This document shows, piece after piece, positions 1 through 64,000 of a stretch of DNA of 64,000 nt. The notes beneath the pieces are model-generated. The model was not told the origin of the DNA and searched no databases. It was given only the letters and a program-made list of their open reading frames with translations. The DNA comes from Alkalispirochaeta americana. GTDB taxonomy: Bacteria > Spirochaetota > Spirochaetia > DSM-27196 > Alkalispirochaetaceae. Location: NCBI RefSeq assembly GCF_900156105.1, contig NZ_FTMS01000012.1:1-64000 (forward strand), written 5' to 3'. Position 1 is the stretch's first letter; the number at the start of each line of letters is the position of its first letter. Both the position numbers and the translations under genes were made by a program.

Positions 1-537
1 GAAGGCCTTGCGCTTGAGCCGGTCCTCCACCTCGTCGGCCTGGTGCTCCCAGAAGTGGACCTTATCCAGATGCTCCGTCACGCGGTAGAGCTCGCGGAAG
101 AAGGCCCGTTCAGCCAGGGTGAGCTCCTGCACGGCTTTGCGGCATATCTCGGTGAGTTCCAGAAAATCGTCCTTCAGGAAGGGATAGATCTCGGGCTTCT
201 CGATGCTGAAATGGGTGGCGACCCGCTTGGCCACATCGCAGATGCTGTCGGTGGTCTCCAGGAGTCCCAGGACATCTCCCCGGGAATCGGGGATGAGCAT
301 CTCGGCGTAAAGCCGGTGCTTGATCTGGCGGCGCAGGTCGTCGGCATCGCGCTCGATCCGGTCTATCTCGCCGAACTGTTTTTCAAAGAGATCCAGATCT
401 CCCTGGATGTACTTTTTCACCGCCTCTTCCAGAAGAAGCGCGCTCTGATCGACCAGCCCCAGGAATTGTTCTATCTCCAGCTCCAGCGTTTTTGCCCGGG
501 AGGCGAAGATCCCCCCGGTTACAGTTTTTTTCCCCAT
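1..537 (-). CDS. DUF47 / PhoU-like phosphate transport accessory protein (partial, 3' end cut off)
   Basis: The reading frame runs off the left edge, so only the N-terminal 179 residues are visible. They are charged and almost entirely helical, with heptad-like acidic/basic stretches, including a segment resembling IERDADDLRRQIKHRLYAEM. This is characteristic of the DUF47 (PhoU-like) proteins that normally sit beside a Pit-type inorganic phosphate transporter, and a pit gene may lie just outside the window. The ATG at 537 follows the upstream gene's stop by only a few bases, so the two are probably co-transcribed. The role, helping to control low-affinity phosphate transport, is inferred from the family. 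Confidence 0.8.
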   Translation of the reverse strand, partial: MGKKTVTGGIFASRAKTLELEIEQFLGLVDQSALLLEEAVKKYIQGDLDLFEKQFGEIDRIERDADDLRRQIKHRLYAEMLIPDSRGDVLGLLETTDSICDVAKRVATHFSIEKPEIYPFLKDDFLELTEICRKAVQELTLAERAFFRELYRVTEHLDKVHFWEHQADEVEDRLKRKAF

Positions 538-542
538 CGCTG

Positions 543-1181
543 TCACGCCATCCCCACAACCTGTTTTGCAGCTCTCAGGTAGTTGGTGTTGGGTTTCTCC
601 GAGAGACCCAGCTCCTCGACAACCCGCTTCATCCCTTCGTAGTCCTCGCTCTCGCAGCAGGCTGTTTCTACCAAAGCCCCGTTGAGCCAGACCTGGGCGT
701 ATTCGCAGATGATATTGTCGATGGTGAAGCCATAGCGCATTTTCTCCACCGTGACAGCTGTCAGGTCCCGGCTTTCCTTCACAAGGGCAATAAAGTCCTC
801 GATGGTGTAATTCTCCTGGGTGAGGGCGATCTCTGCCTTGAGGTGCGAAAGAATCGTTGCCACGTCGGCCTGGGGAACGGGAAACTGAAACTTTCCACGG
901 GGTTGAAAAATCTCGTATCCTTCGGGAGTCTCGCCTACCTTGGTCTTGATATCCAGAAGCCCGTCACGGACTTTGACGTTGGCTTCGTTGGTGTGAACCG
1001 AAAGAAAATAGGTCTCCAGGGGCATGCGTCGGGCTTTGAAGAGGACGGTCTTGCCGTTCCACATCTTGCTCTTCACGTGCTCAATGATTCCTTGCTCAAA
1101 GACCCGAAACTCCGCCCGGGGAACGATTTTCTCTGCGTCGGCCGCACTGGTGGCTTTATTCTGTGCAAACACGTCTGCCAT
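543..1181 (-). CDS. CYTH-like (triphosphate tunnel fold) hypothetical protein
   Basis: This is a 212-residue soluble protein. I chose the ATG at 1181 because GGAG lies about 9 bases upstream; a longer frame begins at 1256 but has no such site. The pattern fits the CYTH / triphosphate-tunnel fold: an early E-x-R strand (RAEFRVFEQ), alternating basic and acidic beta strands (VKVRDGLLDIKTKV), and a closing strand-helix pair (YAQVWLNG ... YEGMKRVVEELGL). No exact family is recognised. It lies between a DUF47 gene and a divergent PPX1-like phosphatase, so a role in phosphate or polyphosphate metabolism is plausible but unproven. The fold call is moderate and the function is open. Confidence 0.6.
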   Translation of the reverse strand: MADVFAQNKATSAADAEKIVPRAEFRVFEQGIIEHVKSKMWNGKTVLFKARRMPLETYFLSVHTNEANVKVRDGLLDIKTKVGETPEGYEIFQPRGKFQFPVPQADVATILSHLKAEIALTQENYTIEDFIALVKESRDLTAVTVEKMRYGFTIDNIICEYAQVWLNGALVETACCESEDYEGMKRVVEELGLSEKPNTNYLRAAKQVVGMA

Positions 1182-1387
1182 GGTATGGTTCTCCTTCGTC
1201 TGAAAATATTCTCGAATTGAGTCAAACCCTAGCACAGGGACCAGGAGAAGGGCCAATTAAAATCGTTGCTTCTTGAGATAAACAACTTTTTACAGCTTCA
1301 CCGATCATTTGATTGACAGGAGAGCGAGCCCTGACAGACCATAACCCCCACACATCAACACAGGAATGATTCGAAGGAGGAGACGAT

Positions 1388-2503
1388 ATGTCCAATTTAC
1401 CCCGCTCCTGGTCCAGCTTTCTGCAGGGCCTGGCGAAAACAAAAGAAAAAATCTCTTCAGGAAGAGAGACCCTTCATTGCGTCCTGGGGAACGAAGCTGC
1501 TGACCTTGATTCCATGGTTTCGGCCCTGGTGTACTCATTTTATCGATCGGGCCCGGAGGAGACGGATCTTCGCATACCGGTGATCAATATTCCCCGGGGA
1601 GATTACAAACTGCGGACTGAGGCAGTTTTTCTGCTTCGTCAGGCGGGAATTGATCCGGCTCTCCTTTCGTTTATCGACGAGATCGACCTGGCCGGACTTC
1701 ATCGGGCGGGGCGGCTGGAACTCACCCTGGTCGATCACAACCGTCTTGCGGGAAACCAGAGTGACCTGGCCGACGCTGTCCGGGAGATAGTGGACCACCA
1801 CGCCGACGAGGGGCTCTTTTCCGACGCCCTGGTCCGGTTGATCGAGCCCACAGGATCGGCTGCTACCCTGGTTGCCCGTGAGATTTCCCGCAACACACCG
1901 GAGCTTCTGGAGAAAGACGTTGCGAGCCTTCTGGTGGGAACCATTTTGCTTGATACCGTCAATCTTGATCCTGCCGCTCAGCGAACCACCCCCGACGATC
2001 AAGCCATGGTGGATCTCCTGCTTCCCCGGGCGGAGCAGAGTCAGGATGATCTTTTTCAGGTGCTGCAGCGGGAGAAGTTCAACGTTTCCGATCTGGAGAC
2101 CCGGGACCTCCTGCGAAAAGACTACAAAGAGTGGCAGATCGGTGAAAACCGCATCGGGATCTCGTCGGTTCTGCTCCCTGTGAAAGACTGGGTGGCCCGG
2201 GACAGCGAGTTGGCCCAGGGGCTTGAGGCATACCGGGACGCCCGGGGTCTGGATATGCTCCTGGCGATGATCGCCTACACCGCTCCCGGTTTTACCCGGG
2301 AGCTTGTCCTGCTGGTTCCGGAGAAGGAGCGGTTGCAGCAGTTGGAAGCCCTGTTGAACGAGAAGGGGCTTGACCTGGCGGATATTACCCCGCCATCCCT
2401 TCAGGAGGTTGCTTCGGACCTGGGGCTTCGCTGCTTCAGTCAGGGAAATCTGGGAATTTCCCGGAAAAAACTCCAGCCCCTTCTCCAGGAGCGGTTTGGC
2501 TGA
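1388..2503 (+). CDS. PPX1/Prune-type DHH-family phosphoesterase (probable exopolyphosphatase or inorganic pyrophosphatase)
   Basis: This 371-residue cytosolic enzyme has an N-terminal DHH domain. It shows the metal-binding GNEAADLDSMVSA segment (about residues 33-45, as in the GNExxDLDS motif of yeast PPX1 and Prune), a second aspartate motif (LVDHNRLAG) and the family DHH box in IVDHHADEG. The C-terminal half fits DHHA2. Members hydrolyse polyphosphate, short-chain phosphates or pyrophosphate using Mn/Mg. AGGAGG lies about 5 bases before the ATG. The gene is divergent from the CYTH-like/DUF47 pair, which suggests a shared phosphate theme. Exopolyphosphatase and class II pyrophosphatase cannot be separated by eye, but the PPX1-like first motif favours the former. 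Confidence 0.82.
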   Translation: MSNLPRSWSSFLQGLAKTKEKISSGRETLHCVLGNEAADLDSMVSALVYSFYRSGPEETDLRIPVINIPRGDYKLRTEAVFLLRQAGIDPALLSFIDEIDLAGLHRAGRLELTLVDHNRLAGNQSDLADAVREIVDHHADEGLFSDALVRLIEPTGSAATLVAREISRNTPELLEKDVASLLVGTILLDTVNLDPAAQRTTPDDQAMVDLLLPRAEQSQDDLFQVLQREKFNVSDLETRDLLRKDYKEWQIGENRIGISSVLLPVKDWVARDSELAQGLEAYRDARGLDMLLAMIAYTAPGFTRELVLLVPEKERLQQLEALLNEKGLDLADITPPSLQEVASDLGLRCFSQGNLGISRKKLQPLLQERFG

Positions 2504-2520
2504 AATCGGGCAGGCTGAAA

Positions 2521-2539
2521 TCGGGGCGGATGGCCCCGA
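2521..2539. terminator. hairpin just after the PPX1-like gene
   Basis: A perfect 7-bp inverted repeat (TCGGGGC / GCCCCGA) with a 5-base loop lies 17 bases after the stop codon. There is no following T run, so it is at best a Rho-assisted terminator or a 3' stabilising hairpin. Confidence 0.4.
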
Positions 2540-2550
2540 CATGAGAGCAT

Positions 2551-2583
2551 GATAGGGTATAAAAATATCGATTATACCCTATC
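2551..2583. repeat. perfect 12-bp inverted repeat, candidate operator upstream of tctC
   Basis: GATAGGGTATAA and its exact reverse complement are separated by 9 A/T-rich bases. It lies about 185 bases upstream of the tctC start and 47 bases after the preceding gene. The A/T-rich arms and lack of a T tail favour a protein-binding site over a terminator. The rest of the 263-base gap shows no open frame I believe. Confidence 0.55.
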
Positions 2584-2766
2584 GAGATGTTTTATTGGAC
2601 AGACCAGGGCTTTAGGCGTACTGTTAGTCATAATTTCGTGGAGAGTGATGGCGTTGCGTACCGGGATTTCAGGGGAATGATCGGTGAGCTATGCAACGGC
2701 GGGATCGATGCACGAAATCAGATATCCAATCAGTCAGGTTGATCCAGGCATCGTGGAGAGGAAATA

Positions 2767-3798
2767 ATGAGGAGGACTATCAAAATGAGAAAGATAATGG
2801 GAAAAAAATCGGGATTTTTTGCGGCACTGGCCGTGTTGGGTCTGTTGATCATGCTGGGCGCCTGCGCCCGGGAAGAGGCTGCGTCGGCATCGGCGGCCGG
2901 AGAGGCCTCGGAGTGGAAACCAACTCGTCCGATTACGATCATTACCCACGTGGGTTCTGGTGGTGGTACCGATGTTGCTGTTCGACTCATGACTGATATC
3001 GCCCGCGAGTTCACTGATGCAACCTTCGTGGTGGAAAATGTTACCGGTGGGGCGACCATGAATGCTTCCAATGCAGTGCTTGCACGGCCCGCCGACGGCT
3101 ACACCGTCTTTGCCATGGCAATGTCAAACGTCAACAACGTGGTTTCCAACGACTTTGACCGCAGTGTATACATTGACGGGTACCACTGGCTTGCTAAAAT
3201 ACAGAAAGACCCCGCTGCGGTTATTATTCGAAAGAGCGATCGGGATGCCGGTATGGACTTCGAGGGGATTATCAAGCAGGCACGGGAAAAGAGGGGTAAT
3301 CAGATATGGGCAGTGCCCGTGCTGGGTGCAAACAAGCACTTTGAAGCTCTGATGATATGGGAAGCCACCGGCGTTGAGGCTACCGCTGTGCCCTTTGTAT
3401 CGGGTCCCCTGGGTGCAGCCGCAGTACTGGGCGGCTCTGCCGATGTGCAGATGGGCAACCCCTTCAACGCGAAGGGCCGGGATTTATGGGTGGCGGCAAT
3501 CGCCTCTCCTGAGCGCATGCCCGGTTTTGAAGATTCCCCCACCTTTGCTGAACTGGGCTACCCCGAGTTGAACAACGAACACATCTGGCGTGGTCTTGCT
3601 GTGAGGCAAGGAACCCCCCCGGCCATGATTGAGTGGATGGAAGATCTTGTAACAAAAATTTACGATCACCCCCGGTGGAAGGAATTCAATGCCGAGAATG
3701 CAATAGCCCCCCGGGCGGTTTTTGGAGATGATTTCAGGGCGATTGTAGACAGAACGGTCGAGGTCACCGAATACTGGTTAGGCCAGCTCGACCTGTAA
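2767..3798 (+). CDS. tctC: TctC/Bug-family solute-binding lipoprotein of a tripartite tricarboxylate transporter
   Basis: This 343-residue protein has a lipoprotein signal: a hydrophobic stretch at about 17-30 and lipobox LGAC with Cys33. It would be exported and lipid-anchored. The mature part begins with the family strand PTRPITIITHVGSGGGTDVAVR, shared by TctC/Bug receptors, which close on carboxylated ligands (citrate, other di/tricarboxylates, aromatic acids). GAGAGG lies 6-11 bases before the ATG at 2767; internal ATGs at 2785 and 2797 are possible alternatives. It is first in tctC-tctB-tctA and separated from tctB by a hairpin-rich spacer, consistent with excess production of the receptor. 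The substrate cannot be read from sequence. Confidence 0.9.
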   Translation: MRRTIKMRKIMGKKSGFFAALAVLGLLIMLGACAREEAASASAAGEASEWKPTRPITIITHVGSGGGTDVAVRLMTDIAREFTDATFVVENVTGGATMNASNAVLARPADGYTVFAMAMSNVNNVVSNDFDRSVYIDGYHWLAKIQKDPAAVIIRKSDRDAGMDFEGIIKQAREKRGNQIWAVPVLGANKHFEALMIWEATGVEATAVPFVSGPLGAAAVLGGSADVQMGNPFNAKGRDLWVAAIASPERMPGFEDSPTFAELGYPELNNEHIWRGLAVRQGTPPAMIEWMEDLVTKIYDHPRWKEFNAENAIAPRAVFGDDFRAIVDRTVEVTEYWLGQLDL

Positions 3799-3809
3799 GA
3801 GTTGCTTCT

Positions 3810-3833
3810 CCCTGTTGTGGAAACACAACAGGG
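3810..3833 (+). terminator. 10-bp GAAA-capped hairpin after tctC
   Basis: A perfect 10-bp stem (CCCTGTTGTG / CACAACAGGG) is closed by a GAAA tetraloop, starting 12 bases after the tctC stop. No T run follows. It probably acts as an mRNA 3'-end stabiliser or partial terminator that lowers tctBA relative to tctC. Confidence 0.55.
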
Positions 3834-3859
3834 GCACATCTGCATCTGCTAAGCAGAAG

Positions 3860-3899
3860 AGGGACAGCTAGCCGGGAAAAGACCGGGTGGCTAGTCCCT
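3860..3899 (+). terminator. second intercistronic hairpin between tctC and tctB
   Basis: AGGGAC...TAGCC pairs with GGCTAGTCCCT around a small bulge. Inside the same spacer lies a third small dyad (TCTGCT A AGCAGA, 3845-3857). It ends 6 bases before the tctB start, so folding could also mask the tctB ribosome site. Confidence 0.5.
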
Positions 3900-3905
3900 C
3901 GTCCT

Positions 3906-4499
3906 ATGAAGGAGGGTTCTCGATTGGTAGAGATAGGCAGGTTTTTTGCAGGGCAGGGATTGCTCATGCAAATGGTCTTTTTAGGTATCGTACTTGCACT
4001 TGGTTGGCTTTTGATAAGGCCCTTCAAGAAACTGCGGCCCTATACGGGACAAATTCTGGTGCTGGCCTCCATTCTATGGATTGGCCTGCTGTTCTACGTT
4101 ATCACTTTTTCGTTCCCCGTACCCCGTTTTTCAGGGGTCGCAACCACCGGGGCCACAGTCCCGCGGTTCTGGTTTTATGTGCTGATTCCGGTTTCATTTC
4201 TTGCCTTTATTCCCATGCTGAAAGGTGAAGAAGTGCCTGACAAAGATCGGGGGAATCTCTGGCGCCTGGGCATCGTCTTCGGTGTGCTTGTGTTGAGCCT
4301 CGTTTCCTTCCGTTACATCGGCTATTACCTCAGTTCGGCGATTTTCCTGGTGGTGGTAATGTGGGTTCTGGATTCGCGCAACAAGATTGAACTGATCGCC
4401 GTACCTGTGTGCTGGGTGATCTTCTCTTACTTCTTTTTTGCCCGGTTGCTCTACGTACGCCTGCCTGTGGGGGCGCTCTTTACCGGGTTGTTCGGTTAG
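3906..4499 (+). CDS. tctB: TctB-family small membrane subunit of the tripartite tricarboxylate transporter
   Basis: This 197-residue integral membrane protein has about four to five hydrophobic segments (roughly 19-38, 45-65, 87-103, 118-140, 150-180), matching the four-TM TctB (DUF1468) architecture. The subunit has low sequence conservation, so the call rests on size, topology and position between tctC and tctA. GAAGGAGGG precedes the start region closely: the ATG at 3906 lies inside a purine-rich stretch, so the exact start is uncertain by a few codons. It would form the permease with TctA. Confidence 0.85.
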   Translation: MKEGSRLVEIGRFFAGQGLLMQMVFLGIVLALGWLLIRPFKKLRPYTGQILVLASILWIGLLFYVITFSFPVPRFSGVATTGATVPRFWFYVLIPVSFLAFIPMLKGEEVPDKDRGNLWRLGIVFGVLVLSLVSFRYIGYYLSSAIFLVVVMWVLDSRNKIELIAVPVCWVIFSYFFFARLLYVRLPVGALFTGLFG

Positions 4500-4515
4500 A
4501 AAGGGTTTTACCATC

Positions 4516-6012
4516 ATGATGGATATTCTTGCAAACCTGGGCGGCGGTTTTGGCATCATGTTTACGCCCATGGCCATTCTTCTGTGCCTGCTAGGCGTTT
4601 TTGCCGGTGTTACTTTCGGTGCCATTCCCGGGATATCGCCCTCCATGGCGGTGGCGCTGCTGTTGCCCATGACCTTCACTCTGGAGCCCGTATTGGGCAT
4701 GGTTCTGCTCCTGGGGGCGTACAAGGGAGCGAACTACGGAGGCTCTGTCTCGGCGGTTCTGATCAATACACCCGGTACACCGTCGGCGGCGGTAACCGCC
4801 TTCGATGGCTACCCCATGACCAAAAACGGACGTGTGGGCGAAGCCATGGGTATTTCACTCTATGCCTCGGTCTTTGGTGGTATTATCGGGACGGTCGTAC
4901 TTATCGCATTTGCCCAGCCCCTGGCCCGGGTGGCCTTGCAATTCTGGCCTTCCGAGTACTTCGCCCTAACCATACTGGGTCTCACCACGGTGGCAACGAT
5001 GGGCGGAAAAAACTGGCAGAAGGCGCTGGTAGCGGTGGTCTTTGGCTTGCTGCTAAACACCATTGGTATGGACCCCATAGCTGGTACGCGGCGGTTTACC
5101 TTCGGAGATATGCGGCTCCTCGATGGCCTTTCCCTGATTCCTGCAATCATCGGGCTTTTTGCGCTGGGTGAGCTTTTCTATAATATTGAACACTACAGCA
5201 AGGGAGAAAAGTTCGACAAGCTGGCCTATAAGTTGCCCAAGGTCCGTTACTATTTAACAGTGTGGAAAAACATCGTCCGCTCCGGCGTATTGGGCACCAT
5301 TATAGGGATTTTCCCCGGTGCGGGAGGGACTATTGCTGCATTCATTTCCTATGATGTGGAAAAACGCTGCAGCAAGAAACCCGAAGAGTTCGGGAAGGGT
5401 TCTCCGGAAGGCGTAGCCGCCGCCGAATCGTCGAATAGTGCTTCCGCAGGCGGGGCCCTTGTTCCCTTGCTGGCCCTGGGTATTCCCGGGAGTGCAACAG
5501 CGGCGGTGTTGCTGGGTTCTCTGTTGGTCCACGGTCTGAACCCGGGTCCGGAAATGTTCGTGGAAGAGCCTGAACTGGTCTACGGCATGTTTGCCTCCAT
5601 GTTTATGGCCAACGCCTTTATCCTGTTGGTGGGGCTTGTGGGGGCCAACCTCTTTGTCCGGGTTACAGACCTGAAGAAGACCTTGCTCTATCCCCTCATT
5701 TTCACCTTCGCCATCGTTGGTAGCTATGCCGTCACCTCTTCCATGTATTCCGTGGTGGTATGTGTGGTTTTTGGTGTAATAGGCTGGATATTCAGGCGCT
5801 ACGATTATCCCCCTGCACCGGTTGTGCTGGGGATTGTTCTGGGAAGCCTGGCCGAGCTGAGCTTCCGTCAGGCCCTGATCATCGGAGGTGTAGAAAGCTT
5901 CTACAAGCGCCCGCTGACGTTGATCATGCTCGCCATTGCTGTAGCGGCGGTAGCGGCTCCGATCGTGAAAAAGCGAATGGAAGAAAAGAAAGCCGCAGAT
6001 AGCAGATTCTGA
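4516..6012 (+). CDS. tctA: TctA-family large permease subunit of the tripartite tricarboxylate transporter
   Basis: This 498-residue polytopic membrane protein has about 12 hydrophobic segments. It carries the TctA signatures GAIPGISPSMAVALLLP near the N terminus, KGANYGGSVSAVLINTPGTP at about residues 70-95, and IPGSATAAVLLGSLLVHGL in the second repeat. Two adjacent ATGs (4516, 4519) follow AAAGGG; the frame extends upstream to 4438 inside tctB, but that part is not TctA-like. It is the ion-coupled transport channel working with TctB and the TctC receptor. It ends before a strong terminator. Confidence 0.93.
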   Translation: MMDILANLGGGFGIMFTPMAILLCLLGVFAGVTFGAIPGISPSMAVALLLPMTFTLEPVLGMVLLLGAYKGANYGGSVSAVLINTPGTPSAAVTAFDGYPMTKNGRVGEAMGISLYASVFGGIIGTVVLIAFAQPLARVALQFWPSEYFALTILGLTTVATMGGKNWQKALVAVVFGLLLNTIGMDPIAGTRRFTFGDMRLLDGLSLIPAIIGLFALGELFYNIEHYSKGEKFDKLAYKLPKVRYYLTVWKNIVRSGVLGTIIGIFPGAGGTIAAFISYDVEKRCSKKPEEFGKGSPEGVAAAESSNSASAGGALVPLLALGIPGSATAAVLLGSLLVHGLNPGPEMFVEEPELVYGMFASMFMANAFILLVGLVGANLFVRVTDLKKTLLYPLIFTFAIVGSYAVTSSMYSVVVCVVFGVIGWIFRRYDYPPAPVVLGIVLGSLAELSFRQALIIGGVESFYKRPLTLIMLAIAVAAVAAPIVKKRMEEKKAADSRF

Positions 6013-6095
6013 TCCTGGCTGGCTGATTCTGGGTGATCCGGTCCCGGGAGTGACGTGCTCCCAGGAGAAGTTCCTTCTGATTCTGTTTTCCCCCT

Positions 6096-7094
6096 TCAGG
6101 GGCGGACCTCTTCGGGGGGCCGCCCCTGTTTTTCTGCCAGCAGAAATAATTCGGGCCGGTATTCAAAATGGATGGCGTCAAAAAGAAGCCATCGGCCGCC
6201 CCAGATAAAGCCCTGGCTTTCAAAGATCTCCACTATTGTCTGGGGAATGGTCCAGCGCCGCTCTTCCGGTATATTCCACCAGTCTTCGATTCCTGCCTGG
6301 GCCGACCAGCGCCAGTAGGCGTTGCGGCGGTAGTAGGAGCGGGGAATAAGATCCAGGGCAACGCCGAAGCCGTGATAACTAACCGTCTGGGTTCCTGCTA
6401 TGGGGCGCCAGAAAAACGCTTCGATCCGAAGCAACTCGTCGAGAAAGCTCCTGACGTCCCGATCCGTTTCCCGTGCAGCCTTAATCTCCTGGTGGACGCG
6501 CTCCAGTGGTTCAAGAATCATGGGGTGAACCCGAATCGAGTGCCCGAGAAAGATCATGCGAACCATCGAGGCCCGGGCTTCCTGGGCGGTGCGAAACCCG
6601 TAGAGCGCTCCCGGGAAGGCTCTGTGTCGCCGGGGTGGATTCAGCTCCTGCTCTGCAAGAAGCGCTCTGAGACGAGCCTCCTGGTCTGCCTCAACCCGGG
6701 GAATCTCCAGGGGGCCCGTCTCGTACGTGTAAAAGGGGTAGCGGCCAAAGCGCTCCCAGGAAAATCGGGCTTTTTTTGGCAGAAGCCTGCCATTGGCCCA
6801 GTAGATCCACTCTCCGTTTACCCGTATTGCCCAATCACCGTTTCGGTATTCCTTGCGGTCTATCCGGTCAGGGTACGCGGCCAGTAACGACGCCAGTTGC
6901 GCCACGCCGTCCAGCGGGCGTGAGAGGGGTTCCGTATCCTGATAGTCCAGGAAGGATTTATCCACCGGGGCAAGGCCGGGCGAGGCCGGGGCGGGGTGGC
7001 CCGGAAAGGAGGCCAGAAAAACAATCAGCCACGCCCCGGGCAGTGGCAGACCTGTGTGGTGTTTTAACCAATGGTGCATAGACAATCTTTTCAT
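6096..7094 (-). CDS. secreted M15-family peptidase (VanY-like D-alanyl-D-alanine carboxypeptidase fold)
   Basis: This 332-residue protein has an N-terminal hydrophobic signal (about 15-30) and an Ala/Pro-rich cleavage region. The C-terminal third carries the zinc-peptidase pattern: HGFGVALDL (His and Asp zinc ligands, about 244-252) and GFIWGGRW..FDAIHFEYRPE (catalytic/ligand residues, about 290-312). Such enzymes cut peptidoglycan peptides in the periplasm. The N-terminal 200 residues are not recognised. The ATG at 7094 has AAAGGA almost abutting it; ATG 7079 is an alternative start. It is monocistronic, and its 3' end is shared with the tct terminator. Confidence 0.8.
   Translation of the reverse strand: MKRLSMHHWLKHHTGLPLPGAWLIVFLASFPGHPAPASPGLAPVDKSFLDYQDTEPLSRPLDGVAQLASLLAAYPDRIDRKEYRNGDWAIRVNGEWIYWANGRLLPKKARFSWERFGRYPFYTYETGPLEIPRVEADQEARLRALLAEQELNPPRRHRAFPGALYGFRTAQEARASMVRMIFLGHSIRVHPMILEPLERVHQEIKAARETDRDVRSFLDELLRIEAFFWRPIAGTQTVSYHGFGVALDLIPRSYYRRNAYWRWSAQAGIEDWWNIPEERRWTIPQTIVEIFESQGFIWGGRWLLFDAIHFEYRPELFLLAEKQGRPPEEVRP
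6097..6133 (+). terminator. Rho-independent terminator of tctCBA, overlapping the end of the M15 peptidase gene
   Basis: A perfect 9-bp stem (CAGGGGCGG / CCGCCCCTG) is followed by TTTTT. It overlaps the last codons and stop of the convergent M15 gene at 6096, so the same DNA encodes that protein's C-terminus. Confidence 0.8.
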
Positions 7095-7180
7095 TCCTTT
7101 AGCAGAATAAAGTCTATCAAAGAAGACAATCTTTTTCAGGGATATCGCCTCCCGGGCTGCTCTGGTGATAGAATCGGGGA

Positions 7181-7387
7181 ATGCCAGGACTGTTGATCTT
7201 TATCGGAGTCGGAATCATCTTCATGACGGTTCTCAAGAAAAGCTCCCGGAAAAGCCGGGATGGAGGGGAGATTCCTCAGGAAAGAACCCCCCAAGGAAAA
7301 AATCCGCAGGAAAAGGCCTCCCCGGGAGAGGACCTGCCGGGGAATGACCAGTCCGGAAAGGATGATTACCGATGCAGCGAAAGGTGA
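7181..7387 (+). CDS. possible small single-pass membrane protein upstream of rlmL
   Basis: This 68-codon frame encodes one hydrophobic helix at the N terminus (LLIFIGVGIIFMTVL) followed by a very polar Lys/Glu/Pro-rich tail built from similar short units. It overlaps the rlmL start by 16 bases. GGGG sits close to the ATG. The hydrophobic-then-charged layout is protein-like, but there is no recognised family and the region could be a non-coding leader. Confidence 0.35.
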   Translation: MPGLLIFIGVGIIFMTVLKKSSRKSRDGGEIPQERTPQGKNPQEKASPGEDLPGNDQSGKDDYRCSER

Positions 7388-8643
7388 TTCTGAAGAAAAA
7401 ATCCTCCCCCGCCGGAAAGAGCGGAATGCCCGGGACGTCCCGTCTGGTGGCGACCTGCGCAGGAGGGATGGAGCCGATCCTGCTTCGGGAGGTCCAGTCC
7501 CTGGGGTTTTCCTGTCAACTCCAGGGGGCCGGGGCGGTGGATATCGATGCGTCGCTCCAGGAGGCCCATCTGCTCTGCCGGTCCCTGAGAACGGCCTCTC
7601 GCCTTCTTCTTCCCCTGGACCGCTTTCATGTGCGCAGCTACGATGATCTCTACCGGCAGATGAGTTCCTGTCCCTGGGAGACCATCGTTCCCCTTGAGGC
7701 AACTTTTGCCATTACTGCTTCTACCCGGTCCGAGGTTCTGGGGGATCACCGGTTTCTGGCGATGCGCCTGAAGGATGCTATTGTTGATCGCCAGCGGAGA
7801 GAAAATCAGGGCAGGCGATCTTCGGTGGACCGAAAAACTCCCGATGTTCCGGTGGTCCTTTTTGTAGATGCCCAGGGCTATGCATCGGTTTCGCTTGATG
7901 CAGCAGGATCACCTCTGCACGAGCGGGGATACCGCAGGGAAGCGGGGGATGCGCCCCTGAGAGAGACCGTCGCTGCGGCGATGCTTCTGGAGGCGGGTAG
8001 CCCCCGGGTGATGGTGGATCCCTTCTGCGGGTCCGGCACCATTGCGATTGAGTCGGCCCTGCTCTCGGCCGGGCTTCCCCCTCATGGGCCGTCGCGACAT
8101 TTTGCCCTGGAAGGGTGGCCCGGGGTCGATCCGCCCAGGATTCCTCCCGGCTCATCCCTTTCGCCGGGGCGACCCTCGATTTTTGCAGCTGATCTGGACT
8201 CTTCCCTGGTGGAGATAGCCCGCCGGAACGCCCGTCGGGCAGGGATGGAACCTCGTATTTCTTTCCGGTCTGGTGATGTCCGGCAGACTCTCCCGGAGAT
8301 GATCCTCCAGGCCCGGGAGAGTCTTGGAGACTCTCCCCGGGGGCGCTCCCGCATCAACGAGAAGGGGGAGATCGCCCTTGTAACCAATCCGCCGTACGGG
8401 GAACGGCTTAATCCGGCCGATCTCGGGGTGCTCTACAGCGATCTGGGAAAGATTCTCCGGCAACACCTCCAGGGGTGTTCTGCCTGGATCCTCTGTTCTG
8501 AGCCGAAACTGATCCGTCGGACAGGTCTGAACATTCTGGGGCGAAGGCCCCTCTATAACGGGGGAATAGCCTGTGAGCTCTATCATTTCGAGATCCGGCG
8601 AGGCTCTCCCCCGGGGCGAAACGCTCCGGGACGAAGGGCCTGA
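7372..8643 (+). CDS. rlmL: THUMP-domain 23S rRNA (guanine-N2) methyltransferase, RlmL/YpsC family
   Basis: This 423-residue protein has an N-terminal THUMP RNA-binding region (LVATCAGGMEPILLREVQSLG, then about residues 50-165) and a Rossmann methyltransferase domain. The domain shows SAM motif I VDPFCGSGTIAIESALL (about 220-236) and catalytic motif IV NPPYGERL (about 342-349). It corresponds to the stand-alone RlmL half (m2G2445 of 23S rRNA) as in YpsC proteins, not the RlmL-RlmK fusion of enterics. The N terminus is Lys-rich. A linker with Pro/Arg-rich low complexity lies near 240-265. It is convergent with nfo. Confidence 0.87.
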   Translation: MQRKVILKKKSSPAGKSGMPGTSRLVATCAGGMEPILLREVQSLGFSCQLQGAGAVDIDASLQEAHLLCRSLRTASRLLLPLDRFHVRSYDDLYRQMSSCPWETIVPLEATFAITASTRSEVLGDHRFLAMRLKDAIVDRQRRENQGRRSSVDRKTPDVPVVLFVDAQGYASVSLDAAGSPLHERGYRREAGDAPLRETVAAAMLLEAGSPRVMVDPFCGSGTIAIESALLSAGLPPHGPSRHFALEGWPGVDPPRIPPGSSLSPGRPSIFAADLDSSLVEIARRNARRAGMEPRISFRSGDVRQTLPEMILQARESLGDSPRGRSRINEKGEIALVTNPPYGERLNPADLGVLYSDLGKILRQHLQGCSAWILCSEPKLIRRTGLNILGRRPLYNGGIACELYHFEIRRGSPPGRNAPGRRA

Positions 8644-8694
8644 GCTCACAGGTTCTGCCGGGAGACGCCGGACTCTTCCCCTGACCAGGCTAGA

Positions 8695-9567
8695 TCAGTT
8701 TCGGGCCATTTCCAGGAGGAGTTCTATCTCCCGGGCCCATCCATCGGGGTCGGGAGTCTCCAGAATGAGGGGAAGCCCGTCCAGGCGCTGGTCCTGCATG
8801 ATCGCCCGAAACCCCTCCAGGCCGATTTCACCCTCCCCGATGGGCTGGTGCCGGTCTTTCTTGCTCCCCAAGGCTCCCAGGGAATCGTTCAGGTGGAGCC
8901 CTGCAAGGCGTTCCAGCCCCAGGGTTTGTTCCAGATCTGCCATGAGGGCATCCCACCCGGCGGCGTTGCGGATGTCAAACCCCGCAGCAAAGGCGTGACA
9001 GGTGTCCACACACACCGCAAGGCGTTCAGGAAAGGCACTGGCTTCTATGATCTGCGCCAGTTGGCTGAAGGTGGCTCCCATATTGCTTCCCTGGCCAGCG
9101 GTATTTTCCAGAACGAGCCGCGCCGGGGCTCTTCGGGTATCTTCCACGGCTTGCAGGACCTGATCGATCCCGTCGGCGATTCGTCTGCACGTGGCGGCCT
9201 CATCCATCTGGCCTTTGGATGTTCCCGGATGAAAGTTCAGCAACCCCAGACCCAACTGGATTGTTCGCTCCAGCTCGTCTGCCAGCCCCCGGATGGACTT
9301 CTCCCGAACTTCTTCATCGGGGGAGCCCAGGTTAATGAGATATCCTGCGTGGGGAAGAACGCTCTCCGGTGCAAATCCCTGATCTGACAGGGCCTGCCGG
9401 AAGAGGGCAATTGTTTCCGTTGTATAACCAGGGGAATGCCAGCGCCGCTGGTTCCGGGTAAAGAGCGCAAACGCTCCCGCTCCAATGGCCCGGGCGTTTC
9501 CGGGAGCGTTCTGGACGCCCCCGGCGGCGCTCACATGGGCCCCCAGGGTAATTGATCGTTGTCTCAT
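8695..9567 (-). CDS. nfo: endonuclease IV (AP endonuclease)
   Basis: This 290-residue TIM-barrel protein matches endonuclease IV throughout. It shows GAHVSAAGGV at the N terminus and the zinc ligands in LNFHPGTSKG (about 110-119), LENTAGQG (about 150-157), CVDTCHAFAAGFD (about 182-194) and GLHLNDSLGALGSKKDRHQPIGEGEIG (about 221-247), ending with ILETPDPDGW. It cleaves DNA 5' to abasic sites during base excision repair. The length is typical (about 280-300). It lies downstream of the sugar ABC operon but behind a strong hairpin, so it is likely transcribed at least partly on its own. Confidence 0.96.
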   Translation of the reverse strand: MRQRSITLGAHVSAAGGVQNAPGNARAIGAGAFALFTRNQRRWHSPGYTTETIALFRQALSDQGFAPESVLPHAGYLINLGSPDEEVREKSIRGLADELERTIQLGLGLLNFHPGTSKGQMDEAATCRRIADGIDQVLQAVEDTRRAPARLVLENTAGQGSNMGATFSQLAQIIEASAFPERLAVCVDTCHAFAAGFDIRNAAGWDALMADLEQTLGLERLAGLHLNDSLGALGSKKDRHQPIGEGEIGLEGFRAIMQDQRLDGLPLILETPDPDGWAREIELLLEMARN

Positions 9568-9588
9568 ACCCTCATGATCGCACAGGAG

Positions 9589-9642
9589 CCGGGAAAAATC
9601 ACCCGCCCGGCTTTTCCCGTGCCCCGGGGTGATTTCTCCCGG
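9589..9642 (-). terminator. 16-bp stem hairpin ending the carbohydrate ABC operon
   Basis: CCGGGAAAAATCACCC pairs with GGGTGATTTCTCCCGG (15 of 16 positions) around a 22-base loop. It begins immediately after the stop of the MalG-type permease and lies between it and nfo. There is no T tract on the transcript side. Confidence 0.6.
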
Positions 9643-9643
9643 G

Positions 9644-10477
9644 TTAACCTTTCACAGCTCCGGCCGTAAGTCCCCGGATAAACTGCCGGGCCATCAGGAT
9701 ATAGAGCAGGACGATAGGGATCGTCGCGATGGTCAGGGTTGAAAGTATTCTGGTCCAGTCCGTCTGATACTGACCAAAGAGTCTGGTTACTCCCAACATA
9801 AGGGTTCTGCGGCTCTCGGAGCGGATAAAGATCAGGGGGAACCAGAGATCGTTCCAGAGCACCACCAGGTTGAAGATTGCCACGGTGGCCATGGCAGGAC
9901 GGGTGAGGGGCAGAATGATCTGCAGGAAGATGCGAAGCCGACTGGCTCCGTCGATGTGAGCAGCCTGGGTAAGCTCGGCAGGAACGGTGCGAATGAACTC
10001 GGTCAGGACAAAAACTCCCACGGGCATCCCCATGGCAACATAGATGGGGAGCAGACCGATCAGTTGGTCCATGAGTCCCAGATCCCTGATCAGGATGAGC
10101 AGGTTGATGCTGCCGATTCGAATCGGCACCATGAGGCCCGCCAGGAAGAAGAGGAAAACTCCCTTGGAGAGAGGACTGTTCCACCGGGCGATCGCGTAGG
10201 CGGCAAGAGAAGCGCAGAGAAGGATTACGCCGATCGAGGTGGCGGTAATCATAATGCTGTTCAGAAAGTAACGGGGAAAACTGGAGCCCGTGAAAACTGC
10301 CAGGTATCCCTGGAGGGTCCAGGGGCTGGGCAGGCCAAAGGGTCTTCGGTAAATCGCCAGCTTTGTCTTGAAGGAGTTCACCACCATGATCCAGAGGGGG
10401 ATGATCACCAGGGCTGACCAGGTGAGAAGGACCAGGTGGGACCAGAATTGCTGCCCCCGGACGTGTACTTTTGCCAT
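9644..10477 (-). CDS. carbohydrate ABC transporter permease, MalG/UgpE type
   Basis: This 277-residue protein has six predicted membrane helices and the EAA loop of sugar-importer permeases (EFIRTVPAELTQAAHIDGASRLRIFLQIILPLTRPA, about 175-210). That loop contacts the nucleotide-binding subunit. It is the last gene of a binding protein - permease - permease operon, starting 2 bases after the upstream permease. No ATPase gene accompanies the set, so a shared MsmK/MalK-type ATPase elsewhere is likely. The sugar is unknown. Confidence 0.92.
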   Translation of the reverse strand: MAKVHVRGQQFWSHLVLLTWSALVIIPLWIMVVNSFKTKLAIYRRPFGLPSPWTLQGYLAVFTGSSFPRYFLNSIMITATSIGVILLCASLAAYAIARWNSPLSKGVFLFFLAGLMVPIRIGSINLLILIRDLGLMDQLIGLLPIYVAMGMPVGVFVLTEFIRTVPAELTQAAHIDGASRLRIFLQIILPLTRPAMATVAIFNLVVLWNDLWFPLIFIRSESRRTLMLGVTRLFGQYQTDWTRILSTLTIATIPIVLLYILMARQFIRGLTAGAVKG

Positions 10478-10479
10478 GG

Positions 10480-11406
10480 TTAGAGTTCCTCCTTGTCACG
10501 AAAGACGCTGCGGATCACCAGAACACCCACGAAGAGCACCAGGAAGATGAACGATGCCACGGCGGCACCCAGCCCCATATCGGGAATTCCCACGGGATGC
10601 TGGCCGGCTATGCCTACCCGGTAGAAGTAGGTTCCCAAGATATCTGTGGAAAAATTGGGGGGTCCGTTTGCTCCGGCCATGGCAAAAACCACGTCGAAGG
10701 CATTGAAGTTTGCTGTAAAAGTCAGGATCGAGACAACTCCCATGATGGGCCAGATCAGGGGCATTTTGATTCGCCAGAAGGTCGTCCAGCTTCCGGCTCC
10801 GTCTATCTCGGCAGCCTCAAAAAGATCCTCCGAGATGTTTTGGAGGGCGCTGAGGAAGATCATGGTGGGAATTCCCACCCACTGCCAGCTCGATACAAGA
10901 GAGATGGTGACCAGGGCAGTCGATTCCAGACCCAGCCAGGGCAGAGCCAGCGCGTCCAGACCAAGACTGGTGAGGATGATGTTCACCGAACCCCACTGGG
11001 GATTCAGGAGGAGCCGCCAGAGGAATCCCGTGACAACGATGGCCAGAGTGGCGGGGATGAAGATGATTGTCCGGTAGATCTGGGCTCCGCGCAGGGAGGC
11101 AGAACTCAGGATTGTGGCGAAGACCAACCCCAGGGAGTTTTGCACCAGCATATGAACGGCAAAAAAGACCCAGGTGTTCCTGAAGGCTCCCCAGAATCGC
11201 TCTGCCACCACGCCCTGACCAAAGAGCCGGCGGTAGTTATCGAAACCGATAAAGGTATCCAGGTTGAAGCCGCTTCCTGTGTAGAGACTGAGTTCCAGAG
11301 ATTTGAACATGGGCCAGGCCATAAAAAGAGAGTAGAAAAAGAGCGCCGGTATCAGGTACCACATCCAGGACCAGTGGGGGTGGAGGGCGCTGCGGGTGTG
11401 TCTCAT
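10480..11406 (-). CDS. carbohydrate ABC transporter permease, MalF/UgpA type
   Basis: This 308-residue protein has six hydrophobic helices and an EAA-type loop (LQNISEDLFEAAEIDGAGSWTTFWRIKMPLIWP, about 195-227). It pairs with the MalG-like protein downstream to form the transmembrane channel of a carbohydrate importer. GAGGAGTAAC lies upstream of the ATG. It follows the solute-binding protein after a 78-base spacer that contains an 11-bp hairpin, which should make permease levels lower than receptor levels. Confidence 0.93.
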   Translation of the reverse strand: MRHTRSALHPHWSWMWYLIPALFFYSLFMAWPMFKSLELSLYTGSGFNLDTFIGFDNYRRLFGQGVVAERFWGAFRNTWVFFAVHMLVQNSLGLVFATILSSASLRGAQIYRTIIFIPATLAIVVTGFLWRLLLNPQWGSVNIILTSLGLDALALPWLGLESTALVTISLVSSWQWVGIPTMIFLSALQNISEDLFEAAEIDGAGSWTTFWRIKMPLIWPIMGVVSILTFTANFNAFDVVFAMAGANGPPNFSTDILGTYFYRVGIAGQHPVGIPDMGLGAAVASFIFLVLFVGVLVIRSVFRDKEEL

Positions 11407-11433
11407 GGTCTGTTACTCCTCGTGGTTTAGAGA

Positions 11434-11461
11434 GGCGGACCCGCGATGGTGCGGGTCCGCC
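11434..11461 (-). terminator. intercistronic attenuator hairpin between binding protein and permeases
   Basis: A perfect 11-bp stem (GGCGGACCCGC / GCGGGTCCGCC) with a 6-base loop lies 24 bases after the binding-protein stop. It has no T run, fitting differential expression within the operon and not full termination. Confidence 0.65.
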
Positions 11462-11485
11462 GGGCAGGTTGTACGGAAGCAGAAC

Positions 11486-12748
11486 CTAGGGGGTATACCA
11501 GCTCGTAACACCCTGATGAAGCGCCCGGGCCGCTTCGCTGGGGGTTATCCGGCCGGTGATCACGCCGGTTGATCCCTGCTGTATCAGGGAGTAGGCGCTG
11601 GGATCGCCCGACATCAGCCGGGGCCAGGGAAAGCGTACATCCAGTTCCCGCCCTTCGTTGAGTTGCAGGAAGGCGTTGGCTTTTTCGTTTTCCAGAGCTG
11701 GCGGGTTCTTTACCATGGGGAAGAATCCGGCCAGTTCGTTTCCCAGCACCGCCGAGGCTCGCGGGCCGGAGAGCCATTCCAGGAAGGTCAGGGCAGCCTC
11801 CACGTTGGGGCTTGCCGGGTTCACGGCGATTCCCGCATCGGGGTGGAAGGTGATGTGGGGCGTGGCGCCTGCCGGCGGAGGTGGTGCAAAGACGCTCCAG
11901 GTAAAGTCAGGGTTCGAGGCCTCGAACTCGCTCACCGTCCAGGATCCGTCGAACCACATGGCTGCTTCACCCAGCAGGAAAAGAGCTTTGCTGTCGTTGT
12001 AGCTGATTGCCTCGTATCCACGGGGGAGAAAGGGTTCCAGCGAGGCCACGGCGGAAAAGACGCTTTCCATGGCACGGTCGTTGAATGGTCGTGTTCCCGC
12101 TTCATAGGCAAGGCGAGCGTCCCGGCCGCCCAGGAAGGCCGGTGCGATGTTCATCCAGAGCACCTCGGTGATGTCCCATTCGTCGGCAAGGCCGTTGGCG
12201 ATGGGAATATATCCGGCGTCGGCAATTTTTCGGGCTGTTTCCAGGAGCTCCTGCCAAGTCTCGGGAGGGGTGATTCCCAGGTCGTTGAAAAGATCCACAT
12301 TGTAGTACACGCCGTGAGAGACTGCCATGAGAGGCATGGCAAACTGCTTGCCGTCGGGTGTCTGCCAGGGGTCCCGGGCTCCTTCATCGTAGGCGGCGGC
12401 GATAAAGGCTTGATCGCTCAGATCCAGCATGTAGCCGTCGGCAAACAGATCCTGGCCCGTGGCGTAGCTTCGGGCATAGAAGATGTCCGGTCCTGTTCCT
12501 GACTCCAGCTGGAGACGGAGTGTGGCGTTGTAGTCGGGGGGGTTGGTGGGGTCAAAGCGGATGGCGATGTTCGGGTGCTCTTCGTTGAAGGCTGCAATCA
12601 GGCGGTTGATTTGCTGAACGTCATCGGTTCTCCACGATCCCAGGGTAAGCCCCACGGAACCTTCGGCAGTCCGGGATTCCCGTCCTCCTCCGGCAAAGAG
12701 GGTTGTGGCAACTACGAGCGCCAGACCCACCATGGCAATTTTCTTCAT
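11486..12748 (-). CDS. extracellular carbohydrate-binding protein of an ABC transporter (family 1)
   Basis: This 420-residue protein has a cleavable signal peptide (about 1-20, ending LFAGGG). There is no lipobox cysteine, so it would be a free periplasmic protein. The mature sequence has the SBP_bac_1 pattern: RLIAAFNEEHPNIAIRFDPTNPPDYNATL, then GPDIFYARS, LDLSDQ, YYNVDLFNDLGITPPETWQELLETARKI, and late GEAAMWFDGSWTVSEF. A perfect AAAGGAGG lies upstream of the ATG. It is first of a three-gene operon and sits directly downstream of a NarL-type two-component pair that may control it. Confidence 0.92.
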   Translation of the reverse strand: MKKIAMVGLALVVATTLFAGGGRESRTAEGSVGLTLGSWRTDDVQQINRLIAAFNEEHPNIAIRFDPTNPPDYNATLRLQLESGTGPDIFYARSYATGQDLFADGYMLDLSDQAFIAAAYDEGARDPWQTPDGKQFAMPLMAVSHGVYYNVDLFNDLGITPPETWQELLETARKIADAGYIPIANGLADEWDITEVLWMNIAPAFLGGRDARLAYEAGTRPFNDRAMESVFSAVASLEPFLPRGYEAISYNDSKALFLLGEAAMWFDGSWTVSEFEASNPDFTWSVFAPPPPAGATPHITFHPDAGIAVNPASPNVEAALTFLEWLSGPRASAVLGNELAGFFPMVKNPPALENEKANAFLQLNEGRELDVRFPWPRLMSGDPSAYSLIQQGSTGVITGRITPSEAARALHQGVTSWYTP

Positions 12749-12782
12749 ACGGATCCTCCTTTAGGATGTTTGATCGCTTATC

Positions 12783-12811
12783 ATGGTAGGGCCTTCTGTG
12801 TTCCCCCGCAA
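12783..12811 (-). promoter_or_regulatory. sigma-70-type promoter of the carbohydrate ABC operon
   Basis: TTGCGG, a 17-base spacer, then TACCAT on the minus strand. The expected start site is about 28 bases before the binding-protein ATG. Several GTAC-containing half sites lie just upstream (12814-12848), possible targets of the adjacent NarL-type regulator. Confidence 0.5.
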
Positions 12812-12856
12812 GGGTACGGAGATACCGGTTCTGTACTCGATTTGTACCGACTGTGG

Positions 12857-13492
12857 CTAGAAGAGTCCTGATTCCCGGGCTATCCGGGCCGCTTCTGCTC
12901 TGTCAGCGGCACCGATCTTGTCGTAGATGCGGCTTGCGTAGTTTCGGACGGTCTGCTCCGCCGCGTGGATCGTCTCGGCGATCTCCCGGTTGTGGTAGCC
13001 CTGGAGGATAAGCCCCAGGATCTGCCTCTCCCGGCGGCTTAAGGCATCTATCCAGGGGGGAGGGGATGGCCGTAGCGCAGGGGGGGATTTGACCATCCCG
13101 GCGACCACGTGGGGGTCTATGGCGACCATGCCGCCTGCCACGGCCTTCAGGGCCGTAACCAGTTCCGTGGCGGAAATGGATTTCAGCAGATACCCCCGCG
13201 CCCCGTGGGAGATCGCTGTTTGCACATATTCATCGTCTTCAAAAGTGGTGAGCATGATAATTCGGATGGTGGGGTGCCGCAGCAAGATGCGGCGCGTTGC
13301 CTCCACTCCGTCCAGGACGGGCATGCGTACATCCATCAGGATCAGTTCCGGCCGGAGGAGGTCGGCTTGCTGGAGCGCTTCCTGCCCGTCCGATGCGGTG
13401 CCGACGATTTCCAGTTCTTCATCGAGGGTTTCCAGAATCGCCCTCATGCTGTCTACAAAGAGTTTTTGATCGTCCACCAAAAGAACTTTCAC
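12857..13492 (-). CDS. NarL/FixJ-family response regulator
   Basis: This 211-residue protein uses a GTG start at 13492 that overlaps the kinase stop as GTGA, so translation is coupled. Residues 1-120 form the receiver (VLLVDDQKLF, phospho-acceptor Asp in LILMDVRMPVLDG, Thr in MLTTFEDDEY, Lys in GYLLKS). Residues 145-205 form a LuxR-type helix-turn-helix (LSRRERQILGLILQGYHNREIAETI). It is a DNA-binding output partner of the upstream kinase. The carbohydrate ABC operon follows in the same direction and is the most likely target. The frame is open further upstream to 13825, but that lies inside the kinase. Confidence 0.9.
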   Translation of the reverse strand: MKVLLVDDQKLFVDSMRAILETLDEELEIVGTASDGQEALQQADLLRPELILMDVRMPVLDGVEATRRILLRHPTIRIIMLTTFEDDEYVQTAISHGARGYLLKSISATELVTALKAVAGGMVAIDPHVVAGMVKSPPALRPSPPPWIDALSRRERQILGLILQGYHNREIAETIHAAEQTVRNYASRIYDKIGAADRAEAARIARESGLF

Positions 13493-14781
13493 GGCCGGGT
13501 TCCCTCCGATGCGGCGGGTGGTGTTTCTGGCAGGGGCCGGTGTGCCGGGGGTCGGTGTGCCGGGGGCCGGTGTGCCGGGGGTCGCGGGAGGTATACCTGG
13601 AGGGAAAAGCCCCGTTCCATGGCGCTGGTCTGGAGGGTCCCTCCCCAGGGTTCCAGGCGTTCCCGCATTCCCCGCAGGCCAATTCCTTCCTGAATGGAGC
13701 CGCCGCTTCCCCTGCCGTCGTCCAGGACGGTGAGGTAGAATCCCTCCCGGTCGGCCCGGAGAATAAGCGTTACCTCTGTGGCCTGGCCGTGGCAGAAGGC
13801 GTTGGTGATGCCCTCCTGGGCGCAACGGAAGAAGATCTCCTCCAGGGGTGGGGGCATCTGGCCCTGGCCCAGGAGAATCCGGGGCGTGATTGTCACCCCA
13901 GAAACGGCAGAGAAATGCCGGGTCAGGTGTAGTAGGCGTGTCTCCAGGGTCTGGTGTCCCCGTTCGACCCGGCGGAGGCGGTGAAGCGCGGCGCGAACCT
14001 CCTGATATCCTTCAGCCAGAGATCGGGCGGCATCGCGTACCAGCGAAGCCAGGCGGTCCCGATCCTGCTCGCGGTTTCGGTCCATCAGCACGATGGCTGC
14101 CTCCAGGACCATGCGTTGATTGGTAAAGGCGTAGCCCACAGCATCGTGAACTTCCCGGGTTATCCGCTCCCGCTCTTTCTGGCGTGCGCTCTGTTCGATG
14201 TCCAGGGCATAGCGCTGGTATTCCATGTTGGCCTCTACCAGTTTGCGGATTGTCTGGTTCTGGTAGCGGGCATCGGCCAGAACCTTGCGTCGCTGGGTAT
14301 CGCCCCGGGCAGCGGCAAAGGCGGTGAGAAAGCCGCTGCCCACGATGACGGCTGTCATGGCTACATCCTGGGGCAGGGGCTGCTGAACCGCCATGTCCCA
14401 GACCTTGGGGGGGCGGCTGCGGAACAGAAGGGTGGCAAGGAGGAGGGCTCCCAGGGTGAGGGCCGTGGGAACCGATCCGTAGAGAGCGACCGACATTGCT
14501 GCGGCCATGAGAAGGATCACGTCCAGCAGGAGTGCATCTCCCAGGGGCTGGAGGATAACGTAGGTGAGGGCGAGTTGAATTCCCAGGAGGATCAGCCGGA
14601 TTACCTCGGCTATCTCCTGCTTTACCTGGGGGATCACCAGGGAGCAACAGAGAAGGATCGATGGAACGGTATAGTTAATCCATTGGGGCGGGAGTCCTTC
14701 ACCCACCCTGTTCGACAGAGGAATCGCCGCAACGTAGAGGAGAAGGATTGTGAAGCTCAGGAGAACTCGCTGGGTCTGCAC
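13489..14781 (-). CDS. membrane sensor histidine kinase, NarX/LiaS (HisKA_3) type
   Basis: This 430-residue protein begins at a GTG. About six hydrophobic segments fill residues 5-150, then a coiled coil. The HisKA_3 dimerisation box contains the phospho-His (REVHDAVGYAFTNQRM, about 212-227). The HATPase_c domain shows EGITNAFCHG, DDGRG and GIGLRGMRERL. The C-terminal tail is a Pro/His-rich run made by a 15-bp tandem repeat (13533-13583). There is no Shine-Dalgarno; a promoter with its -10 box six bases before the GTG suggests a leaderless transcript. It is co-transcribed with the response regulator by a 4-base overlap. Confidence 0.9.
   Translation of the reverse strand: MQTQRVLLSFTILLLYVAAIPLSNRVGEGLPPQWINYTVPSILLCCSLVIPQVKQEIAEVIRLILLGIQLALTYVILQPLGDALLLDVILLMAAAMSVALYGSVPTALTLGALLLATLLFRSRPPKVWDMAVQQPLPQDVAMTAVIVGSGFLTAFAAARGDTQRRKVLADARYQNQTIRKLVEANMEYQRYALDIEQSARQKERERITREVHDAVGYAFTNQRMVLEAAIVLMDRNREQDRDRLASLVRDAARSLAEGYQEVRAALHRLRRVERGHQTLETRLLHLTRHFSAVSGVTITPRILLGQGQMPPPLEEIFFRCAQEGITNAFCHGQATEVTLILRADREGFYLTVLDDGRGSGGSIQEGIGLRGMRERLEPWGGTLQTSAMERGFSLQVYLPRPPAHRPPAHRPPAHRPLPETPPAASEGTRP
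13533..13583. repeat. 15-bp tandem repeat (about 3.4 copies) in the kinase C-terminus
   Basis: Units of GGGG(C/T)CGGTGTGCCG repeat at 15-bp intervals from 13533. They are in frame with the kinase and encode a repeated RPPAH pentapeptide. A multiple of three keeps the frame if copy number changes, and the repeat lies only about 45 bases before the stop/start overlap with the response regulator. Confidence 0.8.
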
Positions 14782-14787
14782 AGCCGT

Positions 14788-14817
14788 AGCCTAGAGCCAC
14801 CGGATTGATTCTGTCAA
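14788..14817 (-). promoter_or_regulatory. promoter of the NarX-type kinase, -10 box six bases from the start codon
   Basis: TTGACA, an 18-base spacer, then TAGGCT on the minus strand. Six bases (14787-14782) separate the -10 box from the GTG at 14781, which would put transcription start at or within the start codon. Confidence 0.55.
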
Positions 14818-14876
14818 CGAAAACCGTGAACGGCGAAAATTGCCATCAAGAAAAGATTGATCCCCGGGGGGCCGCC

Positions 14877-16316
14877 TCACGGGGCATCCCGGTTCTGAAC
14901 CCGGTTTCGGCCAGATTCCTTTGCCAGGTACAGGCGGCTGTCAGCTCGCTGAAGGAGCTTCTCCTGGAGGGCCTGAAGGTGAGTGGAATCAGAATGAGAC
15001 TGGAGTTCTTCCGGGGTGCAGAGTTCTTCCAGGGTCGAGACTCCCAGACTCATCGTTACGGGGTGATCAGGGATTATCGCAAGACCGGCCACGTGCTGGC
15101 GTATTCTCTCGGCCAGGGTGGTTGCGCTGGGCAAGTCGGTTTCGGGGAGAACAATGAGGAACTCCTCGCCGCCCCACCTCCCAAGGTGGTCGCTGGGCCG
15201 GAGGGATTCGGCCATGGCCGAAGCGGCGGCTTTCAGGACACTATCTCCCGCATCGTGGCCCAAGGTGTCGTTTACCGCCTTGAAGTGATCCAGATCGGCC
15301 ATAATGACCGACAGGGGACTGGTATAACGTATTGCCCGGGTCATCTCCCGGGAGAGTTCTTCCTGGATCTTTCGCCGGTTGGCGATGCCCGTGAGGGCAT
15401 CCTGCTCGGAGAGAGTCCGGAGTTTCTCCTGAAGGGTTTTTTCTTCGGTAATGTCCCGGGAGGCGCCCACGAGCTGAACGATTTTGCCCTCCCGGTATAT
15501 TGGGGCCAGTTTGGTTTGCCAGGTCCGGGTGCTCGCGGGAAGAGCCAGGGTTTCCTCGTAGGTGAGGGGTGCCCCTGCTTCAAGGCAGATTCGGTAGTAG
15601 CGCGAGACTGTCCGGGCCGTTTCCGGGGGCAGGAGTTCTTCCGGTGATTTTCCTCGCACCGCTTCGGTGGTAAAGCCCGTCAGTTCCTCGTGGGCCGGGT
15701 TGAGCTTGCGATAACGGAATACCGCCTGGGGCCGGGAATCTGTTTTTCGGGGCGTATCTTCCCGGGATGGAGCGTGGTCCACATCGACGAGAAAGATCGC
15801 GTCCTGGGTGTTCGAAAAGATGGCGTCGAGTTCGCCCAGGGCTATATCGCGTTCTTTTCGGAGTCGTCGCGTTTCGGTGATGTCGTTTTGTACCCCCACG
15901 TAGTGAGTTATTTTTCCCTCTTTGTCTGTGACGGGGTTTATGATCTGGAAGGCCCAGTAGAGGGTGCCGTCCTTGCGGCGATTGATAATCTCCTCCTGCC
16001 AGGATTCCCCTGCCAGAATTGTCTTCCAGAGCCGCTGGTAATACTCCAGGGCCATCTTTTCCGATTTGAGAACTGATATGTTTTTTCCGAGGAGCTCCTC
16101 CCGGGAATAGCCGGCGATGCGGCAGAATCCGGGGTTCACCATTTCCAGAACTCCCTCAGAGTCGGTAATGTAGATGCCGTGGTCTGCAGCGTCCACAGCT
16201 TGCTGCAGCAGAGGCTCTCTGGCCTCGGCACTTCTGCCGGTTGAACAGAGCATGATAGAATCCGTTCCGGTGCTTCGGTGTCCTGGATCATTTGCTTTCA
16301 AGTCATTTGACTCCAT
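14877..16316 (-). CDS. PAS-domain diguanylate cyclase
   Basis: This 479-residue protein has no clear membrane segment. A PAS domain follows the N terminus (AVDAADHGIYITDSEGVLEMVNPGF ... GYSREELLGKNISVL). A PAC segment (YWAFQIINPVTDKEGKITHYVGVQNDITE) and a second PAS (about 170-300) come next. The GGDEF domain runs from about residue 310 to the end, with the active-site loop GRWGGEEFLIVLPE (GGEEF variant, catalytically competent in the family). It would make cyclic di-GMP in response to a ligand or redox signal. ATG 16316 has no Shine-Dalgarno but lies six bases from a -10 box; ATG 16253, with GGA eight bases upstream, is an alternative. Confidence 0.88.
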   Translation of the reverse strand: MESNDLKANDPGHRSTGTDSIMLCSTGRSAEAREPLLQQAVDAADHGIYITDSEGVLEMVNPGFCRIAGYSREELLGKNISVLKSEKMALEYYQRLWKTILAGESWQEEIINRRKDGTLYWAFQIINPVTDKEGKITHYVGVQNDITETRRLRKERDIALGELDAIFSNTQDAIFLVDVDHAPSREDTPRKTDSRPQAVFRYRKLNPAHEELTGFTTEAVRGKSPEELLPPETARTVSRYYRICLEAGAPLTYEETLALPASTRTWQTKLAPIYREGKIVQLVGASRDITEEKTLQEKLRTLSEQDALTGIANRRKIQEELSREMTRAIRYTSPLSVIMADLDHFKAVNDTLGHDAGDSVLKAAASAMAESLRPSDHLGRWGGEEFLIVLPETDLPSATTLAERIRQHVAGLAIIPDHPVTMSLGVSTLEELCTPEELQSHSDSTHLQALQEKLLQRADSRLYLAKESGRNRVQNRDAP

Positions 16317-16322
16317 CGTAAT

Positions 16323-16352
16323 AATGTACAACAAATAAGAAGGTGGATGCAA
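16323..16352 (-). promoter_or_regulatory. promoter of the diguanylate cyclase, leaderless geometry
   Basis: TTGCAT, an 18-base spacer, TACATT, then six bases (ATTACG) before the ATG at 16316. No ribosome site is present. Confidence 0.5.
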
Positions 16353-16511
16353 AGTTTGCGGATTGCTGGCTGCGAAATGCGAATACCGTCGCTGTCCGGC
16401 CGAGAGCAACGGCTACAGCCATAAGGTGTGTGCGGAGTACTGCGCAACCACAGCATGAAGAGATGCTGCGCAGGGGCCTGTGGGTGCTGCGCAGGATATA
16501 AGGAGGGTCTG

Positions 16512-17819
16512 GTGAAACGGTGTATATGGGTGGGAATAATTTTTCTTGTGGCCGGAGGCTTTGTCTTCCCCGGGGGAATCTTCGAGCGATCATCTTCGGA
16601 AACAGCCGAAGGGTCTGAAGTGGGAGAGGGGGCCCGGGAGGTCTCCCGGGATATCCCCCAGGAGGTGGATACCCCCTCCTGGGTGCAGCTTATTCAGGAA
16701 GGAAAGCTCCGGGAGCTTCAGGACCAGTATCCCGGGTCTATCGTCGGGGTAGGGGAGGCTCAAAGCCGTGCGCAGGCAGAGGCCGCAGCTGCCGTGGACT
16801 TTGCCGGAAATCTTTCCACCGAAGTGGATGCCCGGGTTATCGATCGGGAAGTTGCTACTCGCGAGGGCTCCGAGTTTTTGCAGAAGGTAGAATCAGAGGT
16901 GAGAAGCCAGGCGATAATATCGGGAATTCGACCCGAGGCCTGGCGCCATCCCGCCAGCGGGATCTGGTACGCAAAAATACGCGCAACCCACGAGGAATAT
17001 CGAGTGAAGCTGGCCGAGTGGGCGCGTACCATGGCAGAGATGGGCGAGGCCGAGCGGGAACGGCAACTTCAGGCCCTGCGCGACGAGGAGGCCCGGGTTG
17101 TGCAGCGCCAGAAAGAGATCGAGCTGGACAAGATGCGGGATCAGGTTCGCCTGGCTGACCGGCGCATGCGGGCCGATCGGTACCGGGACTTTCTGGATCA
17201 CTCCCTCATGAGCCGCGAGCGGAGGCTTCCCACGGGGTACCTGCCCGGGGCGATCGAGATCAACCTGGCTTATACCGGGTCGGAAGACGAGCGGGCAGCA
17301 GATTTCTCGGTTGACAAGACGATGCTAAGGCTTTTCCAGGTCGGGCTGGACGGTCAGGGAATCTACGATACCGAGGAATCGGACGTGGCCGTGGAACTCA
17401 CGGGGCGGGTCATGGTCCAGGTCTTGTCCCGGGCCGGGCTTGTTACCAGCACCACCATCGGTTTGGGAGGGTTCGGAAGAGCTTCTCTGGGAGGGGCAAA
17501 GGACCGAGAGTGGGATGAGCAGGGGGCCTGGCTTGCCGGTCCTTTTGTGGTGGCCGATATCCTCATCCCGGCACTGCTCCACACGCGGTACAGCCTCTAT
17601 GCAGGAACCGATTACGCCCAGGCGAGGCTGGGGTGGTATCCTTTTTGGTGGGTGATCCAGGAGGCTGTAGCGGTTCACGTGGCAGCAACCTACGATGTGG
17701 ACGACGAAGACGCGCACTGGGGGGCGGGGCTGGCATTTCGTCCCGCCGAGGCGATACGGATCTTTCTGGAGTCGGAAAACCTCTCGTATCTCCGGGGAGG
17801 AATAACCTTGTCCTATTGA
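16512..17819 (+). CDS. LPP20-like envelope protein with coiled coil and beta-rich C-terminal domain
   Basis: This 435-residue protein starts at GTG 16512 with AAGGAGG four bases upstream; the frame is open back to 16428 but lacks such a site. A signal peptide covers about 1-22. Residues about 60-170 resemble the LPP20/flagellar-assembly lipoprotein domain (GVGEAQSRAQAEAAAAVDFAGNL, EVDARVIDREVATREG, WYAKIRATHEEY). A charged helical stretch with coiled-coil character follows (about 170-235). The C-terminal 200 residues are alternating beta strands ending GGITLSY, as in outer-membrane or barrel-like proteins. Its role is unknown; structural or envelope attachment is inferred. Confidence 0.72.
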   Translation: MKRCIWVGIIFLVAGGFVFPGGIFERSSSETAEGSEVGEGAREVSRDIPQEVDTPSWVQLIQEGKLRELQDQYPGSIVGVGEAQSRAQAEAAAAVDFAGNLSTEVDARVIDREVATREGSEFLQKVESEVRSQAIISGIRPEAWRHPASGIWYAKIRATHEEYRVKLAEWARTMAEMGEAERERQLQALRDEEARVVQRQKEIELDKMRDQVRLADRRMRADRYRDFLDHSLMSRERRLPTGYLPGAIEINLAYTGSEDERAADFSVDKTMLRLFQVGLDGQGIYDTEESDVAVELTGRVMVQVLSRAGLVTSTTIGLGGFGRASLGGAKDREWDEQGAWLAGPFVVADILIPALLHTRYSLYAGTDYAQARLGWYPFWWVIQEAVAVHVAATYDVDDEDAHWGAGLAFRPAEAIRIFLESENLSYLRGGITLSY

Positions 17820-17831
17820 AGTCCTATTGAA
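17810..17831 (+). repeat. 11-bp tandem duplication spanning a stop codon
   Basis: GTCCTATTGAA occurs twice back to back at the end of the LPP20-like gene. The first copy supplies the final Ser-Tyr-stop; the second lies just beyond it. It looks like a small replication-slippage duplication. Confidence 0.7.
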
Positions 17832-17954
17832 TCCTGCCGGGAGATCGCCCTGCTGCGCAGAACCGGACATAGCGAAGCGGGGCGGCGGGAGCCCGGGACG
17901 GTGCCTCGGCGGAGCGCAACGGTCCGGGCTCACCTGGGGGGCCGCCCACCCGGA

Positions 17955-20204
17955 TCAGACCTCGAAACTTCTCAACATGGTCTGCTGGGCCGACGAGGAG
18001 GATGCCAGGGACTGACTGCAGGCAAAGACGGCGTCCATGGCCTGCGATATTTCCTTCTGGGCATCTTCTACCTCCCGGATGTCGGTGACCAGGTTCTTCA
18101 ACCCTGTTTCAAACTCTTCCGTCGAGAGATCTACCTTCTGAAGTTGCTCCCGCACCGTTTCCAGGTGATGCCGAACGGAGTTGATGGTGGTGGTGTTGTG
18201 CTCCATCTGGGAGAGAATTGACTGAAAGACCTCCTCCATCCGTTTGGAGGTTTCCCTGTTTCGCTGGATCGACTGGACGCTGGTGTCTACCGTGGAAGAG
18301 ACCTCCCGGATATTCTCTACCACTTCTCCCAGGTGGGTTTCGATCCGGTCGCTCGTTTGGGACGATTGGGCCGAGAGGGCGCGGATCTCGTCGGCCACTA
18401 CGGCAAACCCCCGGCCAGCCTCGCCGGCCCGGGCAGATTCGATGGCGGCGTTCATGGCAAGCATATGGGTTCGATCGCCGATATCCTTGATTGCCTGGAT
18501 CAACTGCAACACATCCTGGGAGCGCCCGGCGAGTTTCTCTACAACGCTGGCAGTATTGCTGATGGTCGTGACGGTTTTGTCGGTCTCGGCGATTCCCTGG
18601 TTAATGGTTGTTCCTCCCTCTTCGGAGGCTACCCGGATTTGCTCTGCCCGGGAGACCATCTCGGGGAGTGTTTCTGCCATCCCTTCCAGGGCAGAACGGA
18701 GTTCCGAGCTTGCTTCGGTAATGCGGTGACTCGCCCGTTCCTGCGTCAGGGACTGCTCTTTGAGGCTCGTTGCTGCGGCTTCCACCCGTTTCAGTACCTT
18801 TCCTGACCGGTCAGCACCAGCCGAGAGATCCTCGGCGGCAGAGCCAACGATTCGGGCCTGGTCCCGGATAGAGAAGATCATCTCCCTCAACGACGCCGGT
18901 TCCTGGTTGCAGGTTGCCACAACAACCCCCATATCGGCAGCCTCGTTGATGGTTGGGATCAGCTGGTCGGAGAAAACGGGAACTACCAGACCGTGGGCAC
19001 CATTTTTTGCCACCCGGCGAATCATGCGGTGCCACTGCTCAAGGTCGTAGGGTTTGGAAGGGTCATCGGGGAGGGCCACCGTAACCTGTACTCCCAGATT
19101 CTTCAGTTCCTGTTGTGCTTCCTGTGCTCCCAGCTCCACGGTATTCCAGAAGTCGTAGTTCTTGGGGAGAAGATAGGTGATTTTCAGAAGGCGGTCGGGA
19201 CGCTTCGGGGAGAGGGCTGCGCGATCCTCCCTGTCGATGGGGTTTGCCAGCATGGCGCGGTAGTTTTCCTGATTCAGTGTTTTGGGGACAATAAACTGAC
19301 GAGGCGTCTCCGGTTTCCATCCGCTCACCAGATGGTTGTAAATGTGGACCATGGGGTTGAAGCCCTGGAGATAGGGGTCCTGTGTGAGGGTCGCGTCGAG
19401 GTGTCCTGACTCGAAAAAGGAGAGAAAATCCTTCCTGCGCCCGTGGCCCACCAGGATTGTCCGGTTTGGAGGAAACTGTTCCTGGATGGCCTTGAAGACC
19501 GCCTCGGTGGAGGCTTCTTCCAACTGATATACAGCGGTAATGGAGGGATCCGTGCGCAGGACCTCGCAGATTCCCGTGATGGCGCGCTCGGCATTGCGCC
19601 CGCTGTAGATCACCTGACCAAGATCCACCCCGGCAAACTCCGTGTTCAGGGTGCTGGTAAAGCCCCGTTCCCGCAGGACAGAGTAGTTGGTGGAGTGGTC
19701 TACGGCCACTACGGCCACGCGTCCCTTGCCGCCGCAGAGTTCGCCGATCAGACGTGCCGCCCGCTGTCCGTGGGCAAAATCGTCAATGCCGGTGTAGATC
19801 AGGCGTTTGATAGGGACCGCCGTGAGGGATGTTGCCGCATCGGTGCTGGCCGACAGTTGTTCCACCAGGTCGTTGTAGGCCTCCCGGGCGACGGCGCAAC
19901 CTCCCCGGCCTTGCTTCCCTGTTTCCCAGCGCCGGGGTTTTTGTGGTGGCGAGGTGTTGAGTCTCCCCTTTGCCACATCCCAAATCAGCCGCGAGAGCGG
20001 TTGAGCCGATTCGGTTACGGCTTCCCTGATATGAGTTACCAGATCGGCCTGTTCCCGCCGCAAGAGGCGTTGCCGCACCAGGGCGTATCCCAGAAACAGC
20101 AACGCCGCCGCCGCCAGGAGCGGTTCCGCCATTCCTCCCTGCATCCAAAGAGCCCCTCCCGTCAGGAGAAGGGCCAGACCCCCGAAAAAAACTGCCATAG
20201 CCAT
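17955..20204 (-). CDS. methyl-accepting chemotaxis protein with a lobe-swapped periplasmic-binding-protein-like sensor
   Basis: This 749-residue protein starts at ATG 20204 (the frame is open to a TTG at 20243). Two hydrophobic helices (about 3-22, 26-44) form a tight hairpin, so the rest should be cytoplasmic. Residues about 132-310 match the C-terminal lobe of ribose/LacI-type binding proteins (IYTGIDDFAHGQRAARLI, GKGRVAVV, RERGF, DATLTQDPYLQG). Residues about 339-440 match the N-terminal lobe of the same fold (YDFWNTVELGAQEAQQELKNLGVQVTV, GLVVPVFSDQLIPTINEA, VVVATCNQEP). The lobes are therefore in reversed order. Residues about 455-749 are the MCP signalling coiled coil with tip GDRTHMLAMNAAIESARAGEAGRGFAVVADEIRAL. 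It likely signals to CheA/CheW. Confidence 0.9.
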   Translation of the reverse strand: MAMAVFFGGLALLLTGGALWMQGGMAEPLLAAAALLFLGYALVRQRLLRREQADLVTHIREAVTESAQPLSRLIWDVAKGRLNTSPPQKPRRWETGKQGRGGCAVAREAYNDLVEQLSASTDAATSLTAVPIKRLIYTGIDDFAHGQRAARLIGELCGGKGRVAVVAVDHSTNYSVLRERGFTSTLNTEFAGVDLGQVIYSGRNAERAITGICEVLRTDPSITAVYQLEEASTEAVFKAIQEQFPPNRTILVGHGRRKDFLSFFESGHLDATLTQDPYLQGFNPMVHIYNHLVSGWKPETPRQFIVPKTLNQENYRAMLANPIDREDRAALSPKRPDRLLKITYLLPKNYDFWNTVELGAQEAQQELKNLGVQVTVALPDDPSKPYDLEQWHRMIRRVAKNGAHGLVVPVFSDQLIPTINEAADMGVVVATCNQEPASLREMIFSIRDQARIVGSAAEDLSAGADRSGKVLKRVEAAATSLKEQSLTQERASHRITEASSELRSALEGMAETLPEMVSRAEQIRVASEEGGTTINQGIAETDKTVTTISNTASVVEKLAGRSQDVLQLIQAIKDIGDRTHMLAMNAAIESARAGEAGRGFAVVADEIRALSAQSSQTSDRIETHLGEVVENIREVSSTVDTSVQSIQRNRETSKRMEEVFQSILSQMEHNTTTINSVRHHLETVREQLQKVDLSTEEFETGLKNLVTDIREVEDAQKEISQAMDAVFACSQSLASSSSAQQTMLRSFEV

Positions 20205-20214
20205 AGGTGAGAAT

Positions 20215-20243
20215 ATGTTATCACCACAATGACGAATGTGCAA
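20215..20243 (-). promoter_or_regulatory. promoter of the lobe-swapped chemoreceptor, near-leaderless
   Basis: TTGCAC, a 17-base spacer, TAACAT, then ten bases before ATG 20204. The transcript start is predicted about 4 bases ahead of the ATG, with no ribosome site. This supports ATG 20204 over the upstream TTG, which lies inside the -35 box. Confidence 0.6.
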
Positions 20244-20288
20244 ATTAAAAAATTCATTAATTTGTGGAACTGCGCTGTTTTATTATTT

Positions 20289-21722
20289 TCAGTGGTCCTG
20301 TGGAAATTCCGGCGGGGAGGAGCCTGCTTCCGGGGGTGTTGCCCGAGGGAGCACAAGATGGGCCACAACGGTCTCTTCCTGCTGGCTGATGGTGATTCTT
20401 CCCTGGTGGCGGTCCACGATGGCCCTGGTGATGGCCAGGCCCAGGCCAGATCCGGGAGACGACCGGCTTCGATCGCCCCGATAGAGACGGTCGAAGAGGT
20501 GCTCCCGGTCCTTTTCGGGAATCCATCCCTTGTTTTCTACCCAAAGATGAACTTCCCGAGGGGTCTCGGTGATTCGCGCCGTCACAGGCCTGTGTGGATC
20601 ACCGTGAATCAGTGCGTTTTCCAGCAGGTTTGTCAGTGCTCGAAGCAGAAGGTTTCGGTCTCCCCGGCACAAAGCGGGGGGTATATCGAGGGTCCATAGA
20701 TCGTGCCGTGGGGTATCCCCCTCTGGAGTATTGGAGAGATCGTTCCTCTCTCTCCGGTGGGCAATTCGCTCCGTGGCGGTGTTGACAAGCTGGTCCAGAC
20801 GGACTGGTTCTTCCTCCAGGGAGAGCTCCGGTGATTCCACCCAGCTGAGTTCCCGCAAAGCCCGAACCAGCTCTTCCACCCGGTGCACCTCGCTGAAAAG
20901 CGACCGGAGTCGTTCCGGCGCCGGTGCCAGCACCCCCTCGATCATCCCCTCCAGCTGGGATGCCAGAGCGGAGACAGGCGTCCTGAGATCGTGGGAAATA
21001 TCTTGCATCCACTGCCGGCGCAACTGCTCTGCCTGGGTGAGTTGATCCTGCAAGGCTCGGGCTGCATCGGCTATGGCCCGAAGCTCCTGGGCGCCCTCCC
21101 GGGGAAAGGAGACATGACGGCTCCCCGAGGCCAGATCACCCAGTCCGGTGGCGAGTCTGCTGGCTTGGGCAGTGAGATGCCTCGAAATCAACCCTGCCCC
21201 CACCAGGGCCAGCGCCAGGGAGAGCAGGAGTGCCACTGCCACCGTCAGAACCAGGGAGTTAATGAATTGCCGGTTCGAGAGGTCGCTTCGAAATCCCAGG
21301 GTGTCCACGGACAGATAGGCCACCAGATGTTCCTGATCAAAAACGGCCAGTGCAGGATTCCGTGTTTTTCCCAGGGTCGACAAAAGAGGGTCCAGATTTC
21401 TTGTATCCTCCGGATCGATCCGTGCTCCCTGATGATAGACAAAAACCGGTTCTCTCTGAGGGTCCAGGATTACCAGAGAAACTCCGGGAGTGAGGAATCG
21501 ACCCAGGGCCGGCGAGAGACGTTCTTCCTGAAGTGTTCCTTCTGCACGGACCACGCGCAGGATTTCCCGGGAGAAGGTGCTCTGGAGGTGGCGGGTTTTG
21601 TTGACGTTCCAGAGGGTCACCGATCGGCGAAGGCCCATCATAAAGATCACCCCCAGAACAATGCTCAGAAGCAAAAGCGCCCCTGCCATGCCCAGAAAAG
21701 TGCGGCCGAAGAGTGTTTTCAC
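20289..21722 (-). CDS. membrane sensor histidine kinase, BaeS/PhoR type
   Basis: This 477-residue protein starts at GTG 21722. TM1 lies at about 11-32, a periplasmic sensor domain at about 33-160, and TM2 at about 166-188. A HAMP linker follows (about 188-240). The HisKA box DISHDLRTPVSALASQ carries the phospho-His at about 257. The ATPase domain has NLLENALIHG (N box), DREHLFDRLYRGD (F box) and GSGLGLAITRAIVDRH (G2 box). It is last in an operon YD-repeat protein - response regulator - kinase. The signal is unknown; an envelope stress cue is plausible given the partner genes. Confidence 0.92.
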   Translation of the reverse strand: MKTLFGRTFLGMAGALLLLSIVLGVIFMMGLRRSVTLWNVNKTRHLQSTFSREILRVVRAEGTLQEERLSPALGRFLTPGVSLVILDPQREPVFVYHQGARIDPEDTRNLDPLLSTLGKTRNPALAVFDQEHLVAYLSVDTLGFRSDLSNRQFINSLVLTVAVALLLSLALALVGAGLISRHLTAQASRLATGLGDLASGSRHVSFPREGAQELRAIADAARALQDQLTQAEQLRRQWMQDISHDLRTPVSALASQLEGMIEGVLAPAPERLRSLFSEVHRVEELVRALRELSWVESPELSLEEEPVRLDQLVNTATERIAHRRERNDLSNTPEGDTPRHDLWTLDIPPALCRGDRNLLLRALTNLLENALIHGDPHRPVTARITETPREVHLWVENKGWIPEKDREHLFDRLYRGDRSRSSPGSGLGLAITRAIVDRHQGRITISQQEETVVAHLVLPRATPPEAGSSPPEFPQDH

Positions 21723-21753
21723 GGGCGGGCTCTCCTCACGAAGGAGTTCTCCT

Positions 21754-22443
21754 TCAACGGGGTTCTCCTGTAAAGCGGTAGCCGTAGCCTCGGACCGTCT
21801 CGAACCAGTCAGGATCTGTCAGTTTTCCTCGCAGATTTGAGAGATGGGTGTCCACGGTTCGTTCGGAGCCGTTGTGAAGATGCCCCAGGCAGTTCGAAAG
21901 GATCGATTCCCGGGAGACAACGCGGGGTGCCCGGGTGGCGCAGTACCACATGATTTCCCACTCGCCTGTGGTCAGGGCCAGAGGTTCTCCTTCCAGCAGG
22001 GCGATCCGGGTTTCCCGGTTCAGTTCCAGGGTCATTCCGTTATGGGTCCAGCGGCCCGATTCTCCCTGTTCCTCCGGAAGCGATCCGCCCCTCCGGAGAA
22101 GGGCCTGGACGCGCAAAACCAGCTCCTTGTTGGAAAAGGGTTTGACAACGTAGTCATCAGCTCCGATTTCAAAGCCCGTGATCCGATCCGATTCAGCGTC
22201 TCGCGCCGAGAGGAAGAGCAGGGGAGCCGATGTTTGGGCTCGCAGGCGTTTTGCCAGGAGAAAGCCGTCTCCGTCGGGGAGCATAATGTCCAGAATGATC
22301 AGATCGACCGACCGGGACGAGATCGCTTCCGCCACCCCTGTCACCCCCGGGAACTCGAGAACCTGGTGCCCTTCAAGCTGAAGATATTGCGAAACAGCCT
22401 CCCGGATGTTCTGGTTGTCTTCCACGATGATGATGTGAGCCAT
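21754..22443 (-). CDS. OmpR/PhoB-family response regulator
   Basis: This 229-residue protein has a receiver at 1-120 (IIIVEDNQNIREAV, phospho-Asp in LIILDIMLPDGDG, Lys in DYVVKPFSNKELV). A winged-helix output follows at about 130-229 (LTTGEWEIMWYCATRAPRVVSRESIL, SERTVDTHLSNLRGKL, VRGYGYRF). It starts 3 bases after the stop of the upstream YD-repeat gene and is followed by its kinase. An 11-bp direct repeat upstream of the operon (23435-23456) has the spacing typical of OmpR-family sites, so it may regulate itself and the divergent DUF4168 gene. Confidence 0.94.
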   Translation of the reverse strand: MAHIIIVEDNQNIREAVSQYLQLEGHQVLEFPGVTGVAEAISSRSVDLIILDIMLPDGDGFLLAKRLRAQTSAPLLFLSARDAESDRITGFEIGADDYVVKPFSNKELVLRVQALLRRGGSLPEEQGESGRWTHNGMTLELNRETRIALLEGEPLALTTGEWEIMWYCATRAPRVVSRESILSNCLGHLHNGSERTVDTHLSNLRGKLTDPDWFETVRGYGYRFTGEPR

Positions 22444-22446
22444 GGA

Positions 22447-23373
22447 TTACTCCTCCTCTCTATAGGTGAATCGACGGATTGTGCGCGTTTCGGTCACCGC
22501 CTTGAGCTGGTTTTCCTTGGTCCTGACGTTCCAGGTGATTCTGGAGATCCAGTTTCCGTGATCATCGTAGTTGTATTGGTAGTATCGTGTGGTGTGACTC
22601 TCGTCGGAGGCGGAGCTGATCCTGTGCAGGAGGGGGTTCCCGAACTGGTCGTACTGGAACTCTTCCCTTCGCAGGAGGGTCTCGTCGTGGTTCCTTTCCT
22701 CGATGCGGGTGGGTTGATCCCCCTGGCTATACCGGTAGGTGGTGGTGATGCTGCTCTGGGTTGTGGTATCCCGTTCCTCTTCGCGGATAATTCGGCCTTC
22801 CAAATCGTAGAGACGGGAGCCCTCGGTTATGATTCGTCCATCGGGATAGTAGAGGGACCAGTCTTCTCCGGGATTCCCGGTGCTTCGCAGCCGTTGCATC
22901 CACCAAAGGACCTCTCCCGAGGAGTCGTAGGCTGATTCCTCTACCCGGACCGTTTCACCCTCGCGTTGGGAGGTAAAGACCCGCTGGCCCGATATCGTTT
23001 CTCCCTGACCGTATTCGGTTTCCTGCAGGAGCGTACCTTCCTGGTCGTATCGATAGCGGTATCCCCAGAGAACGCGCCCCGAGGGGCCCCGGGCAAGCCA
23101 GTGTTCCAGCAAACCCTGATCGTTGTAGGAGAAAGTCTGGGTTACAGGTTCGTCGGGGTTGGGAATGTAACGGACAAGCTCTTTCAGCTTTCCCCGGCGG
23201 TTAAAATGGTACTGGTTGATCAGCCTCTCTTCCTCATCCTCACTGGTGTATTCCAGAACCTCCCGAACCGGCCCCCGGGGTTCCCATCGGGGGTCCTGGG
23301 GGGTGGAGTTTCCCGCCTGGACAGCGGTAGAGGCGAGGAGCGGCATAAGAAGAACCGCGATCGTCAGCTTCAT
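22447..23373 (-). CDS. exported YD-repeat-like protein leading a two-component operon
   Basis: This 308-residue protein has a signal peptide (about 1-20, cut after AVQA). The mature part consists of repeated beta-hairpin units with the aromatic-x-x-D/N-x-x-G-x pattern (YHFNRRGKL, FSYNDQGLL, YRYDQEGTLL, FQYDQFGNPLL, YNYDDHGNWI), as in YD/RHS-type repeats. It has no toxin or protease domain and is much shorter than RHS proteins. It precedes the response regulator by 3 bases. An exported protein transcribed with a sensor system may be the sensed ligand, an auxiliary sensor or a target; this is an inference. Confidence 0.75.
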   Translation of the reverse strand: MKLTIAVLLMPLLASTAVQAGNSTPQDPRWEPRGPVREVLEYTSEDEEERLINQYHFNRRGKLKELVRYIPNPDEPVTQTFSYNDQGLLEHWLARGPSGRVLWGYRYRYDQEGTLLQETEYGQGETISGQRVFTSQREGETVRVEESAYDSSGEVLWWMQRLRSTGNPGEDWSLYYPDGRIITEGSRLYDLEGRIIREEERDTTTQSSITTTYRYSQGDQPTRIEERNHDETLLRREEFQYDQFGNPLLHRISSASDESHTTRYYQYNYDDHGNWISRITWNVRTKENQLKAVTETRTIRRFTYREEE

Positions 23374-23434
23374 AGAGGTGTATCTTAACAGGTGTGATCA
23401 CTTCGTATCATCAGTTCGCGGATTTTTGCTCTCC

Positions 23435-23456
23435 ATCTTGACGCAATCTTGACACG
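23435..23456. promoter_or_regulatory. 11-bp direct repeat, candidate OmpR-family operator
   Basis: ATCTTGACGCA is followed immediately by ATCTTGACACG. It lies in the 150-base divergent spacer between the YD-repeat/two-component operon and the DUF4168 gene. Tandem 11-bp sites are the usual target form for OmpR/PhoB-type regulators. Confidence 0.5.
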
Positions 23457-23524
23457 CTGTGGCGGGGGCCTTGAAGGCGATCTGGTAGGTTATGTCTCGA
23501 ACGAGTTAGAAAGGAGTTCAGATT

Positions 23525-23551
23525 ATGAGAAGTATGAGAAGTATGAGAAGT
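23525..23551 (+). repeat. 9-bp tandem repeat of start codons (three perfect copies and a variant)
   Basis: ATGAGAAGT is repeated three times, followed by ATGAGAGCG and then ATGACC. Every unit supplies an in-frame ATG, so the gene has five in-frame start codons within 39 bases, at different distances from one ribosome site. Confidence 0.9.
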
Positions 23552-24025
23552 ATGAGAGCGATGACCGGGAAATCCCTTATTACAGCCCTGACGGTGGTTC
23601 TTGCCCTGGGAGTTGTCGGGGGCATTAGTGCCCAGACAGAACAGCCTGCTCCAGCTGCTGATGTGAGCGGTGCCGAAATTGAGCAATTTGCCCAGGCTCT
23701 CCAGGGAATACAGGGTGCCCAGGAAGAGATTCAGCAGGATATGCAGCGCATCGTGGGTGGTTCTTCTCTGGGAGAGGAGCGGTTTGGCGAGATTCATGAT
23801 TCAGTGAATACCACCGGCGACGTTCCGGGTGATGCCTCGGAGGGAGAAGTCGAAAGCTACAGCGCCATTGTGCAGGAGTTGTCCGCCGTCCAGCAGGATC
23901 TGCAGATGCAGATGGCGTCAATCGTGGAAGAGCAGGGGCTGGATGTGGAACGTTTTAACGCGATCGTCATGGCGATCCAGCAGGATGAACAGCTGTGGGA
24001 GCGCGTGCAGGGATCGATGAACTAA
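23525..24025 (+). CDS. exported DUF4168 protein with a repeated N-terminus
   Basis: This 166-residue protein has an AAGGAG eight bases before the ATG. The first 12 residues are three copies of Met-Arg-Ser plus Met-Arg-Ala, from a 9-bp DNA repeat. A signal peptide follows (TALTVVLALGVVGGISAQ). The mature part is helical and Gln/Glu-rich and matches DUF4168: EIEQFAQALQGIQGAQEEIQQDMQ, and near the end LDVERFNAIVMAIQQDEQLWERVQ. The function of the family is unknown; small helical periplasmic proteins of this kind are often envelope-stress responsive. It is divergent from a two-component operon with a possible shared operator. Confidence 0.82.
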   Translation: MRSMRSMRSMRAMTGKSLITALTVVLALGVVGGISAQTEQPAPAADVSGAEIEQFAQALQGIQGAQEEIQQDMQRIVGGSSLGEERFGEIHDSVNTTGDVPGDASEGEVESYSAIVQELSAVQQDLQMQMASIVEEQGLDVERFNAIVMAIQQDEQLWERVQGSMN

Positions 24026-24035
24026 CCTTGTGGAT

Positions 24036-24059
24036 CCTCCGGGAGAGCTCTCCCGGAGG
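24036..24059. terminator. 24-bp perfect palindrome after the DUF4168 gene
   Basis: CCTCCGGGAGAG is followed directly by its reverse complement. As RNA it gives a stable stem with a tight loop; no T run follows. It probably ends the DUF4168 transcript before the ilvD promoter. Confidence 0.6.
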
Positions 24060-24072
24060 GATCGTCCTCCCC

Positions 24073-24103
24073 TTGACCCGATCGCCCCCTTCCCGGCCAT
24101 AAT
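24073..24103 (+). promoter_or_regulatory. putative ilvD promoter abutting the start codon
   Basis: TTGACC, a 19-base spacer and CATAAT are followed after five bases by the ilvD ATG at 24109, which has no Shine-Dalgarno. The spacer is longer than ideal. Confidence 0.4.
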
Positions 24104-24108
24104 TCCTT

Positions 24109-25947
24109 ATGAAACAGCCCTTACGCAGCACTACAACCACCTATGGTCGCCTTATGGCAGGGGCTCGAAGCCTCTGGCGGGCCAATGGAATGCAGCAGAA
24201 CCACTTCGGCAAGCCAATTATCGCTATCGCGAACTCCTTTACCCAGTTTGTTCCCGGTCATGTTCATCTTCACGAGATCGGCCAGGAGGTAAAGCGAAAG
24301 ATAGAGGCTGCCGGGTGCTTTGCCGCAGAGTTTAATACCATCGCCATCGACGACGGTATTGCCATGGGGCACGGAGGAATGCTCTATTCTCTCCCGAGCC
24401 GGGACCTGATCGCCGACAGCGTGGAATATATGGTGAACGCCCACCAGGCGGATGCGCTGGTATGCATCAGCAACTGCGACAAGATAACGCCTGGTATGCT
24501 CATGGCTGCCATGCGCCTGAACATTCCTGCTATCTTTGTCTCGGGAGGTCCCATGGAGGCGGGGCGTGCCCACGGCCGGGGATATGATCTGGTAGATGCC
24601 ATGGTTATGGCCGCCGATGATTCTGTGGATGACCAGCTGCTTCAGGAGGTTGAGGAGAGCGCGTGCCCCACCTGCGGGTCCTGTTCGGGGATGTTCACGG
24701 CCAACTCCATGAACTGTCTCAATGAGGCCCTGGGGCTGGCCTTGCCGGGGAACGGCACGGTGGTTGCCACGCACCGGAAACGGAAGGAACTCTTTGACAG
24801 GGCCGCACAGAGGATTGTGGAGCTCTGCGATGCCTGGTACGGCCGGGGTGATGCCTCGGTGCTGCCCAGATCCATCGCGGGAAAGGCAACGTTTGAAAAC
24901 GCCATGACTCTGGATATTGCCATGGGAGGAAGCACGAATACGGTACTCCACATTCTTGCTATCGCCCATGAGGCAGGCGTGGACTTCACCATGAAGGATA
25001 TCGATCGCCTGAGTCGCGCGACACCGAACCTCTGCAAGGTCTCCCCCTCCAGTGCCTGGCACATAGAGGATGTGAACCGGGCCGGGGGAATCATGGGAAT
25101 TATGGGAGAACTGGACCGGCAGGGCCTTCTGGATACTTCCGTGAAGCGTGCCGACGGCCTGACCCTCGCCGAGGCTCTTGATCGTTACGATGTGATGCGC
25201 CCCACGGCGTCGGCCGAAGCAAAAGATCTCTACGCAGCTGCTCCCGGGGGAAAACGGGGTGATCTTGTCATGGGAAGCCATTCCTCTTCTTATCCGACCC
25301 TCGATCTGGATCGTCGGGAGGGGTGTATCCGCGATACCGGGCACGCCTATAGCTCCCAGGGCGGGCTTGCGGTGCTCTTCGGGAACCTTGCTCCCGAAGG
25401 CTGTATTATCAAGACGGCCGGTGTAGACCCCTCGGTTTTTTCCTTTGCCGGGACGGCCCGGGTCTTTGAATCCCAGGATACGGCCGTGGAGGCAGTTTTA
25501 AAGGGAACCGTTCAGGCTGGCGACGTGGTGATCATTCGCTATGAAGGCCCTCGGGGAGGGCCGGGGATGCAGGAAATGCTCTATCCTACGAGCTACATCA
25601 AGAGTATGAAACTGGACAAGGTCTGCGCGCTGATCACGGACGGGCGCTTTTCCGGAGGTACCAGCGGCCTCTCGATAGGCCATGTTTCGCCCGAAGCGGC
25701 CGGGGGCGGCCCGATTGCACTGGTCCGCGACGGAGACAGGATCGAGATCGATATCGAGTCACGCCGGATTCATCTGGCCGTGAGCGACGAAAAGCTGGCG
25801 CTCCGCCGGGCCGAGGAGGACGGGCGCGGTCCGGCGGCGTACACGCCTCGGCATCGTGACCGCCCCGTGTCGGTGGCGCTTCGGAGTTATGCCTGCTTTG
25901 CCCAGAGTGCCCACAAGGGTGCGGTGAGGATTATCCCCGGTTCCTGA
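24109..25947 (+). CDS. ilvD: dihydroxy-acid dehydratase
   Basis: This 612-residue enzyme matches IlvD end to end. It shows [21 protein letters not shown] at about 34-54, [30 protein letters not shown], and the iron-sulfur cysteines in [10 protein letters not shown] (about 120-129) and [19 protein letters not shown] (about 187-205). [22 protein letters not shown] (about 510-532) is also present. It converts 2,3-dihydroxy-acids to 2-oxo acids in valine, isoleucine and leucine biosynthesis and needs Mg and a Fe-S cluster. The length is normal. No other ilv genes are adjacent. Its upstream region suggests a leaderless mRNA. Confidence 0.97.
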
Positions 25948-25987
25948 TCGTTTTGATGAACCAGTCCGGGTGAAAAGCCGGAGCAGG

Positions 25988-26018
25988 GGTGAGGGGCCTC
26001 CGGCAGGAGCCCCTCACC
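25988..26018. terminator. shared hairpin between convergent ilvD and putP
   Basis: A perfect 10-bp stem (GGTGAGGGGC / GCCCCTCACC) with an 11-base loop lies midway in the 118-base convergent spacer. It is usable from both sides and lacks a T tract. Confidence 0.6.
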
Positions 26019-26065
26019 AGGATATGTATCACAGGAGATCGACAGGGTCAGGAGCGTATCGAGCC

Positions 26066-27544
26066 CTAGGTGACCTGGTCGAACTCGGCGGTGATCTCCG
26101 CCTCCGGGGGATTTCCCAGGAGGCTGACCCCGACAATTGCGGCCAGGGAGAAGAGAAATCCCGGAACGATCTCGTAGAGATCAAAGATTCCCCCCGAAAG
26201 GTTATACCAGACGATAACTGTCAAGCCTCCTGCAACCAGCCCTGCCAGGGCTCCGTTCCGGGTCATGCGGCGCCAGAAAAGCGAGAGAATCACAATTGGG
26301 CCAAAGGTAGCGCCAAAGCCGCCCCAGGCGTAGCTTACCAGTCCCAGGACGGTGCTCTCGGGGTCCACAGCTATGAGCGACGCGATGATCGCCACGGCTA
26401 TTACAGAAAAACGGCTGATCCAGACCAGCTCGGTCTGACTGGCCCGGTTTCGCAGGAGTACCGCATAGAGGTCTTCCGTGAGGGCGCTGGAAGTCACCAG
26501 TAACTGACTGTCGGCGGTGCTCATGATCGCCGCAAGGATAGCCGAGAGGAAGATCCCTGCCAGGAGGGGAGGAATGACTCCATCGATCAGATGGATGAAA
26601 ATCTGCTCGGCGTTGGCGTCGGCAGGCATGAAGACCTCCCCCGAAGCGATGCCGATGAGACCCACCAGAACGGCTCCGGTAAGGCTTATCACAACCCAGG
26701 TCGAGGCAATTTTACGCGCCGGGGCAACCTCGTCGGCGCTGCGGATCGCCATGAACCGGGCCAGGATATGGGGTTGCCCGAAGTAGCCCAGGCCCCAGGC
26801 CAGGAGGGAGACGATGGCGATGATTCCCAGAGGGGAGCCGTCGGTGGCGGTGAAGATGTTCAGAAACTCCGGGTTGGCCAGACGAACCGCCTCGAAGGTT
26901 TCTCCCGGACCACCGGCGAGACCAAATCCGATAAAGGGCACGATGGTGATGGCAAAAAACATGAGGATTCCCTGGATGAAATCCGTCCAGGAGACCGCCG
27001 TGAACCCGCCCAGAAAGGTATACCCGATGATCACCACCACCCCGATCAGCAACCCCGTGGTGTAGGGCAGATTAAAGATAGCGCTGAAAAGGATCGCTCC
27101 GGCGACAAAGCCCGACGACGTGTAGACAAGAAAAAAGACGAGAATGAAGATCGACGAGACGATGCGCAGGATCCTGGTGCTATCCCGGAAACGGCTCTCG
27201 AAGTAGTCCGGCAGGGTGATGGAATCGCCGGAAATCTCGGTGTAGGTCCGAAGGCGTCGCGCCACGAAGCGCCAGTTCAGGTAGGTGCCCAGGGCGAGGC
27301 CGAAGGCGATCCAGAACGCTTCCAGCCCGGCCAGGTAGGCGTAGCCGGGCAGCCCCATGAGAAGCCAGCCGCTCATGTCCGAGGCTTGGGCGCTCAGGGA
27401 GGTGACCCAGTAATTGAGCTTGCGCCCCCCCAGAATATAGTCAGAGAGGTTTGTGGTGCGCCGGTAAAAGACGGCCCCCACGGCCATCATAAGCACGAGA
27501 TATAATACAAACGTTACTACAATCGCCGGATTGGCCTCTGCCAT
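26066..27544 (-). CDS. putP: sodium/proline symporter (SSS family)
   Basis: This 492-residue protein has 12-13 hydrophobic helices. The PutP hallmarks are present: FYRRTTNLSDYILGGRKLNYWVTSLSAQASDMSGWLLMGLPG in the first loop, FTAVSWTDFIQGILMFFAI, QPHILARFMAIRS and LAAIMSTADSQLLVTSSALTEDLY. It imports proline with Na+ as nutrient or osmoprotectant, which would suit a halophilic or alkaliphilic host. ATG 27544 has GGGGG about six bases upstream; a GTG two codons earlier is possible. It is monocistronic. Confidence 0.95.
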   Translation of the reverse strand: MAEANPAIVVTFVLYLVLMMAVGAVFYRRTTNLSDYILGGRKLNYWVTSLSAQASDMSGWLLMGLPGYAYLAGLEAFWIAFGLALGTYLNWRFVARRLRTYTEISGDSITLPDYFESRFRDSTRILRIVSSIFILVFFLVYTSSGFVAGAILFSAIFNLPYTTGLLIGVVVIIGYTFLGGFTAVSWTDFIQGILMFFAITIVPFIGFGLAGGPGETFEAVRLANPEFLNIFTATDGSPLGIIAIVSLLAWGLGYFGQPHILARFMAIRSADEVAPARKIASTWVVISLTGAVLVGLIGIASGEVFMPADANAEQIFIHLIDGVIPPLLAGIFLSAILAAIMSTADSQLLVTSSALTEDLYAVLLRNRASQTELVWISRFSVIAVAIIASLIAVDPESTVLGLVSYAWGGFGATFGPIVILSLFWRRMTRNGALAGLVAGGLTVIVWYNLSGGIFDLYEIVPGFLFSLAAIVGVSLLGNPPEAEITAEFDQVT

Positions 27545-27654
27545 GAACACCCCCTCTGATCTGTGCCGCCTGGTTTCGTTTTTCTTTCTGCCAAACCCTG
27601 ATGAATGTATAGGTATGCAGAGAAACGAATACTATCGGGAGAGGATGGTCCGTT

Positions 27655-28737
27655 TCAACCCGAAGAATTCCGGGGAGTTCCCGGAGAGAGACCCCGAAAA
27701 CAGAGCCCCGGTTCCTGCAGGACGACTCCTGGCCGCCGGGGAGCCAGCGCAACGGCGCTCCCGGGAGGGTAATCGCAGGTGTAATCGGTGTGGACCAGAA
27801 ACTCCCGGTTCCTGAACTTCACCCGGTAGGTCAGGTCGTGGCCCCGGAACTCCCGGGAGGTTATCCGGGGCGGATCGTCGGGGGAGTTTGCTTCGGTGAG
27901 GGGCAGGAGCGTGAGGTGTTCCGGCCTGAGCGAGAGCAGGACCGACCCGTCCGTAGCGGGATGAATGGCTATCTCGCCCAGATCGGTCCGGGCTGTTGAG
28001 CCTGTGGCGGTGCCGCGCAGCAGGTTCGCCCTGCCCAGAAACTGCGCCACAAAGGCAGTCCGGGGATTCAGGTATATCTCTTCGGGGGTTCCTGTTTGCT
28101 CGAGCGTCCCCGCGTTCATCACGCCCAGGGTATCACAGAAGGAAAGGGCTTCCTCCTGATCGTGGGTAACCAGAATGGCGCTCATCTCGGCACATTTCAA
28201 AAGGGAGCGCACGTCGGCGCGGGTGCTTTCCCGAAGGGCCGCATCGAGGTTGGAGAAGGGCTCGTCCAGAAGGATCAGTTCCGGCTCGGCTGCCAGAGTT
28301 CGTGCCAGGGCTACTCGTTGCTGTTGTCCTCCCGAGAGTTCGTGGGGGAACCGGTGCTCTTCCCGGGAGAGCCCCACCAGGGCCAGAAGATCCCGGGCCC
28401 GGTTCTTTCGGAGGGGGCGCTTTTTCCGGTGCAGGGCAAAGATCACGTTGTCCAGGACCGTTTTGTTGGGAAAGAGCGCGTAGTCCTGGAAGACAAACCC
28501 GATCCTTCTCCGTTCCGGGGGAAGGGACGCTACGGAGGCGCCTTCCAGGAAGATCTCTCCCCCATCGGGAGGGGTGAACCCGGCGATCATGCGGAGTGTG
28601 GTGGTTTTTCCGCATCCGCTGGGTCCCAGCAGCCCCAGGATTTCTCCTGTTTTGAGCTGGAACGACACGTCATGCACCGCCGGAGGCGACGAAAGGTCGA
28701 ATCGTTTTGTAAGGCCCTGTATTTCCAGGTGGTTCAT
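27655..28737 (-). CDS. fbpC: Fe(III) ABC transporter ATP-binding protein, FbpC type
   Basis: This 360-residue protein has Walker A GPSGCGKTT (about 38-46), a Q loop FQDYALFP, signature LSGGQQQRVALARTL (about 134-148) and Walker B LILLDEPFSNLD (about 153-164). The H-loop is ILVTHDQEEAL. The C-terminal TOBE-like part (about 240-350) includes LSLRPEHLTLLPL, typical of FbpC/PotA-type ATPases. Its ATG overlaps the permease stop as ATGA, with AAGGAGG upstream. It powers import by the fused permease. The frame continues upstream to 29505 inside the permease gene but is not real there. Confidence 0.94.
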   Translation of the reverse strand: MNHLEIQGLTKRFDLSSPPAVHDVSFQLKTGEILGLLGPSGCGKTTTLRMIAGFTPPDGGEIFLEGASVASLPPERRRIGFVFQDYALFPNKTVLDNVIFALHRKKRPLRKNRARDLLALVGLSREEHRFPHELSGGQQQRVALARTLAAEPELILLDEPFSNLDAALRESTRADVRSLLKCAEMSAILVTHDQEEALSFCDTLGVMNAGTLEQTGTPEEIYLNPRTAFVAQFLGRANLLRGTATGSTARTDLGEIAIHPATDGSVLLSLRPEHLTLLPLTEANSPDDPPRITSREFRGHDLTYRVKFRNREFLVHTDYTCDYPPGSAVALAPRRPGVVLQEPGLCFRGLSPGTPRNSSG

Positions 28738-30341
28738 GGAGATCCTCCTTGTGAAGGTTCGCGGGGTGATTGGTCCCGGGGTTGTGGAGATTCCCCGCGG
28801 ATCATGAGGCCCACAAAAAGACTCGAGAAGAGAACGATCGCCGCCGCGTAGGGCGCTGCCTCGGCAAGAAGTGCCTCGGAGGTTCTTGAGAAAACGGCCG
28901 TGCTGAGGGTTGTGAACCCTGTGGGAGCCAGGAGAACCGCCAGGGGAAGTTCTTTCATGACCATGACAAAGACCAGCGTGAGGGCGGCGAAAATTCCCTT
29001 TCGCAAAAGCGGAAAGAGAGCCAGGAAAAAGGCAGCCGCCGGAGACCGTCCCATGCTTCGGGCAGCTTCTTCCAGATTTCTGGGGGCGGCCATGAGAGCG
29101 TTCCGGATTGGCCCTATTGCCAGGGCAAGGAAATTGAGGCCGTAGGTAATGACCAGGAGCGTTCTTGTCTGATAGAGACCGGGCACCGCCCGAAGCGAGA
29201 AAAATACCATGGCCAGGCCGAGCGCAAGGGGAGGCACGGCATAACCCGTGAAAGCGATCCGCTCTGCCGCGCGGGACCATCCTGAGGGGTATCGAACCCG
29301 GAGATACGCCAGGGGCACCGCTGCAGCGACAGCCACCAGGGCAGCTGGAAGAGCTGCCGAGACACTGTTCCCGAAGGCCGTAATAACGCGGGGAAGCTCT
29401 CCCCAGGGCGGTTGCAACCTCATCCAGTGGAGTAGTATGAGAGCTGGCAGCCCCACCGACGCCATCAGGATTGCCCCGACAAACAGGAGGGCTCCGGGCA
29501 TCCACCAGCCCAGGGAAACCCGGTTAACTTGACGGGAGACGCCGGAGCCAACTCGGGCCAGGTGACGGTTTTTCAGGAACCAGGCTTCCAGAGCCAGGGG
29601 AAGGGCCGTGAGGGCCATGAGCATCAGCGCCAAAGCGGCTGCGTAGGAGCGGTCAAAGGCGCTGGCATATTGCGTATATATGGCAAAACTGAAGACCTCG
29701 AAGCGCATGAGCGCCACGGCACCAAAGTCTCCCAGAGTGTAAATCGATACTATCAGCGACCCGGCTATGAGCCCGGGCATGATCAGGGGAAGGGTAACCC
29801 GCAAAAAGACTCGCCAGGGACTATAGCCCAGGCTTCGGGCCGCTTCTTCCAGACCGGGGTCCAGAGAAAGAAAGGCCGAGCGAAGGTTAAGGAAGGTGTA
29901 GGGAAAGGCGTAGAGCGTCAGAGCGGTAGCTGCACCGGCCAGACCAGAGAGGCGTTGCAGGGGAAAGCCCAGGGAGGCGGCAAGCCCGTTCTGTCCGCCC
30001 AGACTGAGCAGGGCGTAGGCCATGACGTAGCCGGGCACCGCCAGGGGAAGCACCGCAGCAATGGTGATCGTTTTTGCTCCCGGCAGGTCTGTCCGTGTCA
30101 GCAACCAGGCCAGAGGGAGGGATATTGCTGTGGTGCCCGCAACGACAGCAGCTGTAAGTTGCAGGGTGTTGCGCAGGAGAATCCAGGAGCGCCCCCGCCA
30201 GATCAAGTCTGCCAGATGCCCCGGGTCTGCTTCGAGGGTTCGAAGCAGGAGATACCCCAGGGGCACCACCATGGCCAGAGCTATCATGCCAGGAGGCAGG
30301 TAGAGAAGGAATGGAGCCCTGGCGCTCCCCCGGGATCTCAT
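28734..30341 (-). CDS. fbpB: Fe(III) ABC transporter permease, FbpB type (fused two-domain)
   Basis: This 535-residue membrane protein has two similar halves of about six helices each. Each half has an EAA loop: LEEAARSLGYSPWRVFLRVTLPLIMPG in the first and LEEAARSMGRSPAAAFFLALFPLLRKG in the second. This is the FbpB/ThiP/SfuB architecture. ATG 30341 has AAGGAG upstream; the frame is open to 30491, but that overlaps the binding-protein gene. It is the middle gene of fbpA-fbpB-fbpC on the minus strand. Iron is the likely substrate given the divergent iron genes; thiamine or another ligand of the family is less likely. Confidence 0.92.
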   Translation of the reverse strand: MRSRGSARAPFLLYLPPGMIALAMVVPLGYLLLRTLEADPGHLADLIWRGRSWILLRNTLQLTAAVVAGTTAISLPLAWLLTRTDLPGAKTITIAAVLPLAVPGYVMAYALLSLGGQNGLAASLGFPLQRLSGLAGAATALTLYAFPYTFLNLRSAFLSLDPGLEEAARSLGYSPWRVFLRVTLPLIMPGLIAGSLIVSIYTLGDFGAVALMRFEVFSFAIYTQYASAFDRSYAAALALMLMALTALPLALEAWFLKNRHLARVGSGVSRQVNRVSLGWWMPGALLFVGAILMASVGLPALILLHWMRLQPPWGELPRVITAFGNSVSAALPAALVAVAAAVPLAYLRVRYPSGWSRAAERIAFTGYAVPPLALGLAMVFFSLRAVPGLYQTRTLLVITYGLNFLALAIGPIRNALMAAPRNLEEAARSMGRSPAAAFFLALFPLLRKGIFAALTLVFVMVMKELPLAVLLAPTGFTTLSTAVFSRTSEALLAEAAPYAAAIVLFSSLFVGLMIRGESPQPRDQSPREPSQGGSP

Positions 30342-30366
30342 GGTGTTTCTCCTTCCGGGGGAACTC

Positions 30367-31404
30367 TCAGAGAGCTCCGGCCCGGCGCATGATCGAGAGC
30401 GTCCCTTCCAGATCTTCCAGGGCATCCAGGTTGAGGCTGGGGCTTGCCTGGATAAGTCGCTGGAACGGTTCGAGTCGGGGATTTCGGCCAATTCCGTCGA
30501 TCACGGGATATTCGTAAATTCGCGAGGTGAAGTATTCCTGGGCGCTGCGTTCAAGCAGGAACCGCAGGAATGCCTCGGCCCCGGAGCTGTTTTGTGCCGA
30601 ATCAAGGATTCCGACTCCCGCCACGTTTACCAGGTTTCCGATGTCACCGTCGGTGAAAAAAGCTTGCTGTACGGGGAAATCGGGGTCTTCGGCAAGAAAG
30701 CGCAAGAGATAGTAGTGGTTGGTGATCCCCAGGGCTATCTCGCCTGCCCCAAGCGCTTCCAGGATCGCTGTGTTATTCCGATAGGACTGGGTCCCTTGGG
30801 AGATCATCTCCGAAAGCCACCGGGTTGTGGCTTCGTCGCCGTGAAGAGCTCTCATCCCCGAGAGGAACGATTGAAACGAGCCGTTCGTGGGAGCCCAGGC
30901 CACGCTGCCGGAGTATTCGGGGCGGGTGAGCTCGAAAACGGTCTCGGGCAGGGGAAGGTCTCCCAGGACCTGGGGGTTGTAGGCGATGACCCGGGCCCGT
31001 CCGCTGGTTGCTGCCCAGTCTCCGGAGCTGTTTCGGTACATCTCGGGAAGGTTTTTCAGGATATCCTCGGGCAGGGATCGAAAGAGGCCTCTCCGCGAGA
31101 GAGCCCCCAGGGCTCCCGCGTCCTGGGCCCAGAAGAGGTCTGCCGGTGAGCGGGTTCCCTCTTCCTGGATAAGAACGGCCAGTTCCGAGGTTCCTCCGAA
31201 GCGGGTGTGCACAACAATTCCTGTTTCCCTGGTGAACTCCTCGATCAGAGGGGCCACCAGACTCTCTCCCCGACCGGAATAAAGGGTTATGCTTTGGGAT
31301 TGCTCCGATGAAGCGCGGGCAAAAAGCGGCGTGGCTGCTCCGAGACATAACAGGATACCCGCGAAGCTTCGGAGAAGCGGCAGGAAAATTTTTTGCCTTG
31401 TCAT
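30367..31404 (-). CDS. fbpA: Fe(III)-binding periplasmic protein, FbpA type
   Basis: This 345-residue protein has a signal peptide (about 1-30). The mature part starts SITLYSGRGESLVAPLIEEFTRETGIVVHTRFGGTSELAVLI, the classic FbpA opening. GALGALSRRGLF and NHYYLLR follow; the paired tyrosines at about 240 correspond to the iron-ligand tyrosines of FbpA. It delivers ferric iron to FbpB/FbpC. It is divergent from perR, with a DtxR-box-like sequence about 34 bases before its ATG, so iron-repressed expression is expected. Confidence 0.93.
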   Translation of the reverse strand: MTRQKIFLPLLRSFAGILLCLGAATPLFARASSEQSQSITLYSGRGESLVAPLIEEFTRETGIVVHTRFGGTSELAVLIQEEGTRSPADLFWAQDAGALGALSRRGLFRSLPEDILKNLPEMYRNSSGDWAATSGRARVIAYNPQVLGDLPLPETVFELTRPEYSGSVAWAPTNGSFQSFLSGMRALHGDEATTRWLSEMISQGTQSYRNNTAILEALGAGEIALGITNHYYLLRFLAEDPDFPVQQAFFTDGDIGNLVNVAGVGILDSAQNSSGAEAFLRFLLERSAQEYFTSRIYEYPVIDGIGRNPRLEPFQRLIQASPSLNLDALEDLEGTLSIMRRAGAL

Positions 31405-31437
31405 AGTCGGTACTCCTTGTGTGAAGACGAGGTAAAG

Positions 31438-31454
31438 TTAGGCAAGGCTACTTA
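31438..31454 (-). promoter_or_regulatory. DtxR/IdeR-like iron box before fbpA (tentative)
   Basis: TTAGGCAAGGCTACTTA resembles the DtxR/IdeR consensus TWAGGTWAGSCTWACCTWA at most positions. It lies 34 bases upstream of the fbpA ATG, where a bound repressor would block transcription. No DtxR-family gene is visible in the window. Confidence 0.35.
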
Positions 31455-31520
31455 TTATTACTGTAAAAGTCAACTATCCGCAGAGGCCGGAGCGGCTCAC
31501 GGAAGAACCCTGACGGAGGC

Positions 31521-31549
31521 TTGACGGGTCAATCTGTAATGATTACAAT
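31521..31549 (+). promoter_or_regulatory. sigma-70 promoter of perR and the P1B ATPase
   Basis: TTGACG, exactly 17 bases, TACAAT. The predicted start is near 31556, leaving a 35-base leader with GGAG before the perR ATG. The PerR-type palindrome (31535-31547) covers the spacer and the -10 box. Confidence 0.72.
31535..31547. promoter_or_regulatory. PerR-box-like palindrome overlapping the perR -10 box
   Basis: TGTAATGATTACA is a perfect 6-1-6 inverted repeat. It matches the core of the PerR/Fur 7-1-7 box (TTATAATNATTATAA) with A/T-rich arms. Its position over the -10 predicts autorepression of perR and the downstream metal exporter. Confidence 0.65.
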
Positions 31550-31590
31550 TTAATAGCTGTTACAATATTGATCTCATTATGGAGTGACCC

Positions 31591-32121
31591 ATGGCCCGAA
31601 CAAAAGACCTTTCCCAGACCATCTCCCGGGAGCTTCTGGAGGGGTTGCGCGTCGCCGGATACCGCCTGACCCCACAGCGAACCGCCGTCTGCGGGGCTCT
31701 GGCCAGGCGTGACGATCATCCCACTGCCCAGGCGTTGTACGAGGAGTTGAAACCGGATTTTACATCCTTGAGTCTCACCACGGTCTATCAGACTCTGGAT
31801 GCCCTGGTGAAAATCGGACGGATTACCAGTTTGGGGTCTGCCGGAGACGATGCAATTCATTTTGAGGTGAACACCGCTCCTCATATCAATTTGGCTTGTC
31901 TCACCTGTCACCGCATTTGCGATCTCGAGAGTCAGGTGGTGCACAAATTGGAGGCGGAGGTTCAGGCTTCGGTGGGCTCCAAAGTTCTGAGCGGGCGGGT
32001 TGTCTATTACAGTGAGTGCCTGGAGTGCGAGGATCCCCGGGAGTGCCCGTACAACAAATCATCCTGTGCTGTTGGGGAGAAAAAAGCCGCAAACGTGACT
32101 GGCACGGGGAGTAGTTCATGA
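31591..32121 (+). CDS. perR: Fur-family metalloregulator, PerR-like
   Basis: This 176-residue protein has an N-terminal winged helix (GYRLTPQRTAVCGAL, LSLTTVYQTLDALVKIGRI). Metal-binding dimerisation motifs follow (HFEVNTAPHINLACLTCHRICDLES, with HxNxxCxxC). A late cysteine set (ECLECEDPRECPYNKSSC) fits the structural zinc site with extra cysteines. GGAG precedes the ATG. Translation is coupled to the downstream P1B-4 ATPase (ATGA overlap), the arrangement expected for PerR control of iron efflux under peroxide. Fur or Zur cannot be excluded by sequence, but the operator shape and partner gene favour PerR. Confidence 0.85.
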   Translation: MARTKDLSQTISRELLEGLRVAGYRLTPQRTAVCGALARRDDHPTAQALYEELKPDFTSLSLTTVYQTLDALVKIGRITSLGSAGDDAIHFEVNTAPHINLACLTCHRICDLESQVVHKLEAEVQASVGSKVLSGRVVYYSECLECEDPRECPYNKSSCAVGEKKAANVTGTGSSS

Positions 32122-34589
32122 GCACAATCCATGATACTTCGGCTGAGGTTTCGCGATGTCCCGTGCCTCTGGAAGAGCGTTGCTGCTGTCTTGTCCTTCA
32201 TCGGGTTGCCCGGGAGCGTTCGGGTATTCTCTCCCTGCGCTACGACACGGCGGCCCCGGGACTGGAAGTCCGCTACGATCCGGTTCAATTTGATCCTTCC
32301 CGGGAGGATGCGCTCTGGGATGATCTGGCCCACACGCTGAACGAACGGCGGGCTCTCTGCCGGGATCGGGAGCAACGGCAGCTCCGGCGCGGCTGCGGGT
32401 ATTGTGTGCAACAGTTGCTGGCAAGCCAGCGTCGCGCCCGCCGGAAAGACCAGTGTGATTCCGCGACCTGTCCGGCCCTCTCGCTCCTGGGAGATGAGGC
32501 GGTGAGTTACCGGGGGGGAGTTATGACGATCTCTCCCCCCCGGTCCGACAGTGATTCGACTTCTGAACCGGAGGAGTGCCCTGGTGGCAAGCCGGTGGAG
32601 GAACGGGTGTTTCAGGTGAACCTCTCGCCCTGGCGAGACCGGGAGATCCCTTCGGAAGATCCGGTCGGTCCAGGCGATCCCGCGATGGCCTTTTCCCGGG
32701 AGCCTCTCTTTGTGGCGGTCAGTCTGGTTTCCCTCATCACGGGGGCTGTCCTGGAGAGGGTTCTCTCGCTGGGAGCTGTGCCAACGCTTCTTGCCTACGG
32801 AGTGTGCTACGCAGCGGGAGGGTATTTTGGCCTCCGGGCAGGTTTGGAAACCCTGAGGAACCGCAAGATCGACGTGGATCTCTTGATGGTTCTGGCTGCT
32901 CTGGGGGCCGCCGGCATCGGAGCACCCTTTGAGGGAGGGCTTCTGCTTTTCCTGTTTTCGCTCTCCAACGTCCTGCAGGATTACGCCCTGGATCGTACCA
33001 AAAATGCCATAAGAAGCCTTGCCCGGTTGCGCCCCGATTGTGCCTTTCTGGTGGCTGATCCCGAAGACCCCCGGGGGCAGCGTGTTCCTGTGGAGTCGGT
33101 CCGGGTAGGCCAGTACATTCAGGTTCGTCCCGGTGAACGGATTCCCCTGGACGGAATGGTCCTGAAAGGAGCCAGCGGGGTCGATCAGTCCAGCGTGACC
33201 GGGGAATCGATCCCTGTGGAGAAAGGGCCCGGCGATGAAGTCCTGGCAGGAACGATAAATCAGGACGGCGCCCTGATTCTTGAGGTCCGAAAGACCAGCT
33301 CCGAATCTACCATAGCCAGAGTTATCACTCTGGTGGAGGAGGCTCGAGAGAACCAGGCAAAAACCGAGCGTTTTTTGGAGCGGTTTGAGCAAATTTATGC
33401 CCTGGGGGTCATCGTGGCCACCCTGGCGGCGGCATCTGTGCCGATTCTCTTTCTGGCGATGTCCTGGCAAGAGAGTGTCTACAAGGCAATTACCTTCATG
33501 GTCGCTGCCAGCCCTTGTGCACTGATCATAAGCACCCCCGCCTCGATTCTTTCGGCCATCGGCAACGGTGCCCGGCGGGGGATCCTCTTTAAAGGGGGGG
33601 TGCACGTGGAGCAGGCGGGAACCATATCGGTGGTGGCCTTCGACAAGACCGGGACCCTCACCGAGGGCCGACCCCGCCTGAGCGATGTTCTTTCCGTGAG
33701 CGAACTCTCCCGCCAGGAGGTTCTGCGAATCGCCGCAGCCCTGGAAGCTCAAAGCGAGCATGTGATTGCTGCGGCTGTGGTGGAGGCGGCCCGGGATCAG
33801 GGGCTGGATATTCCTCCGGTTGAGGGGTTTCGTAACGAGGCGGGAATCGGTGTCAGGGGTATGGTGGAAGGAGTGTTCGTACAACTGGGGAGCCCCGGGT
33901 CGTTTGAGGACGTGGAGATCCCGTCTTGGGAACGAAGCCGTTTGCACGAGCGGGTTCAGGAGCTGGAAGATCAGGCAAAGACGGCGATCGTCCTGCGTAC
34001 AGTCGGGGACAATTCCAGACCTCTAGGTGTTCTTGCCGTACAGGACCGCCTGCGACCCGAGGCTCCTGCTGTTGTAAAAGAGCTTCGTCGGGCAGGGGTG
34101 AGCCGCGTGGTGATGCTCACCGGCGACAACGCCCGCACCGCTGCAGCAATTTCCGCCGAGGCCGGTGTGGATCAGGTCTACTCCGAGTTGATGCCCGAAG
34201 ACAAGCTTGCGGTAATTCACCAGATTCAGCGGGACCTGGGACCTGTGGCCATGGTGGGCGATGGTGTAAACGACGCTCCGGCTCTGGCCGGGGCGCGGCT
34301 GGGGATCGCCATGGGAGCAGCTGGAACCGATGTCGCCCTGGATACGGCCGATGTGGTGTTGCTTTCGGACAAGCTTGAAAATATTCCGTACCTTATCGCC
34401 TTGAGCCGGGCAACCCGCCGGACGCTGGTGACGAATCTCTCGGTGGCTCTGGCCCTGATTCTCATGATGGCCACTGCGGTGTATACCATTGACTTGCCCC
34501 TTCCCCTGGCGGTGGTTGGTCACGAGGGGGGGACGGTGCTGGTCTCGCTGAACGGATTGCGGCTCCTTTTTTTCCGGTATCGCCGGTAA
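32118..34589 (+). CDS. pfeT: P1B-4-type metal-transporting ATPase (probable Fe(II)/Co efflux, PfeT-like)
   Basis: This 823-residue protein has a degenerate N-terminal HMA-like domain (about 15-75) lacking CxxC but rich in Cys, with CCC near residue 22 and GCGYC near 95. A polar linker runs to about 190. The ATPase core has TGES (SVTGESIPVEKG), the P1B-4 membrane motif SPC in ASPCALIIST, phosphorylation motif DKTGTLTEGRP, hinge MVGDGVNDAPALA, and HEGGT in the last membrane helix. SPC plus HEGGT is diagnostic of P1B-4 pumps, which include PerR/Fur-regulated Fe(II) exporters PfeT and FrvA. The upstream perR and its operator support iron detoxification. Confidence 0.9.
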   Translation: MSTIHDTSAEVSRCPVPLEERCCCLVLHRVARERSGILSLRYDTAAPGLEVRYDPVQFDPSREDALWDDLAHTLNERRALCRDREQRQLRRGCGYCVQQLLASQRRARRKDQCDSATCPALSLLGDEAVSYRGGVMTISPPRSDSDSTSEPEECPGGKPVEERVFQVNLSPWRDREIPSEDPVGPGDPAMAFSREPLFVAVSLVSLITGAVLERVLSLGAVPTLLAYGVCYAAGGYFGLRAGLETLRNRKIDVDLLMVLAALGAAGIGAPFEGGLLLFLFSLSNVLQDYALDRTKNAIRSLARLRPDCAFLVADPEDPRGQRVPVESVRVGQYIQVRPGERIPLDGMVLKGASGVDQSSVTGESIPVEKGPGDEVLAGTINQDGALILEVRKTSSESTIARVITLVEEARENQAKTERFLERFEQIYALGVIVATLAAASVPILFLAMSWQESVYKAITFMVAASPCALIISTPASILSAIGNGARRGILFKGGVHVEQAGTISVVAFDKTGTLTEGRPRLSDVLSVSELSRQEVLRIAAALEAQSEHVIAAAVVEAARDQGLDIPPVEGFRNEAGIGVRGMVEGVFVQLGSPGSFEDVEIPSWERSRLHERVQELEDQAKTAIVLRTVGDNSRPLGVLAVQDRLRPEAPAVVKELRRAGVSRVVMLTGDNARTAAAISAEAGVDQVYSELMPEDKLAVIHQIQRDLGPVAMVGDGVNDAPALAGARLGIAMGAAGTDVALDTADVVLLSDKLENIPYLIALSRATRRTLVTNLSVALALILMMATAVYTIDLPLPLAVVGHEGGTVLVSLNGLRLLFFRYRR

Positions 34590-34680
34590 TCAGGGGCACC
34601 GCCACTAATCAGGTGGCGCCTCCGGTGATCAGGGCGCCCGGGGAATCGAAGAAACCGATCGAAGGAAAGGAAAGACAGAT

Positions 34681-34875
34681 ATGGATGGAACACGACGGGC
34701 TGCTATCAGAACCGGCCAGCATGTGGCGGTGGTCCAGAAGCACCACCAGGCCACGGGAGAACTCACCGAGGGAATTGTAGAGCGCATTCTTACCAAATCG
34801 GCCACGCACCCCCACGGGATCAAGGTAAAGCTCAGCTCCGGCGAGGTGGGACGGGTCAAGCAGTGTCTGGACTGA
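34681..34875 (+). CDS. ywbE: YwbE family protein
   Basis: This 64-residue protein matches the small conserved YwbE family (DUF2196) along its length: RTGQHVAVVQKHHQATGELTEGIVERILT and HPHGIKVKLSSGEVGRVK. The fold looks like an SH3/KOW-type beta barrel, and nucleic-acid binding is often suggested, but no function is established. AAAGGAA precedes the ATG. It stands alone after the P1B ATPase with a hairpin behind it. Confidence 0.88.
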   Translation: MDGTRRAAIRTGQHVAVVQKHHQATGELTEGIVERILTKSATHPHGIKVKLSSGEVGRVKQCLD

Positions 34876-34890
34876 GGGGTTCTGCCTAAT

Positions 34891-34927
34891 CCGGGGGCTG
34901 AGCTTGAGGCCTCCTCAGCTCTCCCGG
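34891..34927 (+). terminator. hairpin after ywbE
   Basis: CCGGG and GCTGAG on the left pair with CTCAGC and CCCGG on the right around an unpaired loop. It has no T tail. It likely ends the ywbE transcript. Confidence 0.45.
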
Positions 34928-34952
34928 AAGTTCTTCATGCTGCCCTTTCTCC

Positions 34953-35006
34953 CTGGCCGAAGGCATAACTCCGGAGGCATAACTCCGGAGGATCGTTATC
35001 GGCCAG
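34953..35006. repeat. inverted repeat enclosing a 14-bp tandem duplication, upstream of a chemoreceptor gene
   Basis: CTGGCCGA (34953-34960) and TCGGCCAG (34999-35006) are perfect complements. Between them AGGCATAACTCCGG occurs twice in tandem (34961-34988), each with an internal CTCCGGAG-type dyad. It lies about 115 bases before the chemoreceptor ATG. Apart from this and the ywbE hairpin, I see nothing else in this 246-base gap. Confidence 0.6.
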
Positions 35007-35121
35007 AAACTACGGAGCGTTCCACACAGAACCGTCTCTGATGTACTACACTTTTAGCAGGGGGTGTTAGAGCGCTTTTGTCTTATGCCCAGATGCTCTG
35101 GTTTTAAACAGGGAGGCGATT

Positions 35122-37065
35122 ATGAAGGGCTTTCGAAGCTTGCGGGCGCGTATGGCGGTACTGTTCGGCGGGGCAGCGGCAGTCCTGCTTCTGATAATGG
35201 CTGTAGTGTTGCTCAGTCAGGTGCAGCTTGTTCAAAGGCGCACCATCGATAGCCTTACCAGCGATGTAGTTGCCGCGCGATCGGCTGAAATCAGTCGCTG
35301 GGTGCAGGGGCACGTGAACGAGATTCGCGGCTACAGTAATCTCGATATTGTCCGCGGGGCAGATCGTGATATTGTAGAGGAGTATCTGCGCGGACGGCAC
35401 AAATCACTCAATCCGGAGCACGATTTTGTGTTTTTCAGTGATCTTGAGGGAAACGCCCCGACAAGCCACGGTGTTGTAGCTAACGTCAGTGAGCGGGATT
35501 ATTTTCGGGACATCGTCCATGAAGGACAGCCCCTGGCGGTGAGCAACGCAATTATCAGCCTGGCCGATGGTTCTGCCATTGTGGCGGTTGCACACGAAGT
35601 TCGTGACCACGATGGGGAGCTGGCGGGAGTTTTCGGGGGAGTGATAACCCTGGATATAGTATCCCGGGTAGTATCAGAGATACAGTTTGGTGAGGGCGGG
35701 TACGGTTTTGTTGTGGATGGATCAGGGCTGGTAGTCGGTCATCCCGATGCTGATCTTCGGATGCAGCTGAATGTGCTCGATGCACCCCGGTACGATGGTC
35801 TCGAATTGATCGGGGAGAAAATGCAGCGGGGTCTCGGAGGAGTGATGGACTACCGGACCCCCGAGGGGACCCGGTACCATGCGGTTTTCTCCCCTGTGGC
35901 CGATACACCGGGCTGGTCCGTGGCCTTTGCCATTCCCCATTCTGACATGAATGCCGCTTTCATGAATATTGCCCGTATATTTGTGGGGCTTCTGCTGGTG
36001 GCGGTGACCATCATGATTATCATTTCGCTGGTCATTGCGAAGCATGTATCGTCCCCGCTGCAATCGGCGGTTTCGATGGCTGGTTTTGTTTCCGATGGTG
36101 ATCTTGTGAGCGATCTGTCAAACGATTTCTCCCGACGCCGGGATGAGATCGGTAATCTTGTGGGTGCCCTGAACACCATGAAGTACAAATTGCTGGAAAT
36201 AGTTCAGGGCATCAGGAAATCTGCTTCGGCTGTTAGCTCGGGCAGCTTCGGGCTCCGGGATGCCTCAAAAAATCTGGCTGATGGTTCGGAGCAGCTGGCA
36301 ATTACGGCGCAGCAGTTAAGTCAGGATACAAGCCAGCAGGCCGCATCGGTTGAGGAAATATCTGCGTCGATGGAGGAGATGGCCTCCAACATTCAGCAGA
36401 GTGCGGAGAACGCCCAGGCGACTGAGCAGATCGCTCTCCAGGCTGCTACTGAGGCCGGGGACGCCGGGACATCGGTGGCAGGGACGCTGGAAGCCATGAA
36501 ACAGATAGCCGAGAAGATCGTGATAATCGAGGATATCGCCCGCGAGACCAATATGCTTTCGCTGAATGCTGCGATTGAGGCTGCCCGGGCCGGGGAGCAT
36601 GGCAAGGGTTTCGCCGTTGTTGCCGCTCAGGTCCGTAAACTGGCCGAGAACTCCAGTATTGCCGCCAAGGAAATCAGCACCCTCTCCCTGACCTCCGTCC
36701 AGGTAGCCGAGAAAGCGGTGGCCATGCTCGACCAGCTTGCTCCGAATATCCGGAAAACGGCAGAGCTGGTGCAGGAGATATCCTCGTCCAATCGGGAGAT
36801 GAGCTCGGGTGCCCGGCAGGTGAGTGATGCGATTAACCAGCTGGACCAGGTTGTTCAGCGTAACGCTGCTTCTGCTGAAGAGCTGGCCAGCACCAGTGAA
36901 GAGCAATCTTCGCAGGTGCAGGAAATGGCCACGACCGCAGGGGAACTATTGGTCCAGGCAGACCAGCTGGAGGAAATTGTGGCCTTCTTCAAGGTTGCTG
37001 CCGAAGCGCACCGGCCGGTGGCTGAGCTGGAGTTCACTCCCCCGGGGAATCAGTTGCAGGGGTGA
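35122..37065 (+). CDS. methyl-accepting chemotaxis protein with dCache sensor
   Basis: This 647-residue protein has TM1 at about 11-32 and a periplasmic dCache_1-type domain at about 35-280 ([55 protein letters not shown]). TM2 lies at about 287-308, followed by a HAMP-like region (about 310-365). The cytoplasmic signalling domain has the tip [42 protein letters not shown] (about 473-513). Ligands of dCache receptors are typically amino acids or small organic acids. AGGGAGG precedes the ATG. It would feed the CheA/CheW array; no other che gene is adjacent. Confidence 0.95.
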
Positions 37066-37172
37066 ACCTGCGGTTCCCGCACCCGGCCGCCTCTCCTCCG
37101 GGATAGCCCCGGCAGAGGCTCCCGGGGGGAGCTGTGTTCCCCCGGACGCTGGCTATTGGCCCCCGGACCCGG

Positions 37173-38087
37173 CTACTGGATCAGGGAGTTCAGGAGATTG
37201 TCGTCCCGTCTCCAGCGGGGGCGCACCTTTACCTGTAGAGCGAGGCGCACCGGCATGGGGAAGATGCGGCCCAGAATCTTCTGGGATTCCCTGCGGATCT
37301 CCGTGATCGTGGCGGCTCCTTTCCCTACCAGAATACCCTGCTGGGTGGGGCGTTCAACAAAGATGAAGACCCGGGCCCAGAGGTATTTGGGGCGTTGTTC
37401 CAGGTCGGCCACCTCCACGTAGATCGCGTGGGGGACCTCCTGCCGGGTCCGCAGGATTGCCTGTTCCCGCACGATCTCGGCGATGCGGAACTGGGGGGGC
37501 TGATCGGTATAGTGATCACCGGGGTACCAGGGCTGCCCTTCGGGCAAAAGGGGAAAGATCGCTGCCAGGAGATCCTCTATCTCCCGGGGGCGGGACCCAT
37601 CCTCTGTTGCCTCTTCCTGGAGTCCGCCCGTCTGGAATCGGGGGAGATCTGCCAGGGCATGGGTTGTCAGGAACTCCACAATCCGGGCGGGATTGCTTTC
37701 GGGATGATCCATCTTGGTGAGCAGGATGATTCGCGGCACGTCCAGGGAAGAGGCAAGCTGCGCAACGGCCTCTTCTTCCTCGCCGGGGAGGCGGGTGGTG
37801 TCCACCGTGTAGATCAGGGCGTCGCAATCTTCCAGCGACTCTGTCACCAGATCGCGCATGCGGAGGTTGATCTTTTTTTCGGCCTGGTGAAGGCCTGGCG
37901 TATCCAGAAAGACGATCTGGCCTCGCTCCTCCGTGTAGATTCCCCGGATGGTGTTGCGTGTCGTCTGGGGTACGGGCGAGACGATGGAGATCTTTTCGCC
38001 ACAAACTCTGTTGATCAGAGTGGACTTTCCCGTGGAGGGGCGCCCCAGGACCACTACAAACCCGCTTTTTCCGCTTTCGCTATTCAT
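37173..38087 (-). CDS. era: GTPase Era
   Basis: This 304-residue protein has G1 GRPSTGKSTL (about 15-24), G2 region PVPQTTRNTIRGI, G3 DTPGLHQ and G4 TKMD. The C-terminal KH domain begins near 215 (REVPHAIYVEVADLEQRP ... IFVERPTQQGILVGKGAATITEIRRESQKIL) with the GKGAATIxxI RNA-binding loop. Era binds 16S rRNA and aids 30S assembly. An insert of about 15 acidic residues lies before the G5 region. A promoter is visible about 40 bases upstream on the minus strand. Confidence 0.95.
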   Translation of the reverse strand: MNSESGKSGFVVVLGRPSTGKSTLINRVCGEKISIVSPVPQTTRNTIRGIYTEERGQIVFLDTPGLHQAEKKINLRMRDLVTESLEDCDALIYTVDTTRLPGEEEEAVAQLASSLDVPRIILLTKMDHPESNPARIVEFLTTHALADLPRFQTGGLQEEATEDGSRPREIEDLLAAIFPLLPEGQPWYPGDHYTDQPPQFRIAEIVREQAILRTRQEVPHAIYVEVADLEQRPKYLWARVFIFVERPTQQGILVGKGAATITEIRRESQKILGRIFPMPVRLALQVKVRPRWRRDDNLLNSLIQ

Positions 38088-38127
38088 TGTACACTCGTTT
38101 CTGTTGCTCTTTGCATCTATCCCTCAT

Positions 38128-38156
38128 TTAATAGTATATTCACGGGGAAAGTACAA
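38128..38156 (-). promoter_or_regulatory. era promoter
   Basis: TTGTAC, 17 bases, TATTAA on the minus strand. It gives a leader of about 35 bases before the era ATG. Confidence 0.55.
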
Positions 38157-38188
38157 TTGCAGAAATACCACATTATACGGAGATATTC

Positions 38189-38803
38189 ATGCCGAATTCC
38201 AACATCAATCAGTGCTGTGACCAGGAGGGGGCCGACAAGGACTCCCGGGAAAACAACCGGGATCAGCCGCCGCTCCTGGATCGAATGCTCAAGACTCGTA
38301 CCATCCTCATTTCCGGCGAGATCAACAAGGACCTGGCCGAGCGGGTGGTCCGGCAGCTCCTGATCCTGGAACAGGAGGGGGACGATCCGATTCGGGTCTT
38401 TATCGATTCTCCCGGTGGCGATGCCGATGCGGGGTACGGCATCTTTGATACCATTCGCTTTGTAACCCCCCAGGTCTGGACCGTGGGAATCGGCCTTGTC
38501 GCCAGCGCAGGCGCTCTGATTCTTCTGGCTGCCGAGAAAGAGCGCCGTCTGGCCTTTCCCAACTCCCATTATCTTATTCACCAGCCTCTCTCGGGAATTC
38601 GGGGTGTTGCTACGGATATCGAGATTCATGCCCGGGAGATCGAAAAGATGCGTGGCCGGATCAACCTGCTGATCTCCCAGGAGACGGGGAAGCCCCTGGA
38701 GCAGGTCGAGAAAGACACCGATCGTGATTACTGGATGGGCGCTGAAGACGCCGTAGAGTACGGACTGGTCTCGAGGATTGTGACACACCGCTCGGAGATG
38801 TAG
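38189..38803 (+). CDS. clpP: ATP-dependent Clp protease proteolytic subunit
   Basis: This 204-residue protein carries the serine-protease triad: Ser in GLVASAGALIL (about 110), His in YLIHQPLSG (about 135) and Asp in KDTDRDYWMGAEDAVEYGL (about 184). The start of the fold is RTILISGEINKDLAERVVRQLLILE. The N-terminal 30 residues are a polar Asn/Asp-rich extension with two cysteines, unlike the short loop of canonical ClpP. The gene stands alone without clpX or tig and may be a second ClpP. CGGAG lies upstream of the ATG. It is divergent from era. Confidence 0.92.
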   Translation: MPNSNINQCCDQEGADKDSRENNRDQPPLLDRMLKTRTILISGEINKDLAERVVRQLLILEQEGDDPIRVFIDSPGGDADAGYGIFDTIRFVTPQVWTVGIGLVASAGALILLAAEKERRLAFPNSHYLIHQPLSGIRGVATDIEIHAREIEKMRGRINLLISQETGKPLEQVEKDTDRDYWMGAEDAVEYGLVSRIVTHRSEM

Positions 38804-38944
38804 CGGATCTTTTCGCAGGCCTGGCTCCGGGGCACGGAGGATGTTTCGGTGGCAAGGTCGGTGGGGAGGCCTGCCCGGGAGATCGGGGTGAGACTTTTCC
38901 CCGAAGGGTGAAGCACCGATCCTCCCCGGGGTGTCTCGCCGGGT

Positions 38945-40096
38945 ATGAAGGTATGTACACGGTTAAAGCACCTGACCGGGCGCTTTCGGGGGGTCTCCTG
39001 GGGCTGTATCCTGCTTGGGCCCGCCCTGGCCACAGCCTTGGGGTGTCTGCTGATCCTGCCCGATGATGACACCATCACCATTCTTTCCTGGAATATAGAA
39101 AACCTCTTTGACGCGGTCGATCAGGGGTCAGAGTATCATCAGTTCACCTCTGCCGGTGGCTGGACGGAGCGGGATTACCACCGGCGAAAGGAACGGATAG
39201 CCCAGGCTCTGCAGGCGTTGCGTCCCCGGCCGGATATTTTTATCTTTCTGGAGATCGAAAACAGGGAGGTTCTGGATGATCTCATGGACCGGCACCTGGT
39301 GGATGTCCACGCTCCCTACCGCGTCTTTGCCAAGGGGCCCGGGGCCGCTATCGGGATCGGCGTTGCCTCGCGGTACCCCATTCGGGATGCCCGAACACAC
39401 CTGGCCCGGGCAGGGGAGTTTCCCCCGCTGCGGCCCGTGGTGGAAACCAGGATCGATCTGGCCGGAACAGATCTGGTGATTTTCAGCAACCACTGGAAGA
39501 GTAAACGCGGTGGCGCTCCGGCCACAGAACCTCTGCGCCGCGCCTCAGCGCAACTTCTGGCAGCGCGGGTAGAGCAGCTGTATCGGGAGGAGCCCGATCT
39601 GTCCCTTCTGGTAGCGGGAGATTTCAACGAGCGTCCCCTGGAGTTCGAGCTCTCGGGGAGATCCTACCCCACGGCTTTGATGCCTGCCCGGGAGCTTCTG
39701 GCTCTGGCCCGGGAACTGGCCGCCGGAGAGGGTAATCACCCGTCCTGGGTTACTCCGGAGTGGATTCGTGAGGGCGATCACCTCATCTGGGACTCCTCGG
39801 CCAGGGAAGCGATCCTGAGCAGTTCTCTCCTGGATCGCCCCGTTTTTGTAAACCTTTGGGAAGACATAGACGCGCCGGGATCGTTTTATTTTATCAACCG
39901 TTGGGAGCGAATCGACAGCATGTTTCTCTCGCCCTCGCTCTTTTCCCAGGATAGTGCCCTGCGATTTTCTGCCTTTTCCGTGCCCTGTCCTCGTGACGGT
40001 TGCGACTCCCGGGGACGGCCCTTGAGCTGGGAGGATGACCCCCGGGGGGTCTCGGATCACTTGCCGCTGTTGCTCACGCTGATTCGATCCCCTTGA
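38945..40096 (+). CDS. membrane-anchored endonuclease/exonuclease/phosphatase-fold protein
   Basis: This 383-residue protein has an N-terminal hydrophobic segment (about 18-38, LLGPALATALGCLLIL) that could be a lipoprotein signal, with Cys34 following LG. The EEP domain shows ILSWNIENLF (catalytic Asn), FLEIENREVLDDL (metal Glu), FSNHWKSKRG, LVAGDFNERPLE (Asp/Asn pair) and C-terminal GVSDHLPLLL (catalytic His). This is a complete DNase I-like active site. Extracytoplasmic nuclease, sphingomyelinase-like or phosphatase activity are all possible. The last 40 bases overlap the convergent SMUG1 gene. Confidence 0.85.
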   Translation: MKVCTRLKHLTGRFRGVSWGCILLGPALATALGCLLILPDDDTITILSWNIENLFDAVDQGSEYHQFTSAGGWTERDYHRRKERIAQALQALRPRPDIFIFLEIENREVLDDLMDRHLVDVHAPYRVFAKGPGAAIGIGVASRYPIRDARTHLARAGEFPPLRPVVETRIDLAGTDLVIFSNHWKSKRGGAPATEPLRRASAQLLAARVEQLYREEPDLSLLVAGDFNERPLEFELSGRSYPTALMPARELLALARELAAGEGNHPSWVTPEWIREGDHLIWDSSAREAILSSSLLDRPVFVNLWEDIDAPGSFYFINRWERIDSMFLSPSLFSQDSALRFSAFSVPCPRDGCDSRGRPLSWEDDPRGVSDHLPLLLTLIRSP

Positions 40097-40923
40097 GGTT
40101 CAGCTCTGTCGGGGTTAGCCCTTTGGGGGGGCCAGACACCGGCAGCGAGTAGTTGGGCCGAGACCGCTTCGGCCCAGCCCCGGTTTGCTGCAGGCGAGGC
40201 CGGGCTGGGGTGCAGGATCTGGACAACCTCCGGTGCGGGATTTTGAACCTCCGGGCGTGGGGGAATCCCTTTCAGGCGGGCTGTTGCAAAAGCTCCTACT
40301 CCAACGAGATAGCGTGGTTTCAGAACCTGAAGGCTATCGGTCAGGGCCCGAAGGCAGGCCTCTTCCAGGGCGGTGCGGTATGTTGCCGGCAGCTTGTCCG
40401 GGGTGATATTGCGGCCGCTTTCTGCCATGAAGACCAGGGGACAGAAGTTCAAGACCAGGAGATTCTGGAAGCATTCCCGGGCCGTGCCGTAGGTTTCCTG
40501 CATCAGTCCCCAGAGGCGCCGTCCGCTTACCTCGCTGCGGGTGCAGGAAAACCCCTCGATTGGCCGCTTGGGGTGGGGAGTCCGGGGCTGTTGCACCGGG
40601 GCGCTAATTCCCATCCAGTCCCGGACAGCGGCGATTTCCCCGAAGGGAACTCCCGTTTGGGCCATTCCCCAGGGGCCGGGGTTCATCCCCAGAAAGACGA
40701 TCTGTCTTGGCCCTGTACAAAATCGTGTAAGGTATTCCCTCCAGGGAGCGTCGGCGTATTCCAGAGGGTTATACAAGGCTGCCACGTCGGGCAGGGCTTC
40801 CATTATTTCCCGGGAGAGGAGGGCCAGTTCCTCCGAAAGACGGCGGTAGCGGTTGTATATTACCAGCCCTGGTGATTCGGGGCTCTTTGCCTCGTTGATA
40901 TTTTCCTCACAGATTTCTGCCAT
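40057..40923 (-). CDS. SMUG1-type uracil-DNA glycosylase
   Basis: This 288-residue protein shows the SMUG1 active-site motifs: FLGMNPGPWGMAQTGVPFGE (about 77-96, catalytic Asn) and LHPSPASPAANRGW (about 240-253, catalytic His and helix). NLLVLNFCPLVFMAESGRNITPDKLP lies between them. SMUG1 removes uracil and hydroxymethyluracil from DNA. It is common in animals but patchy in bacteria. ATG 40923 is chosen; GTG 40959 is possible, and neither has a Shine-Dalgarno. It is divergent from eda with intertwined promoters. Confidence 0.9.
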   Translation of the reverse strand: MAEICEENINEAKSPESPGLVIYNRYRRLSEELALLSREIMEALPDVAALYNPLEYADAPWREYLTRFCTGPRQIVFLGMNPGPWGMAQTGVPFGEIAAVRDWMGISAPVQQPRTPHPKRPIEGFSCTRSEVSGRRLWGLMQETYGTARECFQNLLVLNFCPLVFMAESGRNITPDKLPATYRTALEEACLRALTDSLQVLKPRYLVGVGAFATARLKGIPPRPEVQNPAPEVVQILHPSPASPAANRGWAEAVSAQLLAAGVWPPQRANPDRAEPQGDRISVSNSGK

Positions 40924-40953
40924 AGCTGACCACTCTAGGGTGGGAGAAGGTTC

Positions 40954-40982
40954 TTGCACAACCGCACCGGGGCGAGTACAGT
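40954..40982 (+). promoter_or_regulatory. eda promoter, leaderless geometry
   Basis: TTGCAC, exactly 17 bases, TACAGT, then six bases (TTGCCG) before the eda ATG at 40989. The start codon lacks a ribosome site. Confidence 0.65.
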
Positions 40983-40988
40983 TTGCCG

Positions 40989-41645
40989 ATGCAGGATTTT
41001 CTGGTAACGTCGAGGGTCGTCGCCGTCTTTGCTCCGCCCGCGCCTGACGATGCGGTCTGGGCTGCGGCGATCCTGGTGGATGAGGGGTTTCCCCTGGTCG
41101 AGATAACCTTTCGCAACGAGGCTGCCCGGGATAATATCGAGGCCCTGGTCCGGAAGGTGCCGGAAGCGGTGGTCGGGGCCGGGACAGTCCTTACCCGGGA
41201 GCAGGCCGAGGTCGCCTGTGCTGCGGGGGCTCGCTTTCTGGTTTCTCCCGGTTTGGCTCCGGATGTGGGTTCTTTTGCCGATCAGAAAGGGATTCCCTAT
41301 ATCCCGGGGGTCTTTACGCCCTCGGAGGTGCAGGTTGCGCTTGCCCAGGGGCGACGGATTCTCAAGTTCTTTCCCGCCGAGGCTGGGGGCGGACCGAATC
41401 TCATAAAGGCCCTGGCGCCGGTTTACCCCCAGGTTTCGTTTATTCCCACCGGGGGGATAGGCCTTCATAATCTCGCGTCCTATTTGTGCCTTCCTTCGGT
41501 GATCGCCTGCGGGGGGAGTTTTCTGGTTCCTTCCGGGGCAGTGCGTGAACGAGACGAGACTGCTCTGCGGGAGGCAGCCCGTCAGCTGAGGGGGCTGCTG
41601 AATGCCCTGGATGAACCTTCGGCGTGCGAGCAGCGCCATGGTTGA
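40989..41645 (+). CDS. eda: KDPG/KHG aldolase (2-dehydro-3-deoxy-phosphogluconate aldolase)
   Basis: This 218-residue protein is a TIM barrel with family motifs: VVAVFAPPAPDDAV, PLVEITFRNEAARDNIEAL (catalytic Glu), VVGAGTVLTREQAEVACAAGARFLVSPG, and the Schiff-base Lys in RRILKFFPAEAGGGPNLIKAL (about 125). PTGGIG is the phosphate loop. It cleaves KDPG or KHG to pyruvate and an aldehyde in sugar-acid catabolism. No edd or kinase is adjacent. A TTG six bases upstream is in frame, but the promoter places transcription start at ATG 40989. It overlaps argJ. Confidence 0.93.
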   Translation: MQDFLVTSRVVAVFAPPAPDDAVWAAAILVDEGFPLVEITFRNEAARDNIEALVRKVPEAVVGAGTVLTREQAEVACAAGARFLVSPGLAPDVGSFADQKGIPYIPGVFTPSEVQVALAQGRRILKFFPAEAGGGPNLIKALAPVYPQVSFIPTGGIGLHNLASYLCLPSVIACGGSFLVPSGAVRERDETALREAARQLRGLLNALDEPSACEQRHG

Positions 41646-43017
41646 TCTGCCTGTAGCCCGTGCCGGGGAGTCCTGGCGGGAGACGCTGGACAGAACCGCT
41701 CTGGTCCCCCGGGGCTTTGGCTTCTTCCGGCGGAGGCTCTCCTTTGTACCCGTTGAGCGCCCGGCGTCGCAACCCTGCGAGATGAACCTGGCCTGGTTGC
41801 ACAATCAGGGTCCAGAGTACTCGGCTGCTGCGGTGACCACCTCAAACCGCTTTCCCGGGGCTCCCGTGGTTCTCACCCGGGAGCGACTCGCCCGGGGTGT
41901 GGTGCGGGCAATTCTGGTGAACACCAAAGTGGCGAACGTAGCGGCGCCGGGAGGGCTCGAGACGGCACGCCGGGTTGCTGCTGCGGCGGCTGAAGCCTTC
42001 TCTCTTCCCCGGGAGGAAGTCCTCTCGGTCTCCACGGGGGTTATCGGATGGGGTCTTCCCCTGGAAGAGATGCTCCGGGAAATACCCTCTCTCTCCCAAG
42101 GAGCCTGTGGAGCCGGTGGCTTTGCCGAGGCGATCATGACCACCGACCGATATCCCAAAGCCGCATGGACTTCCCTGGACCCTGATGGTCCAGATCCTGA
42201 TGGTCCAGATCGTGATGGTACAGATCGTGATGGTACAGATCGTGATGGCACAGATGCCTGTGGCGGACCGGTCATTCTGGGTGTTGCCAAGGGAGCCGGC
42301 ATGATCGAGCCCCACTTGGCCACGATGCTCGCCTTCTTTGTCACCGACGCAGCGGTTCCGCCGGACATGCTTGACCGGGTGCTCCGACGGGTAACAGAAA
42401 AAAGCTTCAACCGCCTCTCCGTGGACAGCGATCAGAGCACCAGCGACATGGTGGTGGCCCTGGCCAACGGCGCTTCGGGGTGTTCTGTTGGTGAGGCCGA
42501 GCTTGAGGCGGCCTGGCAGCCCCTGGCAGACCGGCTGGCGCTGGAGATTGTGCGAAACGGCGAGGGGACATCCCACGTGATCGAAGTCGTTTTGAAAGGC
42601 TTTCCTTCATCTTCCCTGGCCGGCAATGTGGGGCGCCACGTGGTAAACTCACCCCTGGTGAAGACGGCGATCTTCGGAAACGATCCCAACGTGGGAAGAA
42701 TACTCATGGCCCTGGGCGACGGGTTATCCCGCTATGACCGGGAAGGTATTATGGACACCTCCAGGCTGGTGATGACCATCGCCGGTCGGGAGGTCTATCG
42801 CCAGGGGGCCTTTCTTCTGGACCAGGAGACGGAGGAGTTGCTCTGCGCGTCCCTGCGTGCTACGGCGATGGACCCCGTGCTCGCAGGAGTTCCCCAGGAT
42901 CGGGGAACTGTACGGATCGTTCTTGACTTTCCCGGAGATGACCGGGAGGATGTCCGGGTGATTGGAAGCGACCTGAGCGACGAATATCTGCGGGTCAATG
43001 CCGATTACCGGACGTGA
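41602..43017 (+). CDS. argJ: bifunctional ornithine acetyltransferase / N-acetylglutamate synthase
   Basis: This 471-residue protein has ArgJ signatures: ALVPRGFGF, AAAVTTSNRFPGAPV, LVNTKVANVAAPGG, VSTGVIGWGLP, MTTDRYPKAAW and the autocleavage/active site KGAGMIEPHLATMLAFF, where the Thr of ATML is the nucleophile. FNRLSVDSDQSTSDMVV and the C-terminal FGNDPNVGRILMALG are also present. It recycles the acetyl group in arginine biosynthesis. Five copies of a pentapeptide (Pro/Arg-Asp-Gly-Pro/Thr-Asp), encoded by a 15-bp repeat, are inserted about 20 residues before the cleavage site. ATG 41602 has GAGGGG upstream; ATG 41638 is an alternative. It overlaps eda by 44 bases. Confidence 0.92.
   Translation: MPWMNLRRASSAMVDLPVARAGESWRETLDRTALVPRGFGFFRRRLSFVPVERPASQPCEMNLAWLHNQGPEYSAAAVTTSNRFPGAPVVLTRERLARGVVRAILVNTKVANVAAPGGLETARRVAAAAAEAFSLPREEVLSVSTGVIGWGLPLEEMLREIPSLSQGACGAGGFAEAIMTTDRYPKAAWTSLDPDGPDPDGPDRDGTDRDGTDRDGTDACGGPVILGVAKGAGMIEPHLATMLAFFVTDAAVPPDMLDRVLRRVTEKSFNRLSVDSDQSTSDMVVALANGASGCSVGEAELEAAWQPLADRLALEIVRNGEGTSHVIEVVLKGFPSSSLAGNVGRHVVNSPLVKTAIFGNDPNVGRILMALGDGLSRYDREGIMDTSRLVMTIAGREVYRQGAFLLDQETEELLCASLRATAMDPVLAGVPQDRGTVRIVLDFPGDDREDVRVIGSDLSDEYLRVNADYRT
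42181..42255 (+). repeat. 15-bp tandem repeat, five copies, inside argJ
   Basis: Two copies of CCTGATGGTCCAGAT are followed by three of CGTGATGG(T/C)ACAGAT, without interruption. They are in frame and encode PDGPD PDGPD RDGTD RDGTD RDGTD. Normal ArgJ proteins lack this segment. Confidence 0.95.
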
Positions 43018-43024
43018 TCACGTC
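43011..43024. repeat. 14-bp perfect palindrome over the argJ stop codon
   Basis: GACGTGATCACGTC is fully self-complementary and contains the argJ TGA. It lies about 42 bases before the moxR ATG, in the spacer between argJ and the Bat operon, and could be an operator for the operon. Confidence 0.45.
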
Positions 43025-43065
43025 GGGACGTAATTTTGAAGGGAACTTTCCCGAGAGAGTGTACT

Positions 43066-44094
43066 ATGTCGCGTATTGATGAAAAGAATATCGATGAAAA
43101 ACAAAGAGACTACAAACAGGAGCAGCTCGACAGCCAGGTCGAACGCGCCCGGGAACTGATCGACAATGTCCGCGCCGAACTGCAGAGGCGAATTGTCGGT
43201 CAAACCACAATGATCGACGGGCTGCTGGTGGGAATGCTGGCTGGAGGCCACGTCCTCCTGGAGGGCGTTCCGGGGCTCGCCAAGACGCTTACCGTCAAAT
43301 CGATCGCCCAGGTGCTGGATGCCGGTTTTCGGCGTATCCAGTTCACCCCTGATCTGCTTCCTGCAGATCTCATCGGAACTATGGTGTACCGTCAGCAAAC
43401 AGGGGAGTTTGTTCCGCGCAAGGGCCCGATCTTCACGAACATCGTTCTTGCTGACGAGATCAACCGGGCCCCGGCAAAGGTGCAAAGCGCTCTTCTCGAG
43501 GCGATGGAGGAGCATCAGGTTACAATCGGCGATACCAGCTACGAGCTGGCAGAACCTTTTTTTGTCCTGGCAACCCAGAACCCGATCGAGCAGGAGGGAA
43601 CATACCCTCTGCCGGAGGCCCAGCTGGACCGGTTCATGCTGAAGCTCCACGTGGATTATCCAACACGCGAAGAGGAACGGAAAATCCTCAAACGCGTAGG
43701 TGTTCCCCGTACGATAGAGCTCCAGCGAACGCTCTTCCGGGGGGATATCGCCAAGTTGCGTACAACCATCAGCGCCGTGACGGTAGATGACCGCATCGAG
43801 GATTATATCGTCCAGCTTGTTACCGCCACGCGGGACGATGGAAACAGGCGCGGCATGGGGGTCTTGCGGTATATCGAGTTCGGGGCCTCTCCCCGCGCCA
43901 CGCTCTACCTCTACCGTTGCGCCAAGGTTCGGGCCGTGATGGAGGGGCGGCGCTACGTGATCCCCGAAGACGTGAAGGCCGTGGCCCATGACATTCTTCG
44001 TCACCGGCTGGTCCTCTCCTACGAGGCTGACAGCGAGGATCTCAGCAGCGACGACGTGGTCGATATGCTTCTCTCGACCGTTCCGGTTCCCTGA
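43066..44094 (+). CDS. moxR: MoxR-family AAA+ ATPase of the Bat operon
   Basis: This 342-residue protein has Walker A GVPGLAKTL (about 67-75), Walker B VLADEINRAP (about 128-137), sensor-1 ATQNPIEQEGTYPLPEAQLDRF and the helical lid domain. MoxR proteins act as chaperones or assembly factors for von Willebrand A-domain proteins, which follow in the same operon. The first 30 residues are charged and helical. GAGAGAG precedes ATG 43066; an upstream TTG frame exists but is less likely. It is followed by the DUF58 gene after 8 bases. Confidence 0.95.
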   Translation: MSRIDEKNIDEKQRDYKQEQLDSQVERARELIDNVRAELQRRIVGQTTMIDGLLVGMLAGGHVLLEGVPGLAKTLTVKSIAQVLDAGFRRIQFTPDLLPADLIGTMVYRQQTGEFVPRKGPIFTNIVLADEINRAPAKVQSALLEAMEEHQVTIGDTSYELAEPFFVLATQNPIEQEGTYPLPEAQLDRFMLKLHVDYPTREEERKILKRVGVPRTIELQRTLFRGDIAKLRTTISAVTVDDRIEDYIVQLVTATRDDGNRRGMGVLRYIEFGASPRATLYLYRCAKVRAVMEGRRYVIPEDVKAVAHDILRHRLVLSYEADSEDLSSDDVVDMLLSTVPVP

Positions 44095-44102
44095 TCGCGA
44101 TT

Positions 44103-45002
44103 ATGCCCCAGAAGCGGTTCAACCCCCTGGAGCACCTCCCCAGCGAGGCGCGGCTCCGGCAACTTCAAATCGTCGCTCAGCGCCTGGTGGAGAGCCTCCT
44201 GGCAGGAAACTACCGATCGGTCTTCAAGGGAACGGGGATCGAGTTCGACGAGGTTCGGGAGTACGTGGAGGGTGATGACACCCGCCTGATCGACTGGAAC
44301 GTAAGCTCGCGTTTCGGCCAGGTTTACACCAAAACCTTCCGGGAAGAGCGGGAGATGACCCTTTTCCTGGTGGTGGATATCTCGGAGTCTCTCAGCTATG
44401 GTTCGGCTGACCGGTCCATGCGTGAGGTAGCCCTGATCGCCTCGTCGTTGCTCACCCTGGCGGCGGTTCAAAACAACGACAAGGTGGGAGGAGCCCTCTT
44501 CTCGGAGAAGATCGACGGCTGGATCGCTCCTGCCAAGGGAAGAACCCACGCCCTGCGCCTGCTTCAGGAGATTATAACCAGCAAGCCCTCGGGAAAGGGC
44601 TCAAACCTGGCCGATGCGCTCCAGACGGTGAGCGAATCATTGAAGCGCCGGGGAATCCTGGTAATCATATCCGATTTTCAGACCTCGGGGTATCAACGGG
44701 AGTTAGCCCTGGCGGCAAAACGCCACGATGTGATCGCCTTGAAAATCGGCGACCCCGTGATGGAATCCCTCCCCTCTTTTCCGATGGTAACCGCCGCCGA
44801 CGCCGAAACGGGGAGAACGCTCTTTTTGAACGGCCGGTCCCGGCGATTCCGTTTTGCCTTCGAGCAATTCTGGAAGCAGCACCGGCAACAGTGGATTCGG
44901 GAATGCCACCGCCGGGGAATTTCGGCGATTGAGGTCAGTTCTGTGGATAACGTGGCGGACCGGTTGATCTCCTTCTTCCGGCGAAGGAGTGTGGGGCGAT
45001 GA
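44103..45002 (+). CDS. DUF58 (vWA-like) protein of the Bat operon
   Basis: This 299-residue protein has the DUF58 signature GTGIEFDEVREYVEGDD followed by TRLIDWNVSSRFG (about 43-74). A vWA-like domain follows with LVVDISESL (MIDAS-like DxSxS) and later ISDFQ. It sits between MoxR and the membrane proteins, as in Bat/MoxR gene sets. It is soluble, with no signal. The stop overlaps an ATG (ATGA at 44999-45002) that now begins only a 21-codon dead frame because of a tandem duplication. Confidence 0.92.
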   Translation: MPQKRFNPLEHLPSEARLRQLQIVAQRLVESLLAGNYRSVFKGTGIEFDEVREYVEGDDTRLIDWNVSSRFGQVYTKTFREEREMTLFLVVDISESLSYGSADRSMREVALIASSLLTLAAVQNNDKVGGALFSEKIDGWIAPAKGRTHALRLLQEIITSKPSGKGSNLADALQTVSESLKRRGILVIISDFQTSGYQRELALAAKRHDVIALKIGDPVMESLPSFPMVTAADAETGRTLFLNGRSRRFRFAFEQFWKQHRQQWIRECHRRGISAIEVSSVDNVADRLISFFRRRSVGR

Positions 45003-45014
45003 AACCCTTCACTC

Positions 45015-45112
45015 CAACAGGTCTGCCGCCCGGACACGAAGGGGGACGACGTGATTGTTGGTGAGTCAACATCCAGCAACAGGCTGCCGCCCGGACACGA
45101 GGGGGGACGACG
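45015..45112 (+). repeat. imperfect tandem duplication (about 36 bp, 61-62-bp period) at the start of a Bat-operon gene
   Basis: CAACAGG(T)CTGCCGCCCGG and the following GACACGA.GGGGGACGACG occur at 45015-45051 and again at 45077-45112. They differ by a one-base indel and one substitution. The first copy follows an ATG overlapping the DUF58 stop but ends at a TGA (45062-45064). The second copy is in frame with the functional protein. Confidence 0.8.
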
Positions 45113-46061
45113 GTGGAGCGGTCTTGCCTCTGGAGTGCGCCTCCCGGTCTTTCTGGCTCTTTTGGCGCTTCTGTGCGCCGGGTCGGGAGCCCTCTGTGCC
45201 CAGACACCATCGTCCCCGACAAGCGCCTCCCAGGCGATCGCCGAGGTTGTCTTTTTGCCCCAGACCTTCTACGTGGGAGACATGGTTGAGGCCCGGGTGG
45301 TGGTGAGGACGAGCGAGACCCTCAATCTGACCGTGCCGGATCCTCTTCCCTCGTCGGAGGCCGTAACGATTCACTCCGTGGCGATCGTACACCGTGCCGA
45401 CGGCTTTGAGGCCCGCATCGTCTTTCAGCCGTTTTTCACCGGAACCCGACAGCTCCCCCCCCTCGGGCTGGGAGCTCTGGAGCTCTCGGGGATCAGTGTT
45501 CTGGTCTCTTCCCTTCTTCAGGATGGGGCCGGCGAACTTGCCCCCATTCGGGACCCGCTTGTGTTGCCCGGCACGCATTTGCTGATCGCTCTGGGGCTCT
45601 CGGCGGTGATCCTGATTCCCCTGCTGATTCTGGTGACGGGCAAGGGGCTGCGCCGGTGGCTGCGACTCCTGGTTCAAAGGTACCGCGAGAACCGCCCGTA
45701 CCGCAGGATTTCGCGAAATCTTCGAACGCTCCAGGCCGATCTCACCCAGATCGATGGAAAGGAATACTACATCCGCCTCCTCGATGAGGCCCGGGTCTTC
45801 TTTGCAAGCCATTTTTCTGCACCCCTCCGGGCGGCCACCACGGGTGAGATGAACGGGAGACTGGAGCAGGCGGGGGTGCCCCCGGAGGTCCGGGAGCCCC
45901 TTATGGAGATGTTTCGCTTCGGTGATCTGGTAAAGTTTGCCGATCATCCTGTGACAATGGAGGACCGGCAGGGTGATCTGGAGCGGTTGCGGGATCTGGC
46001 CAGCCGGGTTTACCGGGAACGTCGTAACCCGGGAAAGGAGGGGCCCCGTGTGGGTTCTTGA
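45051..46061 (+). CDS. Bat-operon membrane protein (position of Borrelia BB0174)
   Basis: This 336-residue protein starts at GTG 45051, with AAGGGGG ahead of it. Residues about 28-50 form a signal or first membrane helix. An extracytoplasmic beta-rich domain follows (about 55-165, AEVVFLPQTFYVGDMVEARVVVRT). A second membrane helix lies at about 172-197, and a cytoplasmic helical domain runs to the end (YYIRLLDEARVFFASHF, EPLMEMFRFGDLVKFAD). The type resembles the DUF4381-like partners of BatA/BatB. The original start was probably ATG 44999 before a duplication disturbed it. It overlaps batA by 14 bases. Confidence 0.82.
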   Translation: MIVGESTSSNRLPPGHEGGRRWSGLASGVRLPVFLALLALLCAGSGALCAQTPSSPTSASQAIAEVVFLPQTFYVGDMVEARVVVRTSETLNLTVPDPLPSSEAVTIHSVAIVHRADGFEARIVFQPFFTGTRQLPPLGLGALELSGISVLVSSLLQDGAGELAPIRDPLVLPGTHLLIALGLSAVILIPLLILVTGKGLRRWLRLLVQRYRENRPYRRISRNLRTLQADLTQIDGKEYYIRLLDEARVFFASHFSAPLRAATTGEMNGRLEQAGVPPEVREPLMEMFRFGDLVKFADHPVTMEDRQGDLERLRDLASRVYRERRNPGKEGPRVGS

Positions 46062-47049
46062 CCGACCGGGATATCTGCTCTTGCTCCTGGTTCTTCCGGT
46101 TCTGGTCTACCTGCGCCATTTCTGGTGCGGTCGGGGAAGCCGGATGATCTTCCCGTTTACCTTCTCCGGTGGTGAGGGCTTTCGTGCTCCTCTGACGGGG
46201 CGGGTGGTGTTCATGCGGCTGGGGCATCTCTGTTTCTGGACCGCGCTGGTTCTTCTGGTGATCGCCCTGGCGGGGCCGACGAAAACGGTGCGAGAGCGGA
46301 TTTTTCTGACCCGGGGACTGGATATTATGCTGGTTCTGGATGTATCTCCCACCATGGCAGCCCGGGATGTGCAGCCCGTGAACCGTCTCGAAGCCGCACG
46401 GTCCGTGGCCCGCCGCTTTGTGGAGCAGCGTGAAAACGATCAGATCGGCCTGGTGGCCTTTTCCCTGGAGGCTGCCCTGCGGGTTCCTCCCACACTGAAC
46501 CACGATCTGGTAATTTCCTCCCTCGAAGAGGCCTCCCTCATGGAGTACGGTGACGGTACTGCCATCGGAATGGCCCTGGCTCTGGCATCGCTTCATCTCT
46601 ACGGTTCTGACGGCCAGGAACAGGTGATTATCCTTCTTACCGATGGCGTAAACAACGCCGGTGAGATATCTCCCGAAGCGGCTGCCGAGGTGGCGGGCCG
46701 TTCGGGAATTCGTATTCATACCATCGGTGTAGGCAGCGAGGGAGAGGCCGAAATCGAATTCCGGCACCCCGAGGATGGCAGAACCTACCGCGGTACGGTG
46801 CGGGAGGGCTATGATCCCGAATCGCTTCGCCGGATTGCCGAGCTGACGGGGGGGCGGTTTTTTTCTGCCTCCAGCGGAGGATCCCTCGAGGCGGTCTTCA
46901 ACGCGATCGGGACAGTTGAAACCTCGGAGCGCCGTGTGCGGGTTCAGGTTCACCGTCATCCCCAACACCAGATTCTGCTGCTTGTGGCAGTGATCCTTCT
47001 GGTGCTGGATGTGTTTCTGCGGCGTCTTCTCATCGGGAGTGCTCCATGA
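46048..47049 (+). CDS. batA: BatA: membrane-anchored von Willebrand A protein
   Basis: This 333-residue protein starts at GTG 46048 with AAAGGAGG upstream. Two N-terminal membrane helices lie at about 8-25 and 55-75. The vWA domain (about 90-285) has a complete MIDAS: VLDVSPTMAA (DxSxT), then GDGTAIG and ILLTDGVNNAG. A C-terminal helix at about 312-330 completes the BatA layout. The MIDAS binds metal and partner proteins in the periplasm. Translation is coupled to batB by ATGA. Confidence 0.93.
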   Translation: MWVLDRPGYLLLLLVLPVLVYLRHFWCGRGSRMIFPFTFSGGEGFRAPLTGRVVFMRLGHLCFWTALVLLVIALAGPTKTVRERIFLTRGLDIMLVLDVSPTMAARDVQPVNRLEAARSVARRFVEQRENDQIGLVAFSLEAALRVPPTLNHDLVISSLEEASLMEYGDGTAIGMALALASLHLYGSDGQEQVIILLTDGVNNAGEISPEAAAEVAGRSGIRIHTIGVGSEGEAEIEFRHPEDGRTYRGTVREGYDPESLRRIAELTGGRFFSASSGGSLEAVFNAIGTVETSERRVRVQVHRHPQHQILLLVAVILLVLDVFLRRLLIGSAP

Positions 47050-48035
47050 CCTTTCTGTATCCGGTGTATCTGTGGCTTCTCCTGGGGGTTCCTCTGGTGA
47101 TGGGACTTCTGCTCTTTGCGGCCTGGCGTTCCCGCGAGGCTCTGACGGCCTATCTGGGGGGCAAGCTGCTCCAGGATGCTCTGGAAATACTTGTCCTGAA
47201 GAACTTCATTTCAGCGGTCCTTTTTACCATGGCGCTGGCGCTGCTGGTGGTCTCCCTGGGGGGGCCTCAGTGGGGAAGCCGCTCGGTGGAGGAAGAACGC
47301 CGTGGCCTTGAACTGGTTTTCCTGGTGGATGTTTCCAACAGCATGCTTGTGGAAGACGTGTTGCCTTCCCGGCTGGCTCGAACCAGGGAAGTGGCCCGGT
47401 CGGTGGCCTCGCGCTTTCCCGAGGCATCCAAGGGTATTGTTGTTTTCAAGGGAGGGTCCTCGGTGCTGGTTCCTCTCACGGGGGATCCTGCAGCGTTCGA
47501 TCTGGCGATCAGCTACCTCTCGCCCTCCCTGGTTACCAGCCCCGGAACGGATTTGAACGAAGCCCTTCCTGCGGCGGCAGATCTCTTCCCCGGGGGGACC
47601 CCCCGGCATCGGGTGATTTTGCTCTTCAGCGATGGAGGGCACGATCTGGGGGTCAGTCGACAGGTTCTGGAAGATCTCCGCGATCGGGGTACCCCGGTTT
47701 TTACCGTTCTCACGGGAACGCCTGCGGGTGGCACGATTCCTGCCACCGATGGAGGGGTTCTCCGTGACGGCCATGGCGATCCTGTCATTGTGGGGGTGAA
47801 TTCCCGGCGAATGGAGGAGATCGCCTCGGTTACGGGGGGGAAGGCCTATTCAATTTCCGAGACTACCATCGTGAATCGCCTGGTCCAGGATTTGGAACAC
47901 CTGAGCGGTGAGGGCGTGTCGGTTCTGTTCCGGCAGGTTTCGGTGGACCGCTATCACCTCTTTGTCCTGGCTGCTCTGGGATTACTCGTGGTAATGATTC
48001 TTGTTCAGAGTTTTCGGTGGAGGGATCTTCTGTGA
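47046..48035 (+). CDS. batB: BatB: membrane-anchored von Willebrand A protein
   Basis: This 329-residue protein has the same plan as BatA: helices at about 5-25 and 55-72, and a vWA domain at about 85-280 with MIDAS FLVDVSNSMLVEDVLPSR (DxSxS), SPGTDLNEAL and LLFSDGGHD. A C-terminal helix lies at about 305-322. The ATG overlaps batA's stop and its own stop overlaps the batC GTG, so three genes are translationally chained. The BatA-BatB pair is thought to form a complex with BatC/BatD. Confidence 0.94.
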   Translation: MTFLYPVYLWLLLGVPLVMGLLLFAAWRSREALTAYLGGKLLQDALEILVLKNFISAVLFTMALALLVVSLGGPQWGSRSVEEERRGLELVFLVDVSNSMLVEDVLPSRLARTREVARSVASRFPEASKGIVVFKGGSSVLVPLTGDPAAFDLAISYLSPSLVTSPGTDLNEALPAAADLFPGGTPRHRVILLFSDGGHDLGVSRQVLEDLRDRGTPVFTVLTGTPAGGTIPATDGGVLRDGHGDPVIVGVNSRRMEEIASVTGGKAYSISETTIVNRLVQDLEHLSGEGVSVLFRQVSVDRYHLFVLAALGLLVVMILVQSFRWRDLL

Positions 48036-48637
48036 AACATGCAAGAGCCCTGGTGGTTGTAGTGGTGGTTATCTTCTCCTTGCCGGGCTGCAACATTCAT
48101 CGGCCTCACATCCTTGCCCTGGGAGGGAACTACAGTGTAAGCCGTGGAGAGTATCAAGCGGCCATTGTCAGCTATCTGCGGGCCCAGGAGTCGGCAGAAT
48201 ACAGCCCCTGGCTTTCCTATAACCTGGGCAACGTCTATCACTACCTGGGAGAATCCGAGGCCGCTTTGGAACGCTGGGATTCTTCCCGGGAGAGCGACAG
48301 TCGGGAACTGCTCTTCGGGGCAAGCTTCAACAGCGGGGTTTACTATTTCGAACAAGGGCGATACCGCGAGGCCCGGCGTCAGTTCCGCATTGCGCTGGAG
48401 GTGAACCCCTCGAGTGTCGCGGCAAAACAAAACTTTGAGCTCACCCTGGAGCGTCTCAGCGCTGAGGCGGACCTCACCGGTGCGGGCGGGTTGACGGAAC
48501 GGGCCGGTCCCGCCTCGGGGATCTCTCCGGGCGGTGCCGGAACCAACCGGATGCTGGACTACATCAAGCGCAGAGAGGAGCAACGATGGCGGGCAAATCA
48601 GGAAACCCGAGTATCGCCGGACGTTCAGGATTGGTGA
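48032..48637 (+). CDS. batC: BatC: TPR lipoprotein
   Basis: This 201-residue protein starts at GTG 48032 (GTGA overlap with batB; GGAGGG upstream). A lipoprotein signal ends SLPGC at about residue 20. Three TPR-like helix pairs follow (about 28-130: YSVSRGEYQAAIVSYLRAQE, SYNLGNVYHYLGESEAALERW, FNSGVYYFEQGRYREARRQFRIALEVNP). A Gly/Ala-rich linker and a charged tail complete it. It is a periplasm-facing scaffold for the vWA proteins. It overlaps the next gene by 52 bases. Confidence 0.88.
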   Translation: MKHARALVVVVVVIFSLPGCNIHRPHILALGGNYSVSRGEYQAAIVSYLRAQESAEYSPWLSYNLGNVYHYLGESEAALERWDSSRESDSRELLFGASFNSGVYYFEQGRYREARRQFRIALEVNPSSVAAKQNFELTLERLSAEADLTGAGGLTERAGPASGISPGGAGTNRMLDYIKRREEQRWRANQETRVSPDVQDW

Positions 48638-50706
48638 TCTCCTTGCGGCGAGGGGTGGGGTATTTTCTTCTGGTACTGTTTCTCTCGGGGGTGGTTGTTC
48701 CGAAGGGGGATAGCTCTGCCCAGGAACAGATCCTGGGGTTTCCCGGAGTTCAGGACGAGCGAATTCTTACCGTGAGCGGCCCCCGGCGCTACGAGGTCGT
48801 TTTGGGGGAGCGTTTTTCTGCCCAGGTCTTTCTCGATCAGGTTTCTCCTGAAGAAGTGCGGCTCGTTCTTCCGGAGCTTCCCCCGGGGATAGATGTTCAG
48901 GAGATACCTGTGCTGATTTCCCGTCCCGACGGTGTTGTGGAGGTGCGTTTGGAGATGATAGCCCGCCAGGCCGGGCGCTTTATCATCGATTCCGTCATGA
49001 TCGAGACCGACCAGGGCCCCTGGTTTGTGCCCCCCCTGCTTGTGGAGGCGGCCCCCTCGCGAGGAGCATCGGTCCCCTTCGGCGCACGGTGGCGACTCCT
49101 TCAGGATCGCGTCTTTCAGGGGCAAAGCGTGCCGGTTGTGCTGGAGATAACCGGGATCGATTCCTTTACCTACCCTGAGTCGATCAACGTCCGTCCTCCT
49201 CAAACAGGACTCTTTGAGGAGATCAGCGGTGTGGGGCGCGTCGTAACCCAGTCCGTGGCGGGGGTAGAACTCTTCACCATTCCCGTGGCGGTCTTCCTTT
49301 TCACACCGACCTCGTCAGGCCAGGTCGTCCTTCCAGCCGCCTCTGTGGAAGCTCTGGCGGTAACAGCCCATACAACGGCTCTGGAGATTCCCGTGGAGCC
49401 CTTGCCTCCCGCCGTTGACCTCACGGGAGCGGTGGGACGCTTTGATTATTCCCTTTCCCTGGACAGGGAGCTTCTGCGGGAGGGCGAGACGGGAGAGCTG
49501 GTCATGCATATTGAGGGGGAGGGGAACCTGCTGGTCCTGGATTTCCCCCGGGTTTCTCTCGTGGGGCTCTCCGAGGTGGACGAGAATGATTCCAGTGATG
49601 TTCTCCCCGACACCGAGTCGCTACTGGGCTACCGGGGAACCCGGACCAGAACACTCCGGTTCCAGCCGCTGGAGGAAGAAGGCCGTGGCTCTATCACGGT
49701 GAGCGCCTTCTCGTACCTCGATCCTGAAACTGCCGTGGTTCACACCGTCTCTCCCCGGACCTTTTTTCTGGAGTTGCTCTCGGAGTCTGAAGAGCGAGTT
49801 GGCGACCGGGAGTCCCCCGAATTGAATCTGCTCTCTCTGGCGGAGCTGCAGCAACCTCGATGGTATCGCCTGAGAGATCTGGTCTGGCCCTTTTTTTTCT
49901 TTCTTCTGGGTCCTCTGGTATTTGCAGTCGTCCGGCTCCTCTCGGTTCGCTCGAGTGGTGGGGGGAAGGGGCGGGGAGTATCCCGAACGGGGGCGATCTC
50001 CCTGGTTCTGGGCGGGTTTCTCTTTCTTTCGGCAGGAACCATCGTTCCCCTGCTGAACCAACGGCGCCTCCTTCGCGCTGAAGAGCTCCTCTCCCAGGGT
50101 AAGGCCGATGTGGCGGGTGTTCTCTACGATCTTGAGCTTCAGGACCATCCCAACCACGCAGGCCTGCATTTCAACAGAGGCGTTCTGGCCCTTCAGGCCG
50201 ATAACGCCCTCGCGACGGTGTACCACCTTCGCCGTGCAGCCCGTCTTGCTCCCGAAAAAAGCGCATTCCGCGAGGCCTTGCAGGAGGCCAGCCTCTATTT
50301 TGATATTCCCGACCAGCTGGAACTCCCTGCGGCGGTACGGCCGGATTTCTTCTTTCTCGCGCTTTTTGCGGTATGGACCCTCTTCTGGATGCTCCTGCTG
50401 AAGCGGTCATCCCTGGGGAGGTCGATCGGTCTGGTGAGTCTGCTCATGGCCGGTGTATTTATCCTGGCGGGGCTTGTCTGGTCTTTGGGGGCAGAGAAGG
50501 CCCCTGAAGGGGTGGCCACGGCAACCGTGGCGGTCCGTCGCATTCCCGATGAATCGGCCGACCCCTGGGTGGAAATCCAGCCGGCCCAACCGGTAAAGAT
50601 TGAATTATCCTACGATCAATTTTATCTTATACGGACCGGATCCGGACTATCCGGGTGGGTCCCAAAACTGGATATATGGCGTTTAGGAGCAGACGATGAA
50701 GCCTGA
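48586..50706 (+). CDS. batD: BatD-BatE fusion protein
   Basis: This 706-residue protein has a signal peptide (about 20-46). BatD-type Ig-like beta domains run from about 50 to 400 (RYEVVLGERFSAQVFL, QDRVFQGQSVPVVLEI, SLDRELLREGETGELVMHIEGEGNL). Membrane helices follow at about 430-448 and 468-487. A TPR segment (about 490-570: AEELLSQGKADVAGVLYDLELQDHPNHAGLHFNRGVLAL) and two more helices (about 585-602, 608-628) come next. The C-terminal SH3-like domain (about 638-700) contains WVEIQPAQPVKIELSY and GSGLSGWVPKLDI. TPR plus SH3 is the content of BatE, so BatD and BatE are one polypeptide here. Confidence 0.88.
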   Translation: MAGKSGNPSIAGRSGLVISLRRGVGYFLLVLFLSGVVVPKGDSSAQEQILGFPGVQDERILTVSGPRRYEVVLGERFSAQVFLDQVSPEEVRLVLPELPPGIDVQEIPVLISRPDGVVEVRLEMIARQAGRFIIDSVMIETDQGPWFVPPLLVEAAPSRGASVPFGARWRLLQDRVFQGQSVPVVLEITGIDSFTYPESINVRPPQTGLFEEISGVGRVVTQSVAGVELFTIPVAVFLFTPTSSGQVVLPAASVEALAVTAHTTALEIPVEPLPPAVDLTGAVGRFDYSLSLDRELLREGETGELVMHIEGEGNLLVLDFPRVSLVGLSEVDENDSSDVLPDTESLLGYRGTRTRTLRFQPLEEEGRGSITVSAFSYLDPETAVVHTVSPRTFFLELLSESEERVGDRESPELNLLSLAELQQPRWYRLRDLVWPFFFFLLGPLVFAVVRLLSVRSSGGGKGRGVSRTGAISLVLGGFLFLSAGTIVPLLNQRRLLRAEELLSQGKADVAGVLYDLELQDHPNHAGLHFNRGVLALQADNALATVYHLRRAARLAPEKSAFREALQEASLYFDIPDQLELPAAVRPDFFFLALFAVWTLFWMLLLKRSSLGRSIGLVSLLMAGVFILAGLVWSLGAEKAPEGVATATVAVRRIPDESADPWVEIQPAQPVKIELSYDQFYLIRTGSGLSGWVPKLDIWRLGADDEA

Positions 50707-51088
50707 CCCCATGGAACTGTACCTTCAGCGGTATCCCCCCTGCGCATCGGCGACAGGCATGAAGGACATGGATGAGGAAGAGGATCTGCGACAACGGCTT
50801 GCTCCACGGCGTCTTCCGGTTGAGCGAACACTGGATCTCCACGGAATGACCCAGGAAGAGGCCCGGCTCTCGCTGGGGCGTTTCTTGGCGACCGCCCGGG
50901 CCGAAGGGATCAGGAAAGTGCTGATAATCCACGGAAAGGGAACACACGGAGAGACAGGCGGGGTGCTCCGACGTCTTGTTCAGGGCTATTTGGAGGCCGA
51001 TCGGTCGGTGGGTGCCACGGGAACCCCCTCTGCTCAGGAGGGCGGTACGGGTGCAACCTGGGCGATCGTCCGTCAGCGTTCGCGATAA
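50696..51088 (+). CDS. Smr-domain protein
   Basis: This 130-residue protein consists of a charged N-terminus followed by a Smr domain with its two motifs, [12 protein letters not shown] (about 46-57) and [20 protein letters not shown] (about 81-100). Such domains have nicking or RNA-endonuclease activity and act in recombination or on stalled ribosomes. The ATG overlaps the batD end by 11 bases, so it is the last gene of the Bat operon. Its 3' end overlaps the convergent infA by 16 bases. Confidence 0.9.
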
Positions 51089-51291
51089 ATGATCCGGCCT
51101 CGGGTGAGGTCGTAAGGCGAGAGTGCGACTTTTACACGGTCTCCCGGTACAATTCTGATGTAGTGCTTGCGCATCTTGCCTGAAAGGTGGGTGAGGATGA
51201 CATGACCGTTCTTCAGCTCAACCCGGAACATGGTGTTGGGGAGCGATTCCTTGACAACTCCTTCTACCTCAATGGCTTCTTCTTTTGCCAC
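51073..51291 (-). CDS. infA: translation initiation factor IF-1
   Basis: This 72-residue protein has the canonical IF-1 length and sequence: [63 protein letters not shown]. It occupies the A site of the 30S subunit during initiation. It starts at a GTG with AAGGAG five bases upstream. It lies between the Bat operon and a dksA-like gene, the same neighbourhood I recall from Borrelia, but here on the opposite strand to both. Confidence 0.98.
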
Positions 51292-51416
51292 AGCAACTCC
51301 TTGCCTGTATTCTTTTCTATAATTTGCTCTCGGCGAACGAGATACGAACTGGACCCATGGTAGGCGCTTTTCGGGGCCGTGTCAATGTGGCTGGCCCGGG
51401 ATTGATCGAGAAGGTC

Positions 51417-51444
51417 TTGACTTTTTTTGCTCCATACTTATATT
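51417..51444 (+). promoter_or_regulatory. promoter of the DksA-like gene
   Basis: TTGACT, 16 bases (mostly T-rich), TATATT. Its predicted start is about 32 bases before the AGGAGG-preceded ATG at 51483. Confidence 0.65.
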
Positions 51445-51482
51445 TCATCGGACTTTGTCGTTTAGATTCCAGGAGGGCTCCC

Positions 51483-51839
51483 ATGGACCAAGTGTTTGTC
51501 GCAACAATGAAAAAACGGCTCGAGACTATGAGGTCCGAGATTCTGCACCAGTTAGTTACGGAAGACGAAGAGTTCCGGGCGATGGCTGGTTCAAGCGATA
51601 CCAAGGATCTGGTTGATGTTGCAAGCAATGATATTGATAAAAAGATTCTCAGTGCCCTGGGCGATCAGGAATTAAAGAAGCTCCGGCTGATCGAGTCGGC
51701 TCTGGCACGAATCGACAGCGGGAAATACGGTCTCTGCCTCAAGAGCGGAAAGCCCATTCCCCGGGAGCGTCTTGAAGCGATCCCCTATGCGCTCTATCGC
51801 GTGGAATACCAGAGCGAGATCGAACGCAGAAACCGGTAA
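51483..51839 (+). CDS. DksA/TraR-family protein lacking the zinc-finger cysteines
   Basis: This 118-residue protein has a perfect AGGAGGG upstream of the ATG. It has an N-terminal coiled coil with acidic tip (KKRLETMRSEILHQL, DVASNDIDKKILSALGDQELKKLRLIESALARID), then the globular end YGLCLKSGKPIPRERLEAIPYALYRVEYQSE. The position of the C4 zinc finger is kept, but only one of four cysteines remains. DksA proteins enter the RNA polymerase secondary channel and act with ppGpp; zinc-independent variants are known in other bacteria. Dimeric coiled-coil tip residues are DxxDxA-like (DVASND). Confidence 0.88.
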   Translation: MDQVFVATMKKRLETMRSEILHQLVTEDEEFRAMAGSSDTKDLVDVASNDIDKKILSALGDQELKKLRLIESALARIDSGKYGLCLKSGKPIPRERLEAIPYALYRVEYQSEIERRNR

Positions 51840-51845
51840 GCTTCC

Positions 51846-51866
51846 GCAGACACCGATGGTGTCTGC
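51846..51866 (+). terminator. hairpin after the DksA-like gene
   Basis: A perfect 9-bp stem (GCAGACACC / GGTGTCTGC) with a 3-base loop starts 7 bases after the stop codon. A T-run is absent. Confidence 0.6.
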
Positions 51867-51965
51867 AGATTGCCTGGCCGGTACACAAAGAAACGGGCTG
51901 GTCCCGAGGGATCAGGCTAAATTGAGGCCGCGTCTCTTCCGATATATATATCAGGGAGGCGTGGT

Positions 51966-52370
51966 ATGGATACTTCACAGGCTCTTGCTCACACCACCGC
52001 GCAGGCGGCGCAGGTTCGCAACGGCACGGTTCCGCTGACCGATCTGGTACGGGCCAGCCTGCGGTCTCATCCGGTCTCGATCCCTGTAACGGGCTCAATG
52101 TATACCCGCCTGGAACACGTGCGGGGCATCCCCCCCCTTCAGGGCCATCAGGGCCACCCGCTCTCGCGGCTCAGGGCTCTGGATGCGCTGATCACCCGGA
52201 TTCGGGGATCTCAGGAGGCGGTTCTTGCCCAGGACATGGACATAACCGATTCTCTTGAGCGACAGGAGAAACTCTTGTCGGAGATGACCGAGGAGTTCCT
52301 TCGGGGCATTGAGGGCAGGTCGCTCGTTCCGGACCTGGCCCAGGGATTCCTCGTCGATATAAGCGCGTGA
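51966..52370 (+). CDS. hypothetical soluble protein
   Basis: This 134-residue protein has AGGGAGG six bases before the ATG. There is no signal or membrane segment. The first 50 residues are polar. The centre contains a short His/Gly-rich turn (LQGHQGHPLSRLRALDALITRIRG), and the C-terminal half is an amphipathic helix pair (DSLERQEKLLSEMTEEFLRGI). I do not recognise a family. It stands between the dksA-like gene and a convergent hydrolase. The ribosome site and codon use like its neighbours support it being real. Confidence 0.7.
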   Translation: MDTSQALAHTTAQAAQVRNGTVPLTDLVRASLRSHPVSIPVTGSMYTRLEHVRGIPPLQGHQGHPLSRLRALDALITRIRGSQEAVLAQDMDITDSLERQEKLLSEMTEEFLRGIEGRSLVPDLAQGFLVDISA

Positions 52371-52385
52371 GCCGGGGCCATCGGA

Positions 52386-53072
52386 TCAGATCGTGGCGCC
52401 CTTGCTTTCCAGGGGGTTATTCTGGGCCTCCCGCTCTATTGTTGTCAGGGGACCGTGGCCAGGGAAGACCCGTGTCTCCGGGGGGAGTTCAAAGAGGCGC
52501 TCCGTCACAGCCTTGAGGACCTGATCCTGATCACCTCCGGGAAGGTCTGTTCGGCCGATTGTATTAAAAAAGAGGGTGTCCCCCGTAAAAAGAATTCCCC
52601 GGGGTTCGCTGTAGAAGCAGCTGCTGCCCGGGCTGTGGCCCGGCGTGTGGAGCACCACCAGATCGGTATCCAGAATGTGATCCCCTTCAGAGAAGCAAAA
52701 CTCCGCCTCGGGTACCTCCTGTTCAAAGCTGTCAAAGGCTTCCAGGGCGAGTTCTCCAAAGTGCGAAAAGAGATCCTGGTTGCGTTGGTGGCCGTCAGCG
52801 CCGAGAAAGGGACGGTCATCCTGATGAATCCCCAGGGAAATTTCGTGGCCCCGTTCGGCATAGTGCTGCAGGATTGTTGCGGTCGCCGAGGTATGGTCAA
52901 TGTGGCCGTGGGTAAATACAATTGCCTTGGGCACAAGATTCATCACCTCCAGACGTTTGATGATCGTAGCGCCTTCAGCCCCGGGATCGATCAGAAGACA
53001 CTCCTTCTTTCCCGTGGCGACAATGTAGGTATTGGTAAACATGGACCCGACGATAACGCGATGTGTGAGCAT
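52386..53072 (-). CDS. metallo-beta-lactamase-fold hydrolase, glyoxalase II-like
   Basis: This 228-residue protein has the MBL metal motif THGHIDHTSATA (HxHxDH, about 54-65). Further ligands are TPGHSPGSSCFY (about 142-153), FTGDTLF (about 163-169) and the late His in VFPGHGPLTTI (about 207-217). This is the glyoxalase II / small MBL hydrolase subtype, which often acts on thioesters such as S-lactoylglutathione. GAGG precedes the ATG. The exact substrate is unknown. It is convergent with the hypothetical gene and divergent from the membrane protein. Confidence 0.9.
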   Translation of the reverse strand: MLTHRVIVGSMFTNTYIVATGKKECLLIDPGAEGATIIKRLEVMNLVPKAIVFTHGHIDHTSATATILQHYAERGHEISLGIHQDDRPFLGADGHQRNQDLFSHFGELALEAFDSFEQEVPEAEFCFSEGDHILDTDLVVLHTPGHSPGSSCFYSEPRGILFTGDTLFFNTIGRTDLPGGDQDQVLKAVTERLFELPPETRVFPGHGPLTTIEREAQNNPLESKGATI

Positions 53073-53114
53073 GATGCCTCAAGGTAGCAAAATAGCGAGG
53101 AGGATTCAACGGTG

Positions 53115-54005
53115 ATGGCCAGCCAATATGCGATTCTCGCCGCCCTCACGGCGCTTTTCTTCTATCTTCTTCTCCCGGGGGCGGGGGCATTTTGGGTTCG
53201 GCGGCGGTGGCGACGGTTTCGGCATGCCGTTTCTCGTGGCGCGTCTCTCCCCTTGCTCCTGAGCGACACTCACCAGGAGGGGTGGTATCAGCTCTTTGGG
53301 CGGCTGGAATCGCTTCAGGGTGAAGACCTTCTGTGGCTCGATTCCGGAGCCGGTTCGGTGGGGGTCGTTGTGGAAGATACCCCCCTGTTTCTGTTTCCCG
53401 GTCGGGGTCGTGGCGCCCGGCGACCGAAAGAACCTCCCAAGGCGGTATTCTGGCACGAAATGCTGGCCCTCGCCGAAGGAACCCAGTTCTATGTTGCCGG
53501 CATTGCCCGGCAGGAATCGGGGCAAATGGTGTTTCGTCAACGGCAGGGGATCTTCCCTCTGATAATAATGTACGAAGGTTCCCCCCAGGGGCTTTTAAAA
53601 CGGGTGATCTGGGCGGGGCGACAACGCAACGAATACTGGAACGCCGTGACACCTGGTGCGCTCACGGGAGGGTTTCTGGCTCAGCTGCTGGTAGCTCTGG
53701 CGGCTCTGCCGGTGGCGCCGGAAGCCGCCCGGTTTGCAATTGTTCTTGCCCTGGTTCCCCTTACGCCTTTGATGCCTCCCGGAGCGGGAGGGTACTACCT
53801 GTACCGGAAGGTCTGGGAGGAGGCGCGACGCCGACGGGCAATCCGTGATGCCTCCCGTTTTTGCGGGTTTGAGGAGGTCTCGGCCCGGGTGGGTGCCTGG
53901 GTGTGGCTTCGGGAGCTGGGGGCGGTGAGTATTCTGGCTCTGGGGGTGGGGATAAACAGCGGCGTGATCGCCCTGGTGCTGGCGATCACGCTCTTTGCTC
54001 CCTAG
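53115..54005 (+). CDS. uncharacterised integral membrane protein
   Basis: This 296-residue protein begins at ATG 53115, or the GTG immediately before it, with GAGGAGG upstream. A hydrophobic helix lies at about 5-25 and a basic stretch follows (RRRWRRFRHA). A beta-rich soluble domain spans about 40-160 (WYQLFGRLESLQGEDLLWL, ALAEGTQFYVAGIARQESG). Three C-terminal helices lie at about 180-200, 205-225 and 265-290. The middle domain is faintly like the GIDE/TM-anchored domain that follows the same helix-beta-helix order, but I would not assign it. No function is claimed. Confidence 0.75.
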   Translation: MASQYAILAALTALFFYLLLPGAGAFWVRRRWRRFRHAVSRGASLPLLLSDTHQEGWYQLFGRLESLQGEDLLWLDSGAGSVGVVVEDTPLFLFPGRGRGARRPKEPPKAVFWHEMLALAEGTQFYVAGIARQESGQMVFRQRQGIFPLIIMYEGSPQGLLKRVIWAGRQRNEYWNAVTPGALTGGFLAQLLVALAALPVAPEAARFAIVLALVPLTPLMPPGAGGYYLYRKVWEEARRRRAIRDASRFCGFEEVSARVGAWVWLRELGAVSILALGVGINSGVIALVLAITLFAP

Positions 54006-54057
54006 CCGAATGTTCCGAAGCTGATATCCCTGGAGGCTGATATCTCTGGCGGGATCA

Positions 54058-55146
54058 TCATTTCTTGCTTCGGGCGTAGTTGACCGTTAGTTTTCGGCCC
54101 CGGTACTCCAGGCCGTTACACTGGGAGATTACACGATCGGCAACATCGGTATTGACCTCTACAAAGGAGTAGCTGTCGAGGATCTTTATCTGGCCGATTT
54201 GCTCGCCTGTTATGCCGTCGATTTCCGTGAGGAGAGCGATAAAGTCCTTGGGGAAGACCCTGCGGTTTTTGCCGATGCTCACAAAGAGGGTTTGGGTGTC
54301 TCCCTCGATGGGGTCGCCTCCATCCTGGCTCTCGACGAACTTGGCGCTGGCCTTCTCGGCCCCTTTGGTCCGTCTCGGTTGGGCGGGGCGTGTCCGGGGC
54401 TGATAGCCTCCGCGGCCTGATTCGGTGAGCTGCTTCAGGAGCCATGCCGTGAAATAGGCCCGGTTGAAAATGGAGACGTTTTTCTTGATAAACCGGCGGT
54501 AATCGTTCATCTCGAGGGGGTCAGCCTCGTCATGGATGTCCTGGATGATCGCCTTGACCGTCTGCTGAAGTTCTTCGGGGTTTCTGATGTTTTTGTATCT
54601 CGCCATAGGGGCACTTCCTTTCGGGGGTCGATGTAATCGGTGAAGATCGAGAGCGTTCCACCGGTGGTACGGCAGCCGACGGCGGGCCTCTTCCGCCAGG
54701 GGTTTTTCGGCGATCAGGACCGTCCGGGGGCGGCGGCGAATGCGGGAGATGATAAACCCCACATCGGCAGAAAACGATATCTCTTCGTCGGGAGGCACAT
54801 GCGCTACAAGGTGGGTGATCCCGGAAAGATCGACCTCCTGGCGGCGGACTCCGTCAATGATCATCCCGGGTGTGGCAAAGGAAATCTCCGGTGATGACCG
54901 GGAAACCTCGCCGGGTCTCCCTTGGGGATTTCCAGCGGGTGTCTCGATCAGGGTCCGGGCCTTCCTCAGCCACTCCTCATCTCGGGAGAGAACAAGAACG
55001 AACTTGTCCCGAAGACTCCAGCGAGTCCTTCGGGGCAGGAGCGCCGGGAGTACCTGCTCTGACTCACCCTCGGGAGCGGTGAGTACTGCGGCACGACCGC
55101 CGATCCATGGTAATGTATGCGCCTCTGCAACGTTCACCGATGGCAT
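54058..55146 (-). CDS. degenerate DEAD-box helicase domain fused to a DbpA-type RNA-binding domain
   Basis: This is a 362-residue protein. Residues 1-170 follow the RecA-1 domain of DEAD-box helicases, but each catalytic motif is lost: Walker A position reads APEGESEQ (24-31), motif Ia region LVLSRDEEWLRKA, Ib retained as ATPG (91-94), the DEAD position reads AHVP (115-118), and the SAT position AEKP. RecA-2 is absent. Residues 181-362 hold a basic helical region (MARYKNIRNPEEL ...) and a C-terminal DbpA/CsdA RNA-binding domain (about 288-362, TLFVSIGKNRRVFPKDFIALL, SYSFVEVN). ATG 54606 (Met181) has AAAGGA upstream, so the RNA-binding half may also be made alone. Confidence 0.8.
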   Translation of the reverse strand: MPSVNVAEAHTLPWIGGRAAVLTAPEGESEQVLPALLPRRTRWSLRDKFVLVLSRDEEWLRKARTLIETPAGNPQGRPGEVSRSSPEISFATPGMIIDGVRRQEVDLSGITHLVAHVPPDEEISFSADVGFIISRIRRRPRTVLIAEKPLAEEARRRLPYHRWNALDLHRLHRPPKGSAPMARYKNIRNPEELQQTVKAIIQDIHDEADPLEMNDYRRFIKKNVSIFNRAYFTAWLLKQLTESGRGGYQPRTRPAQPRRTKGAEKASAKFVESQDGGDPIEGDTQTLFVSIGKNRRVFPKDFIALLTEIDGITGEQIGQIKILDSYSFVEVNTDVADRVISQCNGLEYRGRKLTVNYARSKK

Positions 55147-55200
55147 GGTATGTGTCTAGCGCAGGCTTTGTCAAGAATTGCACGGCCCCGAGGGCTGTCT

Positions 55201-55257
55201 CCTGACAGGTGTACTGCCAGGAGGGCTGTCATATGAGCAGCTATGAGCCCTGTCAGG
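55201..55257. repeat. nested inverted repeats in the spacer before the OmpA-family gene
   Basis: CCTGACAGG (55201-55209) and CCTGTCAGG (55249-55257) are perfect complements. Inside, AGGGCT(GT)CATA pairs with TATGAGCCCT around a short loop. It sits in the 190-base divergent spacer and could form a cruciform or mRNA hairpin. Nothing else is evident in this spacer. Confidence 0.6.
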
Positions 55258-55336
55258 TGGTCACCAGAGGGGGCTTTGCAGAAAACCCTGGTCAGGTCCA
55301 TCAAGAAAGGCAGCCCTGAAGCCGACCGTTAGATGT

Positions 55337-56548
55337 ATGATGGTCTCTCGATTTTCCCGGGTTGTCTGGGTGATTCTGGTCCTTGGATGGACAGGATCGG
55401 CGGTTCTGGCCGCTGAGGAAGCGCGCCTGTTTCGCTACGCCCACCGGCCAGGCGAGCAGTATCGCATTGTGGGTGTAAATCGCCAGGAGATTTTTCTGAA
55501 CGGTGAATCTCTCGGCACGACAGAAATTCTCACTCGCCTCCGGGTTCGTCTGGAGGAGGATTGGCGGGTCCACGGACACTACCAGATCTCCGAGGAGACC
55601 GACCTGGGAACCTCCATCTTTGCCATGGACCGGGAAGAGGAGGTCTCCTTTATCCAGCATCCCCTGGGACCGCAGGAGGTGCCTGCTTCCTCCTTCATCC
55701 CCCAGGTGCGGGATGTTCCTTCCTTTCCCGAGGGAGCGGTTCTGCCGGGCGAGACCTGGGAGATGCCCGGACAGGAGGTCTACGATTTTCGGGAGGGCCT
55801 GGGGGTTTCGGATCCCCTGGTTTTGCCCATTCGCGTTTCCTATACCTACCAGGGCATGCGGGAGTTCGAGGGCGCCTCTTTTCCCGAGGTGCTTATTCGG
55901 TACAGCGTTTTTTTTCGACCCTCCCGGGAGACCGCCGAGGCCCGGGAACTTCGCCTCATGACGGGCCAGTTTAGCCAGCGGCTCCTCTGGGATGAGGTGG
56001 CGGGACGACCCCATTATTACGAAGAGGATTACACCCATTTTATTCAGTTTGCAGACGGGACCAGAGTGGAGCTGCGGGGAGTTGCCGATGGGCGGGTCCT
56101 GGACGCGCCCCCTCTGGAACGGGACCGTCTTCGTGACGATATCGAGCAATCGATGCGCGATCGAAACGTGAGGGACACCACGGTTCGCTCCGATCAGCAG
56201 GGGGTGACGATCTCCCTGGAGGACATCCGGTTTGCTCCCGACTCGGCAGAGATTATGGATTCGGAGTTGGAAAAACTTGAATGGTTGGCGGAGATCCTCA
56301 AGGACCACCCCGATCGGGATGTGCTTATCACGGGCCATACCGCCCGTGCCGGTACCGAAGAGGGGCGTCAGCGATTGAGCGAAGAGCGTGCCCAGGCGGT
56401 GGGGCAGTTTCTCCTGGGCCGGGGGGTTCGAACCCGGGAACAACTGTTGTACCAGGGCAAGGGCGCCCGGAATCCGATATCCTCCGAGGATACTCCCCAG
56501 GGGCGGCGCCGAAACCGCCGCGTGGAGATCACGATTCTGGAGAATTAG
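55337..56548 (+). CDS. OmpA-family exported protein
   Basis: This 403-residue protein has a signal peptide (about 8-26, cut after VLA). A central beta-rich domain (about 30-275) is unassigned. The C-terminal OmpA peptidoglycan-binding domain (about 290-403) shows ISLEDIRFAPDSAEIMDSELEKLEWLAEIL, VLITGHTARAGTEEGRQRLSEERAQAVGQFLL and GRRRNRRVEI, the last containing the diaminopimelate-binding Arg. It is outer-membrane or periplasmic and tethers the envelope to peptidoglycan. Spirochaetal TpN50-type proteins have this layout. Two tandem ATGs (55337, 55340) and no strong ribosome site are seen. Confidence 0.9.
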   Translation: MMVSRFSRVVWVILVLGWTGSAVLAAEEARLFRYAHRPGEQYRIVGVNRQEIFLNGESLGTTEILTRLRVRLEEDWRVHGHYQISEETDLGTSIFAMDREEEVSFIQHPLGPQEVPASSFIPQVRDVPSFPEGAVLPGETWEMPGQEVYDFREGLGVSDPLVLPIRVSYTYQGMREFEGASFPEVLIRYSVFFRPSRETAEARELRLMTGQFSQRLLWDEVAGRPHYYEEDYTHFIQFADGTRVELRGVADGRVLDAPPLERDRLRDDIEQSMRDRNVRDTTVRSDQQGVTISLEDIRFAPDSAEIMDSELEKLEWLAEILKDHPDRDVLITGHTARAGTEEGRQRLSEERAQAVGQFLLGRGVRTREQLLYQGKGARNPISSEDTPQGRRRNRRVEITILEN

Positions 56549-56583
56549 CCCCTCCGGGGGGTGTTCGGTCCCTTCCTGCGTCG

Positions 56584-56589
56584 TATATT
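56584..56589 (+). promoter_or_regulatory. possible -10 box six bases before the subtilase GTG
   Basis: TATATT, then six bases (AAAGGG), then GTG 56596. No good -35 is visible. The AAAGGG is too close to serve as a standard ribosome site, so a leaderless start is possible. Confidence 0.3.
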
Positions 56590-56595
56590 AAAGGG

Positions 56596-58032
56596 GTGAG
56601 ACTGAATCCTGATCGCCCCGCCCAGGCTCTGCTTCCATGGATCTTCCTCGTGTTGCTTCTTCCCGGGATCGGCGGGTGCCGGGACCTCCCTTTTTCTGCG
56701 GGTGATCAGTTTTCGGGAACGCCTGTTTCGGTGGAGCCCGATGAAGTTCGGTATAAGCAGGGGGAGCTCTGGCACCTGGACCGGATCAACGCTCCCCGGG
56801 CGTGGCGGCTGGTGGCAGAGCGGGAGGCGCTCGGTCGGGTTTCTCCGGTGGTCCTGGCCGTGGTGGACAGCGCCCTCGATCAGGACCACGAGGATCTCCA
56901 TGCTGTTATCAGCGAGGAGGGTGCGGTCTTCCTCGGGGATGATCCATCTGCTGATCCTCATGATCACGGCACCCACGTGGCCGGCCTTGCCGGTGCCCTG
57001 GGGGGCAACGAGAAAGGGGTAGTGGGGGCCGCCTTTAACGGGTACCGTCGGGTCCTGGTGCCCCTTTTGCCCGTGACGGTTCTCTCCGAAACGGGCGAGG
57101 GCTCCCTGAGCGATTTGGTGGAGGGGATCTATTACGCCGCCGGCGGCCGCCCGGGGGCTTCTGGGGCCAGGCCGGCCCGCCCGGCGGGGGTGATCAACCT
57201 GAGCTTGGGCATAGCCTCTCTTTGGGGAACGTCCCGGGAAGCTCTCCACGGGGCGATCCGTTTTGCCGCTGAGAAGGATGTGGTTCTTGTGGCTGCTGCG
57301 GGAAACAACCCGGCGGGCGGCCTGTCCCGGGTTGATTATCCGGCCCGGTTTCCCGAGGTGGTCGCCGTGGGAGCTCTTGACCGGGACGATAACCGGGCCA
57401 GTTTTTCCCATTACGGTGAAGACCTGGAGCTGGTGGCTCCGGGGGAAAACCTTGTCAGTACCGTTCCTGGTGAGGGAACGCCGGAAAATCTCTACAAAGC
57501 CATGTCTGGTACTTCCATGGCCGCTCCTCTGGTGAGCGCCGTGGCAGCCCTGATGCGTGCGGTGAATCCCCGCCTTTCGGCGGAGCAAATCCGGCAGATC
57601 CTCCAGGAAACGGCCCGGGATCTGGGAAGTCCCGGCCGGAACGACCAGTTCGGTTTCGGCCTGGTCGATGCCGGTGCAGCCGTTGTTCAGGCAGCCGGGG
57701 AGGGGAGTCCCTCGCTTCGTTTGAGCACCCGTAGCGTTGCCGGGACCGACCCCGGGTTCTCTCCTGCTCCGGAGGATCTTCTCTGGAACGAGGAGGGGGT
57801 TCCCCGGGTTGTGGTGGTCCCTGTCCGGGAGATCCTTCAGGATTCGCAGGAGCTGGACCGGCTGGGGCGCGAGCTCTCGCAGCAACGGGGGATATCCTTT
57901 GTGTCCCGGGGGGTTCTCCTGCGGGCAGAGGTTTCTTCCGGGGAACGGGGCTCGACCCTCCTGGAGGAGCTGAACGCTCATCCTCTGGTGCAGATAGCCT
58001 TTCAGGACGAGATCATCCACTTTTCCCGGTGA
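56596..58032 (+). CDS. subtilisin-family (S8) serine protease lipoprotein
   Basis: This 478-residue protein has a lipoprotein signal ending GIGGC (Cys at about 28). The catalytic triad is complete: Asp in LAVVDSALDQDHEDL (about 94), His in HDHGTHVAGLAGALGG (about 124) and Ser in MSGTSMAAPLVSAVAAL (about 304). Oxyanion Asn lies in VAAAGNNPAGG. A C-terminal extension of about 100 residues ends in an EIIHF-like strand. It is an exported protease anchored to a membrane, with no visible propeptide inhibitor domain. Substrate is unknown. Confidence 0.9.
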   Translation: MRLNPDRPAQALLPWIFLVLLLPGIGGCRDLPFSAGDQFSGTPVSVEPDEVRYKQGELWHLDRINAPRAWRLVAEREALGRVSPVVLAVVDSALDQDHEDLHAVISEEGAVFLGDDPSADPHDHGTHVAGLAGALGGNEKGVVGAAFNGYRRVLVPLLPVTVLSETGEGSLSDLVEGIYYAAGGRPGASGARPARPAGVINLSLGIASLWGTSREALHGAIRFAAEKDVVLVAAAGNNPAGGLSRVDYPARFPEVVAVGALDRDDNRASFSHYGEDLELVAPGENLVSTVPGEGTPENLYKAMSGTSMAAPLVSAVAALMRAVNPRLSAEQIRQILQETARDLGSPGRNDQFGFGLVDAGAAVVQAAGEGSPSLRLSTRSVAGTDPGFSPAPEDLLWNEEGVPRVVVVPVREILQDSQELDRLGRELSQQRGISFVSRGVLLRAEVSSGERGSTLLEELNAHPLVQIAFQDEIIHFSR

Positions 58033-58157
58033 ACCCGCCGGCAGGACTGGCTGCAATCTGCCCTTGTTCGGGGTATCTTGCAGAAGACCGGCCTCCTGCA
58101 CTACGGTTTCCCCCCAAGAGAATACTCGTCGGGGCCGAATCGTCCTGGTGAGAGAAA

Positions 58158-60128
58158 GTGAGTGTTCCTGCCATGAGAAGACCCTTTCCGCGGAGGGCCG
58201 AGGCCGATTTCTCCCGGTTCCTCGAGAAAAATCCGCAGATTGAGGAGGATCGGGAGTTTTCCCTGCGCCTGGCCTCGCACTACGCCGACCTGTATCGCCT
58301 TGTCTCGCGTCTTTATGGTGCTTCCGGTGGTATCCGGGAGCTTGTGGAATCGTTCTGCCTGCTCCTGTGGCAGAAGCGGCAGGACCGGGATTCCCGGCTT
58401 CGCCAGATTGATCGGGAGCGGGTTTCCCGGGCGGACTGGTACCGTCAGGGTGATCTGGCAGGGATTCAACTCTACGTGGACCGCTTTGCCCGGACCATAC
58501 CGGGAGTTACGGAAGAACTCGATTATTTCCAGGATCTGGGAGTGAACATGCTTCACCTCATGCCCCTTCTGAAAACACCCCGGGATCATAACGATGGCGG
58601 CTATGCCGTCTCCGATTATGGTGGCGTCCAGGAGGACCTGGGCACCATGGAGGACCTGCGAAAGCTCTCCTGCGAGCTTCATCAGCGGGGTATGGTTCTC
58701 GCCCTGGATTACGTTCTGAACCACACCAGCGACGAACACCCCTGGGCGCAGGCGGCCCGGGCCGGTGAGGGGTGCTATCAGGGGTATTATTTCACCTACC
58801 TCGATCGGGAGATCCCCGATCGCTTTGACGAGACCATGGCCGAGGTCTTCCCCGAGACCGCTCCGGGAAACTTCACCTGGATCCCCGAGATGAACCGCTG
58901 GGTCATGACCGTTTTTCACCGGTACCAGTGGGATCTGAACTATGCCAACCCCCGGGTGACCCGGGAGATGGTGGGGATTCTCCTTGATCTGGCGAACCAG
59001 GGGGTGGATATCCTGCGTCTCGATGCGGTGCCGTATCTCTGGAAGCGCCTGGGCACCTCCTGCCAGAACCTGCCCGAGGCACACCTGTTGCTGAGACTCC
59101 TGAACGTTTGCGCCCGCATCGCGGCTCCCGGCCTGGTCTTTATCGCCGAGGCGATCGTCCAGCCCCGGGAGATCGCCCGGTACTTTGGCGAGGAGGAGTG
59201 GGCTGGCCGGGAGTGCGAGCTGGCCTATAACGCCTCACTCATGGTGCTTTTGTGGGATGCCGTCGCAACGGGTCGGAGCGCGCTGCTTCAGCGGGGGCTC
59301 CGGGAGCTCCCTCACCCGCCCGGGGATACGGCCTGGCTGAATTACGTGCGCTGCCACGACGACATCGGCCTGGGCTACGACGACCACCATCTGCGGGACC
59401 AGGGCTGGGACCCCCGGGCTCACCGGGATTTCATGGTTCGCTACTTCACCGGCGAGTTTCCCGGCTCTCCCGCCAGGGGGTTGCGGTTCATGTATAATCC
59501 CCGCAACGGCGATGCCCGGATCAGTGGTACCACGGCGAGTCTTGCAGGAATCGAGGCCGCTCTGGAGTTGGATGATCCGGCGTTGCTTGAAGAAGCCCTG
59601 GCCCTTCAGGTGGCGCTTCACGGGGTAATCTTTTCCCTGGGGGGGGTGCCCATCGTCTACGCCGGTGATGAGCTGGGCCTCTGTAACGACTATTCCTTTG
59701 CTGACGAGCCCCATCTGGCGGGGGATAACCGCTGGGTTCATCGCCCCTGGATACACCGGGAGGATCGGGTCGGGCGGCTTCGAGAGGGAACGGTGGCGCA
59801 CAGGATTTTTCATGAACTGCAGCGTCTGCTGGCGGTGAGGCGCTCCACGGCGGCGTTGCGAAGCGCCTCGGTGCCCGAGGTGATCCGCCAGGGGAATCCC
59901 CATGTTCTTTCGTATGTCCGGACCGGCTCTGGAGGAGAGACCGTGCTGGTCCTGATGAACTGTTCCAGGGCCGTCCAGCAGGTAGGCGAGGAAACGCTTC
60001 TGCCGGCAGGTCTTGGCCCGGGGGCTGTGGATATTGCCCACCGGGGACGGGTTTTCGGTGTGCCCCTTCGCCTGGAACCCTATGATTTCTGCTGGCTTAC
60101 GAGGTCCAGCGCCGGGTATAGCGGCTGA
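58158..60128 (+). CDS. amylosucrase-type glycoside hydrolase (GH13)
   Basis: This 656-residue protein is cytosolic. The GH13 motifs fit amylosucrase: LDYVLNHTSDEHPWA (region I), GVDILRLDAVPYLWKRLGTSCQNLPEAH (region II, nucleophile Asp at about 285), VFIAEAIVQP (region III, acid/base Glu) and NYVRCHDDIGLGYD (region IV, transition-state Asp). GVPIVYAGDELGLCNDYSF follows. A helical N-terminal domain (about 1-95) is also typical. Amylosucrase makes alpha-1,4-glucan and fructose from sucrose; sucrose hydrolase is the close alternative. GGTGA precedes the GTG start. The 3' end overlaps the photolyase gene by 32 bases. Confidence 0.88.
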   Translation: MSVPAMRRPFPRRAEADFSRFLEKNPQIEEDREFSLRLASHYADLYRLVSRLYGASGGIRELVESFCLLLWQKRQDRDSRLRQIDRERVSRADWYRQGDLAGIQLYVDRFARTIPGVTEELDYFQDLGVNMLHLMPLLKTPRDHNDGGYAVSDYGGVQEDLGTMEDLRKLSCELHQRGMVLALDYVLNHTSDEHPWAQAARAGEGCYQGYYFTYLDREIPDRFDETMAEVFPETAPGNFTWIPEMNRWVMTVFHRYQWDLNYANPRVTREMVGILLDLANQGVDILRLDAVPYLWKRLGTSCQNLPEAHLLLRLLNVCARIAAPGLVFIAEAIVQPREIARYFGEEEWAGRECELAYNASLMVLLWDAVATGRSALLQRGLRELPHPPGDTAWLNYVRCHDDIGLGYDDHHLRDQGWDPRAHRDFMVRYFTGEFPGSPARGLRFMYNPRNGDARISGTTASLAGIEAALELDDPALLEEALALQVALHGVIFSLGGVPIVYAGDELGLCNDYSFADEPHLAGDNRWVHRPWIHREDRVGRLREGTVAHRIFHELQRLLAVRRSTAALRSASVPEVIRQGNPHVLSYVRTGSGGETVLVLMNCSRAVQQVGEETLLPAGLGPGAVDIAHRGRVFGVPLRLEPYDFCWLTRSSAGYSG

Positions 60129-61452
60129 TCTCCTTGAACTTTCGCTCCAGACCGCGGTCGTTCATGTAACGAACTTTGCCGAAGACGGGCCGCTCCTTCC
60201 AGGGGCGGTCGTGTTTTCCGAAGCACCAGGCCACACCGGCGTAGCCGTTGGGATCCCGGCCATCGAGCTGGTAGGTATCATTCAGGGTAATTGCCCGGGA
60301 GAAGGCTTCTTCGGGATCGGGGGACCACTCGAGAATTTTTTTACCCCAATACATTCGCATATACCCATGGATCCTGCCGGAACGGAGCATCTGGTGCTGT
60401 GCCGCGTTCCAGTAGGGGTCGTGGGTCTCGCCTGCTTCCAGCTGGCGGTACGAGTAGGTCCAGGGACGCCGATCGTCACGGTGTTCTTCCAGGGTGGTGC
60501 GGGCCCATTGGGGAAGGCCCTGGTAGGAGTCGTAGTGGGGGTTATAGAAGGTGTAGTTTATCGCCAGCTCCCGGCGGACAATAAGTTCTTCCAGAAGGGT
60601 CTCTACTCCCGAGGCGTCTCCCGGTTCCAGGACCGCTTCGTGATAATCAACCGCTCTCAAGGCGATCTCCAGGGGAGATATCTGGCCAAAGTGAAGGTAC
60701 GCGCTCATGCGGGAGGTCCAGTCCCGGTCGGGAACGTTCCTGAGTTCGCTGTAGCGGGAAAGGCGTTCTTCCAGGAAACGGGTAAGTTCCCGGGCTGCTG
60801 CGTCCTCGCCGCCGGGGAGCGCCTCTTCCAGGGGCTCGCCGGGAACGGAATCTGCCGGGGGTAGCGCTGCGGCAGGAGCCAGAGGTCCCCGGCTGTTCCA
60901 GTAAGGAACCGGAGAGAGTGGTTGAAGAAAGGTGTCTCTCTGCCGCGTTATGCGCGGCCGGAAGGTGGCGGCGCTGTACTCCTCTTTCACGCTGGCTGTC
61001 TCCACCGGGACAACCACGTTGGTGTCAACCTGAATAACCGGGCAGGGGGCCTGCCGGGCCAGTTCGTCCCGCCAGCCGCGCTGTATCCGGGTGTATCCCC
61101 GGTCGGTAACGATGGAAGAACTCTCTCCGGCCAGGCGCAGGGCCACTCCGGGAGGGTCCCCCTGGTGCAGAACAAAGGGGATTCCCCGGCTGGAAAGGTT
61201 TGCTTGTACATCGGCAAGCCCCTCCAGAAGAAACTGGTAATGCCGCCGGGAGGCCTGGGGATAGTTCCAGGTAAGGACGAAAAACACCTCCAGGGAAACT
61301 TTTCGGTGGTTTGCCAGGTGTATTGCGTATTCCAGGGCGTGGTTGTATCGGGTGCGGATTGCTGCCTGCATCCAGTATCGCACAGGTCCTGGAGGGAGGG
61401 GGGCAGCCCCTCGGGGCGGCGAAAGAAAGGAGATTCGGTCTTCCTGATTCAT
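60097..61452 (-). CDS. phr: class II deoxyribodipyrimidine (CPD) photolyase
   Basis: This 451-residue protein has an N-terminal antenna-like alpha/beta domain (RYWMQAAIRTRYNHALEYAIHLANHRKVSLEVFFVL). The FAD domain has class II hallmarks: MSAYLHFGQISPLEIALRA, ELAINYTFYNPHYDSYQGLPQWARTTLEEH, HGYMRMYWGKKILEWSPDPEEAFSRAITLNDTYQLDGRDPNGYAGVAWCFGKHDRPWKER and FGKVRYMNDRGLERKF. It uses light to repair pyrimidine dimers, implying a sunlit habitat. It is divergent from the sigma-54 regulator and overlaps amylosucrase at its 3' end. Confidence 0.95.
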   Translation of the reverse strand: MNQEDRISFLSPPRGAAPLPPGPVRYWMQAAIRTRYNHALEYAIHLANHRKVSLEVFFVLTWNYPQASRRHYQFLLEGLADVQANLSSRGIPFVLHQGDPPGVALRLAGESSSIVTDRGYTRIQRGWRDELARQAPCPVIQVDTNVVVPVETASVKEEYSAATFRPRITRQRDTFLQPLSPVPYWNSRGPLAPAAALPPADSVPGEPLEEALPGGEDAAARELTRFLEERLSRYSELRNVPDRDWTSRMSAYLHFGQISPLEIALRAVDYHEAVLEPGDASGVETLLEELIVRRELAINYTFYNPHYDSYQGLPQWARTTLEEHRDDRRPWTYSYRQLEAGETHDPYWNAAQHQMLRSGRIHGYMRMYWGKKILEWSPDPEEAFSRAITLNDTYQLDGRDPNGYAGVAWCFGKHDRPWKERPVFGKVRYMNDRGLERKFKEISRYTRRWTS

Positions 61453-61502
61453 GGGGGTAAGATACTACCTTGGAGAACCGATAGTATAGACGTGGGGAGC
61501 CT

Positions 61503-63005
61503 ATGAAAAGTACCAGTCCAGCCATTTTGCTTGTCGATGATGATCCCGTGGCGCTGCAGATTATTCAAAGAATTCTCCAGGCCAACGGCTTTGGAAATGT
61601 GGAGCTCTGCAGCGAATCGCTGGAGGCTCTGGAGATGGTGAAGACCCGTTCCGTGGCAGTGATGCTTCTGGACCTGTTTATGCCGAAACGGTCGGGTTTC
61701 GAGGTGCTTCAACAGATGGTTCAGGACTTCCCCGATATACCGGTGATCGTTCTTACCTCGGATGACACCATCGATGCGGCGGTGCGGTGCATGAAGATTG
61801 GAGCCTTCGATTTCATGACAAAGCCGGTGGACCGTCATCGCCTTGCCAGCGCGGTGAATCACGCTCTGCGGGTTCGGGAGCTGGAGAAGCGGCTGACCCT
61901 CTTTGGCGAGGAGCCCCCTGAAGAGGTCGCCGGCCCCCGGGAACCGGGAGTATTTTCCGGGATCATCACGCGCTCGCCCCGGATGCAGGCGATCTTTCAG
62001 TATATTGAGGCAATCGCTCCCAGCCCCAAGGCGGTGCTTATCACCGGCGAGAGCGGAACGGGAAAAGAACTACTGGCCCGAGCGATCCACCAGGCGGGGG
62101 ATCGGGAGGGGCCTTTTGTGGCGGTGAACGTGGCCGGTCTGGACGATGTTCTTTTCTCGGATACCCTCTTCGGGCATCTCCGGGGGGCCTTTACAGGTGC
62201 AGATCGCTCCCGGGGCGGTTTGGTCGAACGGGCCCAGGGGGGGACGCTCTTTCTTGACGAGATCGGTGATCTGGAGCCCCTGAGCCAGGTAAAGCTCCTG
62301 CGCCTGATCCAGGAGGGTGAGTACTATCCGCTGGGATCAGACGAGCCCCGCCAGGCCTCAATCAGGATTGTGGCAGCCACCAACGCCGATCTTCTGGAAC
62401 GGCAACATCAGGGAACGTTTCGCAAAGACCTCTATTATCGCTTGGTGTCCCATCGCATACGGGTTCCGGCACTGCGGGAACGACGTGAGGACATACCCTT
62501 GCTGGTGGATCATTTTGTGGCCGAAGCAGCAGCCGAGCTGGGAGAGCCTGCTCCCGCTGTCTCTGACGATGCCCTGCGGTTGCTCGCCCGGGCTGGCTAT
62601 CCCGGGAATATCCGGGAGCTTCAGGCGATCGTGGCCGATGCCGTGAGTCGTGCCCGGGGTGGGGAATTGCCTCTTTCGGTGATCCGGGAATACTTTCGAA
62701 CGACTCAGGGGGAATCTGTCCGGGGAGATTTCGGGGAGGATCAGGGAGTTCGCGAGGGGGCCGGGGTCTCCCCCGGGGGCGGTCGATCCCTCGCGGCCGG
62801 TGAAGTTTCTCCCGAGGGGTTTCAGGGGGAGCGCCTCTCCTGGAGTGGCTCTTTCCCGATGCTTGCAGAGGCCGAGCGTTTCCTGATTACCGAGGCGCTT
62901 CGACGCTGCGACAATAACCAGACTGCTGCTGCCCAGCTTCTGGGTGTCTCTCAGTCCACTTTGAGCCGGTGGTTGCGGAAAAATGCCCCCGGTCAGAATG
63001 CATAG
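61503..63005 (+). CDS. sigma-54-dependent response regulator (NtrC/AtoC family)
   Basis: This 500-residue protein has a receiver at 1-120 (ILLVDDDPVAL, phospho-Asp in VMLLDLFMPKRSG, Lys in FMTKPVD). The AAA+ domain spans about 155-390, with Walker A ITGESGTGKELLARAIH, the sigma-54 contact loop GAFTGADRS and Walker B GGTLFLDEIGDL. An arginine region FRKDLYYRL follows. A Gly/Glu-rich linker (about 405-445) leads to a Fis-type helix-turn-helix (DNNQTAAAQLLGVSQSTLSRWLRK). GGGGAG precedes the ATG. No kinase is adjacent. The likely target is the sigma-54 promoter in the gap downstream. Confidence 0.95.
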   Translation: MKSTSPAILLVDDDPVALQIIQRILQANGFGNVELCSESLEALEMVKTRSVAVMLLDLFMPKRSGFEVLQQMVQDFPDIPVIVLTSDDTIDAAVRCMKIGAFDFMTKPVDRHRLASAVNHALRVRELEKRLTLFGEEPPEEVAGPREPGVFSGIITRSPRMQAIFQYIEAIAPSPKAVLITGESGTGKELLARAIHQAGDREGPFVAVNVAGLDDVLFSDTLFGHLRGAFTGADRSRGGLVERAQGGTLFLDEIGDLEPLSQVKLLRLIQEGEYYPLGSDEPRQASIRIVAATNADLLERQHQGTFRKDLYYRLVSHRIRVPALRERREDIPLLVDHFVAEAAAELGEPAPAVSDDALRLLARAGYPGNIRELQAIVADAVSRARGGELPLSVIREYFRTTQGESVRGDFGEDQGVREGAGVSPGGGRSLAAGEVSPEGFQGERLSWSGSFPMLAEAERFLITEALRRCDNNQTAAAQLLGVSQSTLSRWLRKNAPGQNA

Positions 63006-63007
63006 CT

Positions 63008-63043
63008 ATGCAAAATGCATGATTCTTTCCATGCATTTTGCAT
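63008..63043. promoter_or_regulatory. perfect 14-bp inverted repeat, candidate enhancer site for the sigma-54 activator
   Basis: ATGCAAAATGCATG and its exact complement are separated by 8 bases, starting 3 bases after the activator's stop. Each arm holds TGCA-N3-TGCA. It is centred about 138 bases upstream of the sigma-54 promoter, the usual distance for an enhancer. It could instead, or also, terminate the activator mRNA, though it is A/T-rich and lacks a T run. Confidence 0.6.
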
Positions 63044-63161
63044 GGACCCCTGGTGTTTTTCGGTCTTCCGCGACGACCCGGGGTGATCAATTTATTTTTC
63101 TGGCCTTTTAATTTATTCCTGGACAATAAGATGGGTTTCTTTGTCTCGTTTTCCCATTTGT

Positions 63162-63177
63162 TGGCATGTATCTTGCT
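63162..63177 (+). promoter_or_regulatory. sigma-54 (-24/-12) promoter
   Basis: TGGCATGTATCTTGCT has GG and GC separated by exactly 10 bases and matches TGGCACG-N4-TTGCW at all but one core position. Transcription would start near 63188, toward the CheY-like gene. Confidence 0.7.
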
Positions 63178-63193
63178 ATGTATTTACTGTGAT

Positions 63194-63220
63194 CCCCCGG
63201 GTAACCCAAGGGTGCGGGGG
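63194..63220 (+). ncRNA. GC-rich hairpin at the start of the sigma-54 transcript
   Basis: CCCCC pairs with GGGGG, enclosing an inner ACCC/GGGT pairing. It begins about 6 bases after the predicted start. It could cap a leader RNA or act as an early attenuator; no T run follows but an A-rich repeat does. Low certainty as an RNA element. Confidence 0.4.
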
Positions 63221-63225
63221 GGTGT

Positions 63226-63315
63226 GTAAAAAAGTAAAAAATGCAGATGTAAAAAACAGGTAAAAGACAGGTAAAAAAACAGGTAAAGATGTAACAAGTG
63301 ATGTAATATGTAAAA
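63226..63315 (+). repeat. array of nine GTAA(A) units with phased A-tracts
   Basis: GTAA motifs start at 63226, 63234, 63249, 63260, 63271, 63283, 63291, 63303 and 63310, several within repeats of CAGGTAAA. Spacings centre on 11-12 bases. The stretch is extremely A-rich within a 60% G+C region and contains no open frame of note. It suggests intrinsically curved DNA or repeated protein/RNA-binding sites. With the elements at 63008-63220 it accounts for most of the 63006-63488 gap. Confidence 0.65.
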
Positions 63316-63488
63316 AGGCGGTTGCCTTTCAGGCAGGTTGCTCGGCGTGGCGTAGTCCCCGCTGGTTTGTATTGTTTCTGACTCCCTGGAGAATCCCTCC
63401 GTTGTATCTGGTTGCAAAGGGATGGTTTTTTGGGTATAAGTCACGGTAGGGAGGAGCGTAGCCTGATGAAAAGCAGAGGTGCCCGGGT

Positions 63489-63896
63489 ATGAATGAAAAG
63501 CCGCTTGAGGGGTTGCGCCCTGATGGTACGCCGTACCGTGTCCTGGTCGTCGATGACTCGATCTTTGTAGCGAAGCAGCTCACCCAGATTCTCACGTCGG
63601 CGGGTTTCGAGATCGCCGCCACGGCAGAGAACGGCGAAGAGGCGGTGGAAAAGTACAAGGAACTGTACCCCGCCGTCGATCTGGTCACGATGGACATAAC
63701 CATGCCCAAGCTGGACGGCGTGTCGGCGCTCCAAAAAATTATCGACTTCGACAAAGCCGCCAGGGTCATCATGATCAGCGCTCTGGGTAAAAATGACCTC
63801 GTCAAAAACTCGCTCATGATTGGCGCAAAAAATTATATCGTGAAGCCTCTGGATCGAAAGAAGGTGCTGGAACGGATCGTTCTCGCCCTGGGCTGA
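63489..63896 (+). CDS. CheY-like single-domain response regulator
   Basis: This 135-residue protein is a receiver domain only: RVLVVDDSIFVAKQL (acidic pocket), phospho-Asp in LVTMDITMPKLDG (about 69), Thr/Ser in VIMISALGKND and Lys in KNYIVKPLDRKKVLERI. A 15-residue polar leader precedes it. The MISALG and KNYIVKPL segments resemble CheY-type or stand-alone spirochaetal receivers. It probably passes a phospho-signal to a motor or output protein. It lies downstream of the sigma-54 promoter with a 300-base leader, so it is likely under control of the adjacent activator. Confidence 0.93.
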   Translation: MNEKPLEGLRPDGTPYRVLVVDDSIFVAKQLTQILTSAGFEIAATAENGEEAVEKYKELYPAVDLVTMDITMPKLDGVSALQKIIDFDKAARVIMISALGKNDLVKNSLMIGAKNYIVKPLDRKKVLERIVLALG

Positions 63897-63904
63897 CAGA
63901 CGCG

Positions 63905-64000
63905 TTGGGTTCTTTCCGCTGGATTCTTTCGCTTCTCTTCCACGCTCTGGCCGTGGTTTTTCTGGTTGCCACAGCCTCCTTCTTTCTTCTCCAGGTCATA
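63905..64000 (+). CDS. possible start of a membrane protein (partial, runs off the right edge)
   Basis: After the CheY-like stop, a frame with a TTG at 63905 encodes a very hydrophobic stretch (RWILSLLFHALAVVFLVATASFFLLQV), typical of a first membrane helix. The frame is open upstream into the previous gene, so the start is uncertain. Only about 32 codons are visible. A co-transcribed sensor or receptor would fit the context. Confidence 0.4.
   Translation, partial: MGSFRWILSLLFHALAVVFLVATASFFLLQVI

Follow-up and report, generated by a model that had tools for sequence, protein, structure and literature searches.

Permuted type I binding proteins have a precedent among the spirochaetes. TpMglB-2 (Tp0684) of Treponema pallidum is a circularly permuted ligand-binding protein with a type I sugar-binding fold, described as 'Type Ic / Cluster Bc' (PMC4990184; PDB 5jx2, 6bgd). 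It binds glucose in its cleft and changes conformation on binding, so a permuted type I binding protein can work (PMC4990184). TpMglB-2 is cut inside the N-lobe after strand 3, with strands 1–3 moved to the C-terminus (PMC4990184), and it works outside the cytoplasm, as the lipoprotein component of an ABC transporter. The chemoreceptor described here, from the spirochaete Alkalispirochaeta americana, likewise carries a circularly permuted type I fold, and Foldseek aligns TpMglB-2 along most of its sensor. Its cut, however, lies at the first hinge crossing and moves four strands, and its sensor is predicted to be a cytoplasmic, fused domain; these differences in cut and export place the receptor outside the TpMglB-2 subclass. 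TpMglB-2 was absent from the 50 VIA-align rows listed, which is no argument against the resemblance.

The closest sequence relatives of both lobes are the sugar-binding proteins (SBPs) of ribose-type ABC transporters in spirochaetes (L083, L084, L090–L092 and L095) and the Thermotoga maritima glucose-binding protein (TmGBP; 2h3h). The six spirochaetal SBPs have a conserved mature N-terminal extension of ~30 residues before the first strand (RELPPGPxFxSA...GEVKPI). They are exported, separate proteins in N–C order, encoded beside an RbsC-like permease, whereas the receptor sensor has the C–N order and is apparently not exported; their extension is apparently the nearest relative of the linker between the receptor's lobes. 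Spirochaetal LacI-family regulators (L085, L087, L093 and L094) use the same fold in the cytoplasm and have a quite similar C-lobe, but their N-lobe is weakly similar, their lobe order is normal and they carry a DNA-binding domain.

Periplasmic Venus flytrap receptors differ from the A. americana receptor in being extracytoplasmic, in having the standard lobe order and in being kinases rather than MCPs. What the BvgS family (PMC5829827) and the BT1754 hybrid kinase (PDB 2x7x) share with it is the fusion of a binding-protein domain to signalling machinery. Reading of an intracellular metabolite by spirochaetal chemotaxis, as proposed here, has a parallel in Treponema denticola CheWS, which senses SAM in the cytosol as part of the chemotaxis array (PMC10653840). 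CheWS differs in that a CheR-like sensor sits on a CheW, rather than a binding-protein domain on a receptor.

The receptor gene lies on the minus strand of the 64,000-nucleotide stretch of A. americana DNA that was analysed (the window), and its open reading frame runs from an ATG at 20204 to a stop codon at 17955–17957. An in-frame TTG at 20243 adds 13 residues, MHIRHCGDNIFSPM (20205–20243, minus), at the N-terminus. This TTG may be the true start, because the 13 upstream codons are partly conserved at the protein level in two relatives (MHIRHIGGNIFSRM and MHVCQLRGNVFSPM). Alkalispirochaeta alkalica has a protein 92% identical to the receptor. The A. americana genome yields 27 chemoreceptor-like matches, and the permuted sensor domain was found in the window receptor only.

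Table 1. Positions in the window of the permuted chemoreceptor gene and its domains, with the basis for each assignment.
Feature	Residues	Position	Strand	Basis
Chemoreceptor gene	749 aa from ATG	17955..20204	minus	ORF; full-length homologues
Membrane hairpin	1–43	20076..20204	minus	Hydropathy in 18 members; model helices 2–23 and 26–78
HAMP-like helical stalk, invariant Gly80 (A-x-G-x-L)	~63–118	19851..20018	minus	hhalign
C-lobe (second lobe)	130–320	19245..19817	minus	Peripla_BP_4 profile 91–253; VIA-align Z 20–24
Inter-lobe linker, 15–16 residues	322–338	19191..19241	minus	Joins old C-terminus to old N-terminus
N-lobe (first lobe), four strands	339–437	18894..19190	minus	Peripla_BP_4 profile 9–98; separate model
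MCP coiled-coil hairpin	438–749	17958..18893	minus	Model helix 439–479; alignment
MCPsignal (PF00015)	541–696	18117..18584	minus	Pfam, 102.3 bits, cut-off 34.6

The sensor runs from the C-lobe to the N-lobe and is followed directly by the MCP signalling helix. This reversed order, claimed in a sequence-only reading of the window, was borne out by profile coordinates and by rejoining the halves. Residues 130–291 match positions 91–253 of the Peripla_BP_4 profile (258 positions) and residues 349–443 match positions 9–98, the two lobes together scoring about 90 bits (90.1–90.9) against a cut-off of 35.1. When the halves were rejoined in the standard order, the two matches (90.1 bits) became a single match to positions 9–253 (105 bits). 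Correspondingly, the native order gave two separate matches per chain against PDB sequences and the rejoined order one long match; in 6gq0, for example, the first half of the sensor matched chain residues 123–285 and the second half residues 41–122. The C-before-N order was present in 18 of 18 aligned members, and every MCP homologue found has it. By comparison, the ordinary full-profile Peripla_BP_4 ORFs of the genome all run N to C and are single binding proteins of 348–444 aa. A chance match or frameshift artefact was ruled out by the E-values and by the open frame and reversed order in 22 Spirochaetota genes, the order recurring on a Chloroflexota plasmid. The accompanying premise that the N-lobe always precedes the C-lobe was wrong, as the published permutation of TpMglB-2 demonstrates (PMC4990184). 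No Pfam match for a second, hidden lobe, as in a full N1-C1-N2-C2 arrangement, was found elsewhere in the receptor, and the sensor is flanked by the HAMP-like stalk and the coiled coil.

An AlphaFold2 model of residues 1–480, built as a single chain on 18 homologues, had a mean pLDDT of 86.4; the value per ten-residue block was about 85–98 over residues 131–430 and mostly >90 over residues 131–440. The modelled chain passes through six C-lobe strands (136–274), a returning helix (277–294) that belongs to the N-lobe and two short strands (302–310) that complete the C-lobe, all within the C-lobe segment. After the linker come four N-lobe strands (340–345, 372–377, 405–409 and 428–433) and a long exit helix from residue 439. 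Structural comparison was made half by half, each lobe separately. Residues 126–326 of the model matched residues ~100–300 of sugar-binding proteins, at the Z-scores given in Table 1. A separate model of the second half (121 residues; pLDDT 86.6; pTM 0.80) matched residues ~1–100 of LsrB, GanP, RbsB and TmGBP (VIA-align Z 10–13). It also matched 7qsq, the permuted N-lobe of T. maritima RBP in isolated form (Z 11.7). In these models each half of the sensor shows the fold of the lobe predicted from sequence, and neither adopts an independent fold of another kind.

The N-lobe of the receptor ends in the hinge motif N-Q-E-P, and the MCP coiled coil starts directly at its exit, with P436 followed by an invariant R440. 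An earlier suggestion that the hinge feeds straight into the MCP helix agrees with the model, in which the exit strand continues into the helix from residue 439. The tip of the MCP hairpin, LAMNAAIESARAGEAGRGFAVVADEIR, is invariant in the three closest relatives and fits the MCP consensus E-A/S-A-R-A-G-E-x-G-x-G-F. The MCPsignal cut-off was also passed by eight of eight full-length homologues scanned.

Hydropathy analysis of 18 members revealed one or two clear membrane segments, at the N-terminus only and followed by basic residues, and no membrane segment between the sensor and the MCP domain. In one member (L080), a marginal peak within the N-lobe falls on a strand of the fold. In the window receptor, the two membrane helices are separated by a very short loop and followed by the basic stretch RQRLLRREQ, as expected of the short hairpin that the sequence-only reading had placed here. 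Because no predicted membrane crossing separates it from the signalling domain, the sensor must lie in the same compartment as that domain, the cytoplasm, as had also been claimed. Between the membrane and the sensor, the stalk carries the invariant Gly80 of its A-x-G-x-L motif. The family profile of the stalk matched ten of the genome's own HAMP domains (hhalign; probability 94.5%, E 8e-8), and HAMP (PF00672) gave no Pfam match in the stalk at E≤1; the stalk is called HAMP-like here, an assignment that comes from one profile comparison.

Pocket positions were identified by aligning the sensor with E. coli RbsB, using the residues that we take to be the RbsB ligand contacts. Arg141 of RbsB corresponds to Arg178 of the receptor, which is invariant in all sequences compared, while Phe16, Asp89 and Gln235 correspond to Trp353, Asn433 and Gln275. 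Elsewhere the pocket is unlike that of RbsB and changes from subfamily to subfamily, and some subfamilies have Cys, Asp, Lys or Glu in place of Gln235. Since the pocket departs from RbsB in this way, the ligand need not be a sugar, and because the pockets of other subfamilies differ, ligands probably differ between subfamilies too. Between the window receptor and its relative L056, 12 of 14 pocket positions are identical, compared with 41% of the domain's other positions (P about 0.001 for 14 random positions to do as well). The hinge motif N-x-E-P is nearly invariant, with P436 replaced by Leu in one member and Asn433 varying in 4 of 18. The better conservation of the pocket than of the rest of the domain suggests that it binds a small ligand.

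A histidine kinase gene (20289–21722) and a response regulator ORF (21754–22443) lie immediately upstream of the receptor gene at short gaps, likewise on the minus strand. A histidine kinase is also found beside the receptor of the closest relative (L018) and is missing from that of the next (L019); neighbours were inconsistent among the relatives compared and gave no hint of the ligand, and no transporter gene was recognised beside the receptor in the window. Tail to tail with the receptor gene is an ORF on the plus strand (16428–17819) that belongs to no clear family and shows a weak LPP20-like match (E 0.03); its own neighbour (14877–16409, minus) encodes a GGDEF protein with two PAS domains. 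In a member from another spirochaete class (L099:616-7762), the receptor gene lies among TRAP transporter-, SDR dehydrogenase-, aminopeptidase- and Bug-type binding protein-like genes, a possible hint at an organic-acid or sugar-acid ligand for that receptor.

It is proposed that the protein is a membrane-anchored MCP whose cytoplasmic, permuted type I sensor binds a small ligand and moves the signalling helix by lobe closure, an account that we regard as probable. The chain runs from the membrane hairpin through the HAMP-like stalk, C-lobe, linker and N-lobe to the MCP signalling hairpin, and a small cytoplasmic ligand, perhaps sugar-like, would be bound in the cleft. Three strands cross between the lobes in the type I fold, and the first of these crossings is the one that is cut, one cut end carrying the stalk into the C-lobe and the other carrying the signalling helix out of the N-lobe. 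As a consequence of this cut, the stalk would hold the C-lobe and the signalling helix the N-lobe, with both attachments beside the cleft. The last N-lobe strand carries the pocket residue Asn433, and Glu435 and Pro436 follow before the invariant Arg440 at the start of the signalling helix. Lobe closure would then turn the N-lobe against the stalk-borne C-lobe, so that the start of the signalling helix would rotate or be displaced and CheA activity would change, and the cell would navigate by compounds that it has imported or produced. That the receptor reads an internal metabolite, and that its transmission may differ from that of periplasmic receptors, had both been put forward in the sequence-only reading. 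PAS domains of normal cytoplasmic MCPs play a similar part, in line with HAMP and the coiled coil.

An alternative is that the permuted domain binds no small molecule and serves as a spacer, or as a docking platform for a protein such as a transporter component or a modified CheW, with the signal arising in the hairpin or stalk. The departure of several pocket positions from RbsB, their variation by subfamily and the replacement of Gln235 in some members would fit such a role, and many cytoplasmic-type MCPs sense energy state through other parts of the molecule. The explanation is nevertheless unlikely, given that the pocket of the window's own subfamily is conserved well beyond the rest of the domain, that Arg178 is invariant and that the hinge is nearly so.

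Less likely again is an arrangement in which the lobes are swapped between dimer subunits, so that the cleft forms only in the dimer and the ligand reports or enforces dimer geometry. MCPs are obligate dimers. The isolated lobes of permuted T. maritima RBP dimerise, one of them by segment swapping (PMC9815098), and the receptor model covers one chain. The linker of 15–16 residues, near-constant in length in the 18 members, and the confident single-chain model fit pairing within a chain instead. That the sensor is periplasmic and the topology misread is very improbable. The nearest standard-order relatives are indeed exported ABC binding proteins, but only a signalling domain located in the cytoplasm can contact CheA and CheW, none of the 18 members has a membrane segment between sensor and MCP domain, the exit helix runs on into the MCP helix without a break and the stretch behind the hairpin is strongly basic.

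Family profile searches found the permuted sensor in at least 22 genes, spread over 19 genomes of the Spirochaetota that represent two classes and 15 genera, in every case in an ORF of 722–824 aa. In the class search, in which up to five candidates were scored per genome, permuted receptors reached 275–472 bits across the whole profile, whereas ordinary binding proteins reached up to 156 bits, piecewise and in ORFs mostly of 225–480 aa, leaving a clear gap between the two. Among the matches listed in that search (at most five candidates scored per genome), no PBP–MCP fusion in the standard order was found; fusions from other PBP lineages would escape it. One spirochaete genome encodes two different permuted receptors in tandem (L096:1382-3658 and L096:3835-6117), and two further genomes (G459 and G507) have two copies each.

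Outside the Spirochaetota, a plasmid search was used. Plasmid AP024711.1 of Leptolinea sp. HRD-7 (Chloroflexota) encodes a permuted receptor of 840 aa (hrd7_33420; L120:5611-8133), so the type reaches beyond the Spirochaetota. The protein, annotated as 'hypothetical protein', has two N-terminal hydrophobic segments, a C-lobe (profile 94–254 at residues 158–317), an N-lobe ending in PIATFNSE and MCPsignal. Gene transfer between phyla is a possible explanation for this plasmid copy. The permuted receptor is an established type, apparently still without a name, rather than the accident of one gene.

With respect to its origin, sequence comparison shows the permuted sensor to be closest to the SBPs of the spirochaetal ribose-type ABC transporter. 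When the rejoined domains were placed in a tree, the permuted sensors grouped together (support 83/75) next to the SBPs (89/90), and the LacI regulators fell outside. A single origin of the permuted sensors is likely from this tree but unproven, because the support for their clade is only 83/75. A LacI regulator as parent was ruled out, in favour of an SBP, by this tree position and by weak N-lobe matches to the permuted-sensor profile (12–24 bits, versus 78–100 for SBPs).

Further comparison of the permuted-sensor HMM, in native order, with one of the SBPs (L083) gave two pieces, of 100.5 and 181.5 bits, for the single protein, but one stretch of 288 bits (positions 5–315 of 316) for a head-to-tail tandem of it. 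The N-lobe match begins upstream of the first strand, within the mature N-terminal extension of the SBP. This extension, GAVKPIKASEEPLKIAV, resembles linkers of the receptor family such as LTKPVSDKPGRPLKIAV and RAKPIKKADKRVNIL, whose length is nearly constant in 18 of 18 members. The resemblance is short: the extensions added 8–14 bits over no extension and beat 298–300 of 300 shuffles for each of the six SBPs, which are related and therefore count as one test. The breakpoint lies in the parental hinge segment, SBP VATFNSET|DTENKRVFFVGAD, compared with the receptor exit ...VATFNSEP-x-SLR and entry ...T-x-EP-x-x-R-x-CYVGAD.

The single-stretch match to the SBP tandem and the likeness of the linker to the mature N-terminus support, and lead us to favour, head-to-tail duplication of an SBP gene with subsequent loss of the outer lobes. 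From an N1-C1-N2-C2 tandem, the membrane hairpin and stalk would have taken the place of N1, and the MCP signalling domain that of C2. The sequence-only reading had offered the remnant of such a tandem as an alternative to circular permutation, and the tandem match, linker and breakpoint speak for it. Tandem duplication is the usual route to circular permutation, and so the two are not rivals.

MCPs, type I binding proteins and circular permutation are all known kinds, and it is their combination in this receptor that is apparently undescribed; no earlier account of a chemoreceptor whose binding-protein domain is permuted or cytoplasmic was found in the open-licence literature. The fullest account is of an apparently undescribed chemoreceptor class in which permutation at the hinge creates an in-line switch that reads a cytoplasmic metabolite, which arose from an SBP tandem and which spread across the Spirochaetota and at least into the Chloroflexota. 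Taken as a whole, that account has about an even chance of being right.

The receptor offers a natural circular permutation whose parent would still be recognisable. Both breakpoints can be located to within a few residues, and the linker between the lobes can be followed back to the mature N-terminus of the parent; clean cases of this kind are useful for the study of fold evolution. With two termini at the hinge, beside the putative ligand site, it also presents a compact design for engineered biosensors. The class is easily overlooked, because automatic annotation gives only a partial Peripla_BP_4 match and MCPsignal. For the spirochaetes themselves, it would place the binding-protein fold as the cytoplasmic sensor of a chemoreceptor, in bacteria whose metabolite-dependent taxis is little understood.
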